Source of the DNA: a virus
Strand: one strand, 5' to 3'
DNA length: 48,131 nt
IMG/VR virus record: IMGVR_UViG_3300042389_000787
Location: 1-48,131 of that record
In this document: piece after piece, positions 1 through 48,131 of the stretch
Numbering within the stretch: the first letter of the stretch is position 1
How the letters are laid out: each line of letters opens with the position of its first letter
Position numbers and translations under genes: made by a program
Notes under the pieces: generated by a model
Databases searched by the model: none
What the model was told of the DNA's origin: nothing
What the model saw: only the letters and a program-made list of their open reading frames with translations

Positions 1-127
1 GACACGTGCGGAACCTCGCCCTTGGCAATCGCGGTCACGATCGCCCGAGCGGCCTCCTCGGCAATGATGGTCCCGGCGCCGTGGGCCGTGATGACGGCCT
101 GGATCGCGGCAGGGGCTGCGCGATTGA
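1..127. repeat. Terminal direct repeat, left copy
   Basis: Bases 1-127 are identical to 48005-48131. The repeat lies inside the coding sequence of a leftward gene that reads through it without a break. The simplest reading is an assembly overlap on a circular or circularly permuted molecule; 127 is also a common maximum k-mer length of short-read assemblers. A real short terminal repeat of a linear virion cannot be excluded from sequence alone. Confidence 0.95.
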
Positions 128-1130
128 TCGTGGCCCTGTGTGCCATGTTCGCCGCCCGCGCTTCATCCGCCTGCCGCTGGGCATCCGCCGCCGCCTCGAT
201 CCGGTGGCGTTCAGCTTCCACGGCGGCGGCACGATCGCGTTCGGCCTTTTGTTCAGCAGCTACCCGATCGCGTTCGGCCTTGGCTTCGGCTTCCTTGGCG
301 CGCTCATCGGCCTCGATCTTCTCCCGTTCCGCGCGGAGCAACCGCTCGGCCGCATCCCGCTCCCGCTTGGCCGCCGCATCCCGCTCAGCCTGGGCGCGAC
401 GTTCCGCCGCTGCGGCTTCCTCTGCCGCCTTGGCCTCTGCATCTCGTGTCGCCTTCTCAGCCGCCTCAGCCGCAATCCTGGCCTCGCGGTCGATGCGCTC
501 CTGCTCCTGCCGCTCCCGCTCGCGCCGGACCTCAGCTTCGCGGAGGCGTGCCAGTTCGGCGGCTTCGGCCTCCCGCTTGATGGCGGCGGCATGGGCGCGG
601 TGCATGGTGTCGACCGCACCGGCAATGGCTGCCTTGGCGCGCGCGGCAAACTCCTGCCAGTTGCGGGCAAGGTGTTCGTGGTGCGAGGTTGCGTCGATGT
701 GGGCGGCGATCTGGTCGGCGGTCCAATCGGCGGGGACGATCGCCCATGCTTCGATTTGGGCTATCGCGTCTTCATGTGCCTTGAGGCGCGCCCGATAGGC
801 TTCCAATGGGGCATCCAGCGACGCAATCAACTCGTCCATCTTCTGATCGACGATTTTGACTTCGGACCGGACGCCGTTGATGATTGCCTGATGATCTTCC
901 GTCAGGGTCTTCGCGAGGCGGATCAAGTCCTGGCGGGCGATGCCAACCTTCCGTTTCTTGGAGCCGATCTCTTTCCGCCCCTTTTCCGTCGACGCGTCGG
1001 CCTTAAAGCCCCGCAGTTCTTCGGCCAGACCACCAAGGATATCGTCCTTGTCGGCGGCCAGGATCGTCGGCAGTGCAGTCGCCGGGATGACCGTCAGCGC
1101 GGTCTTGTCGGGCTGGGTCATGTCGTTCAC
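1..1130 (-). CDS. Coiled-coil protein of recombination module (crosses the join)
   Basis: On the circle this is a gene of about 380 codons: it starts at GTG 1130 (GGAGG seven bases upstream; an ATG at 1121 is the alternative), runs to base 1 and continues from 48004 to its TGA at 47992-47994. The N-terminal ~175 residues form a soluble domain with a stretch rich in 'STEKGRKEIGSKKRKV'-type charge. Residues ~185-330 are an almost uninterrupted Ala/Glu/Arg/Lys coiled coil. Proteins of this build are commonly found beside phage exonuclease and annealing genes, and the next gene downstream here is the exonuclease. The exact role is unknown; scaffold or partner of the recombination proteins is inference. 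Confidence 0.8.
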   Translation of the reverse strand, partial: MNDMTQPDKTALTVIPATALPTILAADKDDILGGLAEELRGFKADASTEKGRKEIGSKKRKVGIARQDLIRLAKTLTEDHQAIINGVRSEVKIVDQKMDELIASLDAPLEAYRARLKAHEDAIAQIEAWAIVPADWTADQIAAHIDATSHHEHLARNWQEFAARAKAAIAGAVDTMHRAHAAAIKREAEAAELARLREAEVRRERERQEQERIDREARIAAEAAEKATRDAEAKAAEEAAAAERRAQAERDAAAKRERDAAERLLRAEREKIEADERAKEAEAKAERDRVAAEQKAERDRAAAVEAERHRIEAAADAQRQADEARAANMAHRATINRAAPAAIQAVITAHGAGTIIAEEAARAIVTAIAKGEVPHV

Positions 1131-1147
1131 AGTCGTTCCTCCGTCGT

Positions 1148-1594
1148 TCACCGCCCATCCCCCTCATGCCGCGCCTCAATCACCAGCAGCCGGCCCATCG
1201 CCTTTTCCAGCAGCCTGATCCGATCAACCGGCTCCATTTCCGGCCGGCGCGCGGACGATCCCGACCACACGTCGCGCAGTTGCGTCACGGTGTCTGCGTT
1301 CCAGATCGCGATGACTTCGTTGCTTTCCGGGACGGGGCGGGGGCGTGGCGTCGCGGCGTCTCGGATTTCGGCGGCGATGGTGCGAAGGGTTTCAGCATTC
1401 TCCCTCAAAGAGACGGCGGTGGGGGAATAACCAGCGCCAGCAACGGTGGCGATGTTTGATATCAACTCCGCCACCTTCAAAACCCGCACATCCAGCGCCT
1501 CGCACTTGCTCGCGGTGATGCAGTCGGCGCCTCGGACCTTGCTCGGGTCGTGGCCGGGGAGGGTGGTGTGGGGGTGGGGGAACTGGCGGGTCAT
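1148..1594 (-). CDS. Hypothetical phage protein, 148 aa
   Basis: Not recognised. The start at 1594 is chosen because its ATG overlaps the TGA of the upstream gene (ATGA), as elsewhere in this operon. The N-terminus is rich in His and Pro. The middle (about 40-75) is predicted helical, and the C-terminal ~25 residues form a charged helix containing 'DRIRLLEKAMGRLLVIE'. No cysteines pair up into a metal site and there is no membrane segment. It lies just upstream of the coiled-coil gene of the recombination module. Confidence 0.75.
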   Translation of the reverse strand: MTRQFPHPHTTLPGHDPSKVRGADCITASKCEALDVRVLKVAELISNIATVAGAGYSPTAVSLRENAETLRTIAAEIRDAATPRPRPVPESNEVIAIWNADTVTQLRDVWSGSSARRPEMEPVDRIRLLEKAMGRLLVIEARHEGDGR

Positions 1595-1809
1595 TCCGGC
1601 GTCTCCGGTCGATACGGTTCGGTGGTGCAAAGAAACTTGCGGACCCAGGCGGTTGGGACCCGCTCAACTGTCAGGCCATCCTCGAGCCAGCCCGATACCG
1701 TCTCGCTGACACGCGGGGAGTCCTGAGTTGCCGCCGCGACGACGGTGCCGATGTCCGGCCATTCCTTGAGCGGCACGGTTGTCCGGCCGATGTAGCTCCA
1801 TTCGCTCAT
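1591..1809 (-). CDS. Hypothetical small protein, 72 aa
   Basis: Begins MSEWSYIGRTTVP and carries a single cysteine. Both ends overlap neighbours by ATGA, which fixes the start at 1809. No family recognised. It belongs to the leftward early operon of small accessory genes. Confidence 0.7.
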   Translation of the reverse strand: MSEWSYIGRTTVPLKEWPDIGTVVAAATQDSPRVSETVSGWLEDGLTVERVPTAWVRKFLCTTEPYRPETPE

Positions 1810-2000
1810 GCCTTCTCTCCCGTAACAACCTTCGCCGCGTCCGTAATGGCCGCGATCAGGGCGGCGCATTGGTCGACTGTGAGGTCGACGGTCGCTTCCA
1901 CGCCCGCCTGATTGATCGTGACGAACACATGACCCAGTTGGGTTTCGACTTCGATTGTGTCCCCGTCTTTGTCTTCGATGACTGTTGAAATTTCGCTCAC
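1806..2000 (-). CDS. Hypothetical small acidic protein, 64 aa
   Basis: Acidic, with alternating hydrophobic residues in the first half (VIEDKDGDTIEVETQLGHVFVTI), suggesting a small beta-sheet, then a C-terminal helix (CAALIAAITDAAKVV). ATGA junctions at both ends. No function can be assigned. Confidence 0.7.
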   Translation of the reverse strand: MSEISTVIEDKDGDTIEVETQLGHVFVTINQAGVEATVDLTVDQCAALIAAITDAAKVVTGEKA

Positions 2001-2563
2001 GTCCGATCCCCCAGCATCCGGTCAATCAGCGCCCGCATCTGGCGCATCCACTGTTCCGTCACCTCGACTTCCAGCCCGCCGATCTTCTTTGGGCCGCAAA
2101 GCCGGTTGCGCGCCTCGGTGTGGATTTCCAGAAGCGTGATCTCCGGCCGGTGCGGATGCGCGAACAGGCCCGTCGTGATCGTCGTCAGGTCGTTGGGCTG
2201 GCATTCAAACCAGTCAGGCGCGGGCGACTGCGCCGGGCTGTCGAGAATGCCGGTGTCGTCGGCGTGGTTCGGGTCCAACCGCCCAGCCAAACCCGCCACC
2301 CGATCGCCGATGCGGCGCTGATAGGCGTCCAGATCGACGGCAGCGAGGCCGGCAGCGGCTTGCGTCAACAGCGTCAGGTCAACCGGCGGCTCGACGTTGA
2401 ACTCGGCCTGCGACACCGCCGCATGAAGCCGCGCAGCCGCGTCGCGCAGGTCGGATGCGGTGTCCACATCCGCCATCACGCGGGGGTCGGCGGCGCGCTG
2501 GTCAGCGACGGAGCCGAGGAGGGTGGTGGCGCGGCCGAGGCCGAGGCGCGGGAGCGCGTTCAT
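1997..2563 (-). CDS. Hypothetical protein, 188 aa
   Basis: Start at 2563 overlaps the TGA of the upstream gene. Largely helical in its first 110 residues; the C-terminal third (from DWFECQPND) looks like a compact alpha/beta domain ending 'MRQMRALIDRMLGDRT'. No catalytic motif was seen. Part of the leftward early operon. Confidence 0.72.
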   Translation of the reverse strand: MNALPRLGLGRATTLLGSVADQRAADPRVMADVDTASDLRDAAARLHAAVSQAEFNVEPPVDLTLLTQAAAGLAAVDLDAYQRRIGDRVAGLAGRLDPNHADDTGILDSPAQSPAPDWFECQPNDLTTITTGLFAHPHRPEITLLEIHTEARNRLCGPKKIGGLEVEVTEQWMRQMRALIDRMLGDRT

Positions 2564-2841
2564 ACCCGGGCCTCCCGAGCCAGACGGAACCGTTCGGCCG
2601 CAGCCTCGCGCTGTTCGTCGCTGATTTCCCGCTTCTCCCGGAACGGATCGGAACCCATGCGGAATGGCCAGAGAGGGCAGTGACCGGACGCGCACATCAG
2701 GACCTCGTTGCGCGATCCGCACATGCACGTCTCGACGCAGTATGCGCGGATGGCATCGCCCCGGCTGATGCGCGCGAACCCCTTTGCGGCCATGTCCTCG
2801 GGGGACATGTCGCGCGGGTCCATGGGGATGTCCGCGATCAC
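2560..2841 (-). CDS. Cys-rich small phage protein (CPLWPFRMG type), 93 aa
   Basis: GTG start overlapping the upstream TGA (GTGA). Residues 34-62 hold five cysteines in the pattern C-x3-C-x1-C ... C-x4-C followed by PLWPFRMG. Small proteins with a Cys cluster followed by CPLWPFR-G recur in phages and prophages of Proteobacteria, and the pattern suggests a bound metal. Their function is not known to me. A helical tail follows the Cys domain. Confidence 0.8.
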   Translation of the reverse strand: MIADIPMDPRDMSPEDMAAKGFARISRGDAIRAYCVETCMCGSRNEVLMCASGHCPLWPFRMGSDPFREKREISDEQREAAAERFRLAREARV

Positions 2842-3170
2842 AGGTCGCCTCCCATCGCCATATCCGTTGCGACCGCAGTCGCCCGGACCCGATACGCCGG
2901 CAGGTCAATCCCGTCGCGGATGTCGGTCAGCATTCCAAGCAGATCGTCCATGCCGTAGCCGGGCGCCGGAAAGGTCGTCTCGAACTCGGTTGCGCCGATG
3001 TCGTTCAGGAACGCGGTGAGCTTGGCTTTGAGTGTCGCGGCGCGGTCCACGTCGCGGGCCACGGCGGCGTCGGCGCGGTCGGCGGCGGCGTCGGTGGCAT
3101 CATCGCCGTAGCGGCGGGCGAACAGGGTGGGGGAGAAGCCATCGGGGTAGGGCATGTCGGCGGTTCCCAT
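2838..3170 (-). CDS. First gene of leftward early operon, 110 aa
   Basis: First gene downstream of the predicted leftward promoter at 3188-3216. ATG at 3170 gives a leader of only about 11 nt without a clear Shine-Dalgarno sequence; a second ATG at 3155 is possible. The protein is Asp/Ala-rich and helical in the first half (about 20-55). No family recognised. Confidence 0.65.
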   Translation of the reverse strand: MGTADMPYPDGFSPTLFARRYGDDATDAAADRADAAVARDVDRAATLKAKLTAFLNDIGATEFETTFPAPGYGMDDLLGMLTDIRDGIDLPAYRVRATAVATDMAMGGDL

Positions 3171-3187
3171 CGGTTTCGATGGGGGGA

Positions 3188-3216
3188 ACCTTAGTGCCGT
3201 TAAGGTGACTAGGCAA
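3188..3216 (-). promoter_or_regulatory. Leftward early promoter (PL-like)
   Basis: On the minus strand, TTGCCT (3216-3211) and TAAGGT (3193-3188) are separated by exactly 17 bp. The rightward promoter has the same design. The first inverted-repeat operator (3189-3205) covers most of the spacer and the -10 box, so a repressor bound there would block RNA polymerase. Predicted from sequence only. Confidence 0.6.
3189..3205. promoter_or_regulatory. Operator OL1, 17-bp inverted repeat
   Basis: CCTTAGTGCCGTTAAGG. Outer five bases on each side are perfectly complementary. The same half-sites occur at 3683-3699 and, degenerate, at 3223-3239. Overlaps the -10 box of the leftward promoter. Most likely bound by the CI-like and/or Cro-like protein. 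Confidence 0.65.
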
Positions 3217-3222
3217 GCGAAA

Positions 3223-3239
3223 TATTAGTCGCGCTAAGC
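3223..3239. promoter_or_regulatory. Operator OL2, degenerate 17-bp inverted repeat
   Basis: TATTAGTCGCGCTAAGC. Keeps the TTAG...CTAA core of the other two sites and lies just upstream of the leftward -35 box. It sits between the stop of the repressor gene and OL1, and may serve cooperative binding. Confidence 0.5.
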
Positions 3240-3246
3240 CGGTCCG

Positions 3247-3624
3247 TCATTTTTTTCCGGTTCGGCTCGCCATGCCCTGAACCGCCGCCAACGCAAACCC
3301 CTGCTGTTCGAGAGGTATTTTTCGGAACTCGCGGAGCATCTCAGCTTCGGCCGTGGTCTGCGCCCGGAATAATTCGGCCTCGTCACCACCCGTCATCAGC
3401 CATTCCACTGATGTTTCAAATGCCTCGGCAACCTGTTGCAATTGCTGCGGTCTCGGCATAGCACGACCTGTTTCATATTGCGTAACGGCATTCTCCGTTA
3501 CGCCTATATGACGGGCAAGTTGCCCTTGTGTCCAACCAAAAGCCTCGCGCAACTGGCGAATGCGTCCGCCAACCTGCACGGCCCGTTCGGTCACTCTGGA
3601 TGGTTTTTTGTCGGTCCCGGCCAT
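3247..3624 (-). CDS. CI-like repressor, XRE-family HTH
   Basis: The 125-residue protein (start MAGTDKK; an in-frame ATG at 3678 would add 18 residues but lies only four bases from the operator) has a classical lambda-type helix-turn-helix at about residues 17-72, with GRIRQLREAFGWTQGQLARHIGVTENAVTQYETG. A short helical C-terminal part follows. There is no S24 peptidase domain, so LexA-like self-cleavage is not expected. Divergent from the Cro-like gene, with operators on both sides. It probably keeps both early promoters silent during lysogeny; binding is inferred. Confidence 0.88.
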   Translation of the reverse strand: MAGTDKKPSRVTERAVQVGGRIRQLREAFGWTQGQLARHIGVTENAVTQYETGRAMPRPQQLQQVAEAFETSVEWLMTGGDEAELFRAQTTAEAEMLREFRKIPLEQQGFALAAVQGMASRTGKK

Positions 3625-3671
3625 GGCCAAACAATCCTGGGGATGCACGGCTATGACCACCTTAATTTGGG

Positions 3672-3700
3672 TTGCCATCCCGCCTTAGCGTTGCTAAGGT
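3672..3700 (+). promoter_or_regulatory. Rightward early promoter (PR-like)
   Basis: TTGCCA (3672-3677), a 17-bp spacer and TAAGGT (3695-3700), the same layout as the leftward promoter. The operator at 3683-3699 covers the spacer end and the -10 box. A start site about seven bases after the -10 box falls on the ATG of the Cro-like gene, so its message would be leaderless. Confidence 0.6.
3683..3699. promoter_or_regulatory. Operator OR, 17-bp inverted repeat
   Basis: CCTTAGCGTTGCTAAGG has perfect 7-bp arms around GTT. It is the best of the three sites and lies on the rightward promoter between the repressor and Cro-like genes. Confidence 0.7.
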
Positions 3701-3706
3701 CGGTTC

Positions 3707-3913
3707 ATGGTTGAACGAACGGAACCCCTTGCCTCGCTCCTGTCCCGCCGGAATGCGGTCCGCGACTTTGCGGAGGCGTGCGGCATTTCGACGGCGGCTG
3801 TCAGCCAGTGGCGACAGGTGCCGGTCAAACATGCGGAGACGATAGCGGCCCTCACGGGACTGTCCGTGGCCGATCTGCGCCCCACCCAATCCGATGAACA
3901 AGAGGCCGCCTGA
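3707..3913 (+). CDS. Cro/YdaS-like transcriptional regulator, 68 aa
   Basis: Small HTH protein: LLSRRNAVRDFAEACGISTAAVSQW (about 11-35) matches the first helices of YdaS/Cro-type repressors, followed by 'VPVKHAETIAALTGLSVADLRP'. First gene of the rightward early operon; its ATG coincides with the predicted transcription start. TGA overlaps the next ATG (TGATG). By position it should act as Cro against the CI-like gene. Its HTH resembles the C-terminal domain of the next protein. Confidence 0.82.
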   Translation: MVERTEPLASLLSRRNAVRDFAEACGISTAAVSQWRQVPVKHAETIAALTGLSVADLRPTQSDEQEAA

Positions 3914-4395
3914 TGCCAGTCTACATCATCCGTGCGGGAGAGGCCGGGCCGGTCAAGATCGGTCACGCAGCCGATCCCCAGCAGCGCCTCGGTGATTTGC
4001 AGGTTGCCCATTGGGAACGCCTCACGATCATTCGTCTGTTTGTCGGCGGGATGGCTGATGAGCGGGTCCTTCACGTCAGGTTCTCCGCGCATGTGATCCG
4101 GGGCGAATGGTTCAACTTTACACCCGAGATGATGGGTGACCTTGGCCTTGAGGAAATCATTCGGCCGCCGGTAGCCAGCAAGTATCCGCCCGCTCTCAAG
4201 CGGGTTCTGGAAACAGTCGGAGGTCCGCTAAAGCTTGCCCGCGCCCTCGGGATCGGCGCATCGGCCGTAACGCAATGGACGCGCATCCCTCCGCGCCACT
4301 TGCCGCGCGTCGAGCAGATCACCGGGATTGCCGGGCGGGAACTGCGCCCGGACCTGTGGGAGCCGCCCGCCGCCAGCCAGGACGCCGCGGCATGA
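3913..4395 (+). CDS. GIY-YIG-like (T5orf172/Mug113) domain fused to Cro/YdaS-like HTH
   Basis: Residues 1-70 fit the T5orf172/Mug113 branch of the GIY-YIG fold: VYII (3-6) for the GIY strand, VKIG (14-17) for YIG, Arg25 in QQRL, and the GEWF motif (64-67) near the end. Residues ~90-145 form a second YdaS/Cro-like HTH (LARALGIGASAVTQW, then ELRPDLW) like that of the preceding gene. Whether the nuclease-like part cleaves DNA is unknown; T5orf172 domains often occur with DNA-binding domains. A role in reading or cutting DNA at Cro-like sites is inference. Confidence 0.78.
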   Translation: MPVYIIRAGEAGPVKIGHAADPQQRLGDLQVAHWERLTIIRLFVGGMADERVLHVRFSAHVIRGEWFNFTPEMMGDLGLEEIIRPPVASKYPPALKRVLETVGGPLKLARALGIGASAVTQWTRIPPRHLPRVEQITGIAGRELRPDLWEPPAASQDAAA

Positions 4396-4559
4396 ACCCC
4401 GCCAAGCTCCGTCGCGCCATCGCGAACGCGGCCTTCATGGTCGAATGGTGGTCCGGCCGGGTCCTGTCCGATCTGCGGGACGACGCCAAGGCCGCAGCGG
4501 CGCGGAACAAGCTGACGCGCCTGCGCCGCGCCCTGGCCGAACTGGCGGCGCTGTCGTGA
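4392..4559 (+). CDS. Small basic helical protein, 55 aa
   Basis: ATGA overlap with the fusion gene and TGATG overlap with the next one. Rich in Ala, Arg and Leu, predicted to be two helices with two adjacent tryptophans (EWW). No family recognised. Probably translated by coupling within the rightward early operon. Confidence 0.65.
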   Translation: MNPAKLRRAIANAAFMVEWWSGRVLSDLRDDAKAAAARNKLTRLRRALAELAALS

Positions 4560-4636
4560 TGCTGTTCCACCTCATCCTTGCCATCCTGCTGACGACGGGC
4601 CTAGGCCTGATTGTCGTGGCGTGGCTCGCATGGTGA
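4559..4636 (+). CDS. Single-pass membrane peptide, 25 aa
   Basis: Encodes MLFHLILAILLTTGLG followed by LIVVAWLAW, almost entirely one transmembrane helix. Start codon overlaps the stop of the preceding gene (TGATG) and its end overlaps the next start. The size is close to the lower limit for a gene, so it rests on the coupled context and the clean hydrophobic segment. Confidence 0.5.
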   Translation: MLFHLILAILLTTGLGLIVVAWLAW

Positions 4637-4710
4637 ACGCGGTGATCGCCCTTCTCATGGCTGGCGGTTTCGCTGCGGTGCTGATCGCGCTGGTGGGGCT
4701 GTCCCTGTGA
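4630..4710 (+). CDS. Second single-pass membrane peptide, 26 aa
   Basis: MVNAVIALLMAGG then FAAVLIALVGLSL: again a single hydrophobic helix, overlapping the previous peptide gene by seven bases in another frame. A GTG in the next gene overlaps its TGA. Two consecutive peptides of the same kind make chance less likely. Confidence 0.5.
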   Translation: MVNAVIALLMAGGFAAVLIALVGLSL

Positions 4711-4892
4711 ACAGAACGCCGGGTGCCAATTCTTTGGGTTTCTCCCACCCGGCCGGCGCGGCGGGCGAGCGGCTGGGTGCGTCCCGGCGGACCCGTCGCG
4801 TCTTCCATACATGTTTTGCAGGACACGGAACGGCACCCGGGACGCCTGAACCCGGCCCCGTTCCTGTGGCGCGGCGGAGGGTGCGGCAGTGA
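4707..4892 (+). CDS. Hypothetical protein, 61 aa (GTG start)
   Basis: GTG overlaps the preceding TGA (GTGA). The product is rich in Gly, Ala, Pro and Arg without predicted structure. Support is only the coupled junctions at both ends, so this may be a non-coding stretch. Confidence 0.35.
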   Translation: MNRTPGANSLGFSHPAGAAGERLGASRRTRRVFHTCFAGHGTAPGTPEPGPVPVARRRVRQ

Positions 4893-5086
4893 TGCGGTCA
4901 CGGCTCCTTCGTCGCGTCCCCCATAGCCGGGATGTCGGTTGCAAGGTAATTTTCCAGGCTTCGGCGCTGGACGTTCGTTGTAAGCAGGCTCGGGACCCGG
5001 CTACGGCCGGCGCGGGCGGTTCCGTTCTCCGGGACGCGCGCCGGTCGATCTTATCCCCGTGCGCGCGGGGGGTTATCCGTGCGTGA
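4892..5086 (+). CDS. Hypothetical protein, 64 aa
   Basis: ATG overlaps the previous TGA (TGATG; a GTG one codon earlier is also possible). Basic, with four cysteines and no recognised domain. The 3' part lies over the structured leader of the methyltransferase gene, which may be the real function of this DNA. Confidence 0.3.
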   Translation: MRSRLLRRVPHSRDVGCKVIFQASALDVRCKQARDPATAGAGGSVLRDARRSILSPCARGVIRA

Positions 5087-5160
5087 CTTCCTCCCCGATC
5101 AACTGCGCCGGCTGGGTTCGCTCAGCCGGCGGCTTTTTCGGGGCTAAAAATCGGGGATAA
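5051..5160 (+). promoter_or_regulatory. Possible regulatory leader RNA of the helicase-methyltransferase gene
   Basis: The ribosome binding site region ATCGGGGATAA (5150-5160) is complementary to two upstream segments: TTATCCCCG at 5051-5059 (nine bases) and CCCCGAT at 5093-5099 (seven bases). A terminator hairpin lies between them and the gene. The two pairings are mutually exclusive and could hide the Shine-Dalgarno sequence. Prediction only. Confidence 0.4.
5106..5138 (+). terminator. Rho-independent terminator upstream of methyltransferase gene
   Basis: GCCGGCTG (5107-5114) pairs with CAGCCGGC (5123-5130) around an 8-nt loop, followed by GGC and five T. It stands 29 bases before the next ATG, so it may end the small-gene transcript or work as an attenuator. 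Confidence 0.7.
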
Positions 5161-5166
5161 AAAACG

Positions 5167-7674
5167 ATGTCAAACACACTCGACCATCAAGCCTATCTGG
5201 ATTTCCTACAGTCGAAGTTTCGCTTTTCCACTGACAGCGGCATCATCGTTGATCGTTCCGACGTGAACGTGATGATGAAACCGCACCAAGTCGATATCGT
5301 CCAGTGGGCATGTCGGAAGGGCCGCGCCGCGATATTCGCCGCGTTCGGGCTGGGCAAGTCCATGATGCAACTCGAATGCGTCCGGCTGATCCTCCGCGCG
5401 GAAGGCGGGCGCGCGCTGATCGTCCTGCCGCTGGGTGTCCGGCAAGAGTTTCGCCGTGATGCGGAAAAGCTCGGGCTGACCGTTACGTTCGTGCGGCGGT
5501 CGGATGAGGTAACCGGCGACGGTATATACCTCACGAACTACGAGAGCGTTCGCGACGGCAAGCTGGACCCAAACCTGTTCACCGTCGCGTCCCTCGACGA
5601 AGCGAGCGTTTTGCGGTCCTACGGTTCGCTCACCTATCAATCCTTCCTGACGCTGTTTGCGTCGGTCCGGTATCGGTTCGTGGCCACCGCCACGCCATCC
5701 CCCAACCGATACAAGGAACTGATCCACTACGCCGGCTTTCTCGGCGTGATGGACACCGGGCAGGCCCTGACGCGCTTTTTCCAACGGGACAGCACGAAGG
5801 CGAACAACCTCACGATCTACCCGCACATGGAGCGCGAGTTCTACCTATGGCTCCATTCCTGGGCCGCGTTTGTGCAGCGCCCGTCCGACCTGGGGCACGA
5901 TGACGCCGGCTACGACATGCCGGAAATGGTCATCAACGTGCATGAGGTCCGCGCGCTGGATATCTCAGGCGGCCAGGATCGCGACGGGCAAAACATCATG
6001 TTCAAGGATGCGGCGCTTGGGTTGAAGGAGGCCGCCGCCGAAAAGCGGGAAAGCATCGGTCCGCGCATCGACAAGGCGTTGGAAATCATCAACGCCGCGC
6101 CGGACGATCACTTCATCATCTGGCACCACCTGGAAGCCGAACGGCACGCCATCAAAAAGGCGATCCCCGAGGCGGCTGAAATCTACGGCAGCCTCGATCT
6201 CGACGAACGCGAGCGCCGCACGCTGGCCTTTGCCGACGGGGAAATTCGCATCGTTGCCAGCAAGCCCGAAGTCTCCGGTTCCGGCACGAACTGGCAGCGC
6301 CATTGCCACCGGGCGATCTTCCTCGGGATCAACTATCAGTTCAACGACGTGATCCAGGCCGTCCACCGCATCCGCCGGTATCTGCAAGACAAGCCGGTGA
6401 TCATCGACTTCATCGTGGCGGAAACCGAGCGCGAAGTGTGGCGCACGCTGCAAGCGAAATGGCAGGAACACGAGACGCTCACGGAACAGATGTCCACGCT
6501 CATCCGCGAGCATGGCCTTTCAACCCTCGGCCTGGAGGCTGAATTGACCCGCACCATTGGCGTAACGCGATCCGAAAAAAAGTCCGACCTGTATCATGTG
6601 GCGCACAACGATACGGTCATGGAATGCGATCTGATGGCCGAGAACTCGGTGGACCAGATTATCACGTCCATTCCGTTCGGGAACCACTACGAATACAGCG
6701 CCTCATACAACGACTTTGGCCACAATGACGACAATAAGCGGTTCTTCGCGCAGATGGACTTTTTGACGCCGAACCTCCTCCGCGTCCTACGACCCGGCCG
6801 GGTGGCGTGCATCCATGTCAAGGATCGCATCCGATTTGGCAACGTGACCGGCGATGGCTTCCCGACTTGCGACCCGTTCCATTCCGATTGCATCCAGCAC
6901 TACATCAAGCATGGCCTGCGCTACATGGGCATGATCACGATCGTCACCGACGTTGTTCGCGAGAACAACCAGACATACCGCCTCGGCTGGTCCGAGAATG
7001 CCAAAGATGGGACCAAGATGGGCGTTGGGTCGCCTGAGTATGTCTTGCTGTTCCGCAAACTCCCGACCGATACCAGCCGGGGCTATGCCGATGTCCCGGT
7101 GGCGAAGTCCAAGGAGGATTACACGCGGGCGCGGTGGCAGGTGGATGCCCATGGTTTCTGGCGATCCGGCGGCAACCGGCTGCTGACGGCTGAGGAGTTG
7201 GCCGGATACGGGCCTGACAAGCTGGCAAAGATGTTCCCCGAATGGACGCTACAGCAGGTCTATGACTTCGCGGATCATGTGGCCATTGGTGACGGTCTGG
7301 CCAGCACCGGGCGCCTCCCCGCGACCTTCATGGCCATCGCGCCCGGATCGCACCATCCCGACGTGTGGACCGACGTAAACCGGATGCGAACCCTGAATGG
7401 CGATCAGGCGAACCGGAATTTGCAGATGCACGTTTGCCCGCTGCAATTCGACATCGTTGACCGCCTCATCGAGCGTTACAGCGCCAAGGGCGAAACGGTC
7501 TTCGATCCGTTCGGCGGCCTGTTCACGGTCCCGGTCCGCGCCATGCGCCTTGGCCGGAAGGGGCGCGCGGTCGAATTGAACGCGGAATACTACCGCGATG
7601 GGTGCCGGTATCTGGCCGAGACGGAGCGGGAAATGTCGGTGCCGGATCTGTTCGCGTTGGAGTCGGCGGCATGA
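5167..7674 (+). CDS. SNF2-like helicase fused to DNA methyltransferase
   Basis: 835 residues. N-terminal half: superfamily 2 ATPase with a P-loop-like AAFGLGKS (58-65), DEAS box (144-147), VATATP (172-177) and motif VI QAVHRIRR (397-404). C-terminal half: amino-methyltransferase of the beta order, with the catalytic motif first as TSIPF (500-504, in place of D/S-PP-Y) and the SAM site later as FDPFGG (779-784). Such fusions occur in several phages. Likely methylates adenine or cytosine N4 in phage DNA, perhaps against host restriction. The RBS GGGGAT precedes ATG by nine bases. Target sequence unknown. Confidence 0.88.
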   Translation: MSNTLDHQAYLDFLQSKFRFSTDSGIIVDRSDVNVMMKPHQVDIVQWACRKGRAAIFAAFGLGKSMMQLECVRLILRAEGGRALIVLPLGVRQEFRRDAEKLGLTVTFVRRSDEVTGDGIYLTNYESVRDGKLDPNLFTVASLDEASVLRSYGSLTYQSFLTLFASVRYRFVATATPSPNRYKELIHYAGFLGVMDTGQALTRFFQRDSTKANNLTIYPHMEREFYLWLHSWAAFVQRPSDLGHDDAGYDMPEMVINVHEVRALDISGGQDRDGQNIMFKDAALGLKEAAAEKRESIGPRIDKALEIINAAPDDHFIIWHHLEAERHAIKKAIPEAAEIYGSLDLDERERRTLAFADGEIRIVASKPEVSGSGTNWQRHCHRAIFLGINYQFNDVIQAVHRIRRYLQDKPVIIDFIVAETEREVWRTLQAKWQEHETLTEQMSTLIREHGLSTLGLEAELTRTIGVTRSEKKSDLYHVAHNDTVMECDLMAENSVDQIITSIPFGNHYEYSASYNDFGHNDDNKRFFAQMDFLTPNLLRVLRPGRVACIHVKDRIRFGNVTGDGFPTCDPFHSDCIQHYIKHGLRYMGMITIVTDVVRENNQTYRLGWSENAKDGTKMGVGSPEYVLLFRKLPTDTSRGYADVPVAKSKEDYTRARWQVDAHGFWRSGGNRLLTAEELAGYGPDKLAKMFPEWTLQQVYDFADHVAIGDGLASTGRLPATFMAIAPGSHHPDVWTDVNRMRTLNGDQANRNLQMHVCPLQFDIVDRLIERYSAKGETVFDPFGGLFTVPVRAMRLGRKGRAVELNAEYYRDGCRYLAETEREMSVPDLFALESAA

Positions 7675-8021
7675 CCCCCCTACAGCGCCGCACCCTCGAA
7701 TATCTGGCCACGGTGGACAGCGCGACGCCGGCAGAGGTTGCACAGGCTAGGTTCGGGGATCAGCCATGGTTGGCGATTAGGCCGGCCCGCGAGGTCATGG
7801 CTCGGCTAATCACCGCTGGCCACGCCCGCAACATCTCCACCAGCCGCCGTTGCGTCTACCGCATCACGCTCCAAGGCCGCCAAGCCATCGCCCCGCCGCT
7901 CGTGTGCGTCGCGTGGAAGGACGGCCAGAGCGCGTCACTCAAGCCCGCTACGGCCGAGGCTTTGCGGGTGGCGTTGGATGAGCGGATGGGGCCGGGGACG
8001 CATTGGGTGGTGCCGACGTGA
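7671..8021 (+). CDS. Winged-helix-like small protein, 116 aa
   Basis: ATGA overlap with the methyltransferase gene sets the start. Residues 3-65 look like a winged helix: TLEYLATVDSATPAEVAQ, a second helix, then a beta-hairpin (RRCVYRITLQGRQA). The C-terminal half is less clear. It may bind DNA; the target is unknown. Confidence 0.65.
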   Translation: MTPLQRRTLEYLATVDSATPAEVAQARFGDQPWLAIRPAREVMARLITAGHARNISTSRRCVYRITLQGRQAIAPPLVCVAWKDGQSASLKPATAEALRVALDERMGPGTHWVVPT

Positions 8022-8188
8022 TGTTGCTCACCAGCCCCGAATGGCAAACCGACTGCCAGAAGTGGCGCAAGCGGGTGCTGACCGGCAAGCACGCTCATTG
8101 GTGTGCGGAGTGGGACTTTCTGCCGGTGGATGAAACCTGTGCGGAGTGGCCGTGTGGGTGTGAGACGGGACAGAAGGACGCTGAATAG
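8021..8188 (+). CDS. Hypothetical small Trp/Cys-rich protein, 55 aa
   Basis: Starts at ATG 8021 overlapping the preceding TGA. Contains six tryptophans or cysteines in its second half (HWCAEWDF, CAEWPCGC), which may bind a metal. Function unknown. Confidence 0.65.
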   Translation: MLLTSPEWQTDCQKWRKRVLTGKHAHWCAEWDFLPVDETCAEWPCGCETGQKDAE

Positions 8189-8190
8189 CC

Positions 8191-8508
8191 ATGGAAACCA
8201 CAACCATTATCGCAGGCACTGCGGCAATCGAAGCAATCCGCGATAGCCTCAATCATCGCGTTCGGTCACCGGAAGCGGACGGTATCGCAACGGACCGGCT
8301 GCAATCCATTGTGGACCGGATCGAGCGGTTGGATGAAGAACGCAAGGCGCTGTCGTCGGATATCAAGGATATTTACGCCGATGCAAAAAGCGCGGGCTTC
8401 GATCCGAAGGTGCTGCGCCGGCTAATTCAGACCCGCAAGCAGGATGCGGCGGAAGTCGAGGAAATCGAAACGCTGTTGGATGTCTACCGCCGGGCCTTGG
8501 GGATGTAG
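8191..8508 (+). CDS. GapR-like DUF2312 protein
   Basis: 105 residues with the DUF2312 signature: DRLQSIVDRIERLDEERKAL, DIKDIYADAKSAGFDPKVLR and a C-terminal LLDVYRRALGM. GapR of Caulobacter, the best known member, is a nucleoid-associated protein that binds overtwisted DNA ahead of replication forks. The phage copy lies in the replication operon. The family is essentially alphaproteobacterial, which is the best single clue to the host. Likely cytoplasmic and DNA-bound. Confidence 0.88.
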   Translation: METTTIIAGTAAIEAIRDSLNHRVRSPEADGIATDRLQSIVDRIERLDEERKALSSDIKDIYADAKSAGFDPKVLRRLIQTRKQDAAEVEEIETLLDVYRRALGM

Positions 8509-8528
8509 GCACGGATGCCCCGCGCCCT

Positions 8529-8807
8529 CTGGATCACCCCGCGCTAGCCGCCTTTGTCCAAGCCAACAAAGGCACATCATGGGAGCGCATCTTTAAGAAA
8601 TGGTGCGCGGAGCATCCCGACAAGCCGGCGCCGGGGAACCATGAACAGATGCGGCGGCATTTTCGCAAGGGTGAGAAGAAGTATCTGCAAAAGCCCCTAG
8701 CCGCCAAGCGACCGACTGCCCCGCGTGTGTGCATGTGCTGTCGGGCGATGTTCCCGTCGGAGGGGATTGGAAACCGGATGTGTGAGACGTGTAAGGACAA
8801 AGCCTAA
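8529..8807 (+). CDS. Zinc-ribbon-like protein, start uncertain
   Basis: An open frame without ATG, GTG or TTG at a sensible upstream position encodes a convincing domain (LDHPALAAFVQANKG..., WERIFKKWCAEHPDKP, HFRKGEKKYL) followed by a four-cysteine knuckle (CMCC ... CETC). The first ATG in frame is at 8649 and would give only 52 residues, cutting the domain; CTG at 8529 would give 92. The TAA overlaps the next ATG (TAATG). An unusual start codon, or a sequencing or frameshift change near 8510-8530, are the options. Confidence 0.55.
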   Translation: MDHPALAAFVQANKGTSWERIFKKWCAEHPDKPAPGNHEQMRRHFRKGEKKYLQKPLAAKRPTAPRVCMCCRAMFPSEGIGNRMCETCKDKA

Positions 8808-9331
8808 TGCCTAGACCCATCAACCGAGAACACATCTTCCAAGTCGCGCTGGTCCGTTTCGTTCGCGAAGCCGTCGCCGCGCCGCATCAATTCCTGGCGT
8901 TCGATCGGTCCAGGGCTTCCGGCGCGTTTTCGCACATGCGGGAAAAGGCGCGGGGCGTGCGGGCCGGGACGCCGGATACACTGCTGATCGTCGAAGGCAA
9001 ACCTGTGATCTGGTGCGAGTTGAAGGCGCCCGGCAACAAGCCGACGCCTGAACAAATCGCCATGGGGGACAGTCTCATGGCGCTCGGGTGTTGGTGGTCG
9101 TGGGTGACGTCGGTGGACGCATATTTCGAGTGGATCAGGTCCATTGGGGTGGAAATGCGCGCGAATGCGGAGTTTTTGGCGATGCACGCGGATGCTGGCG
9201 TTCGGACGAAAATTGAAAAGGCCGAGGCTGCCGTAGGGAAGGCGCCACGGTCCTACAAGCCGCGCGAGGCCAAGCCCTCGGCCGCGCGATTGCGGAAGGT
9301 GGCCGCTGTCCGCTTCCGGGTGCCGTTTTGA
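8807..9331 (+). CDS. VRR-NUC domain nuclease
   Basis: 174 residues. The centre has the VRR-NUC arrangement of the PD-(D/E)XK superfamily: GTPDTLLI (54-61), then CELKAPG (69-75) with the E-x-K pair, then a Gln-containing helix (TPEQIAMGDSLMALGCWW). Phage VRR-NUC proteins are stand-alone and thought to cut branched DNA during replication and recombination. The C-terminal ~50 residues are basic (KAPRSYKPREAKP) and may bind DNA. Confidence 0.85.
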   Translation: MPRPINREHIFQVALVRFVREAVAAPHQFLAFDRSRASGAFSHMREKARGVRAGTPDTLLIVEGKPVIWCELKAPGNKPTPEQIAMGDSLMALGCWWSWVTSVDAYFEWIRSIGVEMRANAEFLAMHADAGVRTKIEKAEAAVGKAPRSYKPREAKPSAARLRKVAAVRFRVPF

Positions 9332-9630
9332 TGAAGCCCATCACCCTCGGCCCCAAGATCGACGGCGCGCGTTCCGCCGCGTCGGACATCGGCACCGTCA
9401 TCATGGACCGGGCCAATCGGGACGACATGGGGTTCTGGGCACGCCTCCGGATCGCGGATGCGGAATGCGTCCTGCTCTACGCGTCCAGCGACGACCTGCT
9501 CACCATGGCCTGGCACGGCTGGATTGAGATCGACGGCGAACAACGGCGCGTCGCGATCGACCCGGATAGCTGGGTGCTGACGTTCCATGAGTGCAAGAAG
9601 CCGTTTCACCCGCCGCAGGTGGTGGGATGA
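9331..9630 (+). CDS. Hypothetical protein, 99 aa
   Basis: Starts at ATG 9331 overlapping the nuclease stop (a TTG one codon earlier is possible), and its TGA overlaps the next ATG. Mixed alpha/beta composition with several tryptophans (MAWHGWIEIDGEQ). No family recognised. It lies between a nuclease and a putative origin-binding protein, so a replication role is possible. Confidence 0.65.
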   Translation: MKPITLGPKIDGARSAASDIGTVIMDRANRDDMGFWARLRIADAECVLLYASSDDLLTMAWHGWIEIDGEQRRVAIDPDSWVLTFHECKKPFHPPQVVG

Positions 9631-10583
9631 CGCCGGCCGAGCGCGCGGAATTGGTGGCGGCGATCCTGGGGGCTGTATCGGCCGTGGAACGCCTGGGGAT
9701 GGCGCTGGTGTCGGCGCTGGGTGGCGAGCCTGTCGCGACCGATATGGGAAATCCCACATCGCCCGTGTCGCCTCTCCCCACGCCTCCCGAAGACGCGGAA
9801 CCGCTCGTGCGCTGGACTGACGAGCGGGCCGCGCTGGTGGTCCAGATGAGCCAGGACGGCGCCAAGCCGAAAGAAATTCTGCCGGTTCTGAATGAGATGC
9901 CCGGCATCGAAGTTTTCTCGTTCCACCTCTATGCGTTCCTGGCCAAGCGCGGCCTCAGCGCACCCCAGGCCGGCAGGGAGCGGAAGCCGCCGCGCGTGGC
10001 TCTGCCTTCCGGTGAAGTTTCACCGGCTCAGGCGGAACCCGAGCGTGCCTACCATCGCAGCCCGCGGTGGACGGACGAGCGCCGGCGGCTTCTGGATCGC
10101 ATGACCGACGAAGGTTGCGACCGCGACGCCATCCACGCGGCTCTGAACGAGCTTGACGGTCCCGAGGTGACCAAGGCGCATCTGGCGGCGTTCCTCCAGG
10201 GTAAGCGCAGGTGGACGCCTGAGCCCAATCCGGTCTGTGAAATTTCACCAGAGGCCCCGGAACCCGCCGTCACGGCCGCACCCATCCCCGGTGAAATTTC
10301 ACCAGCACCCGCCCCGGCTCGTCCATCCGCCCTGAACATCTATGCCGGCATGGCCGAGCGGCAGGCGGTCGAGGCGGCCCGTTGCCCAATGACATGGGAG
10401 GGCGTGGTCGAGTGGGGCAAGGGCAACAGCGTGCCGCTCCAAGGGCACGCCCGGCAGTTCCTCTCTGCCGTCAATGCCAAGCGGGCCGAGTTCGGGTTGC
10501 CCGCGTTCCAGTTGGTCAAGCCGCGCGGGCCGCATGAGGCGATGCCGGCGCTTGTCATCAGGGACAAGGATGTGCGGGCATGA
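9627..10583 (+). CDS. Putative replication protein with two SANT/GcrA-like repeats
   Basis: 318 residues, ATGA overlap at both ends, directly before dnaB. Two ~50-residue repeats, about 62-111 and 149-198, share W-T-D-E-R, a long helix, A-L-N-E-(M/L)-x-G and H-L-x-A-F-L; they resemble homeodomain/SANT or GcrA-like DNA-binding folds. A Pro-rich linker holds three peptide motifs (GEVSP, CEISP, GEISP) encoded by 14-bp DNA palindromes. The C-terminal ~90 residues form another domain (MTWEGVVEWGKGNSVPLQGHA). Position and internal sites recall lambda O, whose gene contains the origin; this is inference. Confidence 0.6.
   Translation: MTPAERAELVAAILGAVSAVERLGMALVSALGGEPVATDMGNPTSPVSPLPTPPEDAEPLVRWTDERAALVVQMSQDGAKPKEILPVLNEMPGIEVFSFHLYAFLAKRGLSAPQAGRERKPPRVALPSGEVSPAQAEPERAYHRSPRWTDERRRLLDRMTDEGCDRDAIHAALNELDGPEVTKAHLAAFLQGKRRWTPEPNPVCEISPEAPEPAVTAAPIPGEISPAPAPARPSALNIYAGMAERQAVEAARCPMTWEGVVEWGKGNSVPLQGHARQFLSAVNAKRAEFGLPAFQLVKPRGPHEAMPALVIRDKDVRA
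10011..10024. repeat. Palindrome 1 in putative replication gene
   Basis: GGTGAAGTTTCACC, a 14-bp palindrome with one central mismatch. One of three copies in 293 bp; no other copy was noticed in the window. Confidence 0.6.
10236..10249. repeat. Palindrome 2 in putative replication gene
   Basis: TGTGAAATTTCACC; the central 12 bases are a perfect palindrome. Centre lies 225 bp from the first copy and 54 bp from the third. Confidence 0.6.
10290..10303. repeat. Palindrome 3 in putative replication gene
   Basis: GGTGAAATTTCACC, a perfect 14-bp palindrome. Together with copies 1 and 2 it may be a binding site for the encoded protein and mark a replication origin. Confidence 0.6.
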
Positions 10584-11998
10584 ACGCCGAAACGCCCCTC
10601 CTCGGCCTCTCGGTTCGCCAGCCGCCAACCAACATCCAGGCCGAGCAAGCCCTGATCGGCGCCATCATGGCCAACGCCAAGGCCATGGATCGCGTCGAGT
10701 TCCTGGCACCCGACCACTTCTCCGACCCGATCCATGGCGTGATCTTCTCGACCCAGCGGCGCCTGATCGCGGCCGGCGGACTGGCCGATGCGGTCACCCT
10801 CAAAGGATCCCTGGGAAATTCCGGGCTGCTCGATCAGGTCGGCGGCACCGCCTACCTCGCGCAGCTGCTCACCGCCATGGTGGGCATCATCAACGCCGGC
10901 GACTACGGCCGCGCCATCCATGAGGCATGGAAGCGCCGGACCCTAATCGACATCGGGGAGACCGTGGTCAACGAGGCGTTCGATCCCCTGGCCACGCCTG
11001 CCGCGGACGACGTCGTGTCCCGCGCCGTCGCCGCTCTGGAGGGCGCGTTCGGCGATACCCAGGACCGGAAGGCCGTCAGCCTGGACGATGCCATGGACGC
11101 GGCGTTGCTGGCCGCTGAGGAGGCGTCCACGCGGCAGGGGCCTGCCGGACTGGCTACCGGCTTCACGGCGCTGGATGACGCCCTGGACGGCCTGGACGAC
11201 GGCACGCTCCACGTCCTGGCCGGGCGCCCCGGTATGGGGAAATCCGCCCTCGGCTGGCAGATCGCCATCAACGTAGCCCGCAATGGCCTCGGCGTCGTCG
11301 CGATCTCGCTGGAAATGTCGGCCATGGAATTGGGGCGCCGGGCGATATCTGCAGTCTCAGGCGTCCCGGTCAAGGTCATGAAGAAGGGACGGATGACGCC
11401 CGTCCAGGCCGGCCGGATGGTCCAAGCCAGGCGCGAACTGAACGGCCTCCCCCTGTCCATAGAAGACGGCGGCGGACTGACTGCCGCGCAAATCGACGTC
11501 CGGGTTCGGGCGGCGCACCGCCGGCATGGCGTCGGGCTGATCATGATCGATCACCTGCATATCGTCCGGCCGGAAGACGCAGACACCCGCGCTGGAGCGA
11601 CATGGGCCGTGGGGAGGATCAGCGCAGCCATGAAGGCCATGGCCAAGCGCCATCGCGTTCCTGTCCTGCTCCTGGCGCAGCTATCCCGCGCCGTGGAAGG
11701 CCGGGACGACAAGCGCCCCGTGCTGTCCGATCTGCGCCAGGCCGGAGACATCGAACAGGACGCGGATACCGTCTCGTTCGTCTACCGCGCCGAATACTAC
11801 CTCCGCGAGCCGGAGCGGGGCGGCGCCACCCAGACCGATGCCAAGTTTGAAGTCGCCATGGAAGCCTACGAGACCGCGAAACGGGACCTCGCGGGCAAGG
11901 CCGAGGTGATCGTCGCCAAGGTCCGCGACGGCGAAACCGGCACCGTCCGACTGCTTTTCGACGGACCCACAACCTCCTTTTCGGAGCCTCGCGAATGA
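10580..11998 (+). CDS. dnaB: Replicative DNA helicase, DnaB type
   Basis: 472 residues, close to the length of bacterial DnaB. An N-terminal helical domain (about 15-120, with QAEQALIGAIM and the DHF-x-D-x-IH-x-I motif) precedes a RecA-like domain: Walker A GRPGMGKS (215-222), AISLEMS (241-247), Walker B LIMIDHLHI (320-328) and the DnaB H4 motif AQLSRAVE...LSDLRQAGDIEQDAD (366-396). It unwinds the fork as a hexamer. The phage thus supplies its own helicase; no primase or polymerase is visible, so it depends on the host for these. Confidence 0.93.
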   Translation: MNAETPLLGLSVRQPPTNIQAEQALIGAIMANAKAMDRVEFLAPDHFSDPIHGVIFSTQRRLIAAGGLADAVTLKGSLGNSGLLDQVGGTAYLAQLLTAMVGIINAGDYGRAIHEAWKRRTLIDIGETVVNEAFDPLATPAADDVVSRAVAALEGAFGDTQDRKAVSLDDAMDAALLAAEEASTRQGPAGLATGFTALDDALDGLDDGTLHVLAGRPGMGKSALGWQIAINVARNGLGVVAISLEMSAMELGRRAISAVSGVPVKVMKKGRMTPVQAGRMVQARRELNGLPLSIEDGGGLTAAQIDVRVRAAHRRHGVGLIMIDHLHIVRPEDADTRAGATWAVGRISAAMKAMAKRHRVPVLLLAQLSRAVEGRDDKRPVLSDLRQAGDIEQDADTVSFVYRAEYYLREPERGGATQTDAKFEVAMEAYETAKRDLAGKAEVIVAKVRDGETGTVRLLFDGPTTSFSEPRE

Positions 11999-12075
11999 TT
12001 GGATCAGATGAAATTTCTGTAATTCTCTGTGGCAAAAATAAGGCAAGCCACTTTCGTATGGGGGCAAAATCATGA
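11995..12075 (+). CDS. Bridging mini-gene, 26 aa
   Basis: ATG overlaps the dnaB stop (ATGA) and its TGA overlaps the ATG of the next gene (ATGA). Product begins MIGSDEISVILCGKNKASH. AT-rich compared with the flanks. It may be a functional peptide or merely keep ribosomes on the message between two genes. Confidence 0.4.
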   Translation: MIGSDEISVILCGKNKASHFRMGAKS

Positions 12076-12926
12076 GCGACGCACGACCCGAACCATTCGT
12101 CCCCGCCGACCTCGATCTACGCGACTTCCGATGGATGAAACTGGACCTGATGGCGCTGTTCAACAGCGACTTCAACGCCACGGTCGATGACACCGCATGG
12201 CGTGCTGGCGTGACGCTATGGGGCAAGGCGTGGCATCAGGTTCCGGCCTGCTCACTTCCAAACGATGACGCCACACTCTGTAGCCTTGCTGGATTGGGCC
12301 GCGACACGAAGACGTGGAAGCGCATCCGCCCGATCGCCATGCGGGGTTGGGTCGAGTGCTCTGACGGCCGCCTTTATCACGCCTACCTGTGCAAGATGGC
12401 CACCGGCGCGCATGAGGAAAGGCAGCGCAAGGAACATCAGAAGGCGGCGGATCGGGCCAGGAAAGCGCGCGGAAATCCATACGACGGACCGCCTATTTCC
12501 GATGGGATTCCACCGGAACAAGATGGCGAAAACACAGGAACTCCACGCCAAAAATCGGAGAGGGAGAATAGAAAAGAAAAGAAGAACCCCCCAACCCCCC
12601 AGGGGGCTTCGGGTGGCGGGTTGTTCGATTGCGAGGGGGTCGAGCGGTGGGAGACCTCCAAGCGCGACGGTCGGTCCCATCCCGTGGTCGGCGATCATTA
12701 CCTCGATCTGGTCTGGGACCTTGTGGTTGATGCAGCCCAGATCAACGAACAAACGTGGCGGTCTGATCTTGCCCCCCTGATCCGGTGGCTCAAGGCCGGG
12801 GTCGAGCCGGACGACATCTGCGCCGTCGTCCGCCGCATGGTCCGCTCCGACCCGACATTCCGACCGTTCACGCTCAAGCCGTTCGACGCCGCGGTCATGG
12901 CCCACGCCAAGGAGGCCGCGGCATGA
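12072..12926 (+). CDS. DUF1376-like replication protein
   Basis: 284 residues. The first ~95 (ADLDLRDFRWMKLDLMALFNSDF, AWRAGVTLWGKAWHQVPACSLPNDD) fit the DUF1376 domain, a winged-helix-like module found at the start of phage replication initiators. A polar, low-complexity linker (about 115-180, with a Lys/Glu/Arg-rich stretch) leads to a C-terminal helical domain (WTSDLAPLIRWLK-like, then RRMVRSDPTFRPFTLKPF). The encoding DNA has homopurine and C runs near 12555-12605. Likely helps load DnaB at the origin. Confidence 0.78.
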   Translation: MSDARPEPFVPADLDLRDFRWMKLDLMALFNSDFNATVDDTAWRAGVTLWGKAWHQVPACSLPNDDATLCSLAGLGRDTKTWKRIRPIAMRGWVECSDGRLYHAYLCKMATGAHEERQRKEHQKAADRARKARGNPYDGPPISDGIPPEQDGENTGTPRQKSERENRKEKKNPPTPQGASGGGLFDCEGVERWETSKRDGRSHPVVGDHYLDLVWDLVVDAAQINEQTWRSDLAPLIRWLKAGVEPDDICAVVRRMVRSDPTFRPFTLKPFDAAVMAHAKEAAA

Positions 12927-13117
12927 AGCCCCGGACCCTGGCCGCATTCCGCCTCGGTGTCGCCGTCTCCAACCGGGATCGGGACTGGGAACGCATCGCC
13001 GCCTGGAACCGCGCCGGCCTGCTGCGGCTGACCCCGAACCCCGACGCGAAGGGGCACGCTACGGCGATGCTGACCGATGCGGGGGTGCTTGAGGCTGATC
13101 GGCAGGTGCGGCGATGA
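12923..13117 (+). CDS. Hypothetical small protein, 64 aa
   Basis: ATGA overlaps at both ends. Pattern DWERIAAWNRAGLLRLTPNPDAKGHATAMLT suggests a small winged-helix fold. No family assigned. Confidence 0.62.
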   Translation: MKPRTLAAFRLGVAVSNRDRDWERIAAWNRAGLLRLTPNPDAKGHATAMLTDAGVLEADRQVRR

Positions 13118-13494
13118 ACCGAGCGCGCGCGCGCGGTCCCGAAAGGGCAACGATCCGACCGCCGCGGGTTGGATCAGCGGACGGCCGCGACATGATCCGG
13201 CGGGCTGCCGATCAGGGTTGGACCTGCCAGATCACCGGGGGCGGACACCTGCGGTTCGACCACGCGGCGGTGACCGGCCCCGTGTTCACGGCGCTCACCC
13301 CGAGGGCCAACGGGTGGCACAAAGAGCGGCAGAAACTGGCGACGGCCCTCCGTCGGGGGTGTAACGCCTTCGCCAGCACGCAAATCCCAAGTCAGGGACA
13401 ATCCAGGACGGCGGGAACGAACCGCCCCGCTAGGGTGGTAGCGGCCCCCACCCGTATCGGCCGTCCTGACGCAAATTTGAAGGGTTTTCGATGA
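13114..13494 (+). CDS. HicA-like small protein
   Basis: Residues 26-80 (MIRRAADQGWTCQITGGGHLRF, then PVFTALTPRANGWHKERQKLATALRR) match the HicA/YcfA dsRNA-binding fold, including the GGGH-x-R segment that carries the catalytic His in HicA toxins. No HicB antitoxin follows, so this is more likely one of the free-standing phage relatives than a toxin-antitoxin pair. The C-terminal 45 residues are unstructured and basic. ATGA overlaps at both ends. Confidence 0.62.
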   Translation: MNRARARGPERATIRPPRVGSADGRDMIRRAADQGWTCQITGGGHLRFDHAAVTGPVFTALTPRANGWHKERQKLATALRRGCNAFASTQIPSQGQSRTAGTNRPARVVAAPTRIGRPDANLKGFR

Positions 13495-14063
13495 ACGCCA
13501 TTCGCCCGCCGATTGCCCCTCGCAAACGCGCCCGTCCGCCGGTCCTGCCCCCGTCCGTCAGCCCGACCCGCTTCGCCCGCGACGACATCGAGCTTGACCA
13601 GCCGCACGCCGATCCCGAGCGGGAGTTGCGGGACCAACAGGGGTTAGTCATCGGCTTCCACGAAATCCGCACGGCGCGTGTCCGGTCCGGTCCGGCTTAC
13701 CTCCTGGCCCGGGGCACGATCGGGAAGGAGCATTGGGAGGCGGCGGAACGGTATCTGGCGGTCGTCGCGGCCATGGGCGGCGTCCGCGATGGCGAGTGGG
13801 GATCGGGCATCCGGGTTCCGGCTCACCAGCAAGGCCACCCGTCGCAGGCGATCGTCGACGCGCATTCCGCGATGCGGGTGGCGGTCGATCGTGTCGGGAA
13901 AGGACCGATGGGACTGATCGGCGCCGTGTGCATCGACGGCTCGACCATGGCCGGCCTGTCGCTGCTGATGGACGAGCCGGAAAAACAGACGATCGGGCGG
14001 TTGAAGGCGGCGCTGGAAAGGCTGCGGGAGGTTTGGGGGATGGATGGGCCGAGGCAAAAATAA
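13491..14063 (+). CDS. DUF6456-like protein, last gene of early operon
   Basis: 190 residues. After a Pro/Arg-rich N-terminus, the C-terminal ~130 residues resemble the DUF6456 domain of alphaproteobacterial regulators: a helix with AAERYLAVVAAMGG, DAHSAMRVAVDRVGKGPMGLIGAVCIDGSTMAGL, and a final IGRLKAALERLREVWG. The gene sits in the place where lambdoid phages keep the late regulator Q, immediately before the late promoter. A role in switching on late genes is a positional guess. Confidence 0.55.
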   Translation: MNAIRPPIAPRKRARPPVLPPSVSPTRFARDDIELDQPHADPERELRDQQGLVIGFHEIRTARVRSGPAYLLARGTIGKEHWEAAERYLAVVAAMGGVRDGEWGSGIRVPAHQQGHPSQAIVDAHSAMRVAVDRVGKGPMGLIGAVCIDGSTMAGLSLLMDEPEKQTIGRLKAALERLREVWGMDGPRQK

Positions 14064-14087
14064 AACCGCATGGCGCGGTGATTTGTG

Positions 14088-14116
14088 TTGACGGTGCCGC
14101 GTGACGCGGTTATAAG
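14088..14116 (+). promoter_or_regulatory. Strong sigma70-like promoter of the late region
   Basis: TTGACG (14088-14093), exactly 17 bp, TATAAG (14111-14116): five of six matches in each box. It is the best promoter seen in the window. The spacer contains a perfect 5-3-5 inverted repeat (14097-14109). The first gene begins at 14164 after a good RBS. Confidence 0.8.
14097..14109. promoter_or_regulatory. Inverted repeat in late promoter spacer (candidate operator)
   Basis: CCGCGTGACGCGG, perfect 5-bp arms around TGA, lying between the -35 and -10 boxes. A protein bound here would block or remodel the promoter. Different in sequence from the 17-bp operators at 3.2-3.7 kb. Confidence 0.5.
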
Positions 14117-14163
14117 GGGTGCATCGGGACGGGATGGCCGGGCCGAGAGGAAGGAACGAGACG

Positions 14164-14412
14164 ATGGACGCAACTCAGCTTTATGTCGCCGCACTCAAGC
14201 ACTCCATTCAGGCGGAACGCGCGATGGGCCGTTGCATCGTCGCCCGACTAGAAGCGGGGCAGGAAATAGCGTCGTTGTTCACCGATGGCCGCGAACACCG
14301 CACCAACCGAGGCGCTGGCGATCTGATCCTTCTAAGCAAGGTTTCTCATCGTCGGACGCTGGCCGCGCTGCGAGCGCTGCGGACCAATGCGCCGGAATTG
14401 GTCGCCGCCTAA
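14164..14412 (+). CDS. Hypothetical protein, first gene after late promoter, 82 aa
   Basis: ATG 14164 follows AGGAAGGA by eight bases, better than an upstream in-frame ATG at 14119. Helical protein (ATQLYVAALKHSIQAERAMGRCIVARLEAGQEIASLF). The C-terminal part (SKVSHRRTLAALRALR) is basic and could bind nucleic acid. Function unknown. Confidence 0.68.
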   Translation: MDATQLYVAALKHSIQAERAMGRCIVARLEAGQEIASLFTDGREHRTNRGAGDLILLSKVSHRRTLAALRALRTNAPELVAA

Positions 14413-14420
14413 CCCCACCC

Positions 14421-14438
14421 GGCGGGCTACGGCCCGCC
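14421..14438. terminator. GC-rich hairpin after first late gene
   Basis: GGCGGGC and GCCCGCC form a 7-bp stem with a TACG loop. No T run follows, so it may slow polymerase or protect the RNA end rather than terminate. Confidence 0.35.
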
Positions 14439-14455
14439 ACCCAACGGAGACAAAC

Positions 14456-14602
14456 GTGAGCAACGCACCGCGCAAGATCATTCAGATCACCGCAACCTCA
14501 CCATGCCCAGACACGGAAACCTCTGGTGTATGCCACGGGGAGGTAATCGCACTCTGCAATGACGGGACAGTGTGGGAGACGCTGAACGACAAGGAAAGAT
14601 GA
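14456..14602 (+). CDS. Hypothetical small protein, 48 aa (GTG start)
   Basis: GTG preceded by GGAG seven bases upstream. Product KIIQITATSPCPD... followed by HGEVIALCNDGTVWETL: the segment EVIALCNDGTVWE is a pattern seen in many small proteins of Proteobacteria that resemble a single beta-propeller blade. Function unknown. Confidence 0.65.
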   Translation: MSNAPRKIIQITATSPCPDTETSGVCHGEVIALCNDGTVWETLNDKER

Positions 14603-14657
14603 TGGCGTCTGCCTCCGATCCCACAAGGCGATGAACCATAATCACAGGACCCACCCC

Positions 14658-14951
14658 ATGCTCCGCCACTACCGCGCCCTAGACATCACCACCCACGACC
14701 CATCCGGCCCGCGTGGCACGATCATCCTGGCCGGCGACGACATGCCAGCCGGGTCGGTCGGATATGGTCCCACCGGCGGGCGTGATCGGCTGTCGCTCTG
14801 GCCGATCAACGACACGCCGCACGACGTGAGCACGTTCACCGTCAGCCGGTGCCGCGAGGCGTTGGCGCGGGCGTATCCCGCGATCGGGGGTGACCCGTTG
14901 GATCATGGGACGTATCGGCGCGACATGCGGGCGTTTGGGTTGCCGGCATGA
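14658..14951 (+). CDS. Hypothetical protein, 97 aa
   Basis: Start at ATG 14658 with AGGA nine bases upstream; another in-frame ATG at 14631 would add nine residues. Beta-rich with GTIILAGDDMPAG and a C-terminal helix (RCREALARAYPA). TGA overlaps the next ATG. No family recognised. Confidence 0.62.
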   Translation: MLRHYRALDITTHDPSGPRGTIILAGDDMPAGSVGYGPTGGRDRLSLWPINDTPHDVSTFTVSRCREALARAYPAIGGDPLDHGTYRRDMRAFGLPA

Positions 14952-15175
14952 CCCTCCGTGCCCGCCTCCGCGCCCTGAGCATGACCCAGACCGAGCTATC
15001 GACCCTGACGGGCATCACGCTCTCGACAATCGAACGCTACGCCGCCGGCCCCAGCCGCGCGGACCGGCTGGATGCGCCGCTTGTGCTGATCCGGCTCATG
15101 GATGCCTGGGAGCGGTGCCCGGATGCGCTGGCTGCCGCGCGTGCCGAGGTGACGCTTGACAAATCCGCCGGATAG
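14948..15175 (+). CDS. XRE-family HTH protein, 75 aa
   Basis: LRARLRALSMTQTELSTLTGITLSTIERYAAG (3-34) is a lambda-type HTH; the rest is a helical extension. It lies directly before the terminase genes and after the late promoter, so it may regulate packaging or late genes. ATGA overlap sets the start. Confidence 0.75.
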   Translation: MTLRARLRALSMTQTELSTLTGITLSTIERYAAGPSRADRLDAPLVLIRLMDAWERCPDALAAARAEVTLDKSAG

Positions 15176-15225
15176 GTGGCAGCAATCCACTATTCGGGAA
15201 ATTTGCGCCCGGGGAACAACCTGAA

Positions 15226-15690
15226 ATGGCAGCGAGTAGCGGCACCCGTCGTGGCAACGGGGGCATGGGTGTTGGTTGGGGTGGACCCGCCAACGGCCCG
15301 GGATCATCCGCGCCATCGTTCGTTGACAGCCTGGAAAACCGCATCGGTGGCGTCGCGCCCCTTGACCCGCAGGTGCGCCAGTCCAAGGCCGAACGCGAGG
15401 CGCTGCGGCTGGAACAGGCCGAGGCGGTCAAGGATGAAATCTACCGGATTGCGACCGCCGGCGTCCGCGAGGCCGACCGGGTGAATGCGGGCGTGGCGTT
15501 CCTGAACCGCATCGAGGGTATGCCGGTTGCGCGGAACCTGAACCTCAACGGCGAGTTGTTCGACCTGACCGATGACGAGCTACGCGACGAACTTGACCGT
15601 CTCGCGGCCGGTTCTGGAGCGGTCCCTGGCGATCCGCCGGGAATTGCACCGGCGCCAAGCCCGCCGGGACCTGCTGACGTGGGCGACTGA
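15226..15690 (+). CDS. terS: Terminase small subunit (probable)
   Basis: 154 residues. A flexible Gly/Ser-rich N-terminus precedes a helical core (SKAEREALRLEQAEAVKDEIYRIATAGVREADRVNAGVAFLNRIEG) and a C-terminus with FDLTDDELRDELDRLAAG, a common feature of phage small terminases where it contacts the large subunit. The last 119 bases overlap the large subunit gene in another frame. Expected to recognise the packaging site. Confidence 0.75.
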   Translation: MAASSGTRRGNGGMGVGWGGPANGPGSSAPSFVDSLENRIGGVAPLDPQVRQSKAEREALRLEQAEAVKDEIYRIATAGVREADRVNAGVAFLNRIEGMPVARNLNLNGELFDLTDDELRDELDRLAAGSGAVPGDPPGIAPAPSPPGPADVGD

Positions 15691-17044
15691 CGTTCTCGCG
15701 CCGCTCGGGCAATCCCCGGCGGCACCGCATCGGCTGATCATCCGGGAGTTGCAGGCCGTAGCGGACGGCGCGACCGATCGCCTGATGCTGTTCCTGCCGC
15801 CCGGTTCGGCGAAATCGACTTACGCGAGCGTGATCTTCCCGCCTTGGTTCCTGGCACAGCGGGCCGGCCTCGACGTGATCGGGGCGAGCTACAACGCCGA
15901 TCTGGCGGAAGACTTTTCGGCCCGTGTCCTGGGCATCATCCGCGAGCATGGCGGCACCCTCGGGTATGGGCTGGCGAGCGACGCGGCCAAGCTATGGCGC
16001 ACGTCCAGCCGAGGCACATACCGAGCGGCCGGTGCTGGCGGGGGCATAACGGGCCGGCGCGCTGACCTGTTCGTGATCGACGACCCGATCAAGGGGCGGG
16101 AAGACGCGGACAGCCTGCTCAAGCGGGACAAGGTGTGGGACTGGTATCGGGCCGAGGTCATTACCCGCCTCAAGCCAGGCGCGCGGATCGTCTTGATCCA
16201 GACCCGATGGCACGAAGACGACCTCGCCGGCCGGTTGCTCCAGGATGGGGCGGCTGACTGGCGGGTTGTGCGACTGCCGGCCTTGGCCGAACCGAACGAC
16301 CCACTCGGCCGCGAGGTCGGCGATCCGATCTGGCCCGAATGGGAGAACGCCGCGGCGCTGGAGCGGAAGCGGCGCGAAGTCGGCGAACGGGAATGGGCAT
16401 CACTCTACCAGCAGAACCCGCGCCCGCTCGAAGGATCCCTGTTCCACGTCGCGAAGATCACGATGCTTGACGCGGCGCCCGTCTACCAGCAGCCCGGCCC
16501 CGGCCCCGTGGCTCCGACGAACATGCCGGGTAAGCCGGTCATTGTCCGGTCCTGGGACCTGGCCGCGACGGAACAGACCGGCACGCGCGATCCCGACTGG
16601 ACGGTCGGGATCAAAATGATGCGGGAGCCGAACGGCCGGTTCGTGATCCTGGACGCGGTGCGGTTGCGCGGTGGACCCGAAGCGGTCGAGACGGCGATCG
16701 TCAACACGGCGGCGCAGGACGGCCGAGAAGTCAGCATCCGCCTGCCGGAAGACCCCGGCCAGGCCGGCAAGTCGCAGGCTCAGTATCTCGGCCGCAGGCT
16801 GGCCGGCTCTCGCGTCACGGCCGTCCGGGAGACGGGCAGCAAGGCCACACGCGCGGCGCCGTTCGCGTCGCAGGTGAACATGGGGAATGTCGCGATGGTG
16901 AAAGGGCCGTGGAACCGAGCGGTCCTGGACTGCCTCGCGGGGTTCCCTGATGGGGGGCATGACGACGACGTTGACGCGGCGTCGGGTGCGTTCGCGGCGT
17001 TGATGCAGGTGGTTCCGGCCACGGTTCGGCGCCTGGGCTACTGA
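15572..17044 (+). CDS. terL: Terminase large subunit
   Basis: 490 residues, full length for the family. N-terminal ATPase: FLPPGSAKST (74-83) as P-loop, LFVIDDP (166-172) as Walker B, then IVLIQTRWHEDDLAG (206-220) as coupling motif. C-terminal RNase H-like nuclease: SWDLAA with Asp329, and GGHDDDVDA (461-469) carrying the late acidic residues. It packages DNA into the prohead and cuts concatemers. Start taken at ATG 15572 inside the small subunit gene; a TTG seven codons later is possible. Confidence 0.93.
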   Translation: MTSYATNLTVSRPVLERSLAIRRELHRRQARRDLLTWATDVLAPLGQSPAAPHRLIIRELQAVADGATDRLMLFLPPGSAKSTYASVIFPPWFLAQRAGLDVIGASYNADLAEDFSARVLGIIREHGGTLGYGLASDAAKLWRTSSRGTYRAAGAGGGITGRRADLFVIDDPIKGREDADSLLKRDKVWDWYRAEVITRLKPGARIVLIQTRWHEDDLAGRLLQDGAADWRVVRLPALAEPNDPLGREVGDPIWPEWENAAALERKRREVGEREWASLYQQNPRPLEGSLFHVAKITMLDAAPVYQQPGPGPVAPTNMPGKPVIVRSWDLAATEQTGTRDPDWTVGIKMMREPNGRFVILDAVRLRGGPEAVETAIVNTAAQDGREVSIRLPEDPGQAGKSQAQYLGRRLAGSRVTAVRETGSKATRAAPFASQVNMGNVAMVKGPWNRAVLDCLAGFPDGGHDDDVDAASGAFAALMQVVPATVRRLGY

Positions 17045-18387
17045 TGGGCGTCGAGGCCACACATCCCGGCTACCAAGCCGCTATCACGCAGTGGACCCGG
17101 TTGCGCGATGTTTACGACGGGGAGGATGCGGTCAAGGAGCGTGGCACGCTCTACCTGCCGAAGATCGACCCGAAACAGACCGCGCCGGAATACACCGCCT
17201 ACCTCACCCGCGCCGTGTTCTACGAGGCGATGGCCCGCACGGTCGATGGTTTCGCCGGGTCCGTGCTGCGGAAGCCGCCGACGGTCGACCTGCCGCCGGC
17301 CATGGAGTTTTTCCTGCAAGACGCGACCGGCGACGGGATCGGACTGCCGGACTTCCTCCGCTGGGCGTGCGTCGAGCAGCTGCTGATGATGCGCGGCGGC
17401 GTGCTGGTGGATTTCAACGGGGAGCGCCCCTACTTTGCCGGCTACTGCGCCGAGAGCATCGTCAATTGGGGCGCGGATTTCATCATCCTCCGCGAGCAGG
17501 TCCCGGTTCAGTCGGCCGACGGCTTTGATGTCAAGATGGTCGATCAGTTGCGGGAACTCCGCATGGTCGACGGCGCCTACACCGTCACGATCTGGCGCAA
17601 GGCCGAGGGCGTGGTCGAGGGCGCGACCTGGGTTGCGGCCGAGACGATCGTCCCGAGCTTCCGGGGGCGGCCGCTGGATCAGATCCCTTTCGCGACGATG
17701 GGCGCGCTGGGTCGCATCGAGAAGCCGCCTCTGCTCGGTCTGGCGAACGTCTCGCTGTCGCACTACCGGAGCAGCGCGGACCTGGAGCATGGCCGGCACT
17801 TCACGGCGCTGCCCACGCTCTGGATATCGGGCGCCGATCCGAACCAGGAAATCCGGGTGGGTGCCGCGTCCGCGATCGTGTTGTCCGACCCGTCCGCGCG
17901 TGTGGGTTTTGCGGAGTTCTCAGGCCAGGGCTTGGGCGCGGTGGAGCGGGCGCTGGAGCAGAAGGAACGGCAGATGGCGGCGCTCGGTGCCGCGCTGCTG
18001 ACCGAGGCAAGGAAGGGCGTCGAGGCGGCCGAGACGGTCCGGTTGCGGGCCGCCGGGGAGCAGTCGCTTCTCATGTCGGCGGCGTCGTCGCTTGAGGAAA
18101 TGCTGCGCCGGGCGCTGGGGTTCGCGGGTCACTGGATGGGCCTGACCCTGCCGAGTGAATCAATTACGCTGAACCGGGACTTCGTGGACAGCACGATGTC
18201 GCCGGACACTCTGACCGCGCTGGTCCGAGCCTATCAGGCGCAGGCGATCAGCCTGGAGACGTTCCTGCACAATCTGGCGCAGGGCGAGATGATGCCACCT
18301 GGGGTGAGCATCGACGACGAAGCCGCGCGCGTTCGCGCCGGCGCAACCGCGCCTGGCCAGGGGCCGGCGCAAACACCTGGAAGGTGA
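17044..18387 (+). CDS. Portal protein, DUF4055 family
   Basis: 447 residues. Features of the DUF4055 portal family are visible: an N-terminal helical part with AYLTRAVFYEAMARTVDGFAG and VLRKPP, a wing with beta strands, and a C-terminal helical stem (about 300-400, GAVERALEQKERQMAALGAALL). A dodecameric ring through which DNA enters. TGATG coupling to terminase and position before the scaffold agree. Confidence 0.85.
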   Translation: MGVEATHPGYQAAITQWTRLRDVYDGEDAVKERGTLYLPKIDPKQTAPEYTAYLTRAVFYEAMARTVDGFAGSVLRKPPTVDLPPAMEFFLQDATGDGIGLPDFLRWACVEQLLMMRGGVLVDFNGERPYFAGYCAESIVNWGADFIILREQVPVQSADGFDVKMVDQLRELRMVDGAYTVTIWRKAEGVVEGATWVAAETIVPSFRGRPLDQIPFATMGALGRIEKPPLLGLANVSLSHYRSSADLEHGRHFTALPTLWISGADPNQEIRVGAASAIVLSDPSARVGFAEFSGQGLGAVERALEQKERQMAALGAALLTEARKGVEAAETVRLRAAGEQSLLMSAASSLEEMLRRALGFAGHWMGLTLPSESITLNRDFVDSTMSPDTLTALVRAYQAQAISLETFLHNLAQGEMMPPGVSIDDEAARVRAGATAPGQGPAQTPGR

Positions 18388-18388
18388 C

Positions 18389-19117
18389 ATGGCACTGAAA
18401 GCCCGCATCGCTTCTCTCGAAGAAGCGCCCGAAACCGCGCGTTCATTCTACACGCAGGATGGCGATGGGTTCGCCCTGACCGTCGAGGGCCTGGTTCCCA
18501 AGACCCGGGTCGATGAGTTCCGCGAGACGAACATCACCCTGCGGCGCCAGATGGACGAAATGGCCGAGAAGTTCAACGGGATCGACCCGGAGCAGGCCCG
18601 CCAATTGATGGACCGGGCCGCGAAGGAGCGCGACAAGAAGCTGATCGACGCCGGCAAGATCGACGACCTGCTGAACGAACGCACGGGCGCGATGAAGACC
18701 GAGCATGAGAAGGCGTTGAAGGCGATCCAGGATGCCAACGCAGCCCTGACCACGCAGCTTGAAGGTCTGGTGATCGACGGCGCAATCCGCGACGCCGCGT
18801 CCAAGGCCGGGGTTCGCCCGTCCGCGATCGAGGATGTCCTGTTGCGCGGCCGCGCCGTGTTCCGCCTGGCGGAAGGCAAGGCCGTGGCGATGGACGGCGA
18901 TAAGCCGATCTACGGCGGCAAGGGCGAGCCGGTCACGGTCGCGGAATGGGTCGACGGCCTCACCGGCAAGGCACCGCATCTGTTCGAGGAAAGCCGTGGC
19001 GCTGGCGCCGGCGGCGGTGGAGGCGGGGGGAATGGCGCGGTCACGTCGCGTGCCGATCCGAACGCGTTCCTCCGCAACATGGCCAAGATCGCCACGGGCG
19101 AAATGCGCGTCGCCTGA
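18389..19117 (+). CDS. Capsid scaffolding protein
   Basis: 242 residues, charged and helical. A coiled coil (about 55-135: FRETNITLRRQMDEMAEKF, ERDKKLIDAGKIDDLLNERT) resembles GP20-type scaffolds. A Gly run (about 210-220) links to a short C-terminal helix that typically contacts the coat protein. It lies between portal and coat, as usual. No protease gene accompanies it, so the scaffold may leave intact, as in P22. Confidence 0.82.
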   Translation: MALKARIASLEEAPETARSFYTQDGDGFALTVEGLVPKTRVDEFRETNITLRRQMDEMAEKFNGIDPEQARQLMDRAAKERDKKLIDAGKIDDLLNERTGAMKTEHEKALKAIQDANAALTTQLEGLVIDGAIRDAASKAGVRPSAIEDVLLRGRAVFRLAEGKAVAMDGDKPIYGGKGEPVTVAEWVDGLTGKAPHLFEESRGAGAGGGGGGGNGAVTSRADPNAFLRNMAKIATGEMRVA

Positions 19118-19206
19118 ACCACTGAATGACACGACGGGGCGCGGGGCGTCCTGAGACGAAACCCGGCGGGGCCGGTTGCCGCAACCTCAATCCATAGGGG
19201 GCCGCA

Positions 19207-20367
19207 ATGGCCGTATCCAACACACTGACGAGCGTCATCCCGACGCTGTATGCCCAGGGCCTGATGGCTCTGCGTTCCAACTGCGTCATGCCTCGCCTGG
19301 TCCTGAACGACTTCGACACCGTGGCCAAGCAGAAGGGCGACACGATCCAGGTCCCTCTCCCGTCCGCGATTGCCACCCAGGACGTTGAACCCGGCCCGTA
19401 TGCGCCGGACAGCGGCAACGTGGCCCCGACCACGGCGACGATCCCGCTTTCCAACTGGAAGGAGGCGCCGTTCACGCTGTCCGAAAAGGAGATCGCCGCG
19501 GCGATCAATGGCGTGGTCCCGATGCAGCTTTCGGCCGCCGTCGAGGCCCTGGCGCGTGACATCAACACCAGCATCTTCACGCTCTACAAGAAGGTCGGGA
19601 ACTACGTCGGCACCGCCGGCACCACGCCGTTCGCGTCCGATTTCACGCTGGCGATCGAAGCGCGGAAGGCCCTGGGCATCAACAAGGCGCCGAACTCGAA
19701 CCGGCATATCGTGCTGGACCCGAGCGCGGAGGCCAAGGCGATTGCCCTGCCCGCCCTGTATTCGGCCTATATCACCGGCACGAACGGCGTGATCCAGGAC
19801 GGCACCATCGGGCGCAAGGTCGGGTTTGACTGGCACATGGACCAGCAGGTTCCGACGCACACCGCCGGAACGATCACGACCGGCCTTGCCGCGAAGTCCG
19901 CGACCGTCGTTGCCGTCGGCGCCACCTCGGCCGTCTGCACCACTGCCGCATCCACAGGGGCGTGCGCGCTTCTGGCCGGCGACGTGATCGTATTCGGGAG
20001 CGATACTCAGACCTACACCCTGACCGCGAACGCGACCCAGGCGTCTGCCGCGACCGACGTGACCTTGAGCTTCTTCCCCCCGAAGAAGGTCGCTCTGGCG
20101 GGCGGCGAGGCCGTCACGGTCAAGGCCTCCCACGCGGTCAATCTGGCGTTCCACCGCGAGGCGTTCGCGTTCGCGTCTCGGCCGCTGATCAACCCGGCGG
20201 ACATGCAGGATGACGACGACATCGAATACATGGTCCCGGACCCCGTTTCGGGCCTGACCATGCGCTTGCAGGTCCGCAAGGAATACCGGCGCTATCGGTG
20301 GTCCTTCGATGTCCTGTGGGGCGTCGGCGCCGTCCGTCCCGATCTGGCGGTTCGCATCGCCGGATAA
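19207..20367 (+). CDS. Major capsid protein, P22 coat-like
   Basis: 386 residues. Resembles P22 gp5 with the HK97 fold: N-arm (VSNTLTSVIPTLYAQGLMALR), KGDTIQVP strand, and a central stretch (about 218-308, Ala/Thr/Val-rich) matching in place the inserted I-domain of P22 coat. The C-terminus holds YRRYRWSFDVLWGVGAVRP, a typical end for this family. No cleavable propeptide is evident. Assigned from sequence pattern and position after the scaffold. Confidence 0.85.
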   Translation: MAVSNTLTSVIPTLYAQGLMALRSNCVMPRLVLNDFDTVAKQKGDTIQVPLPSAIATQDVEPGPYAPDSGNVAPTTATIPLSNWKEAPFTLSEKEIAAAINGVVPMQLSAAVEALARDINTSIFTLYKKVGNYVGTAGTTPFASDFTLAIEARKALGINKAPNSNRHIVLDPSAEAKAIALPALYSAYITGTNGVIQDGTIGRKVGFDWHMDQQVPTHTAGTITTGLAAKSATVVAVGATSAVCTTAASTGACALLAGDVIVFGSDTQTYTLTANATQASAATDVTLSFFPPKKVALAGGEAVTVKASHAVNLAFHREAFAFASRPLINPADMQDDDDIEYMVPDPVSGLTMRLQVRKEYRRYRWSFDVLWGVGAVRPDLAVRIAG

Positions 20368-20372
20368 TCCAG

Positions 20373-20391
20373 CGGCGGGCTTGCCCCGCCG
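20373..20391 (+). terminator. Hairpin after coat gene
   Basis: CGGCGGG and CCCGCCG pair around a 5-nt loop, six bases after the coat stop. No T run follows. Could reduce readthrough or stabilise the abundant coat message. Confidence 0.45.
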
Positions 20392-20424
20392 TGACGATCC
20401 CACCCGTTCAAGCGAGGCAGGCCC

Positions 20425-20790
20425 ATGGCGCTCACCGATGCCGAGCGGGTGGCGGTGCGCCGTTTCTGCGGCTTCCCGGTCCACACCCCATACGGGACCA
20501 CGGCGTTGCAGGACTTCGGCAACCTGGAAACGATCATGACCCGCCTGAGCGACGCGGAACAGGCGGTCGTTCGGACGGAATACCTCGATGTCCTGCCCGG
20601 CCTGCAAACCGCAGTGACGGGCGCGGGCGACAACCTCGACACGGATCAGGCGGCCGTCTGGCATCGCAACCGGACCGAGGTGTCAGACCGCCTGTCGCTG
20701 TTCCGCACGAAATGCCGCGAGTTGTGCATGTTCCTGGGCGTGACACCCGGCCCGGGGCTTCGCGCCGCCGGCTCCCTGATCCGCACGTAA
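20425..20790 (+). CDS. Head-tail connector candidate, 121 aa
   Basis: Helical protein of 121 residues directly after the coat gene, the usual place for a connector (gp6-like). Contains LTDAERVAVRRFCGFP and a long C-terminal helix (VSDRLSLFRTKCRELCMFLG). RBS GAGGCAG precedes ATG. Identity rests mainly on position. Confidence 0.6.
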   Translation: MALTDAERVAVRRFCGFPVHTPYGTTALQDFGNLETIMTRLSDAEQAVVRTEYLDVLPGLQTAVTGAGDNLDTDQAAVWHRNRTEVSDRLSLFRTKCRELCMFLGVTPGPGLRAAGSLIRT

Positions 20791-20793
20791 CCC

Positions 20794-21465
20794 ATGGACG
20801 CCGCCACCCTACACGCCCGCATCGACGCCGGGATGGGGAAGGCCGCCCAGCGTCTGGGCATCACCGCGACCGCCTACCGCCCGTCTGGGGCATCCAACCC
20901 GATCGCCGGGGGCAACATCGTCGGCACGCTGCCCATGGCCGTGTCCGCCGATCCTGGCTACCGCTACGCCAAGCCGGACGGCTACGGCGGGGCGGTGTGG
21001 TTCGGGCTTCTGGACACGTCGACGCTCCGGGTGGGGGACTATCTGATCCGGCCCGATCGCCGCACCGGCACGAACGACGGCGGGACGTGGTTCGTCGCCG
21101 CCCTGCAACTCCACCTGCCGCCGATCCTGGTGGCGTGCAATCAGGTCATGACCGTGACCCGGCCCGGCGGACAATCCGCCAGCGCGGGCTACTACGGCGG
21201 CCCGACCGTCGCGGGCGAAACCGCCGTCATGACCGCATGGCCCGGATCGATCCTGCTGCGCGGCCAATCCAAGATGTCCGAGGTCGGACTGCCAGGCGAT
21301 GCGCCGCTGTCCATCCATGACGTGCTGTTGCCCTATGGCGGGGTTGAAATCCGGCCGAACGACGTCATCACCACGGCCGAGACGCCCGCCCGCCGCTACA
21401 CGCTGTCCGGGGTTGAGCGGACCGATCTGGGCTGGCGCTGCACCGCGCTCCTGGCCGCGCCCTGA
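20794..21465 (+). CDS. Virion protein of head-tail interface, 223 aa
   Basis: Beta-rich 223-residue protein beginning with a helix (ATLHARIDAGMGKAAQRLG). Several short strands with Gly/Pro turns follow (GYGGAVWFGLLDTSTLRVGDYLIRP). Its position between connector and tail genes suggests a neck or stopper role. TGATG coupling to the next gene. No family named with confidence. Confidence 0.6.
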   Translation: MDAATLHARIDAGMGKAAQRLGITATAYRPSGASNPIAGGNIVGTLPMAVSADPGYRYAKPDGYGGAVWFGLLDTSTLRVGDYLIRPDRRTGTNDGGTWFVAALQLHLPPILVACNQVMTVTRPGGQSASAGYYGGPTVAGETAVMTAWPGSILLRGQSKMSEVGLPGDAPLSIHDVLLPYGGVEIRPNDVITTAETPARRYTLSGVERTDLGWRCTALLAAP

Positions 21466-22430
21466 TGGCCGATATCTCCGATGTCATGGCCGGGCTGGTC
21501 TCGACCGTCGCAGGGATCCTTTTCCCCGGCACGAGCTACACGCCCGGCGCGCTCGCCACATCCGGCGGCGTATCGGTCAAGGTCTATCGCGGCTGGCCAA
21601 CCTCGGGCCGGTTTGATGAGGACATCGCGGCCGGGCGCGCTCACGTCTCGGTGTTCGCCGATGGCGGTTCGGCCCGTGACACCACCCGATACATGCCGCA
21701 GTCCCGTCTCGTCTCGGAACGCGCGCCCACCATCACGGTCGCAGTGTCAGGCTCCGTCGTCACGATCGGCGGCACCATCACGGCAGGGGATGTGATCGGG
21801 ATCACAGCCGGCGATCGCCATGCCGGCACGTTCTATGCCCACGCGGTAGCGACCGGGAACACGATCGCCTCCATCGCGGCCCTGTTCGCCGACGTCATCC
21901 CGGGCGCGTCCGCCGCGGCGGGTTCCGGCGGCGCCTGGGTCCTGACGATCGCCGCGCCCCGCGTGGCGGCCCGGACAACCGGCCCTATCACCTCGGCAAC
22001 CGAAGTCCGCCGGCAGTCCCAAGGCGTTCGGGTCACGGTCTGGGCGCCGACGCCGGCCATCCGGGACACGCTGGGCGCCGCGATCGACGCCGGGATAGCC
22101 GGACTGCGGAATGCCGCGGGCAACCTGACGCGCGCGATCCAGGCCGGGTCCGATAGCGCCATGATCGCCTATCGCGGCTCGACCGATATCGACATGACCG
22201 CCCGGGATCGGGTCTGGCGCCGGGACCTGCTCTACACGGCCGAATACCCCACAAGCCTGATCGAAACGACCGTTCGGATGCTGGCGTGTGGCGGTGCTGG
22301 CCAGATCAACGGGTCCGCGCTGGAGCCGATCGGCGGACTGTGGCGCGTCGAGGAAGTCCTGACCACGGTCAATGACGACGAATACTGGATGGATCAGGCC
22401 GGGCATCTGGTCGGGGAGCAAGCCACATGA
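21465..22430 (+). CDS. Neck/tail-terminator candidate, 321 aa
   Basis: 321 residues. The first ~85 and last ~110 (DTLGAAIDAGIAGL, MTARDRVWRRDLLYTAEYPT) resemble one split domain, interrupted by a Thr/Val/Ala-rich beta insertion (about 85-185). Such build occurs in tail completion proteins. The placement before fibre-like proteins and the sheath fits. Function is inferred from position. Confidence 0.55.
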   Translation: MADISDVMAGLVSTVAGILFPGTSYTPGALATSGGVSVKVYRGWPTSGRFDEDIAAGRAHVSVFADGGSARDTTRYMPQSRLVSERAPTITVAVSGSVVTIGGTITAGDVIGITAGDRHAGTFYAHAVATGNTIASIAALFADVIPGASAAAGSGGAWVLTIAAPRVAARTTGPITSATEVRRQSQGVRVTVWAPTPAIRDTLGAAIDAGIAGLRNAAGNLTRAIQAGSDSAMIAYRGSTDIDMTARDRVWRRDLLYTAEYPTSLIETTVRMLACGGAGQINGSALEPIGGLWRVEEVLTTVNDDEYWMDQAGHLVGEQAT

Positions 22431-22807
22431 GCGGCACGATCACAGGCACCCCGGTATCCCTCTCGACCCTGGCAACGATGGTCTCAGACCGCATCCAGGC
22501 CAACAATCAGCCGTTCCAGGTCGTGTCGGTATCGGCCGATCTGACCCTCACCCGGGAGGCGCATAACTCCCGGCTGCTCAAGTTCCTGGTCCCGAACATC
22601 GTCATCATTCCGGCGGCGTTCGCGAGCATCGGGGAGGGCTTCAATCTGGTGTTTGCCAACCTGTCCGGCGGCAACATCATCATGGCCGGCATGACGAACG
22701 CGGCGGGCCATGTGCAGGTTCTGCCAGGCGCCACGGGTGGCATCCTCGGAATTGCCGGCCCGACCGCCAACGAGGTCCGCTGGTTCGCGGACCTGTCCGC
22801 GCCATGA
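22427..22807 (+). CDS. Small beta-rich virion protein, 126 aa
   Basis: ATGA overlap at both ends. Beta-rich with Gly/Asn turns (NIVIIPAAFASIG, FANLSGGNIIMAG), like a decoration or fibre knob domain. No catalytic motif. Part of a four-gene fibre-like block before the sheath. Confidence 0.6.
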   Translation: MSGTITGTPVSLSTLATMVSDRIQANNQPFQVVSVSADLTLTREAHNSRLLKFLVPNIVIIPAAFASIGEGFNLVFANLSGGNIIMAGMTNAAGHVQVLPGATGGILGIAGPTANEVRWFADLSAP

Positions 22808-23484
22808 CCACGCCCGCGCAACACATGGTCCAGGCCCTGGCCGCGCTGCAACCGGCGGCAGAGCCGGACAAGCTGGCGATCTATCTCGACATGCTGGCCC
22901 CCGCGCCCGCGACGCCGGCGACGCCTGCGACGCTCGTCATCGACATGCTGACGACCGCGCCGACCGTGACGCTCTTGATTGATATCCTCGCGGATCAATA
23001 CGAGGTCGGGGCGCCGGAAATTGGCACATACGAGGTCGGGCCACCCGAGTATCCAACCAATCCAGGCCCTGGGCTGTTTGAGGTCGGGCCTTCGGAAATC
23101 GTGATCCCCTGGGGTTTCGGGATCAGCATTCTTGATGAGGTCAACCCGCCCGGTATCGCCGGGATCGGCGGAGCGACGCTGGTCCTGGATATGATGGAAG
23201 GCTTCTACGCGGTCGAAACATTCCCGCCCGCCGCGACGCTGGTCATCGACATGATGCGGAGCGGAGCGAACCCGACCATCAGCATCGACATGCTCCGGGA
23301 CGAGTATTTCGCGAATGACGACCTGGATGACCGGGGCCTGTTCGAGAGCGGCGCACCCGAAACGACGTTCGATGGCGTCCGGTTGGAGCCTGATCCAGCC
23401 TACTGGTTTGACAACATCGTGATCAATTCCCCGGACGATACCCGGCTTGACTTTCTTGTTCTGGACGAGGCCGAACTGCCATGA
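22804..23484 (+). CDS. Repetitive acidic protein, 226 aa
   Basis: Built from degenerate repeats: ATLVIDML, VTLLIDIL, ATLVLDMM, ATLVIDMM and ISIDML alternate with Y/F-EVG-(A/P)-PE segments. Acidic and Pro-rich. The DNA repeats are also similar, suggesting recent internal duplication. No known family. It may be an elongated virion spacer or fibre. Confidence 0.6.
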   Translation: MTTPAQHMVQALAALQPAAEPDKLAIYLDMLAPAPATPATPATLVIDMLTTAPTVTLLIDILADQYEVGAPEIGTYEVGPPEYPTNPGPGLFEVGPSEIVIPWGFGISILDEVNPPGIAGIGGATLVLDMMEGFYAVETFPPAATLVIDMMRSGANPTISIDMLRDEYFANDDLDDRGLFESGAPETTFDGVRLEPDPAYWFDNIVINSPDDTRLDFLVLDEAELP

Positions 23485-24854
23485 CGCTCTATCCCAAGCA
23501 ACGACTGACGGCGGCCAAAGCCCAGAGCACCATCGACGCCGCCGTTGCGGCTGCCATGGCCGGCTACGCGCCCCCGACGCCGCCATCAGCCCTGGCTTCC
23601 GCTGCGCCGCGGCGGCTGATCCTCACGCAGCGGTCCGCCGGCTTTCGGGGGTCGGATAATATCGGCGTATCCGATGATCAGACCTTCCACGATATCCGCA
23701 CCCTGCCGGGCGGCGCATCTGGGTGGATCAGGCTCGTCTTCTTCTATGATTTGACGGACGGGGATTGCACGATTGAGGGCGCCATCGCGGCGCAAACCGC
23801 GTCGCTCGCCAGCCCGATCAACCCCGTGGATGAGGCCGGCAATCCGGTCTCGTGGACCACGTTCGCGTTCAATAACGGCGGCCTCGATCTTTCGCTGCGC
23901 CAGCAACTGGAAACCGCCTATACGACCGCCGTGACGCCCGTCACGTCGATCACGATGCGGCGGCCTCCGCTCAACGCGACGGAGAGCGTCGACGGATTTT
24001 CCAAACAGAACGGCAACACGTTCTCGGATTGGCTCTGGGTTCCGCCCTTCCGTCGGACCGATGGCGGCGCGTTCAACCTACTCATGACCCGGGTCAAGTT
24101 CTCGGGTGAGGTAACGACCACGCCAGCCCTGGGGGCCGGCTATGAGGCCGGCGCGGGTGGGCGGTTCGTGCGGTCCTACCTGAACGCCGGCGATTGCGTG
24201 GCCACGCCTGGGAGCTTTGTCAGCACATCGCAGGCAACCATCTCGGCTGGCCTGACGATCCAGTATATCCCGCAGTCACCGTCGATCCAGATCGCGTCGA
24301 CGGGTGATTCCACCATGACGCCATCGCTCAATCATGTGGCTCTTTCTGCATTCCAGCTTTCAAGCACGGCCATGCCGATCGAGTATTGCTCGACCGCAAA
24401 GGGCGGTCTGTCGGCGGTCGAATACGCGGACCAGTTCCGCCAGCTACAGCCGGCGGTCGATCCGTCCATCATGTTCTTGGAGATGTGGTCTCCGAACGGA
24501 GGCGCGGGCCTGGCCGCGGCGGAACTTGGCTGGGCCATGAACATGCAGATCGCGGCCGATGTCCTGCGCGCTGGCGGCGTGCCGGTTCTGATTGCCCCCT
24601 ATCCATGCCCAGGCCGGATCACCACGGCGGCGCAAGAGGCCGTCCGCCTAAGCATCGTGGCACGGTGCCTGGCGGCGCGTGATGCTGGAATGCGCGTCAT
24701 GGATTTGAATGCCCTGATGTCAGCCGGCGAAAGCCCGGTCGCAACTATCAAGCCGGCTTACTCGACAGATGGCGTTCACCCCACGCTGGACGGGCATGAG
24801 TTGATCGCGGCCCAAGCAACGGTCCCGATGCTCCGCAGCATTCTCAACATCTGA
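23481..24854 (+). CDS. SGNH/GDSL esterase on a virion protein
   Basis: 457 residues. The first ~260 are beta-rich and probably attach the protein to the virion. The last ~190 form an SGNH hydrolase: block I GDS (275-277, Ser277), Gly309 in KGGLS, Asn339 in WSPNGG, and DGVHP (430-434) with Asp430 and His433. Such enzymes in tail spikes remove acetyl groups from surface sugars and so help adsorption. Located before the sheath rather than with the distal fibre. Confidence 0.78.
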   Translation: MTLYPKQRLTAAKAQSTIDAAVAAAMAGYAPPTPPSALASAAPRRLILTQRSAGFRGSDNIGVSDDQTFHDIRTLPGGASGWIRLVFFYDLTDGDCTIEGAIAAQTASLASPINPVDEAGNPVSWTTFAFNNGGLDLSLRQQLETAYTTAVTPVTSITMRRPPLNATESVDGFSKQNGNTFSDWLWVPPFRRTDGGAFNLLMTRVKFSGEVTTTPALGAGYEAGAGGRFVRSYLNAGDCVATPGSFVSTSQATISAGLTIQYIPQSPSIQIASTGDSTMTPSLNHVALSAFQLSSTAMPIEYCSTAKGGLSAVEYADQFRQLQPAVDPSIMFLEMWSPNGGAGLAAAELGWAMNMQIAADVLRAGGVPVLIAPYPCPGRITTAAQEAVRLSIVARCLAARDAGMRVMDLNALMSAGESPVATIKPAYSTDGVHPTLDGHELIAAQATVPMLRSILNI

Positions 24855-24866
24855 CGAGGATTAAAT

Positions 24867-26087
24867 ATGGCCCGCACAAGTGTATCGTTCTCGGACCTTG
24901 TAACGCTCACTCGGGCGTCGGCGAAAACCCTGTTCGGACCGGCCGGGAAGTTGATCGAGACGGCTGCTGACGCGCGCGCCATCAACTATGTGCCGACGAC
25001 CGGCGCCGTCCTGGGGATGCGGCTTGAGAGTGCCGGCACGAATGTTGCGCCGACGCCAAGCTCCCCGCACAGCATCTATACTCTGGCATCTGGCGGCGCC
25101 ATCGTGGCCAACCAAGGCGTCGCCCCGGATGATGGCGCAACGACCACCATGGCCCGGTTCACGGTGGATTCAGCATCGTCGACGCACTACATCGCGCGGA
25201 CGAACTGGAACGTCGCGAACTCGGGCCAGACACTCACCTATTCCGTATTCGTGAAGAACCGCGGCATCCCGGCGCTTCGCCTGCAACTCTACGACCACAC
25301 ATCCACGACAAACACGATCTACGCCACGTTCGACATGACCACGGGGACGAAGACGGATCAGGTCGCGGGCGGCGCCGGAACCATCATCTCGGCTGGGATC
25401 GAAGCCTACGCCACCGGCGGATACCGGCTCTGGATCACCGGATGCCCAAACCCGGGCCAATCGAACAACATTCAGATACGCATCTTCGCTATGTCTGGCG
25501 GATCGACCATCTTTCTTGGAGACGGCGTTTCCGGGTTTGATTTCTGGGGCGTCAATATCTGCAATTCGCCGCTGATCCAGTCGTTCATTTCCTCCGCCGG
25601 AACCCGCGCGGTCGATATCGCGCGAGTGGCAACCCTGTCCCCCTACTTCAACGCCTCCAAGGGCACGTTCGTCTTTCACGCGCGGATGCCATCGACCGCG
25701 CCGACCGGCGTCAAGCTGCAACTGTTCCGGCTGGATGACGGCACGGATGACAATGTGATTGAGGCGTATGTCCCGTCCGCCACGGGCAACGTCGAGGCCC
25801 GCATCCGGGCGGCTGGCAGCACGGTGTTCAATCAGGTCGCGGGCACCTACACGGCAGGGTCCGTCGTCAAGATGAACCTGAGCTACGCGGCCAACGCGTT
25901 CGCCGCGGCGCTGTATGGCGGCGTCGCGGTCACGGGCAGTTCCGGCGCTGTCCCGGTCGGTATCAACGCCGGATACATCGGATGCTCCGACGTGGCCGGC
26001 GCGAACAGCCTGAACGGGGACTTCCAGAACTTCCGCTACTTCCCGGACAACGTGTCGTCTGGCGACCTGCCGTTGCTGACGGTCTGA
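24867..26087 (+). CDS. Lectin-like fibre or spike protein, 406 aa
   Basis: Begins with a short SFSDLVTLTRAS segment found in virion proteins of alphaproteobacterial phages, then two beta-sandwich regions: about 85-225 (YSVFVKNRG..., YATFDMTTG..., GYRLWITG) and about 245-400 (KGTFVFHARMPS, MNLSYAANAFAAALYGG). Both look like concanavalin/CBM folds. Likely binds host sugars or decorates the particle. RBS GAGG before ATG. Confidence 0.68.
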   Translation: MARTSVSFSDLVTLTRASAKTLFGPAGKLIETAADARAINYVPTTGAVLGMRLESAGTNVAPTPSSPHSIYTLASGGAIVANQGVAPDDGATTTMARFTVDSASSTHYIARTNWNVANSGQTLTYSVFVKNRGIPALRLQLYDHTSTTNTIYATFDMTTGTKTDQVAGGAGTIISAGIEAYATGGYRLWITGCPNPGQSNNIQIRIFAMSGGSTIFLGDGVSGFDFWGVNICNSPLIQSFISSAGTRAVDIARVATLSPYFNASKGTFVFHARMPSTAPTGVKLQLFRLDDGTDDNVIEAYVPSATGNVEARIRAAGSTVFNQVAGTYTAGSVVKMNLSYAANAFAAALYGGVAVTGSSGAVPVGINAGYIGCSDVAGANSLNGDFQNFRYFPDNVSSGDLPLLTV

Positions 26088-26114
26088 TCAACATCTTTCA
26101 CAGGAGCGACCTGG

Positions 26115-27665
26115 ATGCCCATTGTCCAGCAGGGTAGCCTTAACACGACGGCGTTGGTGGTGCCCGATCTGTATGTGCAGATCGTCGCGCCGCAGAACCT
26201 TCTTCTAAACGGCGTTCCAACGAACGTCGTTGGGATCGTCGGAACCGCATCGTGGGGGCCGAAGAACAACGCGACCATCTGCGCTTCCATGGCCGATTAC
26301 GCGCGCCTGTTCGGTCCGATCCAGAACCGGAAGTATGACGCCGGGACCGCCATGGCGACGGCGGTTCAGCAGGGCGCGCAGGATTTCCGGGTGGTGCGCG
26401 TGACGGACGGTGACGACGTGGCGGCTACCTCGGCCGGCGTGTCCACCTGCATCACGTTCACCGCGATCTATACCGGGTCCCTCGGCAACAGCCTCACCGC
26501 ATCCCTCTCGACCGGCTCCAAGGCGTCTTCCTTCAAATTCACGGTTGGCCTGCCGGGGCAGCAGCCCGAGGTCTATGACAACATCACCGGATCGGGGAAT
26601 GCGTTCTGGCTGGCGCTGACGGCGGCGATCAACAACGGCCAATCGGTGCAGCGCGGCCCGTCGCAACTGATCACCGCGTCGGCAGGGGCTGGCACCACGG
26701 CGGCGGCTGCGGCGACGTTCACCTTCTCCAGCGGCGTCGATGGCGCGGCGACGGCGACCATGGCGACCCTGATCGGGTCGGACAGCAGCCGGACCGGCAT
26801 GTATGCCTTGCGCGCCCAGGGCGTCTCCATCGGCGTCCTGGCGGACGGGGACGACAGCACGCAATGGTCGACGGCCAACGCGTTCGGCCTGTCCGAAGGC
26901 ATCTACATGATCCAGGTCATCCCGGCCGGGACCTCGATCAGTTCCGCCGTCACGGCCAAGAACGGCGCCGGGGTGGACAGCTACGCCACGAAACTGATGC
27001 ACGGCGATTGGGTCTGGTGGAACGACCAAGCGAACGCCGTGACGCGCCTGGTGTCGCCGCAGGGCTTCATCGCCGGGCGCCTGGCCAACCTGTCCCCGGA
27101 GCAGTCCAGCCTCAACAAGCCGCTCTTTTCCGTGGTCGGGTCGCAAAAGTCGGGCCTGCCGACCGGGCAGAACCAGGCCTATTCGGCGGCGGAACTCTCG
27201 GTGCTGTTCCAGGCCGGGATTGACGTGATCGCGAACCCGCAGCCGGGCGGACGGTATTGGGGCGCGCGGGCCGGGCACAACAGCAGTTCCAGCGCGGCCG
27301 TGAACGGCGACAACTATACCCGGCTCACGAACTACATCTCCGCGACGCTCGCCGCGGGCATGGGTGTCTATGTCGGGCAGGTCATCAACGCCGACCTGTT
27401 CCGCCGCATCCGCGCGACGCTGCTGTCCTACCTGCAGAACATGCTTCAGCAGGGCCAGCTTGGCAGCACGGACGGATCGCTCCCGTTCAGCGTGATCTGC
27501 GACGCCCGGAACAACCCGCTGAGCCGGACCGCGCTGGGCTACGTCCAGGCGGATGTGCAGGTCCAATACATGGCGATCAACGAGAAGTTCATCGTCAACC
27601 TGGAGGGCGGGCAGACGGTGCAGGTCCTGCGCCAGACCACCCCGGCCGGCCAGGTCGCGGCGTAA
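26115..27665 (+). CDS. Tail sheath protein
   Basis: 516 residues. Early motif VVGIVGTASWGPKNN (36-50) and ARLFGP belong to contractile sheath proteins, and the C-terminal ~130 residues (AATLAAG..., VGQVINADLFRRIRATLLSYLQNML) match their conserved end. The centre is a variable surface domain (about 100-270). RBS AGGAGCGAC precedes ATG. It shows that the phage is a myovirus. Confidence 0.92.
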   Translation: MPIVQQGSLNTTALVVPDLYVQIVAPQNLLLNGVPTNVVGIVGTASWGPKNNATICASMADYARLFGPIQNRKYDAGTAMATAVQQGAQDFRVVRVTDGDDVAATSAGVSTCITFTAIYTGSLGNSLTASLSTGSKASSFKFTVGLPGQQPEVYDNITGSGNAFWLALTAAINNGQSVQRGPSQLITASAGAGTTAAAAATFTFSSGVDGAATATMATLIGSDSSRTGMYALRAQGVSIGVLADGDDSTQWSTANAFGLSEGIYMIQVIPAGTSISSAVTAKNGAGVDSYATKLMHGDWVWWNDQANAVTRLVSPQGFIAGRLANLSPEQSSLNKPLFSVVGSQKSGLPTGQNQAYSAAELSVLFQAGIDVIANPQPGGRYWGARAGHNSSSSAAVNGDNYTRLTNYISATLAAGMGVYVGQVINADLFRRIRATLLSYLQNMLQQGQLGSTDGSLPFSVICDARNNPLSRTALGYVQADVQVQYMAINEKFIVNLEGGQTVQVLRQTTPAGQVAA

Positions 27666-27689
27666 CCCAAGAACTGAAAGGATGACGCC

Positions 27690-28124
27690 ATGACTGCGAT
27701 TGCTGATTTCAACATCGGCCGGGATGTCGAGGTCGTGCTGATGATGGGCGCGCTGGGCAGGCTCGACTTGCAGAAGGTCGAGGGCTTTTCGGCCCGGCAG
27801 GTGACCAACACGGTGCAGATCAAGCCGCTGAACGAACCGATGATCGGACGCTATGTGCCATCCGGTTGGGAGGGGGATTTCAGCGTGGACCGGGCGAACT
27901 CGGTTGTGGACGACGCCATCGCCACGATCGAGGCCGGCTTCTGGAATGGGCTGCGCCTGGCCACCGGAACGATGTTCCAATACATCAACGAGGTGAACGG
28001 GTCCGTCTCGACCTATCAGTATGATGAGGTGTCCATTTCGCTTTCGGACGCTGGCGCCGCAACGGCCGATGCGCCCATCAAGCAGAAAATCACATGGATG
28101 GCGCGGAGGCGGAGGAAAGTCTGA
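27690..28124 (+). CDS. Tail tube protein
   Basis: 144 residues, beta-rich, immediately after the sheath as in other myoviruses. VEVVLMMGALGRLDLQKVEGFSARQVTNTVQIKPLNEP is typical of tube proteins. TGA overlaps the next start (TGATG). Forms the inner tube by hexamer stacking. Confidence 0.86.
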   Translation: MTAIADFNIGRDVEVVLMMGALGRLDLQKVEGFSARQVTNTVQIKPLNEPMIGRYVPSGWEGDFSVDRANSVVDDAIATIEAGFWNGLRLATGTMFQYINEVNGSVSTYQYDEVSISLSDAGAATADAPIKQKITWMARRRRKV

Positions 28125-28480
28125 TGGACGCCCCCAAGGTCCTGACCGACGCCAAGGGCCGCAAGATCACCCTCCGTGACCTGACAATCATGGACCAGAT
28201 GCGGATGCTGCGCGCGATCGGCGCGGCTCAGGCGAGCAATCAGCCGTATGTGCAGATGGTCACCGTGGCCTGCATGGTCGAGGCGATCGACGGCGTTCCG
28301 CAGCCGTTCCCGACGAACGAACGCGGGATTGACGCCGCCGTGAGCCGCCTGGGTGACGATGGTATGGCCGTGGTCATGATGGACATGATCACCGAACAGA
28401 ACCGCGTCATGGAAGCCGCACAGCGGGCCGTGGAAGGCGGGGACGCGGCGCCTGACCCTTTGGCACCGTCCGGCTCCTAA
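28124..28480 (+). CDS. Tail assembly chaperone, short form
   Basis: 118 residues from ATG 28124 (TGATG with the tube gene). Mostly helical with LTIMDQMRMLRAIGAAQASNQPY; it corresponds to lambda gpG or P2 gpE, which guide the tape measure. Near its end lies a perfect -1 slippery site, giving a longer product with the overlapping frame. Confidence 0.8.
   Translation: MDAPKVLTDAKGRKITLRDLTIMDQMRMLRAIGAAQASNQPYVQMVTVACMVEAIDGVPQPFPTNERGIDAAVSRLGDDGMAVVMMDMITEQNRVMEAAQRAVEGGDAAPDPLAPSGS
28456..28462 (+). promoter_or_regulatory. Programmed -1 frameshift site CCCTTTG
   Basis: Read in the chaperone frame as C CCT TTG, this is an X-XXY-YYZ heptamer; both tRNAs can re-pair at CCC TTT after slipping back one base. 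The -1 frame is closed by TGA just upstream (28453-28455) and open downstream to 28653, exactly what a programmed site requires. Confidence 0.85.
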
Positions 28481-28653
28481 CCGAACACGGGCCACTCCGG
28501 GAGGCGCTGTATCTCGTCAAGAACGGGGTCCCCTGGATTGAGGCCATGAAGATGGAGCCGGAAGATCGGTTCGCGATGGTGGTCGTTTTCGCGGAGTTCG
28601 ATGGGCTGGTGTTCAACTGGCAAACCGGGACGATGGAAAGGCCGAAGAAATGA
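28462..28653 (+). CDS. Tail assembly chaperone, frameshift extension
   Basis: Open frame without its own good start that continues the chaperone after a -1 slip at 28456-28462. It adds 63 residues (GTVRLLTEHGPLREALYLVKNG..., ending MERPKK), for a total of 176. This is the equivalent of lambda gpGT or P2 E+E'. TGA overlaps the next ATG. Confidence 0.82.
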   Translation, partial: GTVRLLTEHGPLREALYLVKNGVPWIEAMKMEPEDRFAMVVVFAEFDGLVFNWQTGTMERPKK

Positions 28654-29126
28654 GGGACATGACGCTCACCGGGTTCATCGCGCACCTGACCGTTGCCCAG
28701 GCCATGGTGAACACCACGAACCGATCCGCGCTGGATCAGGCCGCGCGCGTCGTGGAACGCGAGGCCAAGGCTATCGTCGGGAAATACCAGACCCGCGCCG
28801 GCCCGTTCGCGGGATGGGCGGAACTGGCGCAGTCGACCAAGAATGACCGTGTGCGGCAGGGCTTCTCCGAGAACGAGCCGGGCCTGCGGTCGGGCGAAAT
28901 GCGGGACAGCATCGGGCGCGCGGTCGGGCGGAATGAGGCCGTGGTCGGGTCGAATAATGAAAAGCTCGTGCGGTTCGAGCTTGGCACGAGCAAGCAGCAG
29001 CCCCGGTCCGTCCTGGGCATCGCGGCGGTCCACAAGGGGCCGGAAGTCGCGCGCATTCTCGGCCAGGGCGTGGTCAAGCACCTTGTCGGGCAGGGCGTGT
29101 TCGGCGGGCGCCTGCCTATCCCGTGA
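28650..29126 (+). CDS. Tail completion protein, HK97 gp10-like (probable)
   Basis: 158 residues. An N-terminal helix (LDQAARVVEREAKAIVG) is followed by GPFAGWAELAQSTKNDR and LRSGEMRDSI, a pattern shared by gp10/virion morphogenesis families, and by beta strands (VVGSNNEKLVRFELGTSKQQPRS). ATGA overlap with the chaperone extension. Lies before an antisense gene and the tape measure. Confidence 0.7.
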   Translation: MRDMTLTGFIAHLTVAQAMVNTTNRSALDQAARVVEREAKAIVGKYQTRAGPFAGWAELAQSTKNDRVRQGFSENEPGLRSGEMRDSIGRAVGRNEAVVGSNNEKLVRFELGTSKQQPRSVLGIAAVHKGPEVARILGQGVVKHLVGQGVFGGRLPIP

Positions 29127-29346
29127 ACAGGCCCACGACGATCAGGACCACGATCCCGATGGGGATCATCAGGAACGGCGACAGGCCCACAAGGGCGCCG
29201 ATGATGAGGCGCTGTTTCACCGTCAGGGATCTGATGCGGGACCGGAAGCCCGGCGGGTGAAGGTCGATGACGCGGGCGTGTCGCGCGCGCCATGCGGGGG
29301 TTCCGCCGTCGTCTTGGAAGTCAAGGCGGGGGTCTAGCGGTGGCAT
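29116..29346 (-). CDS. Antisense membrane protein (moron candidate), 76 aa
   Basis: Minus-strand gene in an otherwise rightward tail operon. The last ~30 residues form a transmembrane helix (LIIGALVGLSPFLMIPIGIV, then VLIVVGLFTG) after a soluble, Arg-rich N-terminal part. An extended -10 promoter ends seven bases before the ATG, so the message is probably leaderless. The plus strand here has no gene between 29127 and 29374. Independent promoter and orientation suggest a gene expressed in the lysogen, such as a superinfection exclusion factor; that is inference. Confidence 0.68.
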   Translation of the reverse strand: MPPLDPRLDFQDDGGTPAWRARHARVIDLHPPGFRSRIRSLTVKQRLIIGALVGLSPFLMIPIGIVVLIVVGLFTG

Positions 29347-29352
29347 CTGGAC

Positions 29353-29361
29353 AGTATAGCA
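29353..29361 (-). promoter_or_regulatory. Extended -10 promoter of antisense gene
   Basis: TGCTATACT on the minus strand: TG, one base, then TATACT with five of six matches to the -10 consensus. No good -35 box, which extended -10 promoters do not need. The expected start, seven bases on, is the A of the ATG at 29346. Confidence 0.6.
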
Positions 29362-29374
29362 TGGGGATGGGCCG

Positions 29375-31231
29375 GTGATCGACGTATTCCGCGTGGGCGT
29401 CCACATTGGGATGACCACGAACAGCACCCAGGTCCTGGCCGCCATGCTGCGCCAGTTGACCGGCGTTCAGACATCCCAGAAGGCCATCAATCAGAACTTC
29501 AAGATGATGGCGACGCTCGCGGCCGGGGCCATGGCCGCGATCGGCGGCGTGACCGCGCTCAAGGGGCTGTGGTCGATCGTCGAGGCGTCGCGGAAGCTGA
29601 ATGACGAACTGACGAAGACCAAGAGCCTGGGCGGGGAGTTTGAGAAGACCCTGGCCACGACGCGGGCGGTTGCCTTCACCACGGCGGCGGATGTCAAGAC
29701 GTTCGCCCCCTCGGCTGTGGTTCGGGCGCAGCGTGAACTCGCGACCCAGGTCCCGAACCAGGAGCAGGCCAACGCGCTGCTGCCCTACATCCTGAAAGCC
29801 GCCACGGTCACGTCTCAGGTCACCGGCGAAAAGCCGGAAGACATGATCCAGAACATGGCCAAGATACTGGACATCCGGGGGCAAATCTTCTCGGAGGGGC
29901 CGGACGGCAAGAAGTTCATCGACCCGGCGAAGTTTATGCCGGAACTGGAAATGATGTCCGCTTCACTGCGGATGTATGCCGGGATCATCTCGTCCAAGGG
30001 CATGTTGGCGGCCGCGATGCAGGCCGCCGTTCCCGCCAAGGCCATGACCGGCCCGGCGTTCTACGCGGACCTGATGGAAGCCGCATCGGCCAGCAGCCCG
30101 CACCGCGTCGGCACCGCGACGACCTCGTTGTTCAGCCAGCTTATCGGCGGCACCATGCCGCTTCATGTCGCGCACGAGATGCAGCGCATGGGGCTGATGA
30201 AGGAAGGCGAATGGTCCACCGGCCGGGGTGGGCGCGTCTTGCTCGGCCCCGAGGTGAGCGAGCGGTTCGGCAAGGCCATGAAAAGCCCGATCGAGTTCAT
30301 CACGGGCGAATTGAACGACCTGATGACCAAGAAGGGCATGAACGACGACCAGAAGCTGCTTGAGGTGTTCCGGCTGTTCGGCCGGCAGACCACGCAGCGG
30401 CTTGTCGCGGAGGCCCTGTCGTCCGAACCGCAGTATGCCCGGTCGCGCGGCATCTTCTCTGGCGTCAAGCCTGTCGGCGAAGCGTGGCAGATGCTGGAGC
30501 GGGAGAACCTGAACTTCAACATCACCGGGTTCACATCCGCGTGGCAGGGGTTCATCGAGGCCCTTGGCGATGCGGGCGTGCCCACGGCGATCTCCATCCT
30601 CCAAAGCATGACCGGCGCCCTGCACGAACTGACGCGGCTGATCGAGGCGCACCCGAACGTCGCGGCGGGCATCCTCGGGGTGGCGGGCGGCTTTGCTGCC
30701 ATGGCCGCGATCGGTGGGGCAATCACGGTCCTGACCATGGGCCTGCACGGTCTGGCCGTGCCGCTGTCCGCGCTGGCCGGGATCACCGGCTTGACGGCGC
30801 TTGGGACTGGCCTCGGCCTTGTCGCCACGGGGCTTGCCAGCCTGATCGCGCCCGTCTCCGCAATCCTCGGCCTGCTCAAGATCGGATCGGACGCGGAAAC
30901 TCCGGAGAACCGCGCGAAGATCGACCAATACAAGCGGTCCCTACTTCCCAGGCCGCAGGGCCTGCCGAACGATGGCTATGACGCCATGGGCCGGCCGATC
31001 GCCCCCGCCGCGCCCCCGCCCGCGCCGACAGGCCCGAGCGGGATGCTCGGCCGGATCAGCTACGGCGGCGGCGACACCCCCCGCATCGCTGGCGATGTCT
31101 ATCTCGACGGCCAGAAGGTCGGACAGTGGATGGCGAAGTGGATGGCCGGTCAGACCAGCCGCCCCGCCGCAGGGCCAAGCGCGGTCGATACCCGCATGAC
31201 GTTCGTTCCGCCCGGGGGCGCGTTCGCATGA
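29375..31231 (+). CDS. Tail tape measure protein
   Basis: 618 residues from GTG 29375. Long helical N-terminal part (VLAAMLRQLTGVQTSQKAINQ), conserved TMP-like region, then hydrophobic Gly/Ala segments (about 425-515: AAGILGVAGGFAAMAAIGGAI, ALAGITGLTALGTGLGLVAT) typical of tape measures. By the usual rule of ~0.15 nm per residue the tail would be about 90 nm, short for a myovirus. C-terminus is Pro-rich and ends with a small domain. Confidence 0.88.
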   Translation: MIDVFRVGVHIGMTTNSTQVLAAMLRQLTGVQTSQKAINQNFKMMATLAAGAMAAIGGVTALKGLWSIVEASRKLNDELTKTKSLGGEFEKTLATTRAVAFTTAADVKTFAPSAVVRAQRELATQVPNQEQANALLPYILKAATVTSQVTGEKPEDMIQNMAKILDIRGQIFSEGPDGKKFIDPAKFMPELEMMSASLRMYAGIISSKGMLAAAMQAAVPAKAMTGPAFYADLMEAASASSPHRVGTATTSLFSQLIGGTMPLHVAHEMQRMGLMKEGEWSTGRGGRVLLGPEVSERFGKAMKSPIEFITGELNDLMTKKGMNDDQKLLEVFRLFGRQTTQRLVAEALSSEPQYARSRGIFSGVKPVGEAWQMLERENLNFNITGFTSAWQGFIEALGDAGVPTAISILQSMTGALHELTRLIEAHPNVAAGILGVAGGFAAMAAIGGAITVLTMGLHGLAVPLSALAGITGLTALGTGLGLVATGLASLIAPVSAILGLLKIGSDAETPENRAKIDQYKRSLLPRPQGLPNDGYDAMGRPIAPAAPPPAPTGPSGMLGRISYGGGDTPRIAGDVYLDGQKVGQWMAKWMAGQTSRPAAGPSAVDTRMTFVPPGGAFA

Positions 31232-32070
31232 GCGGCGCACTCGGCACGGTCGCGCGCGTCGCCGGCGTCGCGGGATCGGTCAACAGCATCCTCGGGTTGG
31301 TTCAGACGAACGTCTACCTCGGGGACGTGACGTTCTTCGGCATCCAGGTCCCTGAGCAGATCGCATGGGGCGGATCGCAGCGCACGGTTCGGCACGTCAT
31401 GCCGGGCGGCGGCGTCGTCATGAGCCTCCTGGGGATCGACTACCCGCAACTGACGTGGAGCGGCATTTTCGAGGGCGCATCGGCCGGAACGTTCTCCCGT
31501 CGGCTCTACTTGATGATGGTCGGCGGCGACCTCCAGCAACTATCGTGGCTCGACAAGAGCTACACGGTCGTTGTGTCCCGTTTCGAGGCGTCGGACGAAC
31601 GCGAGAACTGGGTTCGGTATCAGATCACGCTCGACATCCTCTACGACAACCTGTTCGGGCCGCCGGCCGGTCGCGGTGGTCGCGTGCGGGGCCTGCTCGG
31701 GTCTGTCCTGGCCGATCTGAAATCCGCCCTGGCCCTGGCCGATGTGGCGCAAGACGTGATCGGCCGGATGCAGGCGGCGGCGGGTCTCGTCTCGGCCTTG
31801 ACCAAGAACAGCCCGGACACCCTGGCCCTGCAATCGGACAATGCCGAGGCCATCGCCGCGCTCAAGGCCGAGAGGGCGACCCAGGACGCCGCGATCGACC
31901 GCCTGGCACTCCAAGCCCCGGCCGGCGCGCTGCTGCCCCCAGGCTCGCCGCAAGTCGCCGCGGCGAACGTGCTGGCGGCCGTCGAGGCGGCTCGGGGATC
32001 GGCACGGGCATCGGGCGCGCTGGGCTATCTCGGCCGGACCGGAACCAACCTGGGGAACGCGCCGACATGA
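31228..32070 (+). CDS. Tail/baseplate protein after tape measure, 280 aa
   Basis: 280 residues, ATGA overlap. The N-terminal ~150 are beta-rich (TNVYLGDVTFFGIQVPEQI, LTWSGIFEGASAGTF) and recall gpU-type proteins; the C-terminal half is a helical Ala-rich domain (DLKSALALADVAQDVIGRMQAAAGL). Its place before gpX and gpD fits a tail-tip role. Confidence 0.6.
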   Translation: MSGALGTVARVAGVAGSVNSILGLVQTNVYLGDVTFFGIQVPEQIAWGGSQRTVRHVMPGGGVVMSLLGIDYPQLTWSGIFEGASAGTFSRRLYLMMVGGDLQQLSWLDKSYTVVVSRFEASDERENWVRYQITLDILYDNLFGPPAGRGGRVRGLLGSVLADLKSALALADVAQDVIGRMQAAAGLVSALTKNSPDTLALQSDNAEAIAALKAERATQDAAIDRLALQAPAGALLPPGSPQVAAANVLAAVEAARGSARASGALGYLGRTGTNLGNAPT

Positions 32071-32255
32071 ACCGCATCACGGTTGCCGGCGGGGACCTGT
32101 TCACCCTCGCGGCCGAACACCTGGGCGACGCGCAACAGTGGATCAGGATTGCCCAGGCGAACGACCTATCCGACCCGTTCCTGATCGGCGTCGTGACGCT
32201 GGTCATGCCGGAACCGGACCCGACCTATCAGGGAGGCGGGATTGCCCCTCAATGA
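32067..32255 (+). CDS. gpX-like LysM-type tail protein
   Basis: 62 residues matching the P2 gpX/LysM pattern: ITVAGGDLFTLAAEHLGDAQQWIRIAQANDLSDP. ATGA overlap upstream; the next gene starts inside it. Helps assemble the baseplate hub. Confidence 0.8.
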   Translation: MNRITVAGGDLFTLAAEHLGDAQQWIRIAQANDLSDPFLIGVVTLVMPEPDPTYQGGGIAPQ

Positions 32256-33360
32256 CCCGGACCGCCTGCCCTACGCGACCCGGCCCCGGCTCCGGGCGCT
32301 GGCGGACGGGGTGGAAATTCCAGGCGCGCTCTCGACCTCCATCACCAGCACGAACAACTATCACGCCGATCGGTTCCAGATGCGGTTCGCCCCGCCGCCC
32401 GATCAGAAGGGGGCCGGGTCCTGGGCGTGGTGGGCATCGCAAACGGGCCTGCTGCTGGACATCCAGATCGGGGAGGCGCCGACCGGATCGGCTGACCTGA
32501 CCTGGAAGTCGATCCTGCTCGGACAGGTGGACACGATCGAAGCCGACAGGACCGGATATCAGATCAATGTGGACGGGCGCGACCTGACGGCGCGGCTGAT
32601 CGACAATAAGATTGAGGCCGCCTACCCAAACAAGACATCTTCCGAGATCGTCATAGAACTCGCGACGGCGGCCGGGCTGCTGTATCGCGTGGCGAAAACC
32701 ACCACGCTCGTTGGCAGGTTCTACGACGCCGAACATTCCTACATCTCGCAGGATCAGTTCAGCCGCCCGCGTCCCATGTGGGACCTGATCACGATGCTGG
32801 CGCGGTATGAGGATTTCGACGCGTTCGTTGAGCGGGACAAGCTCTATTTCCAGCCGCGCACGCCGCCCGATGCCACGCCGTATGTCGTGCGACACCAGAT
32901 CGACCCGCAGGGACGGCAGACCGGGAACGCCATGTCGTTGCAGACCAGCCGCGCCCTGACGATCGCGAAGGGGATCAAGGTTGTCGTGAAGTCCTGGCAC
33001 TCGGGACAGAAGCGCGCGTTCATCAGGTCATCGCCGGGCGGGCGGCAATCGTCCGTCTCGGAAAAGCCGGGGCAGCAACAATACGTGTTCATCCGGCCCA
33101 ATCTGACCGAGGACCAAGCACAGCGCCTCGCGGATCATCTGCGGCAGGAAATCAGCCAACAGGAACGGACGATCGCGGGGACGCTGCCCGGCGACACGAT
33201 CCTGACGCCCCGCGTGATGATGCGTCTGGACGGGACCGGGACCGAGTTTGATCGCGTCTACTACCCGGATCAGGTGACCCGGATCGTGGACGCGGAACAG
33301 GGGTATGTCATGGACTTCACGGCCAAGAGCCTGCCCCCGGCGGCGGAGACGACGGCATGA
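32242..33360 (+). CDS. Baseplate hub protein, gpD-like
   Basis: 372 residues from TTG 32242, preceded by a strong GGGAGGCGGG site within the gpX-like gene. Matches phage late control D/gp27-like hubs: YHADRFQMRFAPP, VDGRDLTARLIDNKIE, and a C-terminal VTRIVDAEQGYVMDFTAKS. Binds the spike and closes the tube end. Confidence 0.85.
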   Translation: MPLNDPDRLPYATRPRLRALADGVEIPGALSTSITSTNNYHADRFQMRFAPPPDQKGAGSWAWWASQTGLLLDIQIGEAPTGSADLTWKSILLGQVDTIEADRTGYQINVDGRDLTARLIDNKIEAAYPNKTSSEIVIELATAAGLLYRVAKTTTLVGRFYDAEHSYISQDQFSRPRPMWDLITMLARYEDFDAFVERDKLYFQPRTPPDATPYVVRHQIDPQGRQTGNAMSLQTSRALTIAKGIKVVVKSWHSGQKRAFIRSSPGGRQSSVSEKPGQQQYVFIRPNLTEDQAQRLADHLRQEISQQERTIAGTLPGDTILTPRVMMRLDGTGTEFDRVYYPDQVTRIVDAEQGYVMDFTAKSLPPAAETTA

Positions 33361-33385
33361 GATACCCCCGATACCGCGTCGACGA

Positions 33386-33670
33386 TTATTCGGCCGCCGA
33401 TGGCGTCTGGGCCTCAACTGTTCTGCCTGCCCGCTTGGTGCGAAACGTCGCTGGCGGCAGTGAAGCAAGGTGCGCCCGGAGGCTATCCATCAAAATCAAG
33501 GTGCGGGCGCCAGCCTTCACCGCACGAATGTCCCCCGCCGCCAACTGTCGATAAATCTCGCTACGGCTCAGGCCGGAAATGATCGTTGCATCCGGGATCG
33601 ACACGGCCAGCCGTTCAACCTCCGGGTCGGCTCCGCTCAGGTTGCGTCGATCTCTGTTGTTTAAGGTCAT
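33386..33670 (-). CDS. AlpA/Xis-like HTH protein, antisense in baseplate operon
   Basis: 94 residues (ATG 33670; GTG codons just upstream are possible). The centre, VSIPDATIISGLSRSEIYRQLAAGDIRAVKAG ARTLI-like, fits the winged helix of excisionase/AlpA proteins: first helix, recognition helix SRSEIYRQL, then the 'wing' IRAVKAGAR. It sits between hub and spike genes in the opposite direction, next to inverted and direct repeats at 33752-33846. No integrase is in the window, so it may be a regulator rather than a real excisionase. Confidence 0.7.
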   Translation of the reverse strand: MTLNNRDRRNLSGADPEVERLAVSIPDATIISGLSRSEIYRQLAAGDIRAVKAGARTLILMDSLRAHLASLPPATFRTKRAGRTVEAQTPSAAE

Positions 33671-33751
33671 CACTATCACCCGCGATACGCCCCACGGGAT
33701 TGCCGGGCGTGTCTACACTCTTTCTACAGCCAAACATTCGCGTTTGTCTGC

Positions 33752-33775
33752 CCCAAACCTCGGCCGAAGTTTGGG
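33752..33775. repeat. 24-bp near-palindrome
   Basis: Arms CCCAAAC and GTTTGGG enclose the palindrome TCGGCCGA; eleven of twelve base pairs match. Could be an operator, a recombination site or a two-way terminator. Confidence 0.6.
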
Positions 33776-33788
33776 CTTGACACATCGG

Positions 33789-33846
33789 CATGGAACTTCC
33801 CGACCGCCGAAAGTTCCATGTCACTTTCCGCCGGTCGAAAGTTCCA
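33789..33846. repeat. Cluster of GGAACTTTC-like half-sites
   Basis: CATGGAACTT (33789-33798) is the reverse complement of AAGTTCCATG (33811-33820). ACTTTC (33823-33828) pairs with GAAAGT (33837-33842). CGAAAGTTCCA occurs twice, 28 bp apart. Together four half-sites in 58 bp, like a cooperative protein-binding region. Confidence 0.65.
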
Positions 33847-33887
33847 ATTGACATGCGCGCCCGCACCACCTGCGAAAGTCATGACCT

Positions 33888-34508
33888 ATGAGCATGGACC
33901 ACTTCCTGAACGCGATGAAATCGCAGACCGGGAACCAGATCGACGCGCGCGGGCAATTCAAGATCGGCGTCGTGAAGTCGGTTCATGCGGAAGCCTACAC
34001 CGTGAAGTGTGAAATCCAGCCGGACGGCGTGATGAGCGGGTGGCTCCCGGTGTTCTCCATGTGGCTCGGGAACGGGTGGGGCATGGCCTGCCTTCCGCCT
34101 CCTGGCACGCAAGTCCTGATCGCGCCGCTGAACGGCGACATGGAAAACGGGATCGTCATGGGTGCGCTGTATTCCTCGGCCGATATCCCGCCCGGCCCGG
34201 CCCGCGTGGGGGAGTTTCTGTTGGTCCATTCGACCGGGACCTTCCTGCGCCTGGGCAACGACGGCTCGGTTCAAGCCAAGGCCGAGGCGTTCGTGCTTGA
34301 GGGCGATCTCTACCTGAACGGCAAGCTACGCGTGGACGGCGACGCGCAGTTCACCCAGGACGTGCGGGTTGACCAGGACATCACGGCGGGCGGGCCGATC
34401 CTACCCAGCACGCCCCCGCCGTCGCCGTTCCCGATCACACCCGCCGACCCGCCTGAGCCGGCCGAACCGCCCACCCTGCCGTATCCACCTGGGACGCCAA
34501 TCTCATGA
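33888..34508 (+). CDS. Baseplate spike, gpV-like
   Basis: 206 residues. OB-fold domain of phage base V type (KIGVVKSVHAEAYTVKCEIQPDG, WLPVFSMWLGNGWGM, PPGTQVLIAPLNGD), then a beta-helical part (VQAKAEAFVLEGDLYLNGKLRVDGDAQFTQ) and a Pro-rich tail. The trimeric needle that pierces the outer membrane. ATG 33888 chosen; a second ATG two codons later is possible. Confidence 0.85.
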   Translation: MSMDHFLNAMKSQTGNQIDARGQFKIGVVKSVHAEAYTVKCEIQPDGVMSGWLPVFSMWLGNGWGMACLPPPGTQVLIAPLNGDMENGIVMGALYSSADIPPGPARVGEFLLVHSTGTFLRLGNDGSVQAKAEAFVLEGDLYLNGKLRVDGDAQFTQDVRVDQDITAGGPILPSTPPPSPFPITPADPPEPAEPPTLPYPPGTPIS

Positions 34509-34870
34509 GCGACGTTGCCCACTATTTCGGCGGGGACCTGATCCTCGGCCCGACCGGCGACCTGCTGACCCTGGATGCGCCCGACCTGACGCAACAGCGC
34601 ATCCTTCGCCGGCTGCTGACCGCGCCCGGCGCCTACATCTGGCACCCGGGATACGGCGCCGGGATCGGAACCATGATCGGACAGCCGACCGACGCGCGCC
34701 GCATCCAGGCGATCATGGGCGGGCAGGTGTTGCAGGAGGAGGCCGTCGCGCGGTCACCCATCCCGACCGTGGCCGTCACGGCGGACATGCTCGGCACCGT
34801 GACCGCGACCATCTCCTACGGCGACGCCGAGACGGGCGCCGCGCAAACCCTGACCCTGCCGGTGTCCTGA
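34505..34870 (+). CDS. Baseplate wedge, gpW/gp25-like
   Basis: 121 residues with the GPW_gp25 pattern: GDLLTLDAPDLTQQRILRRLLTAPG and YIWHPGYGAGIG. Overlaps the spike gene by ATGA and the next by TGATG. Wedge protein near the tail sheath initiator. Confidence 0.85.
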   Translation: MSDVAHYFGGDLILGPTGDLLTLDAPDLTQQRILRRLLTAPGAYIWHPGYGAGIGTMIGQPTDARRIQAIMGGQVLQEEAVARSPIPTVAVTADMLGTVTATISYGDAETGAAQTLTLPVS

Positions 34871-35994
34871 TGCAACTCTCGCTCCAGACGTTCACGACGC
34901 TCGTCCAGAACATGGCGGCGGCCGTCCAGGGCAGCGCGCGCTCGCTGGTCGACCTCACGGTTGGATCGGTCCTGCGCGCCATCCTGGAGGCGTCGGCGGG
35001 CATCGGGCTGTGGATGCAATGGCTGATCCTCCAGGTGCAGGCCCTCACGCGGGCATCGACCAGCACGGGGGCCGACCTGGATACCTGGGTTGCGGATTTC
35101 GGCCTGGCCCGGCTGCCCGCCGTGGCGGCGACGGGCGAAGTCACCCTGGCCCGGTTCTCGACCACCCTGGCCGCGCTGATCCCGGTCGGCGCGTCCCTGA
35201 AATCAGCCGACGGCACCGTGTCGTTCGCGGTCACGGCGGACAGCACGCATGAGGATTGGAGCGCGAGCCAAAACGGCTACACGCTGGCCGCCGGGACCGC
35301 ATCCATCACGGTCCCGGTGCAGGCTTTGACGGCGGGCGTCACGGGCAACGTCTTGGCCGACACGATCACCCTGATTGCCTCGGCCATCCCGTCCGTGGAC
35401 AGCGTGACAAACGACAACGCGCTCGTGAACGGGATCGACGCGGAGGCTGATGAGGACCTTCGCGCGCGGTTCCAGGGCTACATCAACAGTCGATCCAGGG
35501 CGACGCCGGTAGCGGTCGGGTATGCGGTGTCATCGGTGCAACAGGGCTTGTCCTACACGATCCAGGAGAACGAAGACGCCACCGGCGCCTACACGCCTGG
35601 GACGTTCGTGGTCTCGTTCGATGACGGTTCCGGCGCCCCTCCCGATAGCCTGCTGGATGCGGTCACCGAGGCGGTGCAGGCGGTCCGGCCGATCGGGTCC
35701 GTCGCCGTGGTGCAGAAGGCGGACCTGCTCGCGGCAAACGTCAGCATGACCATCTCGTGCGCGACCACGGCGCAGAAGAACGCGGCCATCCCGCTCGTGA
35801 ACGCGGCGATCGCGGCCTATATCGGCGCGCTCGGGGTGGGCGAGACCCTGCCCTATTCGCGCCTCGCCATGCTCGCCTATGCCGCTGACGCCAACATCCT
35901 GAACGTGACCTCGACCCTGCTGAATGCCGGAACGGCGGACCTGAACCCGGATGACGATCAGGTCGTTCGCGCCGGCACGATCACGGTGAACTGA
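34870..35994 (+). CDS. Baseplate wedge, gpJ-like
   Basis: 374 residues. N-terminal helix (FTTLVQNMAAAVQGSARSLVDLTVGSVLRAILEASAG) followed by the gpJ/Mu gp47 core: NVLADTITLIASAIPSVDSVTN, EADEDLRARFQGYI and VRPIGSVAVVQ. The start at 34870 is fixed by TGATG; the frame stays open upstream but that part is a shadow of the two preceding genes. Confidence 0.88.
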   Translation: MQLSLQTFTTLVQNMAAAVQGSARSLVDLTVGSVLRAILEASAGIGLWMQWLILQVQALTRASTSTGADLDTWVADFGLARLPAVAATGEVTLARFSTTLAALIPVGASLKSADGTVSFAVTADSTHEDWSASQNGYTLAAGTASITVPVQALTAGVTGNVLADTITLIASAIPSVDSVTNDNALVNGIDAEADEDLRARFQGYINSRSRATPVAVGYAVSSVQQGLSYTIQENEDATGAYTPGTFVVSFDDGSGAPPDSLLDAVTEAVQAVRPIGSVAVVQKADLLAANVSMTISCATTAQKNAAIPLVNAAIAAYIGALGVGETLPYSRLAMLAYAADANILNVTSTLLNAGTADLNPDDDQVVRAGTITVN

Positions 35995-35995
35995 C

Positions 35996-37159
35996 ATGGC
36001 CACGGGTGACCAATCGGACATCGCGGGCCGGCTCAAGACGCTTCTGCCGCAAGGGTGGTTCGCCGGTGACACGCCGATCCTGGATGGCGTGCTGGCCGGG
36101 ATCGCGAAGAAGTGGGCGTGGGTCTATGACCTGATCGCCTACACTCGGTTGCAAACCAGGATCAGCACCGCCACGGACCAGTGGCTTGACCTGATCGCTC
36201 GGGACTATTTCGGCCCCGGCCTGGCCCGGTTCGTGGCCGAGGGCGACGCCGCCTACCGCGCGCGAATCCTGGCCAACCTGCTGCCAGAGCGCGCCACCCG
36301 GGCGGCGGTGATCGCCGTGGTGGTCGCGCTGACCGGACGGACGCCGTGGGTGTTCGAGCCGGCGCACACGGGCGACACGGGCGCGTGGGGCGACGGCTCG
36401 CTGACGTGGCGTGGGATGGCTTACGGCCAGGCCGGCGGGTGGGGCAGCCTGACGCACCCGTTCCAGGCGTTCATCGTCGCGTTCCGCCCGCAGAACGGCG
36501 GCGTGGCCAATGTGACCGGCTATGCAGCCGTCGCCGGGCCTCTCGGGACGTGGCTGGGCAACGGCGATAGCGTCCTGACAGCGAACAGCGCGGCCGTGGC
36601 GCAGATGACGCCAGGCCAGCCGGTCACGCGCGCGGTGCTGCCCGAGGCCCCGACGATCAGTATCTCCATCCTGGAAGACGAGTATTCCGTCACTGACCTG
36701 TCCGGGCGCGTGGCGGCGTTCATCGACACGACGGCGGCGGCCGGCCAGACATTCGAGGCGTCGGCCTGGGTCTGGATGCCGGCCGGCGAGGAAGTGACCT
36801 CAATCACCATCCAGGCCGAGACCGGAGCCGCGAGCGTCGTGTCCGAGGTCGGCGCGGACCCGGCCATAGTCGACGGGTGGCAGCGGATCAGCGGCCGGTT
36901 CGTCGCGGCCGGCGGCACCACGCATCTGGTGGTGCGGGTCGACTATCAGTCCGCGGCGACTTGCACGCTCTACCTGACCAACGCGCGCATCGACCTGTCC
37001 CCGGCACCCTACGGGGCGCCCGGCGGCTATGGCGTGGGCGCCATCGAATACATCAGCCGCGACATGATCGATGCGGACGTGCCGGACGAGGCGATCTACC
37101 AGGCCATCGCCAACGCCGCGCCGGCCGGCTCGATCATGTGGACCCGCATCGAGGCATAA
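35996..37159 (+). CDS. Baseplate wedge, gpI-like with inserted sugar-binding-like domain
   Basis: 387 residues. About 1-170 and 339-387 match gpI-type wedge proteins (LLPQGWFAG at the start, GGYGVGAIEYISRDMIDADVPDEAIYQAI at the end). Between them, about 172-338 is a beta-sandwich-like insertion (VTDLSGRVAAFIDTTAAAGQ, ASAWVWMP, GWQRISGRFVAAGGTTHLVVRV) resembling carbohydrate-binding modules. Usual family members are about 200 residues, so the insertion explains the extra length. Confidence 0.78.
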   Translation: MATGDQSDIAGRLKTLLPQGWFAGDTPILDGVLAGIAKKWAWVYDLIAYTRLQTRISTATDQWLDLIARDYFGPGLARFVAEGDAAYRARILANLLPERATRAAVIAVVVALTGRTPWVFEPAHTGDTGAWGDGSLTWRGMAYGQAGGWGSLTHPFQAFIVAFRPQNGGVANVTGYAAVAGPLGTWLGNGDSVLTANSAAVAQMTPGQPVTRAVLPEAPTISISILEDEYSVTDLSGRVAAFIDTTAAAGQTFEASAWVWMPAGEEVTSITIQAETGAASVVSEVGADPAIVDGWQRISGRFVAAGGTTHLVVRVDYQSAATCTLYLTNARIDLSPAPYGAPGGYGVGAIEYISRDMIDADVPDEAIYQAIANAAPAGSIMWTRIEA

Positions 37160-37169
37160 GGAATCCTTT

Positions 37170-38615
37170 ATGGACCGCACACTCACCTATCCCGGCTCGA
37201 TCCCGTTGGACGCCGATATCCTCCTGCCGCAGCGCAACGCCATGGTGGCGATCGGCATGGTAATGCGGGCCGTCCTGGGCACGTCGGCGATCGCCGACGG
37301 CCTGGCCTGCGTCCCGACCGGGCCAGCGTCCATGCAGGTTGTGGTCGGCGCCGGCTCCCTGACGGTCAACAGCGTCGTGGACTCGTCAACCTACGGCTCG
37401 CTGGCGGCGAACACGACCGATGCACTGGTCAAGATGGGGATCAACCTCGCCTCGACCACCATGAGCGCGCTGACCGCCCCCGGCACGCCCGGCCAGTCGC
37501 AGAACTTCTTGATCCAGGCCTCGGTGTCCGAGACGGACGAGGGCGCGACCGTGCTGCCCTACTACAACGCGTCCAACCCGGCATCGCCCTACTCGGGGCC
37601 GAGCGGCGCGGGGACGGCGCAGAACACGCGCCGGGTGCAAACCGTCACCCTGGCATGGAAGGCAGGCTCCGCGGCAACGACGGGTTCCCAGACCACGCCG
37701 ACGCCGGACGCCGGGTATGTCGGGCTGTGGGTGGTGACCGTGGCGAACGGGGCGACCACGATCATCGCTGGGAACATCGCGGAGTATCCGCTGGCGCCGT
37801 TCCTGCGATCCAAGTTGCCCGACATCCGCCGGCGGCTCACGGCGAACCTGACGCTCTACGTCGCGACCACGGGCAACGACAGCAACTCGGGCCTGAACGC
37901 CGGCGCGGCGCTGGCGACGCTCAATGCGGCATGGGGCAAGATCGTCTCGGGGCTGGACCTGAACGGCTATGCGGTGACCGTCTCGGTTGCGGACGGGACA
38001 TACGCCCTCTCATCTTGCAGCGGCGTCGTCACCGGATCCTTGGGTGAAGGCTACGTTTCGTTCGTCGGCAACACGACCACCCCGGCGAACTGCATTATCG
38101 CAGCCACCAACGGAAGCGCGATCAGCGTCCTCGGCGGGGCCCAGGTATCGTTCAACGGGTTCAAGGTCACCGCGACCGGGACGGCTCCCGGCCAGGGCTG
38201 CGGCGTCCAGGCGGTCTCGGCCGGGAGCCGCGTGAAAATCGGGGCGAACTTCGACTTCGGTGCCTGCGCCGTGGGGCACGTCGTCGCGCTCGCGGGCGGG
38301 CAGGTCGTGATGACCAGCAACTATACCGTCAGCGGATCGGCGCCTTCGCTGTGGGTAGCAGGGTTCAACGGCGTCGTGTCACAACTTGCGGCCGGGACCG
38401 TGACGTTCACCGGCTCCCCCGCGTTCAGCACAGCCGCAGCCCTGGCGCAGACCGGCGGTGTTCTGGCTCTGGGCGGTATCACGAAATCAGGAACGTCGAC
38501 CGGCGTGCGATACCTCGCGAGCTCCAACGGCGTGATCGACACGAACGGCGGTGGCACGGGCTACCCGCCGGGCGACTCGTCCGGGTCGACATCGACCGGT
38601 GGGCAGTACTCGTGA
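37170..38615 (+). CDS. Tail fibre with beta-helix domain
   Basis: 481 residues; AAGGA precedes ATG. The first ~215 residues attach it to the baseplate. From about 228 (LYVATTGNDSNSGLNAG) a right-handed beta-helix begins, with repeated VxVxxGTY/GxVxF turns typical of pectate-lyase-like tail spikes. No catalytic acid pair can be named with certainty, so binding or depolymerase activity is open. Last structural gene before lysis. Confidence 0.82.
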   Translation: MDRTLTYPGSIPLDADILLPQRNAMVAIGMVMRAVLGTSAIADGLACVPTGPASMQVVVGAGSLTVNSVVDSSTYGSLAANTTDALVKMGINLASTTMSALTAPGTPGQSQNFLIQASVSETDEGATVLPYYNASNPASPYSGPSGAGTAQNTRRVQTVTLAWKAGSAATTGSQTTPTPDAGYVGLWVVTVANGATTIIAGNIAEYPLAPFLRSKLPDIRRRLTANLTLYVATTGNDSNSGLNAGAALATLNAAWGKIVSGLDLNGYAVTVSVADGTYALSSCSGVVTGSLGEGYVSFVGNTTTPANCIIAATNGSAISVLGGAQVSFNGFKVTATGTAPGQGCGVQAVSAGSRVKIGANFDFGACAVGHVVALAGGQVVMTSNYTVSGSAPSLWVAGFNGVVSQLAAGTVTFTGSPAFSTAAALAQTGGVLALGGITKSGTSTGVRYLASSNGVIDTNGGGTGYPPGDSSGSTSTGGQYS

Positions 38616-38824
38616 TGGACCTCACGAACGAACTCGATATCTTCACCGCGCTCGGTCTGGGCTGCGTCATCCAGTGGCTACTCATGGTCGGGGGCGTCTG
38701 CGCCTATCTCGCACCGTTCCTGCCGCCTGCAACGCGCCGCTCCAGCCGGTTCTATAAGGCGCTTCGGCAGGGGGTGGACGCGCTGGCGGGGAACTTCCGG
38801 AACGCGCGGAACCGGGTGCCATGA
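38615..38824 (+). CDS. Small membrane protein before endolysin (holin candidate), 69 aa
   Basis: TGATG overlap with the fibre and ATGA-type overlap with the endolysin gene. One transmembrane segment (about 10-36: IFTALGLGCVIQWLLMVGGVCAYLA) followed by a basic tail (RRSSRFYKALRQG). Gene order suggests a holin or a holin-like lysis helper, but the sequence belongs to no family I recognise. Confidence 0.6.
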   Translation: MDLTNELDIFTALGLGCVIQWLLMVGGVCAYLAPFLPPATRRSSRFYKALRQGVDALAGNFRNARNRVP

Positions 38825-39294
38825 GCAGCTTCGAGCGCGCGTTGTTGTTCGTCCTCGCGCAAGAGGGCGGATACAGCAACGATCCGCATGATCCGGGCGG
38901 TGAGACCCGATACGGGATCAGCAAGCGCCAATACCCGGCCGAGGATATTCGAAACCTGACGGTCGAGCGCGCCCGCGAGCTATACCGGCGTGACTATTGG
39001 GACCCGAACCGATGCGGCGAACTGCCAGGCCACATGGGGCTGGCCGTGTTCGATGCGGCCGTGAATGGCGGCGCGCCCATCCGCTGGCTACAGATGGCCG
39101 TGGGTGCCGGCATTGATGGTGTGATCGGGCCTAAGACCATCGCGGCGGCAAACGCCTGTAGGGACAAGCCTCGCGCCGTCCGCGACATGCTGGCCTCGCG
39201 CATGATTTATCTCACTGCGCTGTCTGGATGGAGCCGTTACGGTTTGGGATGGACGCGCCGTGTGGTAGACTTGGCGCTCTACCGAATGGATTGA
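38821..39294 (+). CDS. Endolysin, glycoside hydrolase family 108
   Basis: 157 residues. N-terminal EGGY (15-18) with catalytic Glu15, DPGGETRYGISK (24-35), and YRRDYWDP are hallmarks of GH108 N-acetylmuramidases. The C-terminal part (VGAGIDGVIGPKTIAAANAC) matches the small peptidoglycan-binding domain of the family. No signal peptide, so it needs a holin to reach the wall. Confidence 0.9.
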   Translation: MSSFERALLFVLAQEGGYSNDPHDPGGETRYGISKRQYPAEDIRNLTVERARELYRRDYWDPNRCGELPGHMGLAVFDAAVNGGAPIRWLQMAVGAGIDGVIGPKTIAAANACRDKPRAVRDMLASRMIYLTALSGWSRYGLGWTRRVVDLALYRMD

Positions 39295-39362
39295 CGCGAC
39301 CGCTAGACCGGCCCGGCGCCAACCGGGACCGGCCGCCGACCCGACACGAGGAAACCGCCCTC

Positions 39363-39440
39363 ATGACGACAACCCACGATAGGACCGCCCGATGCCGCGC
39401 GGGTATGTGCTGGGTCACAGACCTTGCCGCCAAAGCGTGA
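39363..39440 (+). CDS. Possible small peptide, 25 aa
   Basis: ATG with GAGGAAA nine to ten bases upstream. Product begins MTTTHDRTARCRAGMCW. Support is the RBS only. Confidence 0.3.
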   Translation: MTTTHDRTARCRAGMCWVTDLAAKA

Positions 39441-39642
39441 CAGACGGAGACAGAAGGTTGCCGCTCATGCTCGCCCGAACCAAGATCGTGAAACAGCCGT
39501 CAAATTTTCAGTATGGACAGCCCTAAGATGGATCGCCCTGCGGATATTGGAGGGTGGGCTTCCCGAGGCTGGCAAGGTCCTGTTTCGGATCGGTGCCGGC
39601 GGGTTGGTGGGGTTGGTAGCGCGGTGGCTCTTTGGGGAGTAG
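39424..39642 (+). CDS. Possible small membrane protein, 72 aa (TTG start)
   Basis: Basic N-terminus, then two amphipathic or hydrophobic segments (VWTALRWIALRILEGG, KVLFRIGAGGLVGLVARWLFG). Could be the true holin or a class II-like lysis factor. The TTG start has no clear RBS. Confidence 0.35.
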   Translation: MPPKRDRRRQKVAAHARPNQDRETAVKFSVWTALRWIALRILEGGLPEAGKVLFRIGAGGLVGLVARWLFGE

Positions 39643-39734
39643 CCCACTGGCGAGAGTTTCGCGAGCGGCCCGGGTGGGTTTGCTGGCGGTGCTTGCAGGT
39701 GACGCTTGGGTTTGTGGTGGTGTGGTGGATGTAA
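39624..39734 (+). CDS. Possible small hydrophobic peptide, 36 aa
   Basis: GTG-started frame overlapping the previous one, with many Trp and Val at the C-terminus (LQVTLGFVVVWWM). Weak evidence; an upstream ATG at 39513 in the same frame is possible. Confidence 0.2.
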   Translation: MALWGVAHWREFRERPGWVCWRCLQVTLGFVVVWWM

Positions 39735-39830
39735 AGGCAAACCCGCTTCCCCTCCCTTGGCGCGTGGGGTAAGGAAAGGAATGATCGTGCATCGCGATCG
39801 ACTGCGGCTATAGGCTGCGGCGACTTCCGA

Positions 39831-39862
39831 AACGCCCCTTGCCAACGCGGGGGGCGTTTTTT
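39831..39862 (+). terminator. Late operon terminator
   Basis: AACGCCCC (39831-39838) pairs with GGGGCGTT (39851-39858), followed by a run of T to 39862. Ends the rightward late transcript. The reverse strand also has a short T run, so leftward transcripts could stop here too. Confidence 0.88.
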
Positions 39863-39900
39863 ATTGTGGGGATGCTGTCGCGTCCAGGCGATGAGCCGCC

Positions 39901-40012
39901 CATGGCGCGAATACGCTGAGCCGCGCTAGCCGTGATCGGGAAACCGATATAGCGCCATGTGAGGCTAGAACCCCGCGACTGCTGAAAGGCGCTCGCGGGG
40001 TTTCGTCTATTT
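39901..40012 (+). ncRNA. Candidate structured small RNA with terminator
   Basis: CATGGCGC (39901-39908) pairs perfectly with GCGCCATG (39952-39959). Inside are two hairpins: 39913-39933 (ACG-CT-AGC stem with single-base bulges) and 39935-39948 (ATCGG, GAAA tetraloop, CCGAT), forming a three-way junction. A 10-bp terminator stem (39969-39978 with 39993-40002) and a T-rich tail follow. No coding frame covers it. A TTGCCA-17-TATTGT promoter-like pair at 39839-39867 lies upstream. It could also be a DNA site. Confidence 0.45.
39969..40008 (+). terminator. Terminator between candidate small RNA and leftward operon end
   Basis: AACCCCGCGA and TCGCGGGGTT form a perfect 10-bp stem with a 14-nt loop; TTTCGTCTATTT follows on the plus strand. 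It overlaps the end of the last leftward gene and probably also stops opposing transcripts. Confidence 0.7.
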
Positions 40013-40378
40013 CGGCGGCGCGCTCAACTGCCCCACTGCGGTCGGCACCGATAGCGCGGCGATCCAGGCATACCGAGTGACTATGCAGTCCGCCGGAATG
40101 TCAAACCAGCCGCGCGGGTCCAGGTGGCCGGTGACGTAGTATTCGCCCTCGGTGCCCGGGCGCTGGACGGCCAGTAGGAACACGTCCCATCGACCGTATC
40201 GGCCCGGCTCTGGCGGGGTATCGGCGGCTATCCAGGGAATGGCGCGAGGCTTTCGCACCTCGGCCGCGAGCAACACGATCGCCTCGCATCGGAACGCGTA
40301 TCCCGTGTGCACGACCGTGTCGTGGGCTAGTTCCTCCGCCGCTTCGTCCGCTTCTTCCAGTGCTTGCTTTAGGTCCAT
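40007..40378 (-). CDS. DUF551-like small phage protein, 123 aa
   Basis: Last gene of the leftward operon. The start at 40378 follows a GAGAAATGGA site. A helical N-terminus (LKQALEEADEAAEEL) leads to AADTPPEPGRYGRWDVFLLAVQ and a C-terminal DIPADCIVTRYAWIAAL, the general plan of DUF551-type proteins. Function unknown. Confidence 0.62.
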   Translation of the reverse strand: MDLKQALEEADEAAEELAHDTVVHTGYAFRCEAIVLLAAEVRKPRAIPWIAADTPPEPGRYGRWDVFLLAVQRPGTEGEYYVTGHLDPRGWFDIPADCIVTRYAWIAALSVPTAVGQLSAPPK

Positions 40379-40579
40379 TCCATTTCTCGCTTGGGTTTGG
40401 TATACGGGTGGGGCTGCAACGCCTAGCCCGGTCGGTAGCCCCATGCGGCGCCGGTCGGGACTTGTCGCAGCCCTGCCGCGATGCCCCAACAGGCGCGGGG
40501 GTTATGATAGGGCAACGGATTACCCGCTTCACGAGAGATCGTGCGGCCCCCGCAGGTTCCGGCCTGCGGGTTTTCGTTT
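40379..40579. other. Gap between two leftward genes
   Basis: About 200 bp without a convincing gene. Contains a GC-rich inverted repeat (CCCGCAGG/CCTGCGGG at 40554-40570) that may form a hairpin or terminator on either strand. Confidence 0.4.
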
Positions 40580-41164
40580 CTACAGACGCCGAACGCTGCC
40601 ACCGGCCATGATCCCGCCGGACACGTTCCCAGCTTCAACTGAACCGCCGGCTTGAACGCTTCCGCCGACATTCTCGCACCGAACCGAACCGCCGGCGGTG
40701 ACATTCCCCGTGATCGGTCCGGCGGTTACGGACGCGTCGGTTTCGAGGTTGTGCAACGTGCCCTCAACCGTGATCGACACGACGCCAGAAACGTGCCCGT
40801 CCACTGGCCGGCCGTCGATCTTGACCCGTCCGTTGATGATGCTGATGGACTGGCCGACAAAATCCCGACCATCAATCTGGATGCGGGCCTTTCCGCCGAT
40901 ATTGATTGCGCTCATACTCTCTCCCTGCCGCGTCGCGGCGTTTCTGTGGCAGGGCAACTCGTAAGGCTTGCTTGCAGGTCCAACAGGGAACAGCACGCGC
41001 GCAATCTCCGCGTCCGTCGTGCTAGGTCGCCAGATCAGCGCATTGACGCGGAACGCCTCGCGCAGCCTGCCTATCTCCGCATTCAGCCGCTCGATCTCCC
41101 GCGCGTGGTCCCACTCTCGGCAGTCGCACGCGTGGTGGTGCGTGATGCAGCGCGGGCGACGCAT
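40580..41164 (-). CDS. Protein with beta-helix-like C-terminus, 194 aa
   Basis: Start at 41164 overlaps the upstream TGA (TGATG). Residues 1-80 contain a Cys/His segment (CITHHHACDC) and a helix (AREIERLNAEIGRLREAF). The C-terminal ~110 residues, from an internal ATG at 40915 with a perfect GGGAGAGT site, are beta-helical repeats rich in Gly, Ser and Val (GNVTAGGSVRCENVGGSVQAG), as in bactofilin-like or polymer-forming proteins. Either one gene, or a gene with a second internal product. Confidence 0.6.
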   Translation of the reverse strand: MRRPRCITHHHACDCREWDHAREIERLNAEIGRLREAFRVNALIWRPSTTDAEIARVLFPVGPASKPYELPCHRNAATRQGESMSAINIGGKARIQIDGRDFVGQSISIINGRVKIDGRPVDGHVSGVVSITVEGTLHNLETDASVTAGPITGNVTAGGSVRCENVGGSVQAGGSVEAGNVSGGIMAGGSVRRL

Positions 41165-41391
41165 CACCCCTCCCCCGCCGCGCCGATCATGGCGCGCCAT
41201 GTGCTGCCGGGGAAGTAGTCGCTTCTATAGCCAGCCTCCCACATTTCATCAGTCGGCTCCGCCATCGCGGACAGGGCTGCATCGGCAAGTCGACGATAGG
41301 CGTCTTGCGTTTCTGGCATGAGGTCGTCCCATTCCAGATCGGGCTTCGCCTCAGCCATCATGGCTTGCGCCATCCGTTCGCGCATGTTCAT
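41164..41391 (-). CDS. Hypothetical small protein, 75 aa
   Basis: The ATG at 41391 overlaps the upstream TGA. Helical and acidic (MAEAKPDLEWDDLMPETQDAYRRLADAAL), ending with AGYRSDYFPGSTWRAMI. Proteins of this plan, with a 'D-x-M-W-x-A-G' end, are common in phages. Function unknown. Confidence 0.68.
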   Translation of the reverse strand: MNMRERMAQAMMAEAKPDLEWDDLMPETQDAYRRLADAALSAMAEPTDEMWEAGYRSDYFPGSTWRAMIGAAGEG

Positions 41392-41606
41392 AGCAACCCC
41401 GATCGGTGTTCGGCCCACATTTCATCCCAATTCGCGTGATGTTCCGTCGCATGTTCACGGCACAGGGCAATGGGGCGATTGGGGTCGTCTGGCGATCCCG
41501 GCGCTCCATCAAAGTGATACATGGTTCGGCTACTTTCCATCTCGACGCCTTCCGTGACCACCGCGCCGTTGAAGGCACAACCGACGCATTCCAGCGGCTT
41601 GCTCAT
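41388..41606 (-). CDS. Hypothetical small Cys/His protein, 72 aa
   Basis: Start 41606 overlaps the upstream stop (TGATG). Contains CVGC at 8-11 and C-x2-H-x3-HH near 50-58, consistent with a bound metal. No family recognised. Confidence 0.65.
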   Translation of the reverse strand: MSKPLECVGCAFNGAVVTEGVEMESSRTMYHFDGAPGSPDDPNRPIALCREHATEHHANWDEMWAEHRSGLL

Positions 41607-41884
41607 CACTCCCCCCTCACCCGCGCCACGGCCACGCGGAGGCGGCGGACGGGGGCGAGCGCGCGTTCGTGGCAACGGCTGTAGTGGGGATACGCCACGG
41701 GGTCGGGTGCATGACCCAGCCTCGTCTCGATAGCCCCCGCGCATTCCTCCGCCGCCGCGATCAGTTCGGTGAAGGCGGCGGTGGGGATGGTTATAGCGGC
41801 CGGCCCTGTAGCGATGTCATGGCCCGCCATCACCATAGCGACATCGGCCCATGTCAGCGGCTTCCCGCCCGTCTCGTCAGTCAT
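41606..41884 (-). CDS. Hypothetical protein, 92 aa
   Basis: ATG 41884 overlaps the end of the upstream gene by eight bases. A helical middle (AFTELIAAAEECAGAIETRL) and an Arg-rich C-terminus. Function unknown. Confidence 0.65.
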   Translation of the reverse strand: MTDETGGKPLTWADVAMVMAGHDIATGPAAITIPTAAFTELIAAAEECAGAIETRLGHAPDPVAYPHYSRCHERALAPVRRLRVAVARVRGE

Positions 41885-42326
41885 GGCGCATCGCCTCCAT
41901 CACGGCGGTTTCGAGCGCAGCCTTGGCGTCGGCTTTGTCGTCCTTATACCCCTCGGCCGGCAAGTTTGACGCTGCCCAGCACCATCCGCCGTTAACGTGA
42001 GGATGCACCCCGCCGATATCCATGCTGCCCAGAAACGCGTTGGCAACCATGGACGGCCCCAAGTCTTCCCAACTGATCCGCAAGGCCCGCCCCTCCGCCT
42101 CCCGCACGCGCTGGATCAGCGCGAGGATGGCGGCGGGGTTCGCGGCGGCGATGTAGGCGGCGTCTGCCTCCATCCGCTCCCATTCCAGTTCGTAGGCGCC
42201 CACGGTCTGCGCGATATCTACATCGTCGCTTCTGATCGCCGTGTCATTCGCGATCGCTCGGAACCAAGGCCCCGGCGTCGCCGCCCGCGCGGCCGCTTCG
42301 AGGGCGGCGAGTTCGGCGTCGGTCAT
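41877..42326 (-). CDS. Ead/Ea22-like protein, 149 aa
   Basis: The N-terminal MTDAELAALEAAARAATPGPW and the later DAAYIAAANPAAILALIQRVREAE are characteristic of the Ead/Ea22 family of lambdoid phages. ATGA overlap gives the start. Members are early, non-essential genes of uncertain role. C-terminal half (GGVHPHVNGGWCWAAS) is less conserved. Confidence 0.75.
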   Translation of the reverse strand: MTDAELAALEAAARAATPGPWFRAIANDTAIRSDDVDIAQTVGAYELEWERMEADAAYIAAANPAAILALIQRVREAEGRALRISWEDLGPSMVANAFLGSMDIGGVHPHVNGGWCWAASNLPAEGYKDDKADAKAALETAVMEAMRHD

Positions 42327-42697
42327 GGCTCGGTTCCTTTCGGCGGGGGAGCGTGGCGCCAAGCGGTAAATGCCCGGTCCGGCATGAAATCAGGACCCGG
42401 AAAGGTTCTCCACCCCTTCCCCTTGACCCACCAGCGATCCGGCATCCGACGTTGCCTGCCGGTATACGGGACATGCCACAGGTCCACAGGCGTCCCATCC
42501 CTCGGCGCCGTCTCGATCGGCTGCCACTCGGACAGGTGGCGGAGGGCGGCGGCTGCCATGTCGAGGTCGCGATCAAATGCCCCCAGCCCTACGCGTCTCA
42601 GGTGCGCGGCTTTGTCCGTGAGGTGGGCAATCAACTCCCCCACCGTCATCCCGTCAAAGCGGGGCTGCCCGTCCGGGCCGGTTGTGATCTGGGTCAT
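42323..42697 (-). CDS. DUF551-like protein, 124 aa
   Basis: Starts at 42697 with GGTGA upstream. N-terminal helical part (GELIAHLTDKAAHLRR), then EWQPIETAPRDGTPVDLWHVPYTG and DRWWVKGKGWRTF...AWRHAP, the DUF551 signature found in many phage accessory proteins. Function unknown. ATGA junction with the Ead-like gene. Confidence 0.72.
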   Translation of the reverse strand: MTQITTGPDGQPRFDGMTVGELIAHLTDKAAHLRRVGLGAFDRDLDMAAAALRHLSEWQPIETAPRDGTPVDLWHVPYTGRQRRMPDRWWVKGKGWRTFPGPDFMPDRAFTAWRHAPPPKGTEP

Positions 42698-42897
42698 TGG
42701 TTCACCTGTATGTTGTTGTGAGCCAGGCAATAATCGCACTGCTTTTCCGATACTCTCAGTCTCGTTTCGAGCGGGAACGGGGCGCGCTTGCCGCAGCATC
42801 CACATTTCCATGTCGTGGATAGCCCTCTGCCATCTGCGGTTCCTCTAGTATCTACGATTATTGCCTCGCAGTAGATGCCCTCATTGAGAAAGGTCAT
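42694..42897 (-). CDS. Zinc-ribbon-like small protein, 67 aa
   Basis: GGAGG lies eight bases before ATG 42897, and both ends overlap neighbours by ATGA. KCGCCGKR (31-38) and CDYC (54-57) form a C-x2-C ... C-x2-C metal site. Lower GC than the flanks. Function unknown. Confidence 0.7.
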   Translation of the reverse strand: MTFLNEGIYCEAIIVDTRGTADGRGLSTTWKCGCCGKRAPFPLETRLRVSEKQCDYCLAHNNIQVNQ

Positions 42898-43259
42898 CCT
42901 CTGTCCTCCAATGCCGCGCGGAGCTTGTCCGCGAGGTATCCCATTCCGGCCACATATCCGACCGCGAATGGCGATGCTGGCGTGGTTGGGCCTGTCGGTG
43001 GGGCAGCGAGCGCATAGACCGCATCCAACGCCGCCGCGCTCGGGATCGGGTGGGGGCTGGCGAAGGTGTAGCCGGCCTTGCCTGCCAGGTCGGGCGACAT
43101 CGGCCCCCACTGTTCATGGCGCCACAGCGGTTCGGCCGGGGACCACTCCCAAATCTCGACGCGCTTCCCGATGTTCCATCCGGTTCGCGTCATCCAATAC
43201 CGCCCCGGCCTATCCAGGTCCGGGGGCAGGAGGGCGGGGGTGTCAGTCGGCGTGGTCAT
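42894..43259 (-). CDS. Hypothetical protein, 121 aa
   Basis: The first half is Trp-rich (RPGRYWMTRTGWNIGKRVEIWEWSPAEPLW), the C-terminus is helical (AVGYVAGMGYLADKLRAAL). ATGA overlap at both ends. No family named. Confidence 0.65.
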   Translation of the reverse strand: MTTPTDTPALLPPDLDRPGRYWMTRTGWNIGKRVEIWEWSPAEPLWRHEQWGPMSPDLAGKAGYTFASPHPIPSAAALDAVYALAAPPTGPTTPASPFAVGYVAGMGYLADKLRAALEDRG

Positions 43260-43636
43260 GTCAACGCCTCCAAAACCGTAGCCGCGCGCGTTACATTCTG
43301 GTGCCTCATCCATGAGCCGATCGGCCTCATGCTTCGCGGCTCAATCTTCACGCCGGGCGCCACCACGAAGACCGGAACGCCGGCAGCAAGAGCCATGCCC
43401 ACTTCTATGAACGCACCCTTGAGCGGGAAGTCGTCAGGCTCGACATACAGGACCAGCCTGTCGGCGGTCGTGACCTCCTTGCATATCCGTTCCCACAGAT
43501 CGCCAAAGTCTGCCGTCTGCCCTTCTCCGTCTTCATCAATCCACGATGAGACGATGTTGTGCCCCTCGGCCCGCAACGCCCGCCACATGGCGCCACGCTC
43601 CGGGATGCTGGCACGGCTCGCGACATAGACCTTCAC
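43256..43636 (-). CDS. Nucleoside 2-deoxyribosyltransferase-like protein
   Basis: 126 residues from GTG 43636 (GTGA overlap). KVYVASRASIPERGAMWRALRAEGHNIVSSWID, then ICKEVTTADRLVLYVEPDDFPLKGAFIEVGMALAAGVPVFVV, follow the Rossmann-like plan of nucleoside deoxyribosyltransferases, with the A-F-I-E-V-G-x-A helix that normally carries the catalytic Glu (about residue 78). It may exchange bases on deoxynucleosides or hydrolyse a nucleotide, perhaps in nucleotide salvage or against a host defence signal; these roles are speculative. Confidence 0.78.
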   Translation of the reverse strand: MKVYVASRASIPERGAMWRALRAEGHNIVSSWIDEDGEGQTADFGDLWERICKEVTTADRLVLYVEPDDFPLKGAFIEVGMALAAGVPVFVVAPGVKIEPRSMRPIGSWMRHQNVTRAATVLEALT

Positions 43637-44034
43637 GCCCCCACCTCCGCCGCCATCGCCCGAAGCGCGGCGGCTGTGCGGGCGCGGGGTTCGTCGGGGG
43701 CGCGCACTCGGGCGATCCACGGATTGCGCGACGGATTGAACAACGCGACATCAAAGCCGCTCGCGTCTTGTTGGATTTCCCATATCCGCCAACCCTCCGG
43801 CATCGCGCCCGCCGCTGCGTTGAGGTCGGTGGTGTAGGCGGGGGACCACGCGATTAGGTAGCGACGGCGGGGGAGGGCATTCCTGCGGCACCACTCGCGC
43901 CCGTGGGCTTCATTGTCATCGGTCAGTCCGGTCGTGTCCCAGATATCAGCATCCAGTTCCCGGCTTGGTTCCTCCGCGCACACCCTCTCCGCCAGTGCGA
44001 GCAGGGCGCGGGCGCGGTCTGGGTCACTCGTCAT
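43633..44034 (-). CDS. Phage ABA-sandwich-like protein, 133 aa
   Basis: Start 44034 overlaps the upstream gene by 11 bases (ATGACGAGTGA). Sequence order RALLALAERV, SRELDADIW, YTTDLNAAAGAMPEGW and RARTAAALRAMAAE fits the ABA-sandwich proteins common in phages. Function unknown. Confidence 0.65.
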   Translation of the reverse strand: MTSDPDRARALLALAERVCAEEPSRELDADIWDTTGLTDDNEAHGREWCRRNALPRRRYLIAWSPAYTTDLNAAAGAMPEGWRIWEIQQDASGFDVALFNPSRNPWIARVRAPDEPRARTAAALRAMAAEVGA

Positions 44035-44200
44035 CGGTCTTCTCCTTCCATTCTCCGCACCACTGGCCCTGAATAACCCAGGGATGGCGCGGTTCCGCGT
44101 CGGCACCCACGACGGTGGGCGGGAACCTTCGGCACCATCCTGCGACGGCGTTCGCGCGCGCGAAAAAGCGGCAGTTTCCGCATCCTTCCTTACTCGTCAT
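44024..44200 (-). CDS. Cys-rich mini-protein C, 58 aa
   Basis: CGNCRFF (7-13), a third Cys before RRFPP and a fourth near the C-terminus (QWCGEW): a probable four-Cys metal site. Related to the two genes just upstream. Overlaps both neighbours by 11 bases. Confidence 0.7.
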   Translation of the reverse strand: MTSKEGCGNCRFFARANAVAGWCRRFPPTVVGADAEPRHPWVIQGQWCGEWKEKTDDE

Positions 44201-44387
44201 CGGGCAACCCTCCATCGGACCACATGGCGCAGTCGCCCCCGTCGTCCGGCCCGCTCCACGCAATCGGCCCCTGCCGCATCACCCACGGCAGGTGATCTTT
44301 CGGCCACTTGCACGGGCGCTTGCCCGTCGCCTGCATGTCCGGGTGTCCCCACCACTCGCAGGTGCCGCATCGGCGCTCACTCGGCAT
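44190..44387 (-). CDS. Cys-rich mini-protein B, 65 aa
   Basis: CGTCEWW (7-13), then PCKWPKDH and GGDCAMW: same plan as its two neighbours. Starts with ATG 44387 overlapping the upstream stop by 11 bases (ATGCCGAGTGA). Confidence 0.72.
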   Translation of the reverse strand: MPSERRCGTCEWWGHPDMQATGKRPCKWPKDHLPWVMRQGPIAWSGPDDGGDCAMWSDGGLPDDE

Positions 44388-44571
44388 CGGGCGATCCTCC
44401 GTCGTGCTTGGCGCAGTCGGTGCCGTCGTTCATGTGCATCACCGGGCGCGTGTAGAGCGACGCCGGCTGATGGAGCCTAGGCCATTCGCAGTAGCCCAAC
44501 TCTTGGTTGGCCTTGGACCGCTCCCAGAAGACGCAGGTGCCGCATCGGCGGTCGGGCGCGGGGGTGGTCAC
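44377..44571 (-). CDS. Cys-rich mini-protein A, 64 aa
   Basis: CGTCVFW (10-16), YCEWPRLH and GTDCAKH give the same four-Cys pattern. ATGA overlap with the upstream gene. First of three tandem paralogues; function unknown. Confidence 0.72.
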   Translation of the reverse strand: MTTPAPDRRCGTCVFWERSKANQELGYCEWPRLHQPASLYTRPVMHMNDGTDCAKHDGGSPDAE

Positions 44572-44990
44572 GCCAGCCCCCTCACGAAAACCTCACCCAC
44601 CCCGCCGCGAGCCTGCCGGGACTGCGCCACGCGGACCGCGATCAACCGATCCAGATCGGGCGGCGGGCCGGACATGATCCCGCGACGTTCGAACCTGTCA
44701 GCATCGGGATCAGGGATATCATCGAACCGCAGGCCAGCTTCGTCGCAGGCGTCCTCCCATCGGCAGGCCGCGGCGAACAGCGCATCGTCATCGGGCGGCT
44801 TCCGACCCCTCAAATCCGGCGGTCTGGTAACGCCAATGGCGGCGGCCTGGGTGGTCATGGCCGAATAGCTGACCGTCGGCCCGTCCATCCTGTTCAGGGC
44901 CGCGAGGATATCGGTGCCAGGGATGCGGCGCGGCCAGCGGTCGCGGAGGTAGGCTTTGCGCTCTTCGGACCAGAAGGGAGGGCGGCTCAT
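44568..44990 (-). CDS. SANT/GcrA-like DNA-binding protein, 140 aa
   Basis: ATGA overlap at both ends. Residues 6-60 (FWSEERKAYLRDRWPRRIPGTDILAALNRMDGPTVSYSAMTTQAAAIGV) show the W-S/T-x-E-R start, A-L-N-x-(M/L)-x-GP middle and third helix also seen twice in the replication gene at 9627. GcrA-type regulators of alphaproteobacteria have a related fold. A C-terminal acidic part follows. Likely binds DNA. Confidence 0.68.
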   Translation of the reverse strand: MSRPPFWSEERKAYLRDRWPRRIPGTDILAALNRMDGPTVSYSAMTTQAAAIGVTRPPDLRGRKPPDDDALFAAACRWEDACDEAGLRFDDIPDPDADRFERRGIMSGPPPDLDRLIAVRVAQSRQARGGVGEVFVRGLA

Positions 44991-45466
44991 GGGGCGATTT
45001 CCTTTAGGGATAGCAGCGCGATCTTCCGCAGGTATAAAGCAACCGCAGCAATAAAAGACCCGTGTTTGACTGCAACTTTGGCGCACTGATCGCATATTGT
45101 TTCGGATGAATAGTCTGTGACACTTCCCATCCCTCTTAGGCGTCTTTGCGTGCCAACCGGAGCCTCGCATATTTCACACCGCAGGCCGGCTGATCTCTGC
45201 ACAGCGATGATGAAATCTTGATATTCTACTTCCCACACAAAGTAGGCGTCGGACGACTGCCATGAACGCCATTGATGCGAGAGCGGTCTGTTTTGGTGCC
45301 ACTCCCTCCAGCCGGCCTTGATTGCGTCTTGCTTTGCCGCCGCATGCCACCAAGAACGCGGCAGTTCTCGGCAAGCGTGGCGAAGCTCGCGCCGGAGCCG
45401 TATGTTATGAAACGCATACGAAACCGGCATGGTTCTCATGCCTGTCTGCATGTATCCCCTAGTCAC
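44987..45466 (-). CDS. Zinc-binding protein of lower GC content, 159 aa
   Basis: GTG 45466 overlaps the upstream stop by eight bases. Residues ~97-130 hold CEIC and CDQC around a short loop, a zinc-ribbon or HNH-like knuckle; no clear HNH histidines. The N-terminal part is basic and Trp-rich (SWWHAAAKQDAIKAGWREWHQN). The DNA is visibly less GC-rich than the rest, suggesting recent acquisition. Confidence 0.6.
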   Translation of the reverse strand: MTRGYMQTGMRTMPVSYAFHNIRLRRELRHACRELPRSWWHAAAKQDAIKAGWREWHQNRPLSHQWRSWQSSDAYFVWEVEYQDFIIAVQRSAGLRCEICEAPVGTQRRLRGMGSVTDYSSETICDQCAKVAVKHGSFIAAVALYLRKIALLSLKEIAP

Positions 45467-45722
45467 TGCCCAGCCTCATGCTGCCGATGGTCGCGCTTTC
45501 GCCCGCCCACTTGGACGCAAGGGAAACCTGCTTGGCATATTCGATTTCGACCTTTACGGTATCCATGACGCGCCCAGCGAGCGCGGCAACGGCCATCGCC
45601 CGGCGGCGGTCGCCATCCCCCGCGCGGATGAGGTCTATTTCGTCAAACAGTGCGTCACGAAGGCCCTGCCCGGTGCGGATGACTGACGGCATACCTGTCG
45701 CCTTTGTGATCGGCTTTTTCAT
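45459..45722 (-). CDS. Conserved small phage protein, 87 aa
   Basis: AAGGAG lies seven bases before ATG 45722. The sequence (KPITKATGMPSVIRTGQGLRDALFDEIDLIRAGDGDRRRAMAVAALAGRV, then TVKVEIEYAKQV) resembles a helical protein often found near phage recombination genes. Function unknown. Confidence 0.68.
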   Translation of the reverse strand: MKKPITKATGMPSVIRTGQGLRDALFDEIDLIRAGDGDRRRAMAVAALAGRVMDTVKVEIEYAKQVSLASKWAGESATIGSMRLGSD

Positions 45723-45775
45723 GTCGGTTCTCCTTGTGTTGTAGAAGCCGCCCGGATCATGCCGGTGCCGCTCAT
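45719..45775 (-). CDS. Bridging mini-gene, 18 aa
   Basis: MSGTGMIRAASTTQGEPT, with ATGA overlaps at both ends, and its DNA contains the RBS of the next gene. Probably translational coupling rather than a working peptide. Confidence 0.3.
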   Translation of the reverse strand: MSGTGMIRAASTTQGEPT

Positions 45776-46017
45776 GCCGCACTCCCACCCACCAGCGCGT
45801 AGGTATCCACCCCCACCAGCCGGATCGTGCCGTCTTCTCTCAGCTTCTTGATCCGGGGCGGGCTGATCCCGCCGTCTCCGTCGACGTAGTAGTCGCGGAG
45901 CTTGAAGCCCCGGACCAGCTTTCGGCCGGCGCGGAGCATGGGCAGCACCTGTGCCCATGCCTGATCGTCCCGGCGGCTGATGATCGTGCTGGTTCGCTCT
46001 CCGGTTTCGGGGGTCAT
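45772..46017 (-). CDS. Hypothetical small protein, 81 aa
   Basis: ATG 46017 overlaps the ATPase stop. Basic helical region (MLRAGRKLVRGFKLRDYYVDGDGGISPPRIKKLREDGTIRLVG) suggests nucleic-acid contact. No family recognised. Confidence 0.65.
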   Translation of the reverse strand: MTPETGERTSTIISRRDDQAWAQVLPMLRAGRKLVRGFKLRDYYVDGDGGISPPRIKKLREDGTIRLVGVDTYALVGGSAA

Positions 46018-47021
46018 GCCGCGGCCTCCGCATCAGTCGTCACGGCCCCGCGCGCGAACCCCGGCACCTCGTCATCCTCGACCCGGCGCAGGGCCGCCGC
46101 GATCAGCGTGTTCAGCCGCGCCACGACCGTTTCCTTGCCGCTCGCGAGCGACTGCTTCACGTCGTAGCGGTCCGCGATGGCATCCACCGCATCGGCCGTG
46201 GCGCACTCGGCCAGGGCTTCCTCCAGGTCCGCCAGCCATTCCGCGAAGGTCTGCCGCTTCTCGACCTTCACGGCCGCGCTGCCCATCTCCCGCGCGCCGG
46301 ATGAGTTGCGCCACGCCTGCAAGGCCGCGCCGGCTTCCTCGGTGATGAACTTGCCCTCTGGGAACAGATGACGGTGGATTTCAGGGACCTTCCAGAGCGG
46401 GTTCTTCTTGGCGTCCTTCAAGTCAAACCTGGGTTCGCCCGGCGTGCCTGGGTGCAGTGTCAGGCCGATGGTCCATTCGTAGAGAAACCGCTTGTCCTGT
46501 TCGACCTTCCACCCGCCCCCGAGGTGGTCGGCAACCTCATTCGCCCGCAGGCAGAAGATGATCGGCATGGTCATCTGCATGAACTCATTCATCATGCAGC
46601 GGTGTTCCGACCCCGGCCCCTTCACGCGGTTCCAGATGGCATCGGACATTTTCCCGCTGTAGCCGGTTTCCTTCCACTGCCGCTCCCGCTCGGCCAGGAC
46701 GCCGCCGACGCCGCTCCATTCCAGGGAGAAGCTGTCGATCACCATGACGGCATAGCCCTGTTCCTCCGCGCCCTTGGCGGCTTCGACGAAGCGGTTGCCG
46801 TTGAACGGGGATTTCATGTTGAACACGTCGAAGTCGAACTGGTCCGAGTAGTGCGACATGCGCTTCCCCTCGGTGTCGATCGCCGCGATCTTGCCAGTCT
46901 TGCCGGCGATCCCGCGCGCCAACCGTAGCGCGGTGTATGTCTTCCCGGTGCGGGAACTGCCGGCGATGGCGATGAACAGGCCGACGCCTTCCAGCTTGGC
47001 CGGGCGAAACTCGAAACCCAT
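46014..47021 (-). CDS. RecA-like P-loop ATPase (Sak4-like recombination protein)
   Basis: 335 residues. Walker A GSSRTGKT (21-28), IAAIDTEG (about 46-53), Walker B YAVMVIDSFS (about 93-102) and CLRANEV form a RecA-type core. Proteins like this (AAA_24/Sak4 type) in phage recombination operons help strand annealing. The C-terminal part carries a helical region (LEEALAECATADAVDAIADRY). GGAG lies about seven bases before ATG. Downstream of the exonuclease. Confidence 0.8.
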   Translation of the reverse strand: MGFEFRPAKLEGVGLFIAIAGSSRTGKTYTALRLARGIAGKTGKIAAIDTEGKRMSHYSDQFDFDVFNMKSPFNGNRFVEAAKGAEEQGYAVMVIDSFSLEWSGVGGVLAERERQWKETGYSGKMSDAIWNRVKGPGSEHRCMMNEFMQMTMPIIFCLRANEVADHLGGGWKVEQDKRFLYEWTIGLTLHPGTPGEPRFDLKDAKKNPLWKVPEIHRHLFPEGKFITEEAGAALQAWRNSSGAREMGSAAVKVEKRQTFAEWLADLEEALAECATADAVDAIADRYDVKQSLASGKETVVARLNTLIAAALRRVEDDEVPGFARGAVTTDAEAAA

Positions 47022-47030
47022 GATGATCTC

Positions 47031-47981
47031 CTATGCGGAACGGAACGCGCGAAAGCGCGGGTCATTGGCGACGGCGCGGGCGATCTGATCCCGCGCCGCG
47101 GCTTCCTCGGATTGGGTGACTTGCCAGCCGGTGGGGTCCACCCAAGCGGTGTGCGGTGGGTAGCAAGGCCAGCGATCGGCGGTCAGGCAGTCCCGCCACA
47201 TGCGGATGGCGCGTTCCACTTCCCGCTCCGCGATCTCGGCCAGCATCGGGGATGCGGCCATGATGGCGACACCGTGCGGCGGGTCGATCTCGACCACGAT
47301 GAACCGCATTGGCTCGGGTTCATATCCCAAGGCCAGCCGGATCACGCGGCGGTAGAACGCGTCCTGAAACGCGTATTCCGTCTGTAGCCGGCGCTCCCAT
47401 CCGCCGGGGGCCGCGCTCAGTTTCGTGGCCTTAAGGTCGTAGGGCGGCAACTTCCGGTCGTGCGGCAGGCGGTCGACCATGCACCGCAGCCACAGGCCGT
47501 TGTCGTTGGCCAGGATCACGGCTTCCGACACGCCGGGTTCGGTAAATCCTCGGCCATCGTCAGCGGCGGCGATCTGGTCCATCACGGGCAATTCAGACCG
47601 TTTGAGCGCCACCCACTCGTGATGCAGGACCGGGATGTTGCCGGCGTCACGGATCATGTCCCGTTCTTCCTGCGCCGCGTCCGAGGCGTAGGACGTGACC
47701 GCAAGCCCGATCAGTTCCTTGCGCTTCGTCTTTGGGCCATAGACGGCGCTGATCGGCACCACCTTGTCACGGTACCCGAGCATCATGGCGTGCATCGCGG
47801 ACCCGATATCCATGACGCGGCTGGGGTCGATCTCCCCGCCGCCGAATTTCGGGTGCAGCGTCCACGCGTGAAGCGGGGACTGGCGGATCAGCACCTTGGC
47901 CACGCTGTTGGACAGGCTCGGGGTTGGGCAGGGGTCCGCGTGATAGGCGGCGGCGTCCATCTGGTAGATGCCTGGGGTCAT
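47031..47981 (-). CDS. Exonuclease, RecE/ExoVIII-like PD-(D/E)XK
   Basis: 316 residues. GIYQMDAAAYHADPCPTPSLSNSVAKVLI at the start is typical of the PDDEXK family named after exodeoxyribonuclease VIII. Catalytic residues: Glu in SEAVI, Asp in CMVDRL and the DLK of YDLKAT; the C-terminal half has a QDAFYRR helix. It would digest one strand at DNA ends so that the ATPase/annealing partners can join molecules. Confidence 0.88.
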   Translation of the reverse strand: MTPGIYQMDAAAYHADPCPTPSLSNSVAKVLIRQSPLHAWTLHPKFGGGEIDPSRVMDIGSAMHAMMLGYRDKVVPISAVYGPKTKRKELIGLAVTSYASDAAQEERDMIRDAGNIPVLHHEWVALKRSELPVMDQIAAADDGRGFTEPGVSEAVILANDNGLWLRCMVDRLPHDRKLPPYDLKATKLSAAPGGWERRLQTEYAFQDAFYRRVIRLALGYEPEPMRFIVVEIDPPHGVAIMAASPMLAEIAEREVERAIRMWRDCLTADRWPCYPPHTAWVDPTGWQVTQSEEAAARDQIARAVANDPRFRAFRSA

Positions 47982-47991
47982 CGTTTCGCCC

Positions 47992-48131
47992 TCAATAGTT
48001 CACGGACACGTGCGGAACCTCGCCCTTGGCAATCGCGGTCACGATCGCCCGAGCGGCCTCCTCGGCAATGATGGTCCCGGCGCCGTGGGCCGTGATGACG
48101 GCCTGGATCGCGGCAGGGGCTGCGCGATTGA
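47992..48131 (-). CDS. 3' end of the coiled-coil gene across the join
   Basis: Last part of the gene whose 5' part lies at 1-1130. Only 47992-48004 is unique; 48005-48131 is the duplicated end. The C-terminus reads VSVNY followed by TGA. The exonuclease gene starts ten bases further on. Confidence 0.85.
   Translation of the reverse strand, partial: NRAAPAAIQAVITAHGAGTIIAEEAARAIVTAIAKGEVPHVSVNY
48005..48131. repeat. Terminal direct repeat, right copy
   Basis: Exact copy of bases 1-127. Removing one copy leaves a 48,004-bp circle in which the gene split between the two ends becomes one intact reading frame ending at 47992. Confidence 0.95.

Follow-up and report, generated by a model that had tools for sequence, protein, structure and literature searches.

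The described system closest to the gene analysed here is Odn (Gp88) of vibriophage ICP1, an origin-directed nuclease in which a satellite's RepA domain aims a T5orf172 nuclease (PMC8263062). Odn carries its RepA_N domain at the N terminus, is encoded by a lytic phage and acts on the satellite's replication origin. T5orf172 homing endonucleases of the ICP1 type carry zinc-finger domains (CapR, DUF723, DUF4397) or RepA_N, and no Cro or YdaS domain is listed in the part of that account available to us (PMC10448857). The T4 intron endonuclease I-TevI is able to cut or repress, and the GIY-YIG nuclease SNIPE destroys phage DNA and is dead as the E414A mutant (PMC13190303). Chimeras of T5orf172 with zinc-finger or RepA_N domains (PMC8263062, PMC10448857) and anti-phage GIY-YIG nucleases (PMC13190303) are already known. 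On the DNA-binding side, YdaS has been argued to be a homologue of Cro (PMC5917428), the toxin label of its Pfam entry being a historical name.

We examined a window of 48,131 nucleotides of viral DNA (the whole stretch analysed) in which a gene of a temperate phage joins a GIY-YIG domain to a Cro-type helix-turn-helix (HTH). Like Odn, the encoded protein combines a phage-borne T5orf172 nuclease domain with a DNA-binding domain that resembles another element's sequence-specific regulator. Unlike Odn, it has a C-terminal Cro HTH, its predicted target is phage operators, and the gene lies in the immunity region of a temperate phage. As with the ICP1-type homing endonucleases and CapR, the nuclease is modular, with exchangeable DNA-binding domains and a cassette at an exchange boundary (PMC10448857). 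I-TevI differs in being intron-borne and in having a long linker with a zinc finger and no Cro domain, and SNIPE in being a membrane-bound host defence with DUF4041 and no HTH-given sequence specificity (PMC13190303). The HTH half is of the same family as YdaS, P22 Cro and Xfaso1 Cro, whose known members are free-standing, whereas here the domain sits behind a nuclease. Our literature search, which covered open-licence papers, found no published GIY-YIG/Cro fusion. A first-pass annotation was aware of no described function for such a pair; this holds for the GIY-YIG/Cro pairing, but Odn (RepA_N plus T5orf172) is a close functional precedent. Overall, the interpretation given in that annotation is partly supported.

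Domains and catalytic residues of the fused gene

The switch region and the fused gene contain the following features:

3190-3204, plus strand: own operator, left copy 1, CTTAGTGCCGTTAAG, one mismatch to CTTAG(N5)CTAAG
3224-3238, plus strand: own operator, left copy 2, ATTAGTCGCGCTAAG, one mismatch to CTTAG(N5)CTAAG
3247-3678, minus strand: cI-type repressor, divergent from cro (Pfam HTH_3, E = 2e-15)
3684-3698, plus strand: own operator between cI and cro, CTTAGCGTTGCTAAG, exact palindrome
3707-3913, plus strand: free-standing Cro of the YdaS/P22_Cro type, 68 amino acids (Pfam)
3913-4395, plus strand: GIY-YIG/Cro fusion, 160 amino acids (Pfam), with three orthologous contigs (L097-L099)
3913-4152, plus strand: T5orf172/MUG113 GIY-YIG domain, predicted nuclease activity (Pfam)
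3985-3987, 4060-4062, 4072-4074 and 4105-4107, plus strand: codons of R25, E50, H54 and E65 in the GIY-YIG domain
4189-4365, plus strand: C-terminal YdaS/Cro HTH, residues 93-151 (Pfam; Foldseek to 3bd1, TM 0.80)
4261-4278, plus strand: recognition helix core SAVTQW, residues 117-122, predicted reader of TGCAG(N5)CTGCA

The first-pass annotation had placed a Cro-like gene followed by a GIY-YIG/Cro-like fusion at 3707-4395, and both its coordinates and the Pfam domains proved right. The product of the first gene matches P22_Cro (E = 3e-6) and YdaS (E = 2e-4), each slightly under the curated cut-off. Its stop codon and the start codon of the fusion overlap as TGATG, which makes translational coupling of the two genes likely. 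A search of the window for operators returned CTTAG(N5)CTAAG in three copies.

Two families of the GIY-YIG clan match the N-terminal half of the fusion, namely MUG113 (residues 14-72, E = 7.9e-7, 30.0 bits against a cut-off of 22.3) and T5orf172 (residues 3-72, E = 4e-4, 21.2 bits against a cut-off of 20). The C-terminal half is matched above curated cut-offs by YdaS_toxin (residues 95-151, E = 1.2e-11) and P22_Cro (residues 96-138, E = 2.8e-7), in agreement with the earlier description of a T5orf172/Mug113-type domain joined to a YdaS/Cro-like HTH. That this HTH resembles the preceding Cro was likewise borne out, the two being 34% identical across 44 amino acids. The fusion itself is not a free-standing Cro; it sits behind the actual one, and its helix shares three of six core residues with that neighbour.

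Structure prediction had been suggested for both halves. AlphaFold2 models the full protein as two well-formed domains (pLDDT 86.8, pTM 0.54) whose relative orientation is uncertain. In Foldseek searches of the PDB, the HTH half matches Xfaso1 Cro (3bd1, TM 0.80) and P22 Cro, whereas the GIY half, modelled alone with a pLDDT of 95.6 (E3-8, E14-18, H22-32, E37-43, H47-56), reaches a TM of 0.47 to I-TevI, which is not significant, nor is its match to BH0048. When the GIY profile was compared with PDB sequences, I-TevI (1mk0) was the sole match and a weak one (E = 1.3), while hhalign relates the domain to that of Odn with an E value of 5.5e-5. We therefore assign the N-terminal half to the GIY-YIG superfamily from its Pfam matches, the alignment to Odn and the weak I-TevI profile match, with the resemblance of the model to solved GIY-YIG folds being suggestive.

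In an alignment of 33 GIY domains, Y4, G17, R25, E50, E65 and W66 are invariant, and K15, I16, H54, G64 and F67 are almost so. The register of the GIY..YIG core agrees with both Odn and I-TevI. Glu180 of Odn is required for cleavage (PMC8263062), and the segment that carries it, DTE(180)QRIHEEL, aligns with ADE(50)RVLHVRF of the fusion, so that E180 of Odn corresponds to E50. Arg25 and Glu65 had been named as the residues to mutate. The former is conserved as expected, but E65 is rejected as the probable catalytic glutamate on this alignment, since it is not the residue that aligns with E180 and instead is the invariant glutamate of GEWF. The N terminus is thus GIY-YIG-like as judged from sequence, and its arginine (Arg25) and a glutamate (Glu50) are both invariant.

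Related loci in other phages

Scans of the collections revealed about 29 loci in which a small HTH gene is directly followed by a GIY gene with a short N terminus, the upstream HTH genes having been called partly by eye and being backed by Pfam in only some cases. A single-protein scan of the collection missed the family, and the relatives were recovered with closer seeds. At 19 of these loci the GIY protein scored positive for an HTH-like tail, with tails of the YdaS, XRE, ‘GPRGWND’ and ribbon-helix-helix-like (L114) classes. The gene order of the window, a YdaS Cro and then a GIY-YdaS protein, recurs in a Rhizobiales metagenome-assembled genome (L177). This was the one full fusion found in a scan of genome contigs, and a class sample of 385 genomes yielded no further fusion besides that genome. 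Phage L019 has the operator and Cro helix of the window phage, yet its GIY protein has no HTH tail, indicating that the same immunity group can carry differing tails.

Among the 19 loci, the two HTHs encoded side by side resemble each other more closely than permuted pairs do (75.8 versus 49.0 ± 6.3, p = 2e-4), suggesting the adjacent regulator as a possible source of some fusions. At none of the eight loci compared do nuclease and neighbouring regulator have identical helices, with L177 coming close (HSSVLAW in the nuclease, HSAVLRW in Cro). Duplication of the adjacent Cro may have given rise to the tails of L177, L110 and L020. For the window and its orthologue L099 we reject a plain duplicate, because among the HTHs compared the tail is nearest to the Cro of another phage.

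Several further arrangements were observed in these scans. Phage L020, in addition to its pair at 2669-3525, has a second Cro-like gene (351-569) and then a different GIY-YIG gene (about 443-943). The ‘GPRGWND’ HTH class (RVRxxxY), which is apparently uncurated, occurs both as a free-standing early gene and as the tail of a nearby GIY nuclease in L110 (1485-1997 with 2001-2567) and L108 (214-657 with 676-1263). In L114, a GIY-YIG domain with a ribbon-helix-helix-like tail (1831-2289) immediately follows a small HTH gene. Locus L189 was considered as a broken fusion and rejected, since its YdaS-type HTH lies on another ORF (1651-2496), at the N terminus of a longer protein. Similar matches occur on Bradyrhizobium plasmids (H89-H91), annotated there as TorD-family chaperones, which suggests that the mobility of the YdaS-type HTH as a domain extends beyond phages.

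The DNA-reading helix and its predicted operator

In the 19-locus comparison, the tail of the fusion scores highest against a free-standing Cro from phage L206 (270, versus 112 for the Cro next door), and the helix residues SAVTQWTR are identical in the tail and the L206 protein. A scan of IMG/VR with this helix recovered additional phages with a free-standing Cro of the SAVTQW kind. In all ten distinct loci with such a Cro, TGCAG(N5)CTGCA lies within 120 bp upstream of cro, where about 1e-4 occurrences per locus would be expected from base composition, and one or two extra copies are present farther off. The window and L019 provide a second case in which the helix foretells the operator: their Cros have the identical helix STAAVSQW and their switches the identical operator CTTAG(N5)CTAAG, in three copies each. 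A reverse scan found TGCAG operators with Cros of other helices too, so the notion that TGCAG is unique to SAVTQW was rejected: the helix predicts the operator, but the operator does not predict the helix. By this rule, the tail of the fusion is predicted to bind TGCAG(N5)CTGCA, the operator of another immunity group.

Exact TGCAG(N5)CTGCA sites are absent from the window, its own switch included, and from the contig G388 that carries L099. With one mismatch allowed, the window has one site versus 1.5 expected, giving no sign of active avoidance. The TGCAG phages that were found have no backbone or clear flanking homology in common with the window; that they share a host with the window phage is a presumption. 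A second, less certain case of a borrowed Cro domain is L243, where the HTH of the nuclease is similar to a free-standing Cro in L211; the latter phage has TCACC operators and L243 is without them. For the helix of the L206 nuclease, no matching free-standing Cro was found.

Elsewhere, TGCAG(N5)CTGCA is paired with the Cro-like helices RRTLFYW and VRTLASW (L316, L322, L324, L309, L320 and L325), an apparent convergence on one operator. The same palindrome forms arrays with 11-bp spacing in L315 (12470-12528) and L321 (8141-8198) and with 39-bp spacing in L318 (3303-3551), and a YdaS-type Cro was not detected in the same stretches.

Uncoupling from the adjacent switch and proposed action

The fusion of L099, on the 48.5-kb contig G388, is 85% identical to that of the window. 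At this locus, two stretches account for all the DNA homology between the two, the cassette (3902-4357) and a non-coding patch (4923-5160). The cassette DNA is 81% identical, its homology stops at the edges of the ORF and its flanks are unrelated. The neighbouring HTH gene, cI and operators of L099 (GCGGGA(N4)TCCCGC) bear no relation to those of the window, while elsewhere the two phages are related. Comparison of codons 1-147, among which those of the recognition helix show no amino-acid change, gives a dN/dS of 0.087 at a dS of 0.95; taken separately, the GIY half has 0.12 and the HTH half 0.044. Such values in orthologues of about 85% identity indicate strong purifying selection and a fusion that did not arise by chance.

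These data bear on the idea, raised in the first-pass annotation, that the protein regulates its own switch. Under this reading, the HTH would bind operators of the phage itself or its early promoters, with a GIY-YIG domain that is inactive or regulatory. Its place beside Cro in the early operon fits, as do the tendency of the HTH class to match that of its neighbour (the permutation result above) and the ability of I-TevI to act as an autorepressor (PMC10448857). However, the catalytic residues are invariant, the predicted TGCAG site is missing from the window's switch, and the DNA-reading half was kept while the adjacent switch was replaced, which argues against own operators as the target. 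We consider self-regulation quite improbable.

Instead we propose, giving the reading about an even chance, that ORF 3913-4395 encodes a chimeric nuclease of the Odn kind whose targets are the TGCAG operators of another immunity group. That the HTH half resembles the switch protein of different phages suggests rivals' control sites as the target. The earlier guess that the protein cuts operator-like DNA of rivals is accordingly the better supported of the two, in that the HTH matches another group's Cro with mapped operators; the cutting itself is a prediction from the domain. The fusion protein would be made early in infection together with Cro, and its C-terminal HTH, probably as a dimer, would bind TGCAG(N5)CTGCA, a palindrome that appears to serve as switch operator in other temperate phages but not in the window phage, which is presumably thereby protected from its own nuclease. 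The N-terminal domain may then nick or cut DNA at or next to the operator, and this could destroy or disable a TGCAG-group phage, whether resident as a prophage or co-infecting, or open the target to recombination.

The cassette could also be a free-standing homing endonuclease that cuts the TGCAG switch, so that repair copies in the attacker's switch and nuclease gene. Intronless homing is the mode of the T4 Seg and Mob enzymes. Cassette borders at the ORF edges between unrelated flanks, together with a location adjoining the very switch that homing would spread, are what such an enzyme would leave, and T5orf172 genes are known as homing nucleases at exchange boundaries (PMC10448857). However, the sampled TGCAG phages yielded no homologue that lacks the cassette but has the target site and shares flanks, and their lack of clear flanking homology to the window favours a weapon over a homing enzyme. 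Moreover, the strong purifying selection contrasts with the decay frequent in homing genes, and the position after cro is conserved over very divergent GIY proteins, suggesting a resident role. We regard homing as unlikely, if worth keeping in view.

Cleavage or repression of TGCAG-like chromosomal sites, aiding takeover or the induction of resident elements, would make the host itself the target. The one host genome scanned has 11 exact TGCAG sites in 3.9 Mb, but most are GC-rich, chance-like matches, and a temperate phage whose nuclease cuts its own host would conflict with lysogeny unless the enzyme were silenced. We give this reading little credence.

More broadly, and with somewhat less confidence than for the single gene, alphaproteobacterial temperate phages may keep a swappable operator-directed nuclease as the second gene of the early operon, with which they cut each other's switches; its parts would be a T5orf172 domain and the Cro DNA-reading domain of a competing immunity group. 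If so, immunity regions would be nuclease targets besides passive specificity tags, with the nuclease riding beside the attacker's own switch, and the switch itself would become the target of an arms race. There would then be an extra selective reason for operator diversity and the exchange of immunity modules in temperate phages, and such genes would be a natural source of compact nucleases whose predicted target sites are short.

The surroundings of the cassette hold three other features. The non-coding patch at 4923-5160, which lies between differing flanks in the two phages, is 77% identical to its counterpart in L099. It terminates in a GC-rich hairpin and T-run and has a sub-threshold Rfam match to SorX (27.8 bits versus a gathering threshold of 46.6), so that it is a possible small RNA. 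In L099, a pentapeptide-repeat protein with ANLAxANLAD repeats is encoded immediately past cI (202-876, minus strand). In the window, 5167-7674 encodes an 835-amino-acid protein with an SNF2-type helicase region and an N6/N4 DNA methylase (phrog_16, N6_N4_Mtase).

Follow-up and report, generated by a model that had tools for sequence, protein, structure and literature searches.

A small gene on the minus strand, just before the tape measure protein (TMP) gene, interrupts the late operon of a probably temperate Acetobacteraceae phage in the window (the whole 48,131-base stretch of DNA that was analysed). Our best explanation, with a probability of roughly 0.45, is that this gene is a moron expressed in lysogeny, whose product would sit in the inner membrane and exclude related superinfecting phages. 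That the gene is a moron in a noncontiguous operon is in itself highly probable from its layout and conservation, while interference with the DNA entry of related superinfecting phages, plausibly at the tape measure or inner membrane step, is drawn from analogy and is put forward tentatively.

The antisense gene, its predicted product and its promoter motif

The sequence-only reading had described an antisense gene for a 76-residue membrane-type protein just before the tape measure; the open reading frame (ORF), hydropathy, nine homologues and purifying selection all confirm it. The features at this site are:

28650..29126 (+): tail-completion/neck-like gene, 158 aa (phrog_222 at E 0.008 only; 49-55% identical in L002 and L004)
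28962..28982 (-): weak terminator-like hairpin (T-rich tail) beyond the 3' end of the antisense gene, not above chance
29116..29346 (-): gene for the 76-aa predicted membrane protein, DDGGTPxWR family, antisense to the late operon
29119..29220 (-): codons of the predicted C-terminal membrane helix, residues 43-76 (hydropathy and AlphaFold2; coordinates derived from the ORF)
29287..29313 (-): codons of the conserved motif DDGGTPAWR, residues 12-20 (coordinates derived from the ORF)
29353..29361 (-): extended -10 motif TGCTATACT, 6 bases before the ATG (motif and spacing the same in L204, L205 and L206)
29375..31231 (+): TMP gene (phrog_28, E 2.5e-16), divergent from the antisense gene

The minus-strand ORF runs from an ATG at 29346 to a stop at 29116 (76 aa) and is overlapped by the end of the neck-like gene over 11 bp. 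A longer mechanical ORF in the same frame starts at 29445 (109 aa); the ATG at 29346 is favoured because the homologue in locus L185 starts at the matching MPPLDPR, the two N-termini being alike (MPPLDPRTDF in L185, MPPLDPRLDF in the window). The C-terminus is hydrophobic, with a Kyte-Doolittle mean of 2.65 for the best stretch of 19 residues, and the AlphaFold2 model of the 76-aa protein (five sequences, mean pLDDT 74, pTM 0.31; only the helix is informative) has a poorly ordered N-terminus and one helix at residues 43-75 (block pLDDT 87-94). From this helix and the hydropathy value, the protein is predicted to be placed in the membrane.

The gene's own extended -10 box, also proposed in the sequence-only reading, was confirmed as a motif 6 bases before the ATG. 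TGNTATAMT occurs once in the window (0.15 expected from shuffles), as does TATAMT-N5-7-ATG (0.09 expected), and of the 1554 ATG codons of the window, 0.13% are preceded within 40 bases by an extended -10 that is as good. A general sigma-70 scanner found no -35/-10 pair at 27-32 kb, so the antisense promoter was called from the extended -10 by itself. The arrangement TGCTATACT-N6-ATG is identical in L204, L205 and L206, whose proteins are only ~30% identical to that of the window; TGCTATACT also overlaps the upstream region of the TMP gene and may be conserved for more reasons than one. L004 carries a weaker extended -10 match than the window, and none of similar quality stands close to the ATG in L021, L185, L208 or L209. 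At the six better-scoring loci, a -10 match just as good precedes 0.1-0.9% of all ATGs. By motif, an own promoter as expected of a phage moron is thus seen in the window, L002 and L204-L206. The claim of a leaderless message fared less evenly: it fits the window and the L204-L206 clade but not L002, where the -10 (TGTTATAGT) stands 22 bases before the ATG with a Shine-Dalgarno-like stretch between them. No terminator hairpin of the antisense gene was found in the seven relatives checked.

Homologues and the neck-TMP junction

The family comprises ten intact members (the window gene and nine homologues, 27-48% identity), all from Acetobacteraceae genomes or phage contigs/prophages. The motif D[DN]GG[TP]xxWR and a hydrophobic C-terminus are present in all ten; nine have the form DDGGTxxWR, and L209 has DNGGPPGWR. 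The homologues reached us by different routes: i) those of L002 and L021 came from a scan of viral contigs with the window protein and then with the alignment; ii) the L004 locus was reached through the sheath, the gene being at the matching place; iii) the L185 locus was reached through the tape measure, and its gene matched a profile built without it at E 2.8e-8; iv) motif-bearing intact copies were found in five of 397 Acetobacteraceae genomes (G153, G200, G232, G261 and G345). In the identity comparison, L204, L205 and L206 correspond to L191, L195 and L194; L190 and L208 likewise denote one copy. In the one clade close enough for the estimate, dN/dS of the antisense gene was 0.23-0.25 in three pairs (versus 0.06-0.12 for the neighbouring TMP), and a value of about 0.24 indicates purifying selection on the antisense protein. 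The outcome that the sequence-only reading had named as fatal to it, a frame not conserved among relatives, did not come true, given nine intact homologues and low dN/dS.

Several candidates were set aside. Nine of the 397 genomes had given matches, and four of these (G023, G031, G130 and G208) lacked the motif, as did the G134 candidate; G345:C167, a broken copy with stops, was excluded from the members. In genome G345, a second, broken family copy with internal stops lies in L207 at about 4473-4811 (+), near transposase-like frames.

Scans with single proteins yielded few relatives: one in a first scan and only the same contig in another, and TMP alone gave none; the first genome-contig scan with A2 gave no relatives; tblastn against 50,697 phage records gave no match for P0001, the L195 copy, the L190/L208 copy or TMP; and a class-wide genome search at E 1e-3 gave 0/385 (a weak negative, with at most 13 candidates scored per genome among the matches listed). 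Pfam, PHROG, NCBIfam and PADLOC gave no credible match to the family: weak PHROG, NCBIfam and Pfam matches, near or above E 0.01 and mostly over the hydrophobic part, were set aside, and PADLOC matched none of the ten proteins. The motif strings DDGGTPAWR/GWR/MWR did not occur in the open-licence literature searched.

In eight of the ten members (window, L002, L004, L021, L185, L204, L205 and L206) the gene is antisense between the neck/tail-completion gene and TMP. It fills this gap in the window, L002, L004 and L021; in L204-L206 it stands directly at the TMP start and is separated from the neck gene by about 5-8 kb of cargo; in L185 it adjoins the neck gene, and between it and TMP lie about 2.7 kb, of which an antisense HicB/HicA pair comes first. 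The layout of a noncontiguous operon, a minus-strand gene between two plus-strand tail genes, thus recurs in relatives, with a promoter seen by motif. The two exceptions are L209, an orphan copy in the chromosome 131 bp from a tRNA-Lys gene, and L208, where the gene follows a late gene in sense orientation and the surrounding region is prophage-like and includes a resolvase-type recombinase; the sense orientation in L208 means that the antisense, own-promoter design is not universal in the family.

We surveyed the junction in the 186 sources that remained when 24 duplicates or sub-loci were removed from the 209 loci and the window. Of these sources, 76 had a neck match at E 1e-3; three of them (L014, L041 and L049) were dropped for want of a TMP start, leaving 73 loci. 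The neck-TMP gap was at most 83 bp in 62 of the 73 and at least 248 bp in the other 11. All 11 long gaps hold antisense genes: eight a DDGGTPxWR-family gene, and three other antisense ORFs, which encode a hydrophobic protein of 106 aa in L143, a phrog_16979 protein of 155 aa in L013 and, in L065, a product of 148 aa whose N-terminus is signal-like (the ORFs of L143 and L065 being less secure because they have no supporting homologue). Judged from these gaps, the neck-TMP junction is a moron hotspot. Presence and absence in relatives, a check that the sequence-only reading had proposed, came out as expected for a moron: the gene is in eight of the 73 loci and missing at the same place in relatives, among them L170 and L186, which share the TMP class and have empty junctions (16 and -1 bp). 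Since L170 and L186 have the same tail genes without the antisense gene, the gene appears dispensable for building the particle. With the conserved frame, the well-placed promoter motif and the other antisense cargo at the junction, the moron reading is well supported.

The gene was present in eight of ten loci with a D[VI][FY]-type TMP versus 0 of 63 others (Fisher 3e-9, which overstates the link because the loci are not independent, and because it was the gene itself that led to L002, L021 and L204-L206). L204-L206 form one clade, and near-duplicates and short TMPs are common among the sheath relatives. Among the loci found through TMP alone, the gene was present in three of five.

The islands at this junction carry further genes. 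In the antisense island of L185 (1092-2152 (-)), the family gene is joined by a HicB-like and a HicA-like gene of the toxin-antitoxin type, each scoring above its Pfam cut-off. Antirepressor-type domains (Rha, AntA and P22_AR_N) are encoded on the late strand in L204 (8677-9462), L205 (3987-4856) and L206 (6572-7435), three different domains in neck-TMP islands, each lying between the antisense gene and the neck gene. The family phrog_16979 (unknown function) occurs in islands of two phages, L013 (9132-9599 (-)) and L205 (5567-6025 (+)).

Phage and host context

The window phage is contractile-tailed, with P22-type coat protein, terminase, DnaB, sheath, baseplate and tape measure genes; at 3.2-3.9 kb it encodes two regulators, one a CI-like repressor and the other Cro-like. 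Its sheath relatives are overwhelmingly from Acetobacteraceae/Rhodospirillales genomes or MAGs; phiKX1 and phiKX2, two temperate Komagataeibacter phages, are also among them. It is probably a temperate Acetobacteraceae myophage; temperance is likely rather than proven, as no PF00589 tyrosine integrase was found in the window.

Other observations concern the same genomes. A second antisense tail-operon ORF of the window (33386-33679 (-), 97 aa, within the 33360-33888 gap) is HTH_17/excisionase-like below the Pfam cut-off, and has no relative in any of the compared loci. In phiKX1 and phiKX2, an annotated antisense 47-aa gene lies between sheath and tube (L022 9801-9944 (-), same place in L023), in a gap that may be a further site for antisense cargo within this operon. 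At many Acetobacteraceae sheath-gene loci the tape measure is only about 250-400 aa, and L054 has no evident neck or TMP gene; all these loci are perhaps domesticated particles. After the tail chaperone of the window, a short second-frame ORF (28481-28653 (+), around 'LYLVKNGVPW'), with look-alikes in L014, L054, L170, L185 and L186, may be expressed by frameshifting, as happens in other tail chaperones. Finally, an ORF of the window at 5167-7674 (+) encodes 835 aa, with an N6_N4 methylase domain at the C-terminus of the product and a weak match to SNF2/helicase at its N-terminus.

Proposed role, alternatives and meaning

Being small, antisense, provided with its own motif, dispensable, located in a cargo hotspot and carried by a probably temperate phage, the gene has the profile of a noncontiguous-operon moron. 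The nearest known layouts are likened to it here by description, not by sequence, from the available parts of the cited sources. Tab (tail assembly blocker) of Pseudomonas phage JBD26, which targets TMP, is an 83-residue, prophage-expressed moron and, like the window gene with its putative promoter, is small, on the minus strand inside the late operon and equipped with a promoter of its own; it differs in lying between terminase genes rather than beside TMP, and in being soluble when expressed alone whereas the window protein has a predicted membrane helix (PMC10884400). The phi80 immune gene Tai likewise opposes late transcription in a noncontiguous operon: it faces the Q-driven late operon, is on in the lysogen, and its product falls once Q is expressed; unlike the window gene, it has a sense-strand counter-defence gene (anti-Tai), and it acts on tail assembly (PMC11364771). 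In S. aureus 80alpha, the antisense layout turns Tha immunity off on induction (PMC11087260, available part). Tab and Tai are tail-assembly blockers and, in the portions available, are not presented as membrane proteins, in contrast to the predicted product of the window gene. The window junction has no anti-Tab-like partner gene, and in the window, L002, L004 and L021 the stretch from the neck gene to TMP holds no further sense-strand gene that might serve as counter-defence; the window gene is therefore not classed as a Tab/Tai-type pair. Exclusion at the membrane would need no antidote during assembly, which fits this absence and proves nothing.

The predicted membrane product and the site next to TMP direct attention rather to injection, by analogy with HK97 gp15, TP-J34 Ltp and SNIPE. 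According to the available parts of the reports, exclusion by gp15 and Ltp is linked to tail tube/tape measure proteins (PMC10883804), and membrane-bound SNIPE associates with tape measure proteins (PMC13190303). Like the window protein, gp15 is a predicted inner-membrane moron product; it belongs to an E. coli phage with a long non-contractile tail, unlike the window phage, and is again likened by description, not sequence (PMC10883804, available part).

The exclusion moron could work as follows: i) on the dormant prophage, host RNA polymerase would recognise TGCTATACT, as its conserved sequence and spacing suggest, and produce a leaderless or nearly leaderless transcript; ii) the message would be translated into a single-pass inner-membrane protein; iii) by the positive-inside rule, the arginine/lysine-rich stretch before the helix would keep the N-terminus cytoplasmic, and the D[DN]GG[TP]xxWR segment would then face the cytoplasm; iv) the protein might hinder the DNA entry of related superinfecting phages, by analogy plausibly at the tape measure or inner membrane; and v) upon induction, late transcription would cross the gene in antisense and shut it down, as with Tai and Tha.

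The same moron might instead serve another lysogenic trait, by changing the host envelope or stress response or by acting with neighbouring accessory genes. We regard this as rather unlikely but worth weighing, since the hotspot also carries HicAB and regulators and its cargo is thus not all for exclusion; the orphan copy of L209 near a chromosomal tRNA-Lys gene is compatible with a benefit to the host, and PADLOC places the family in no defence family. Against it, the restriction of the gene to one TMP class among the surveyed loci (8/10 versus 0/63) hints at a phage-specific target, a pattern that shared ancestry or ascertainment could mimic. A gene of the lytic cycle, such as a small holin/antiholin-like or assembly-stage membrane protein on the other strand, would agree with the small size, the predicted C-terminal helix and the sense copy behind a late gene in L208; it is improbable, for the gene opposes late transcription in eight of ten loci, four of those eight have a strong extended -10 at leaderless spacing, and L170 and L186 share the tail genes yet lack it.

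Very improbable is an active antisense RNA in place of a protein, even though the precedent is close: in Salmonella prophage BTP1, the transcript STnc6030, antisense in late genes, gives superinfection exclusion of BTP1 (PMC7067206, available part), and a transcript of the window gene would run into antisense of the neck gene. STnc6030 has no ORF over 60 aa and is treated as RNA-acting in the available text (PMC7067206), whereas the window gene encodes a protein conserved among homologues only 27-48% identical, with dN/dS of about 0.24, and is also retained in L208 and L209, where no tail gene lies opposite it. A chance frame with a chance -10 can practically be dismissed: the GC-rich window does yield 339 ORFs of at least 60 aa, but the conserved frame already refutes it, and the nine intact homologues, the low dN/dS and the conservation of start, position and promoter motif all speak against it.

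Within the exclusion reading, a more specific version, which we consider doubtful, would make the D[DN]GG[TP]xxWR proteins a tape-measure-matched immunity family, each beside the TMP that it recognises. Late transcription would silence the guard with no antidote gene, and the divergent pair with its shared start region would let recombination move lock and key together.

The open-licence literature searched held nothing joining at least three of tape measure, superinfection exclusion, opposite strand and small membrane protein, and nothing on an Acetobacteraceae prophage with a contractile tail sheath. As far as these searches go, the antisense late-operon arrangement is already known, and the protein family, the predicted membrane product and the putative leaderless start beside TMP are new. 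The small set of immunity-type genes nested antisense in late operons gains an unnamed family with a predicted membrane product and a putative leaderless extended -10 start, and the neck-tape measure junction of Acetobacteraceae myophages becomes a place to seek further accessory genes. If the gene does guard against phages with a matching TMP, self/non-self recognition at DNA injection would become testable with natural gene/TMP pairs and empty-site controls.
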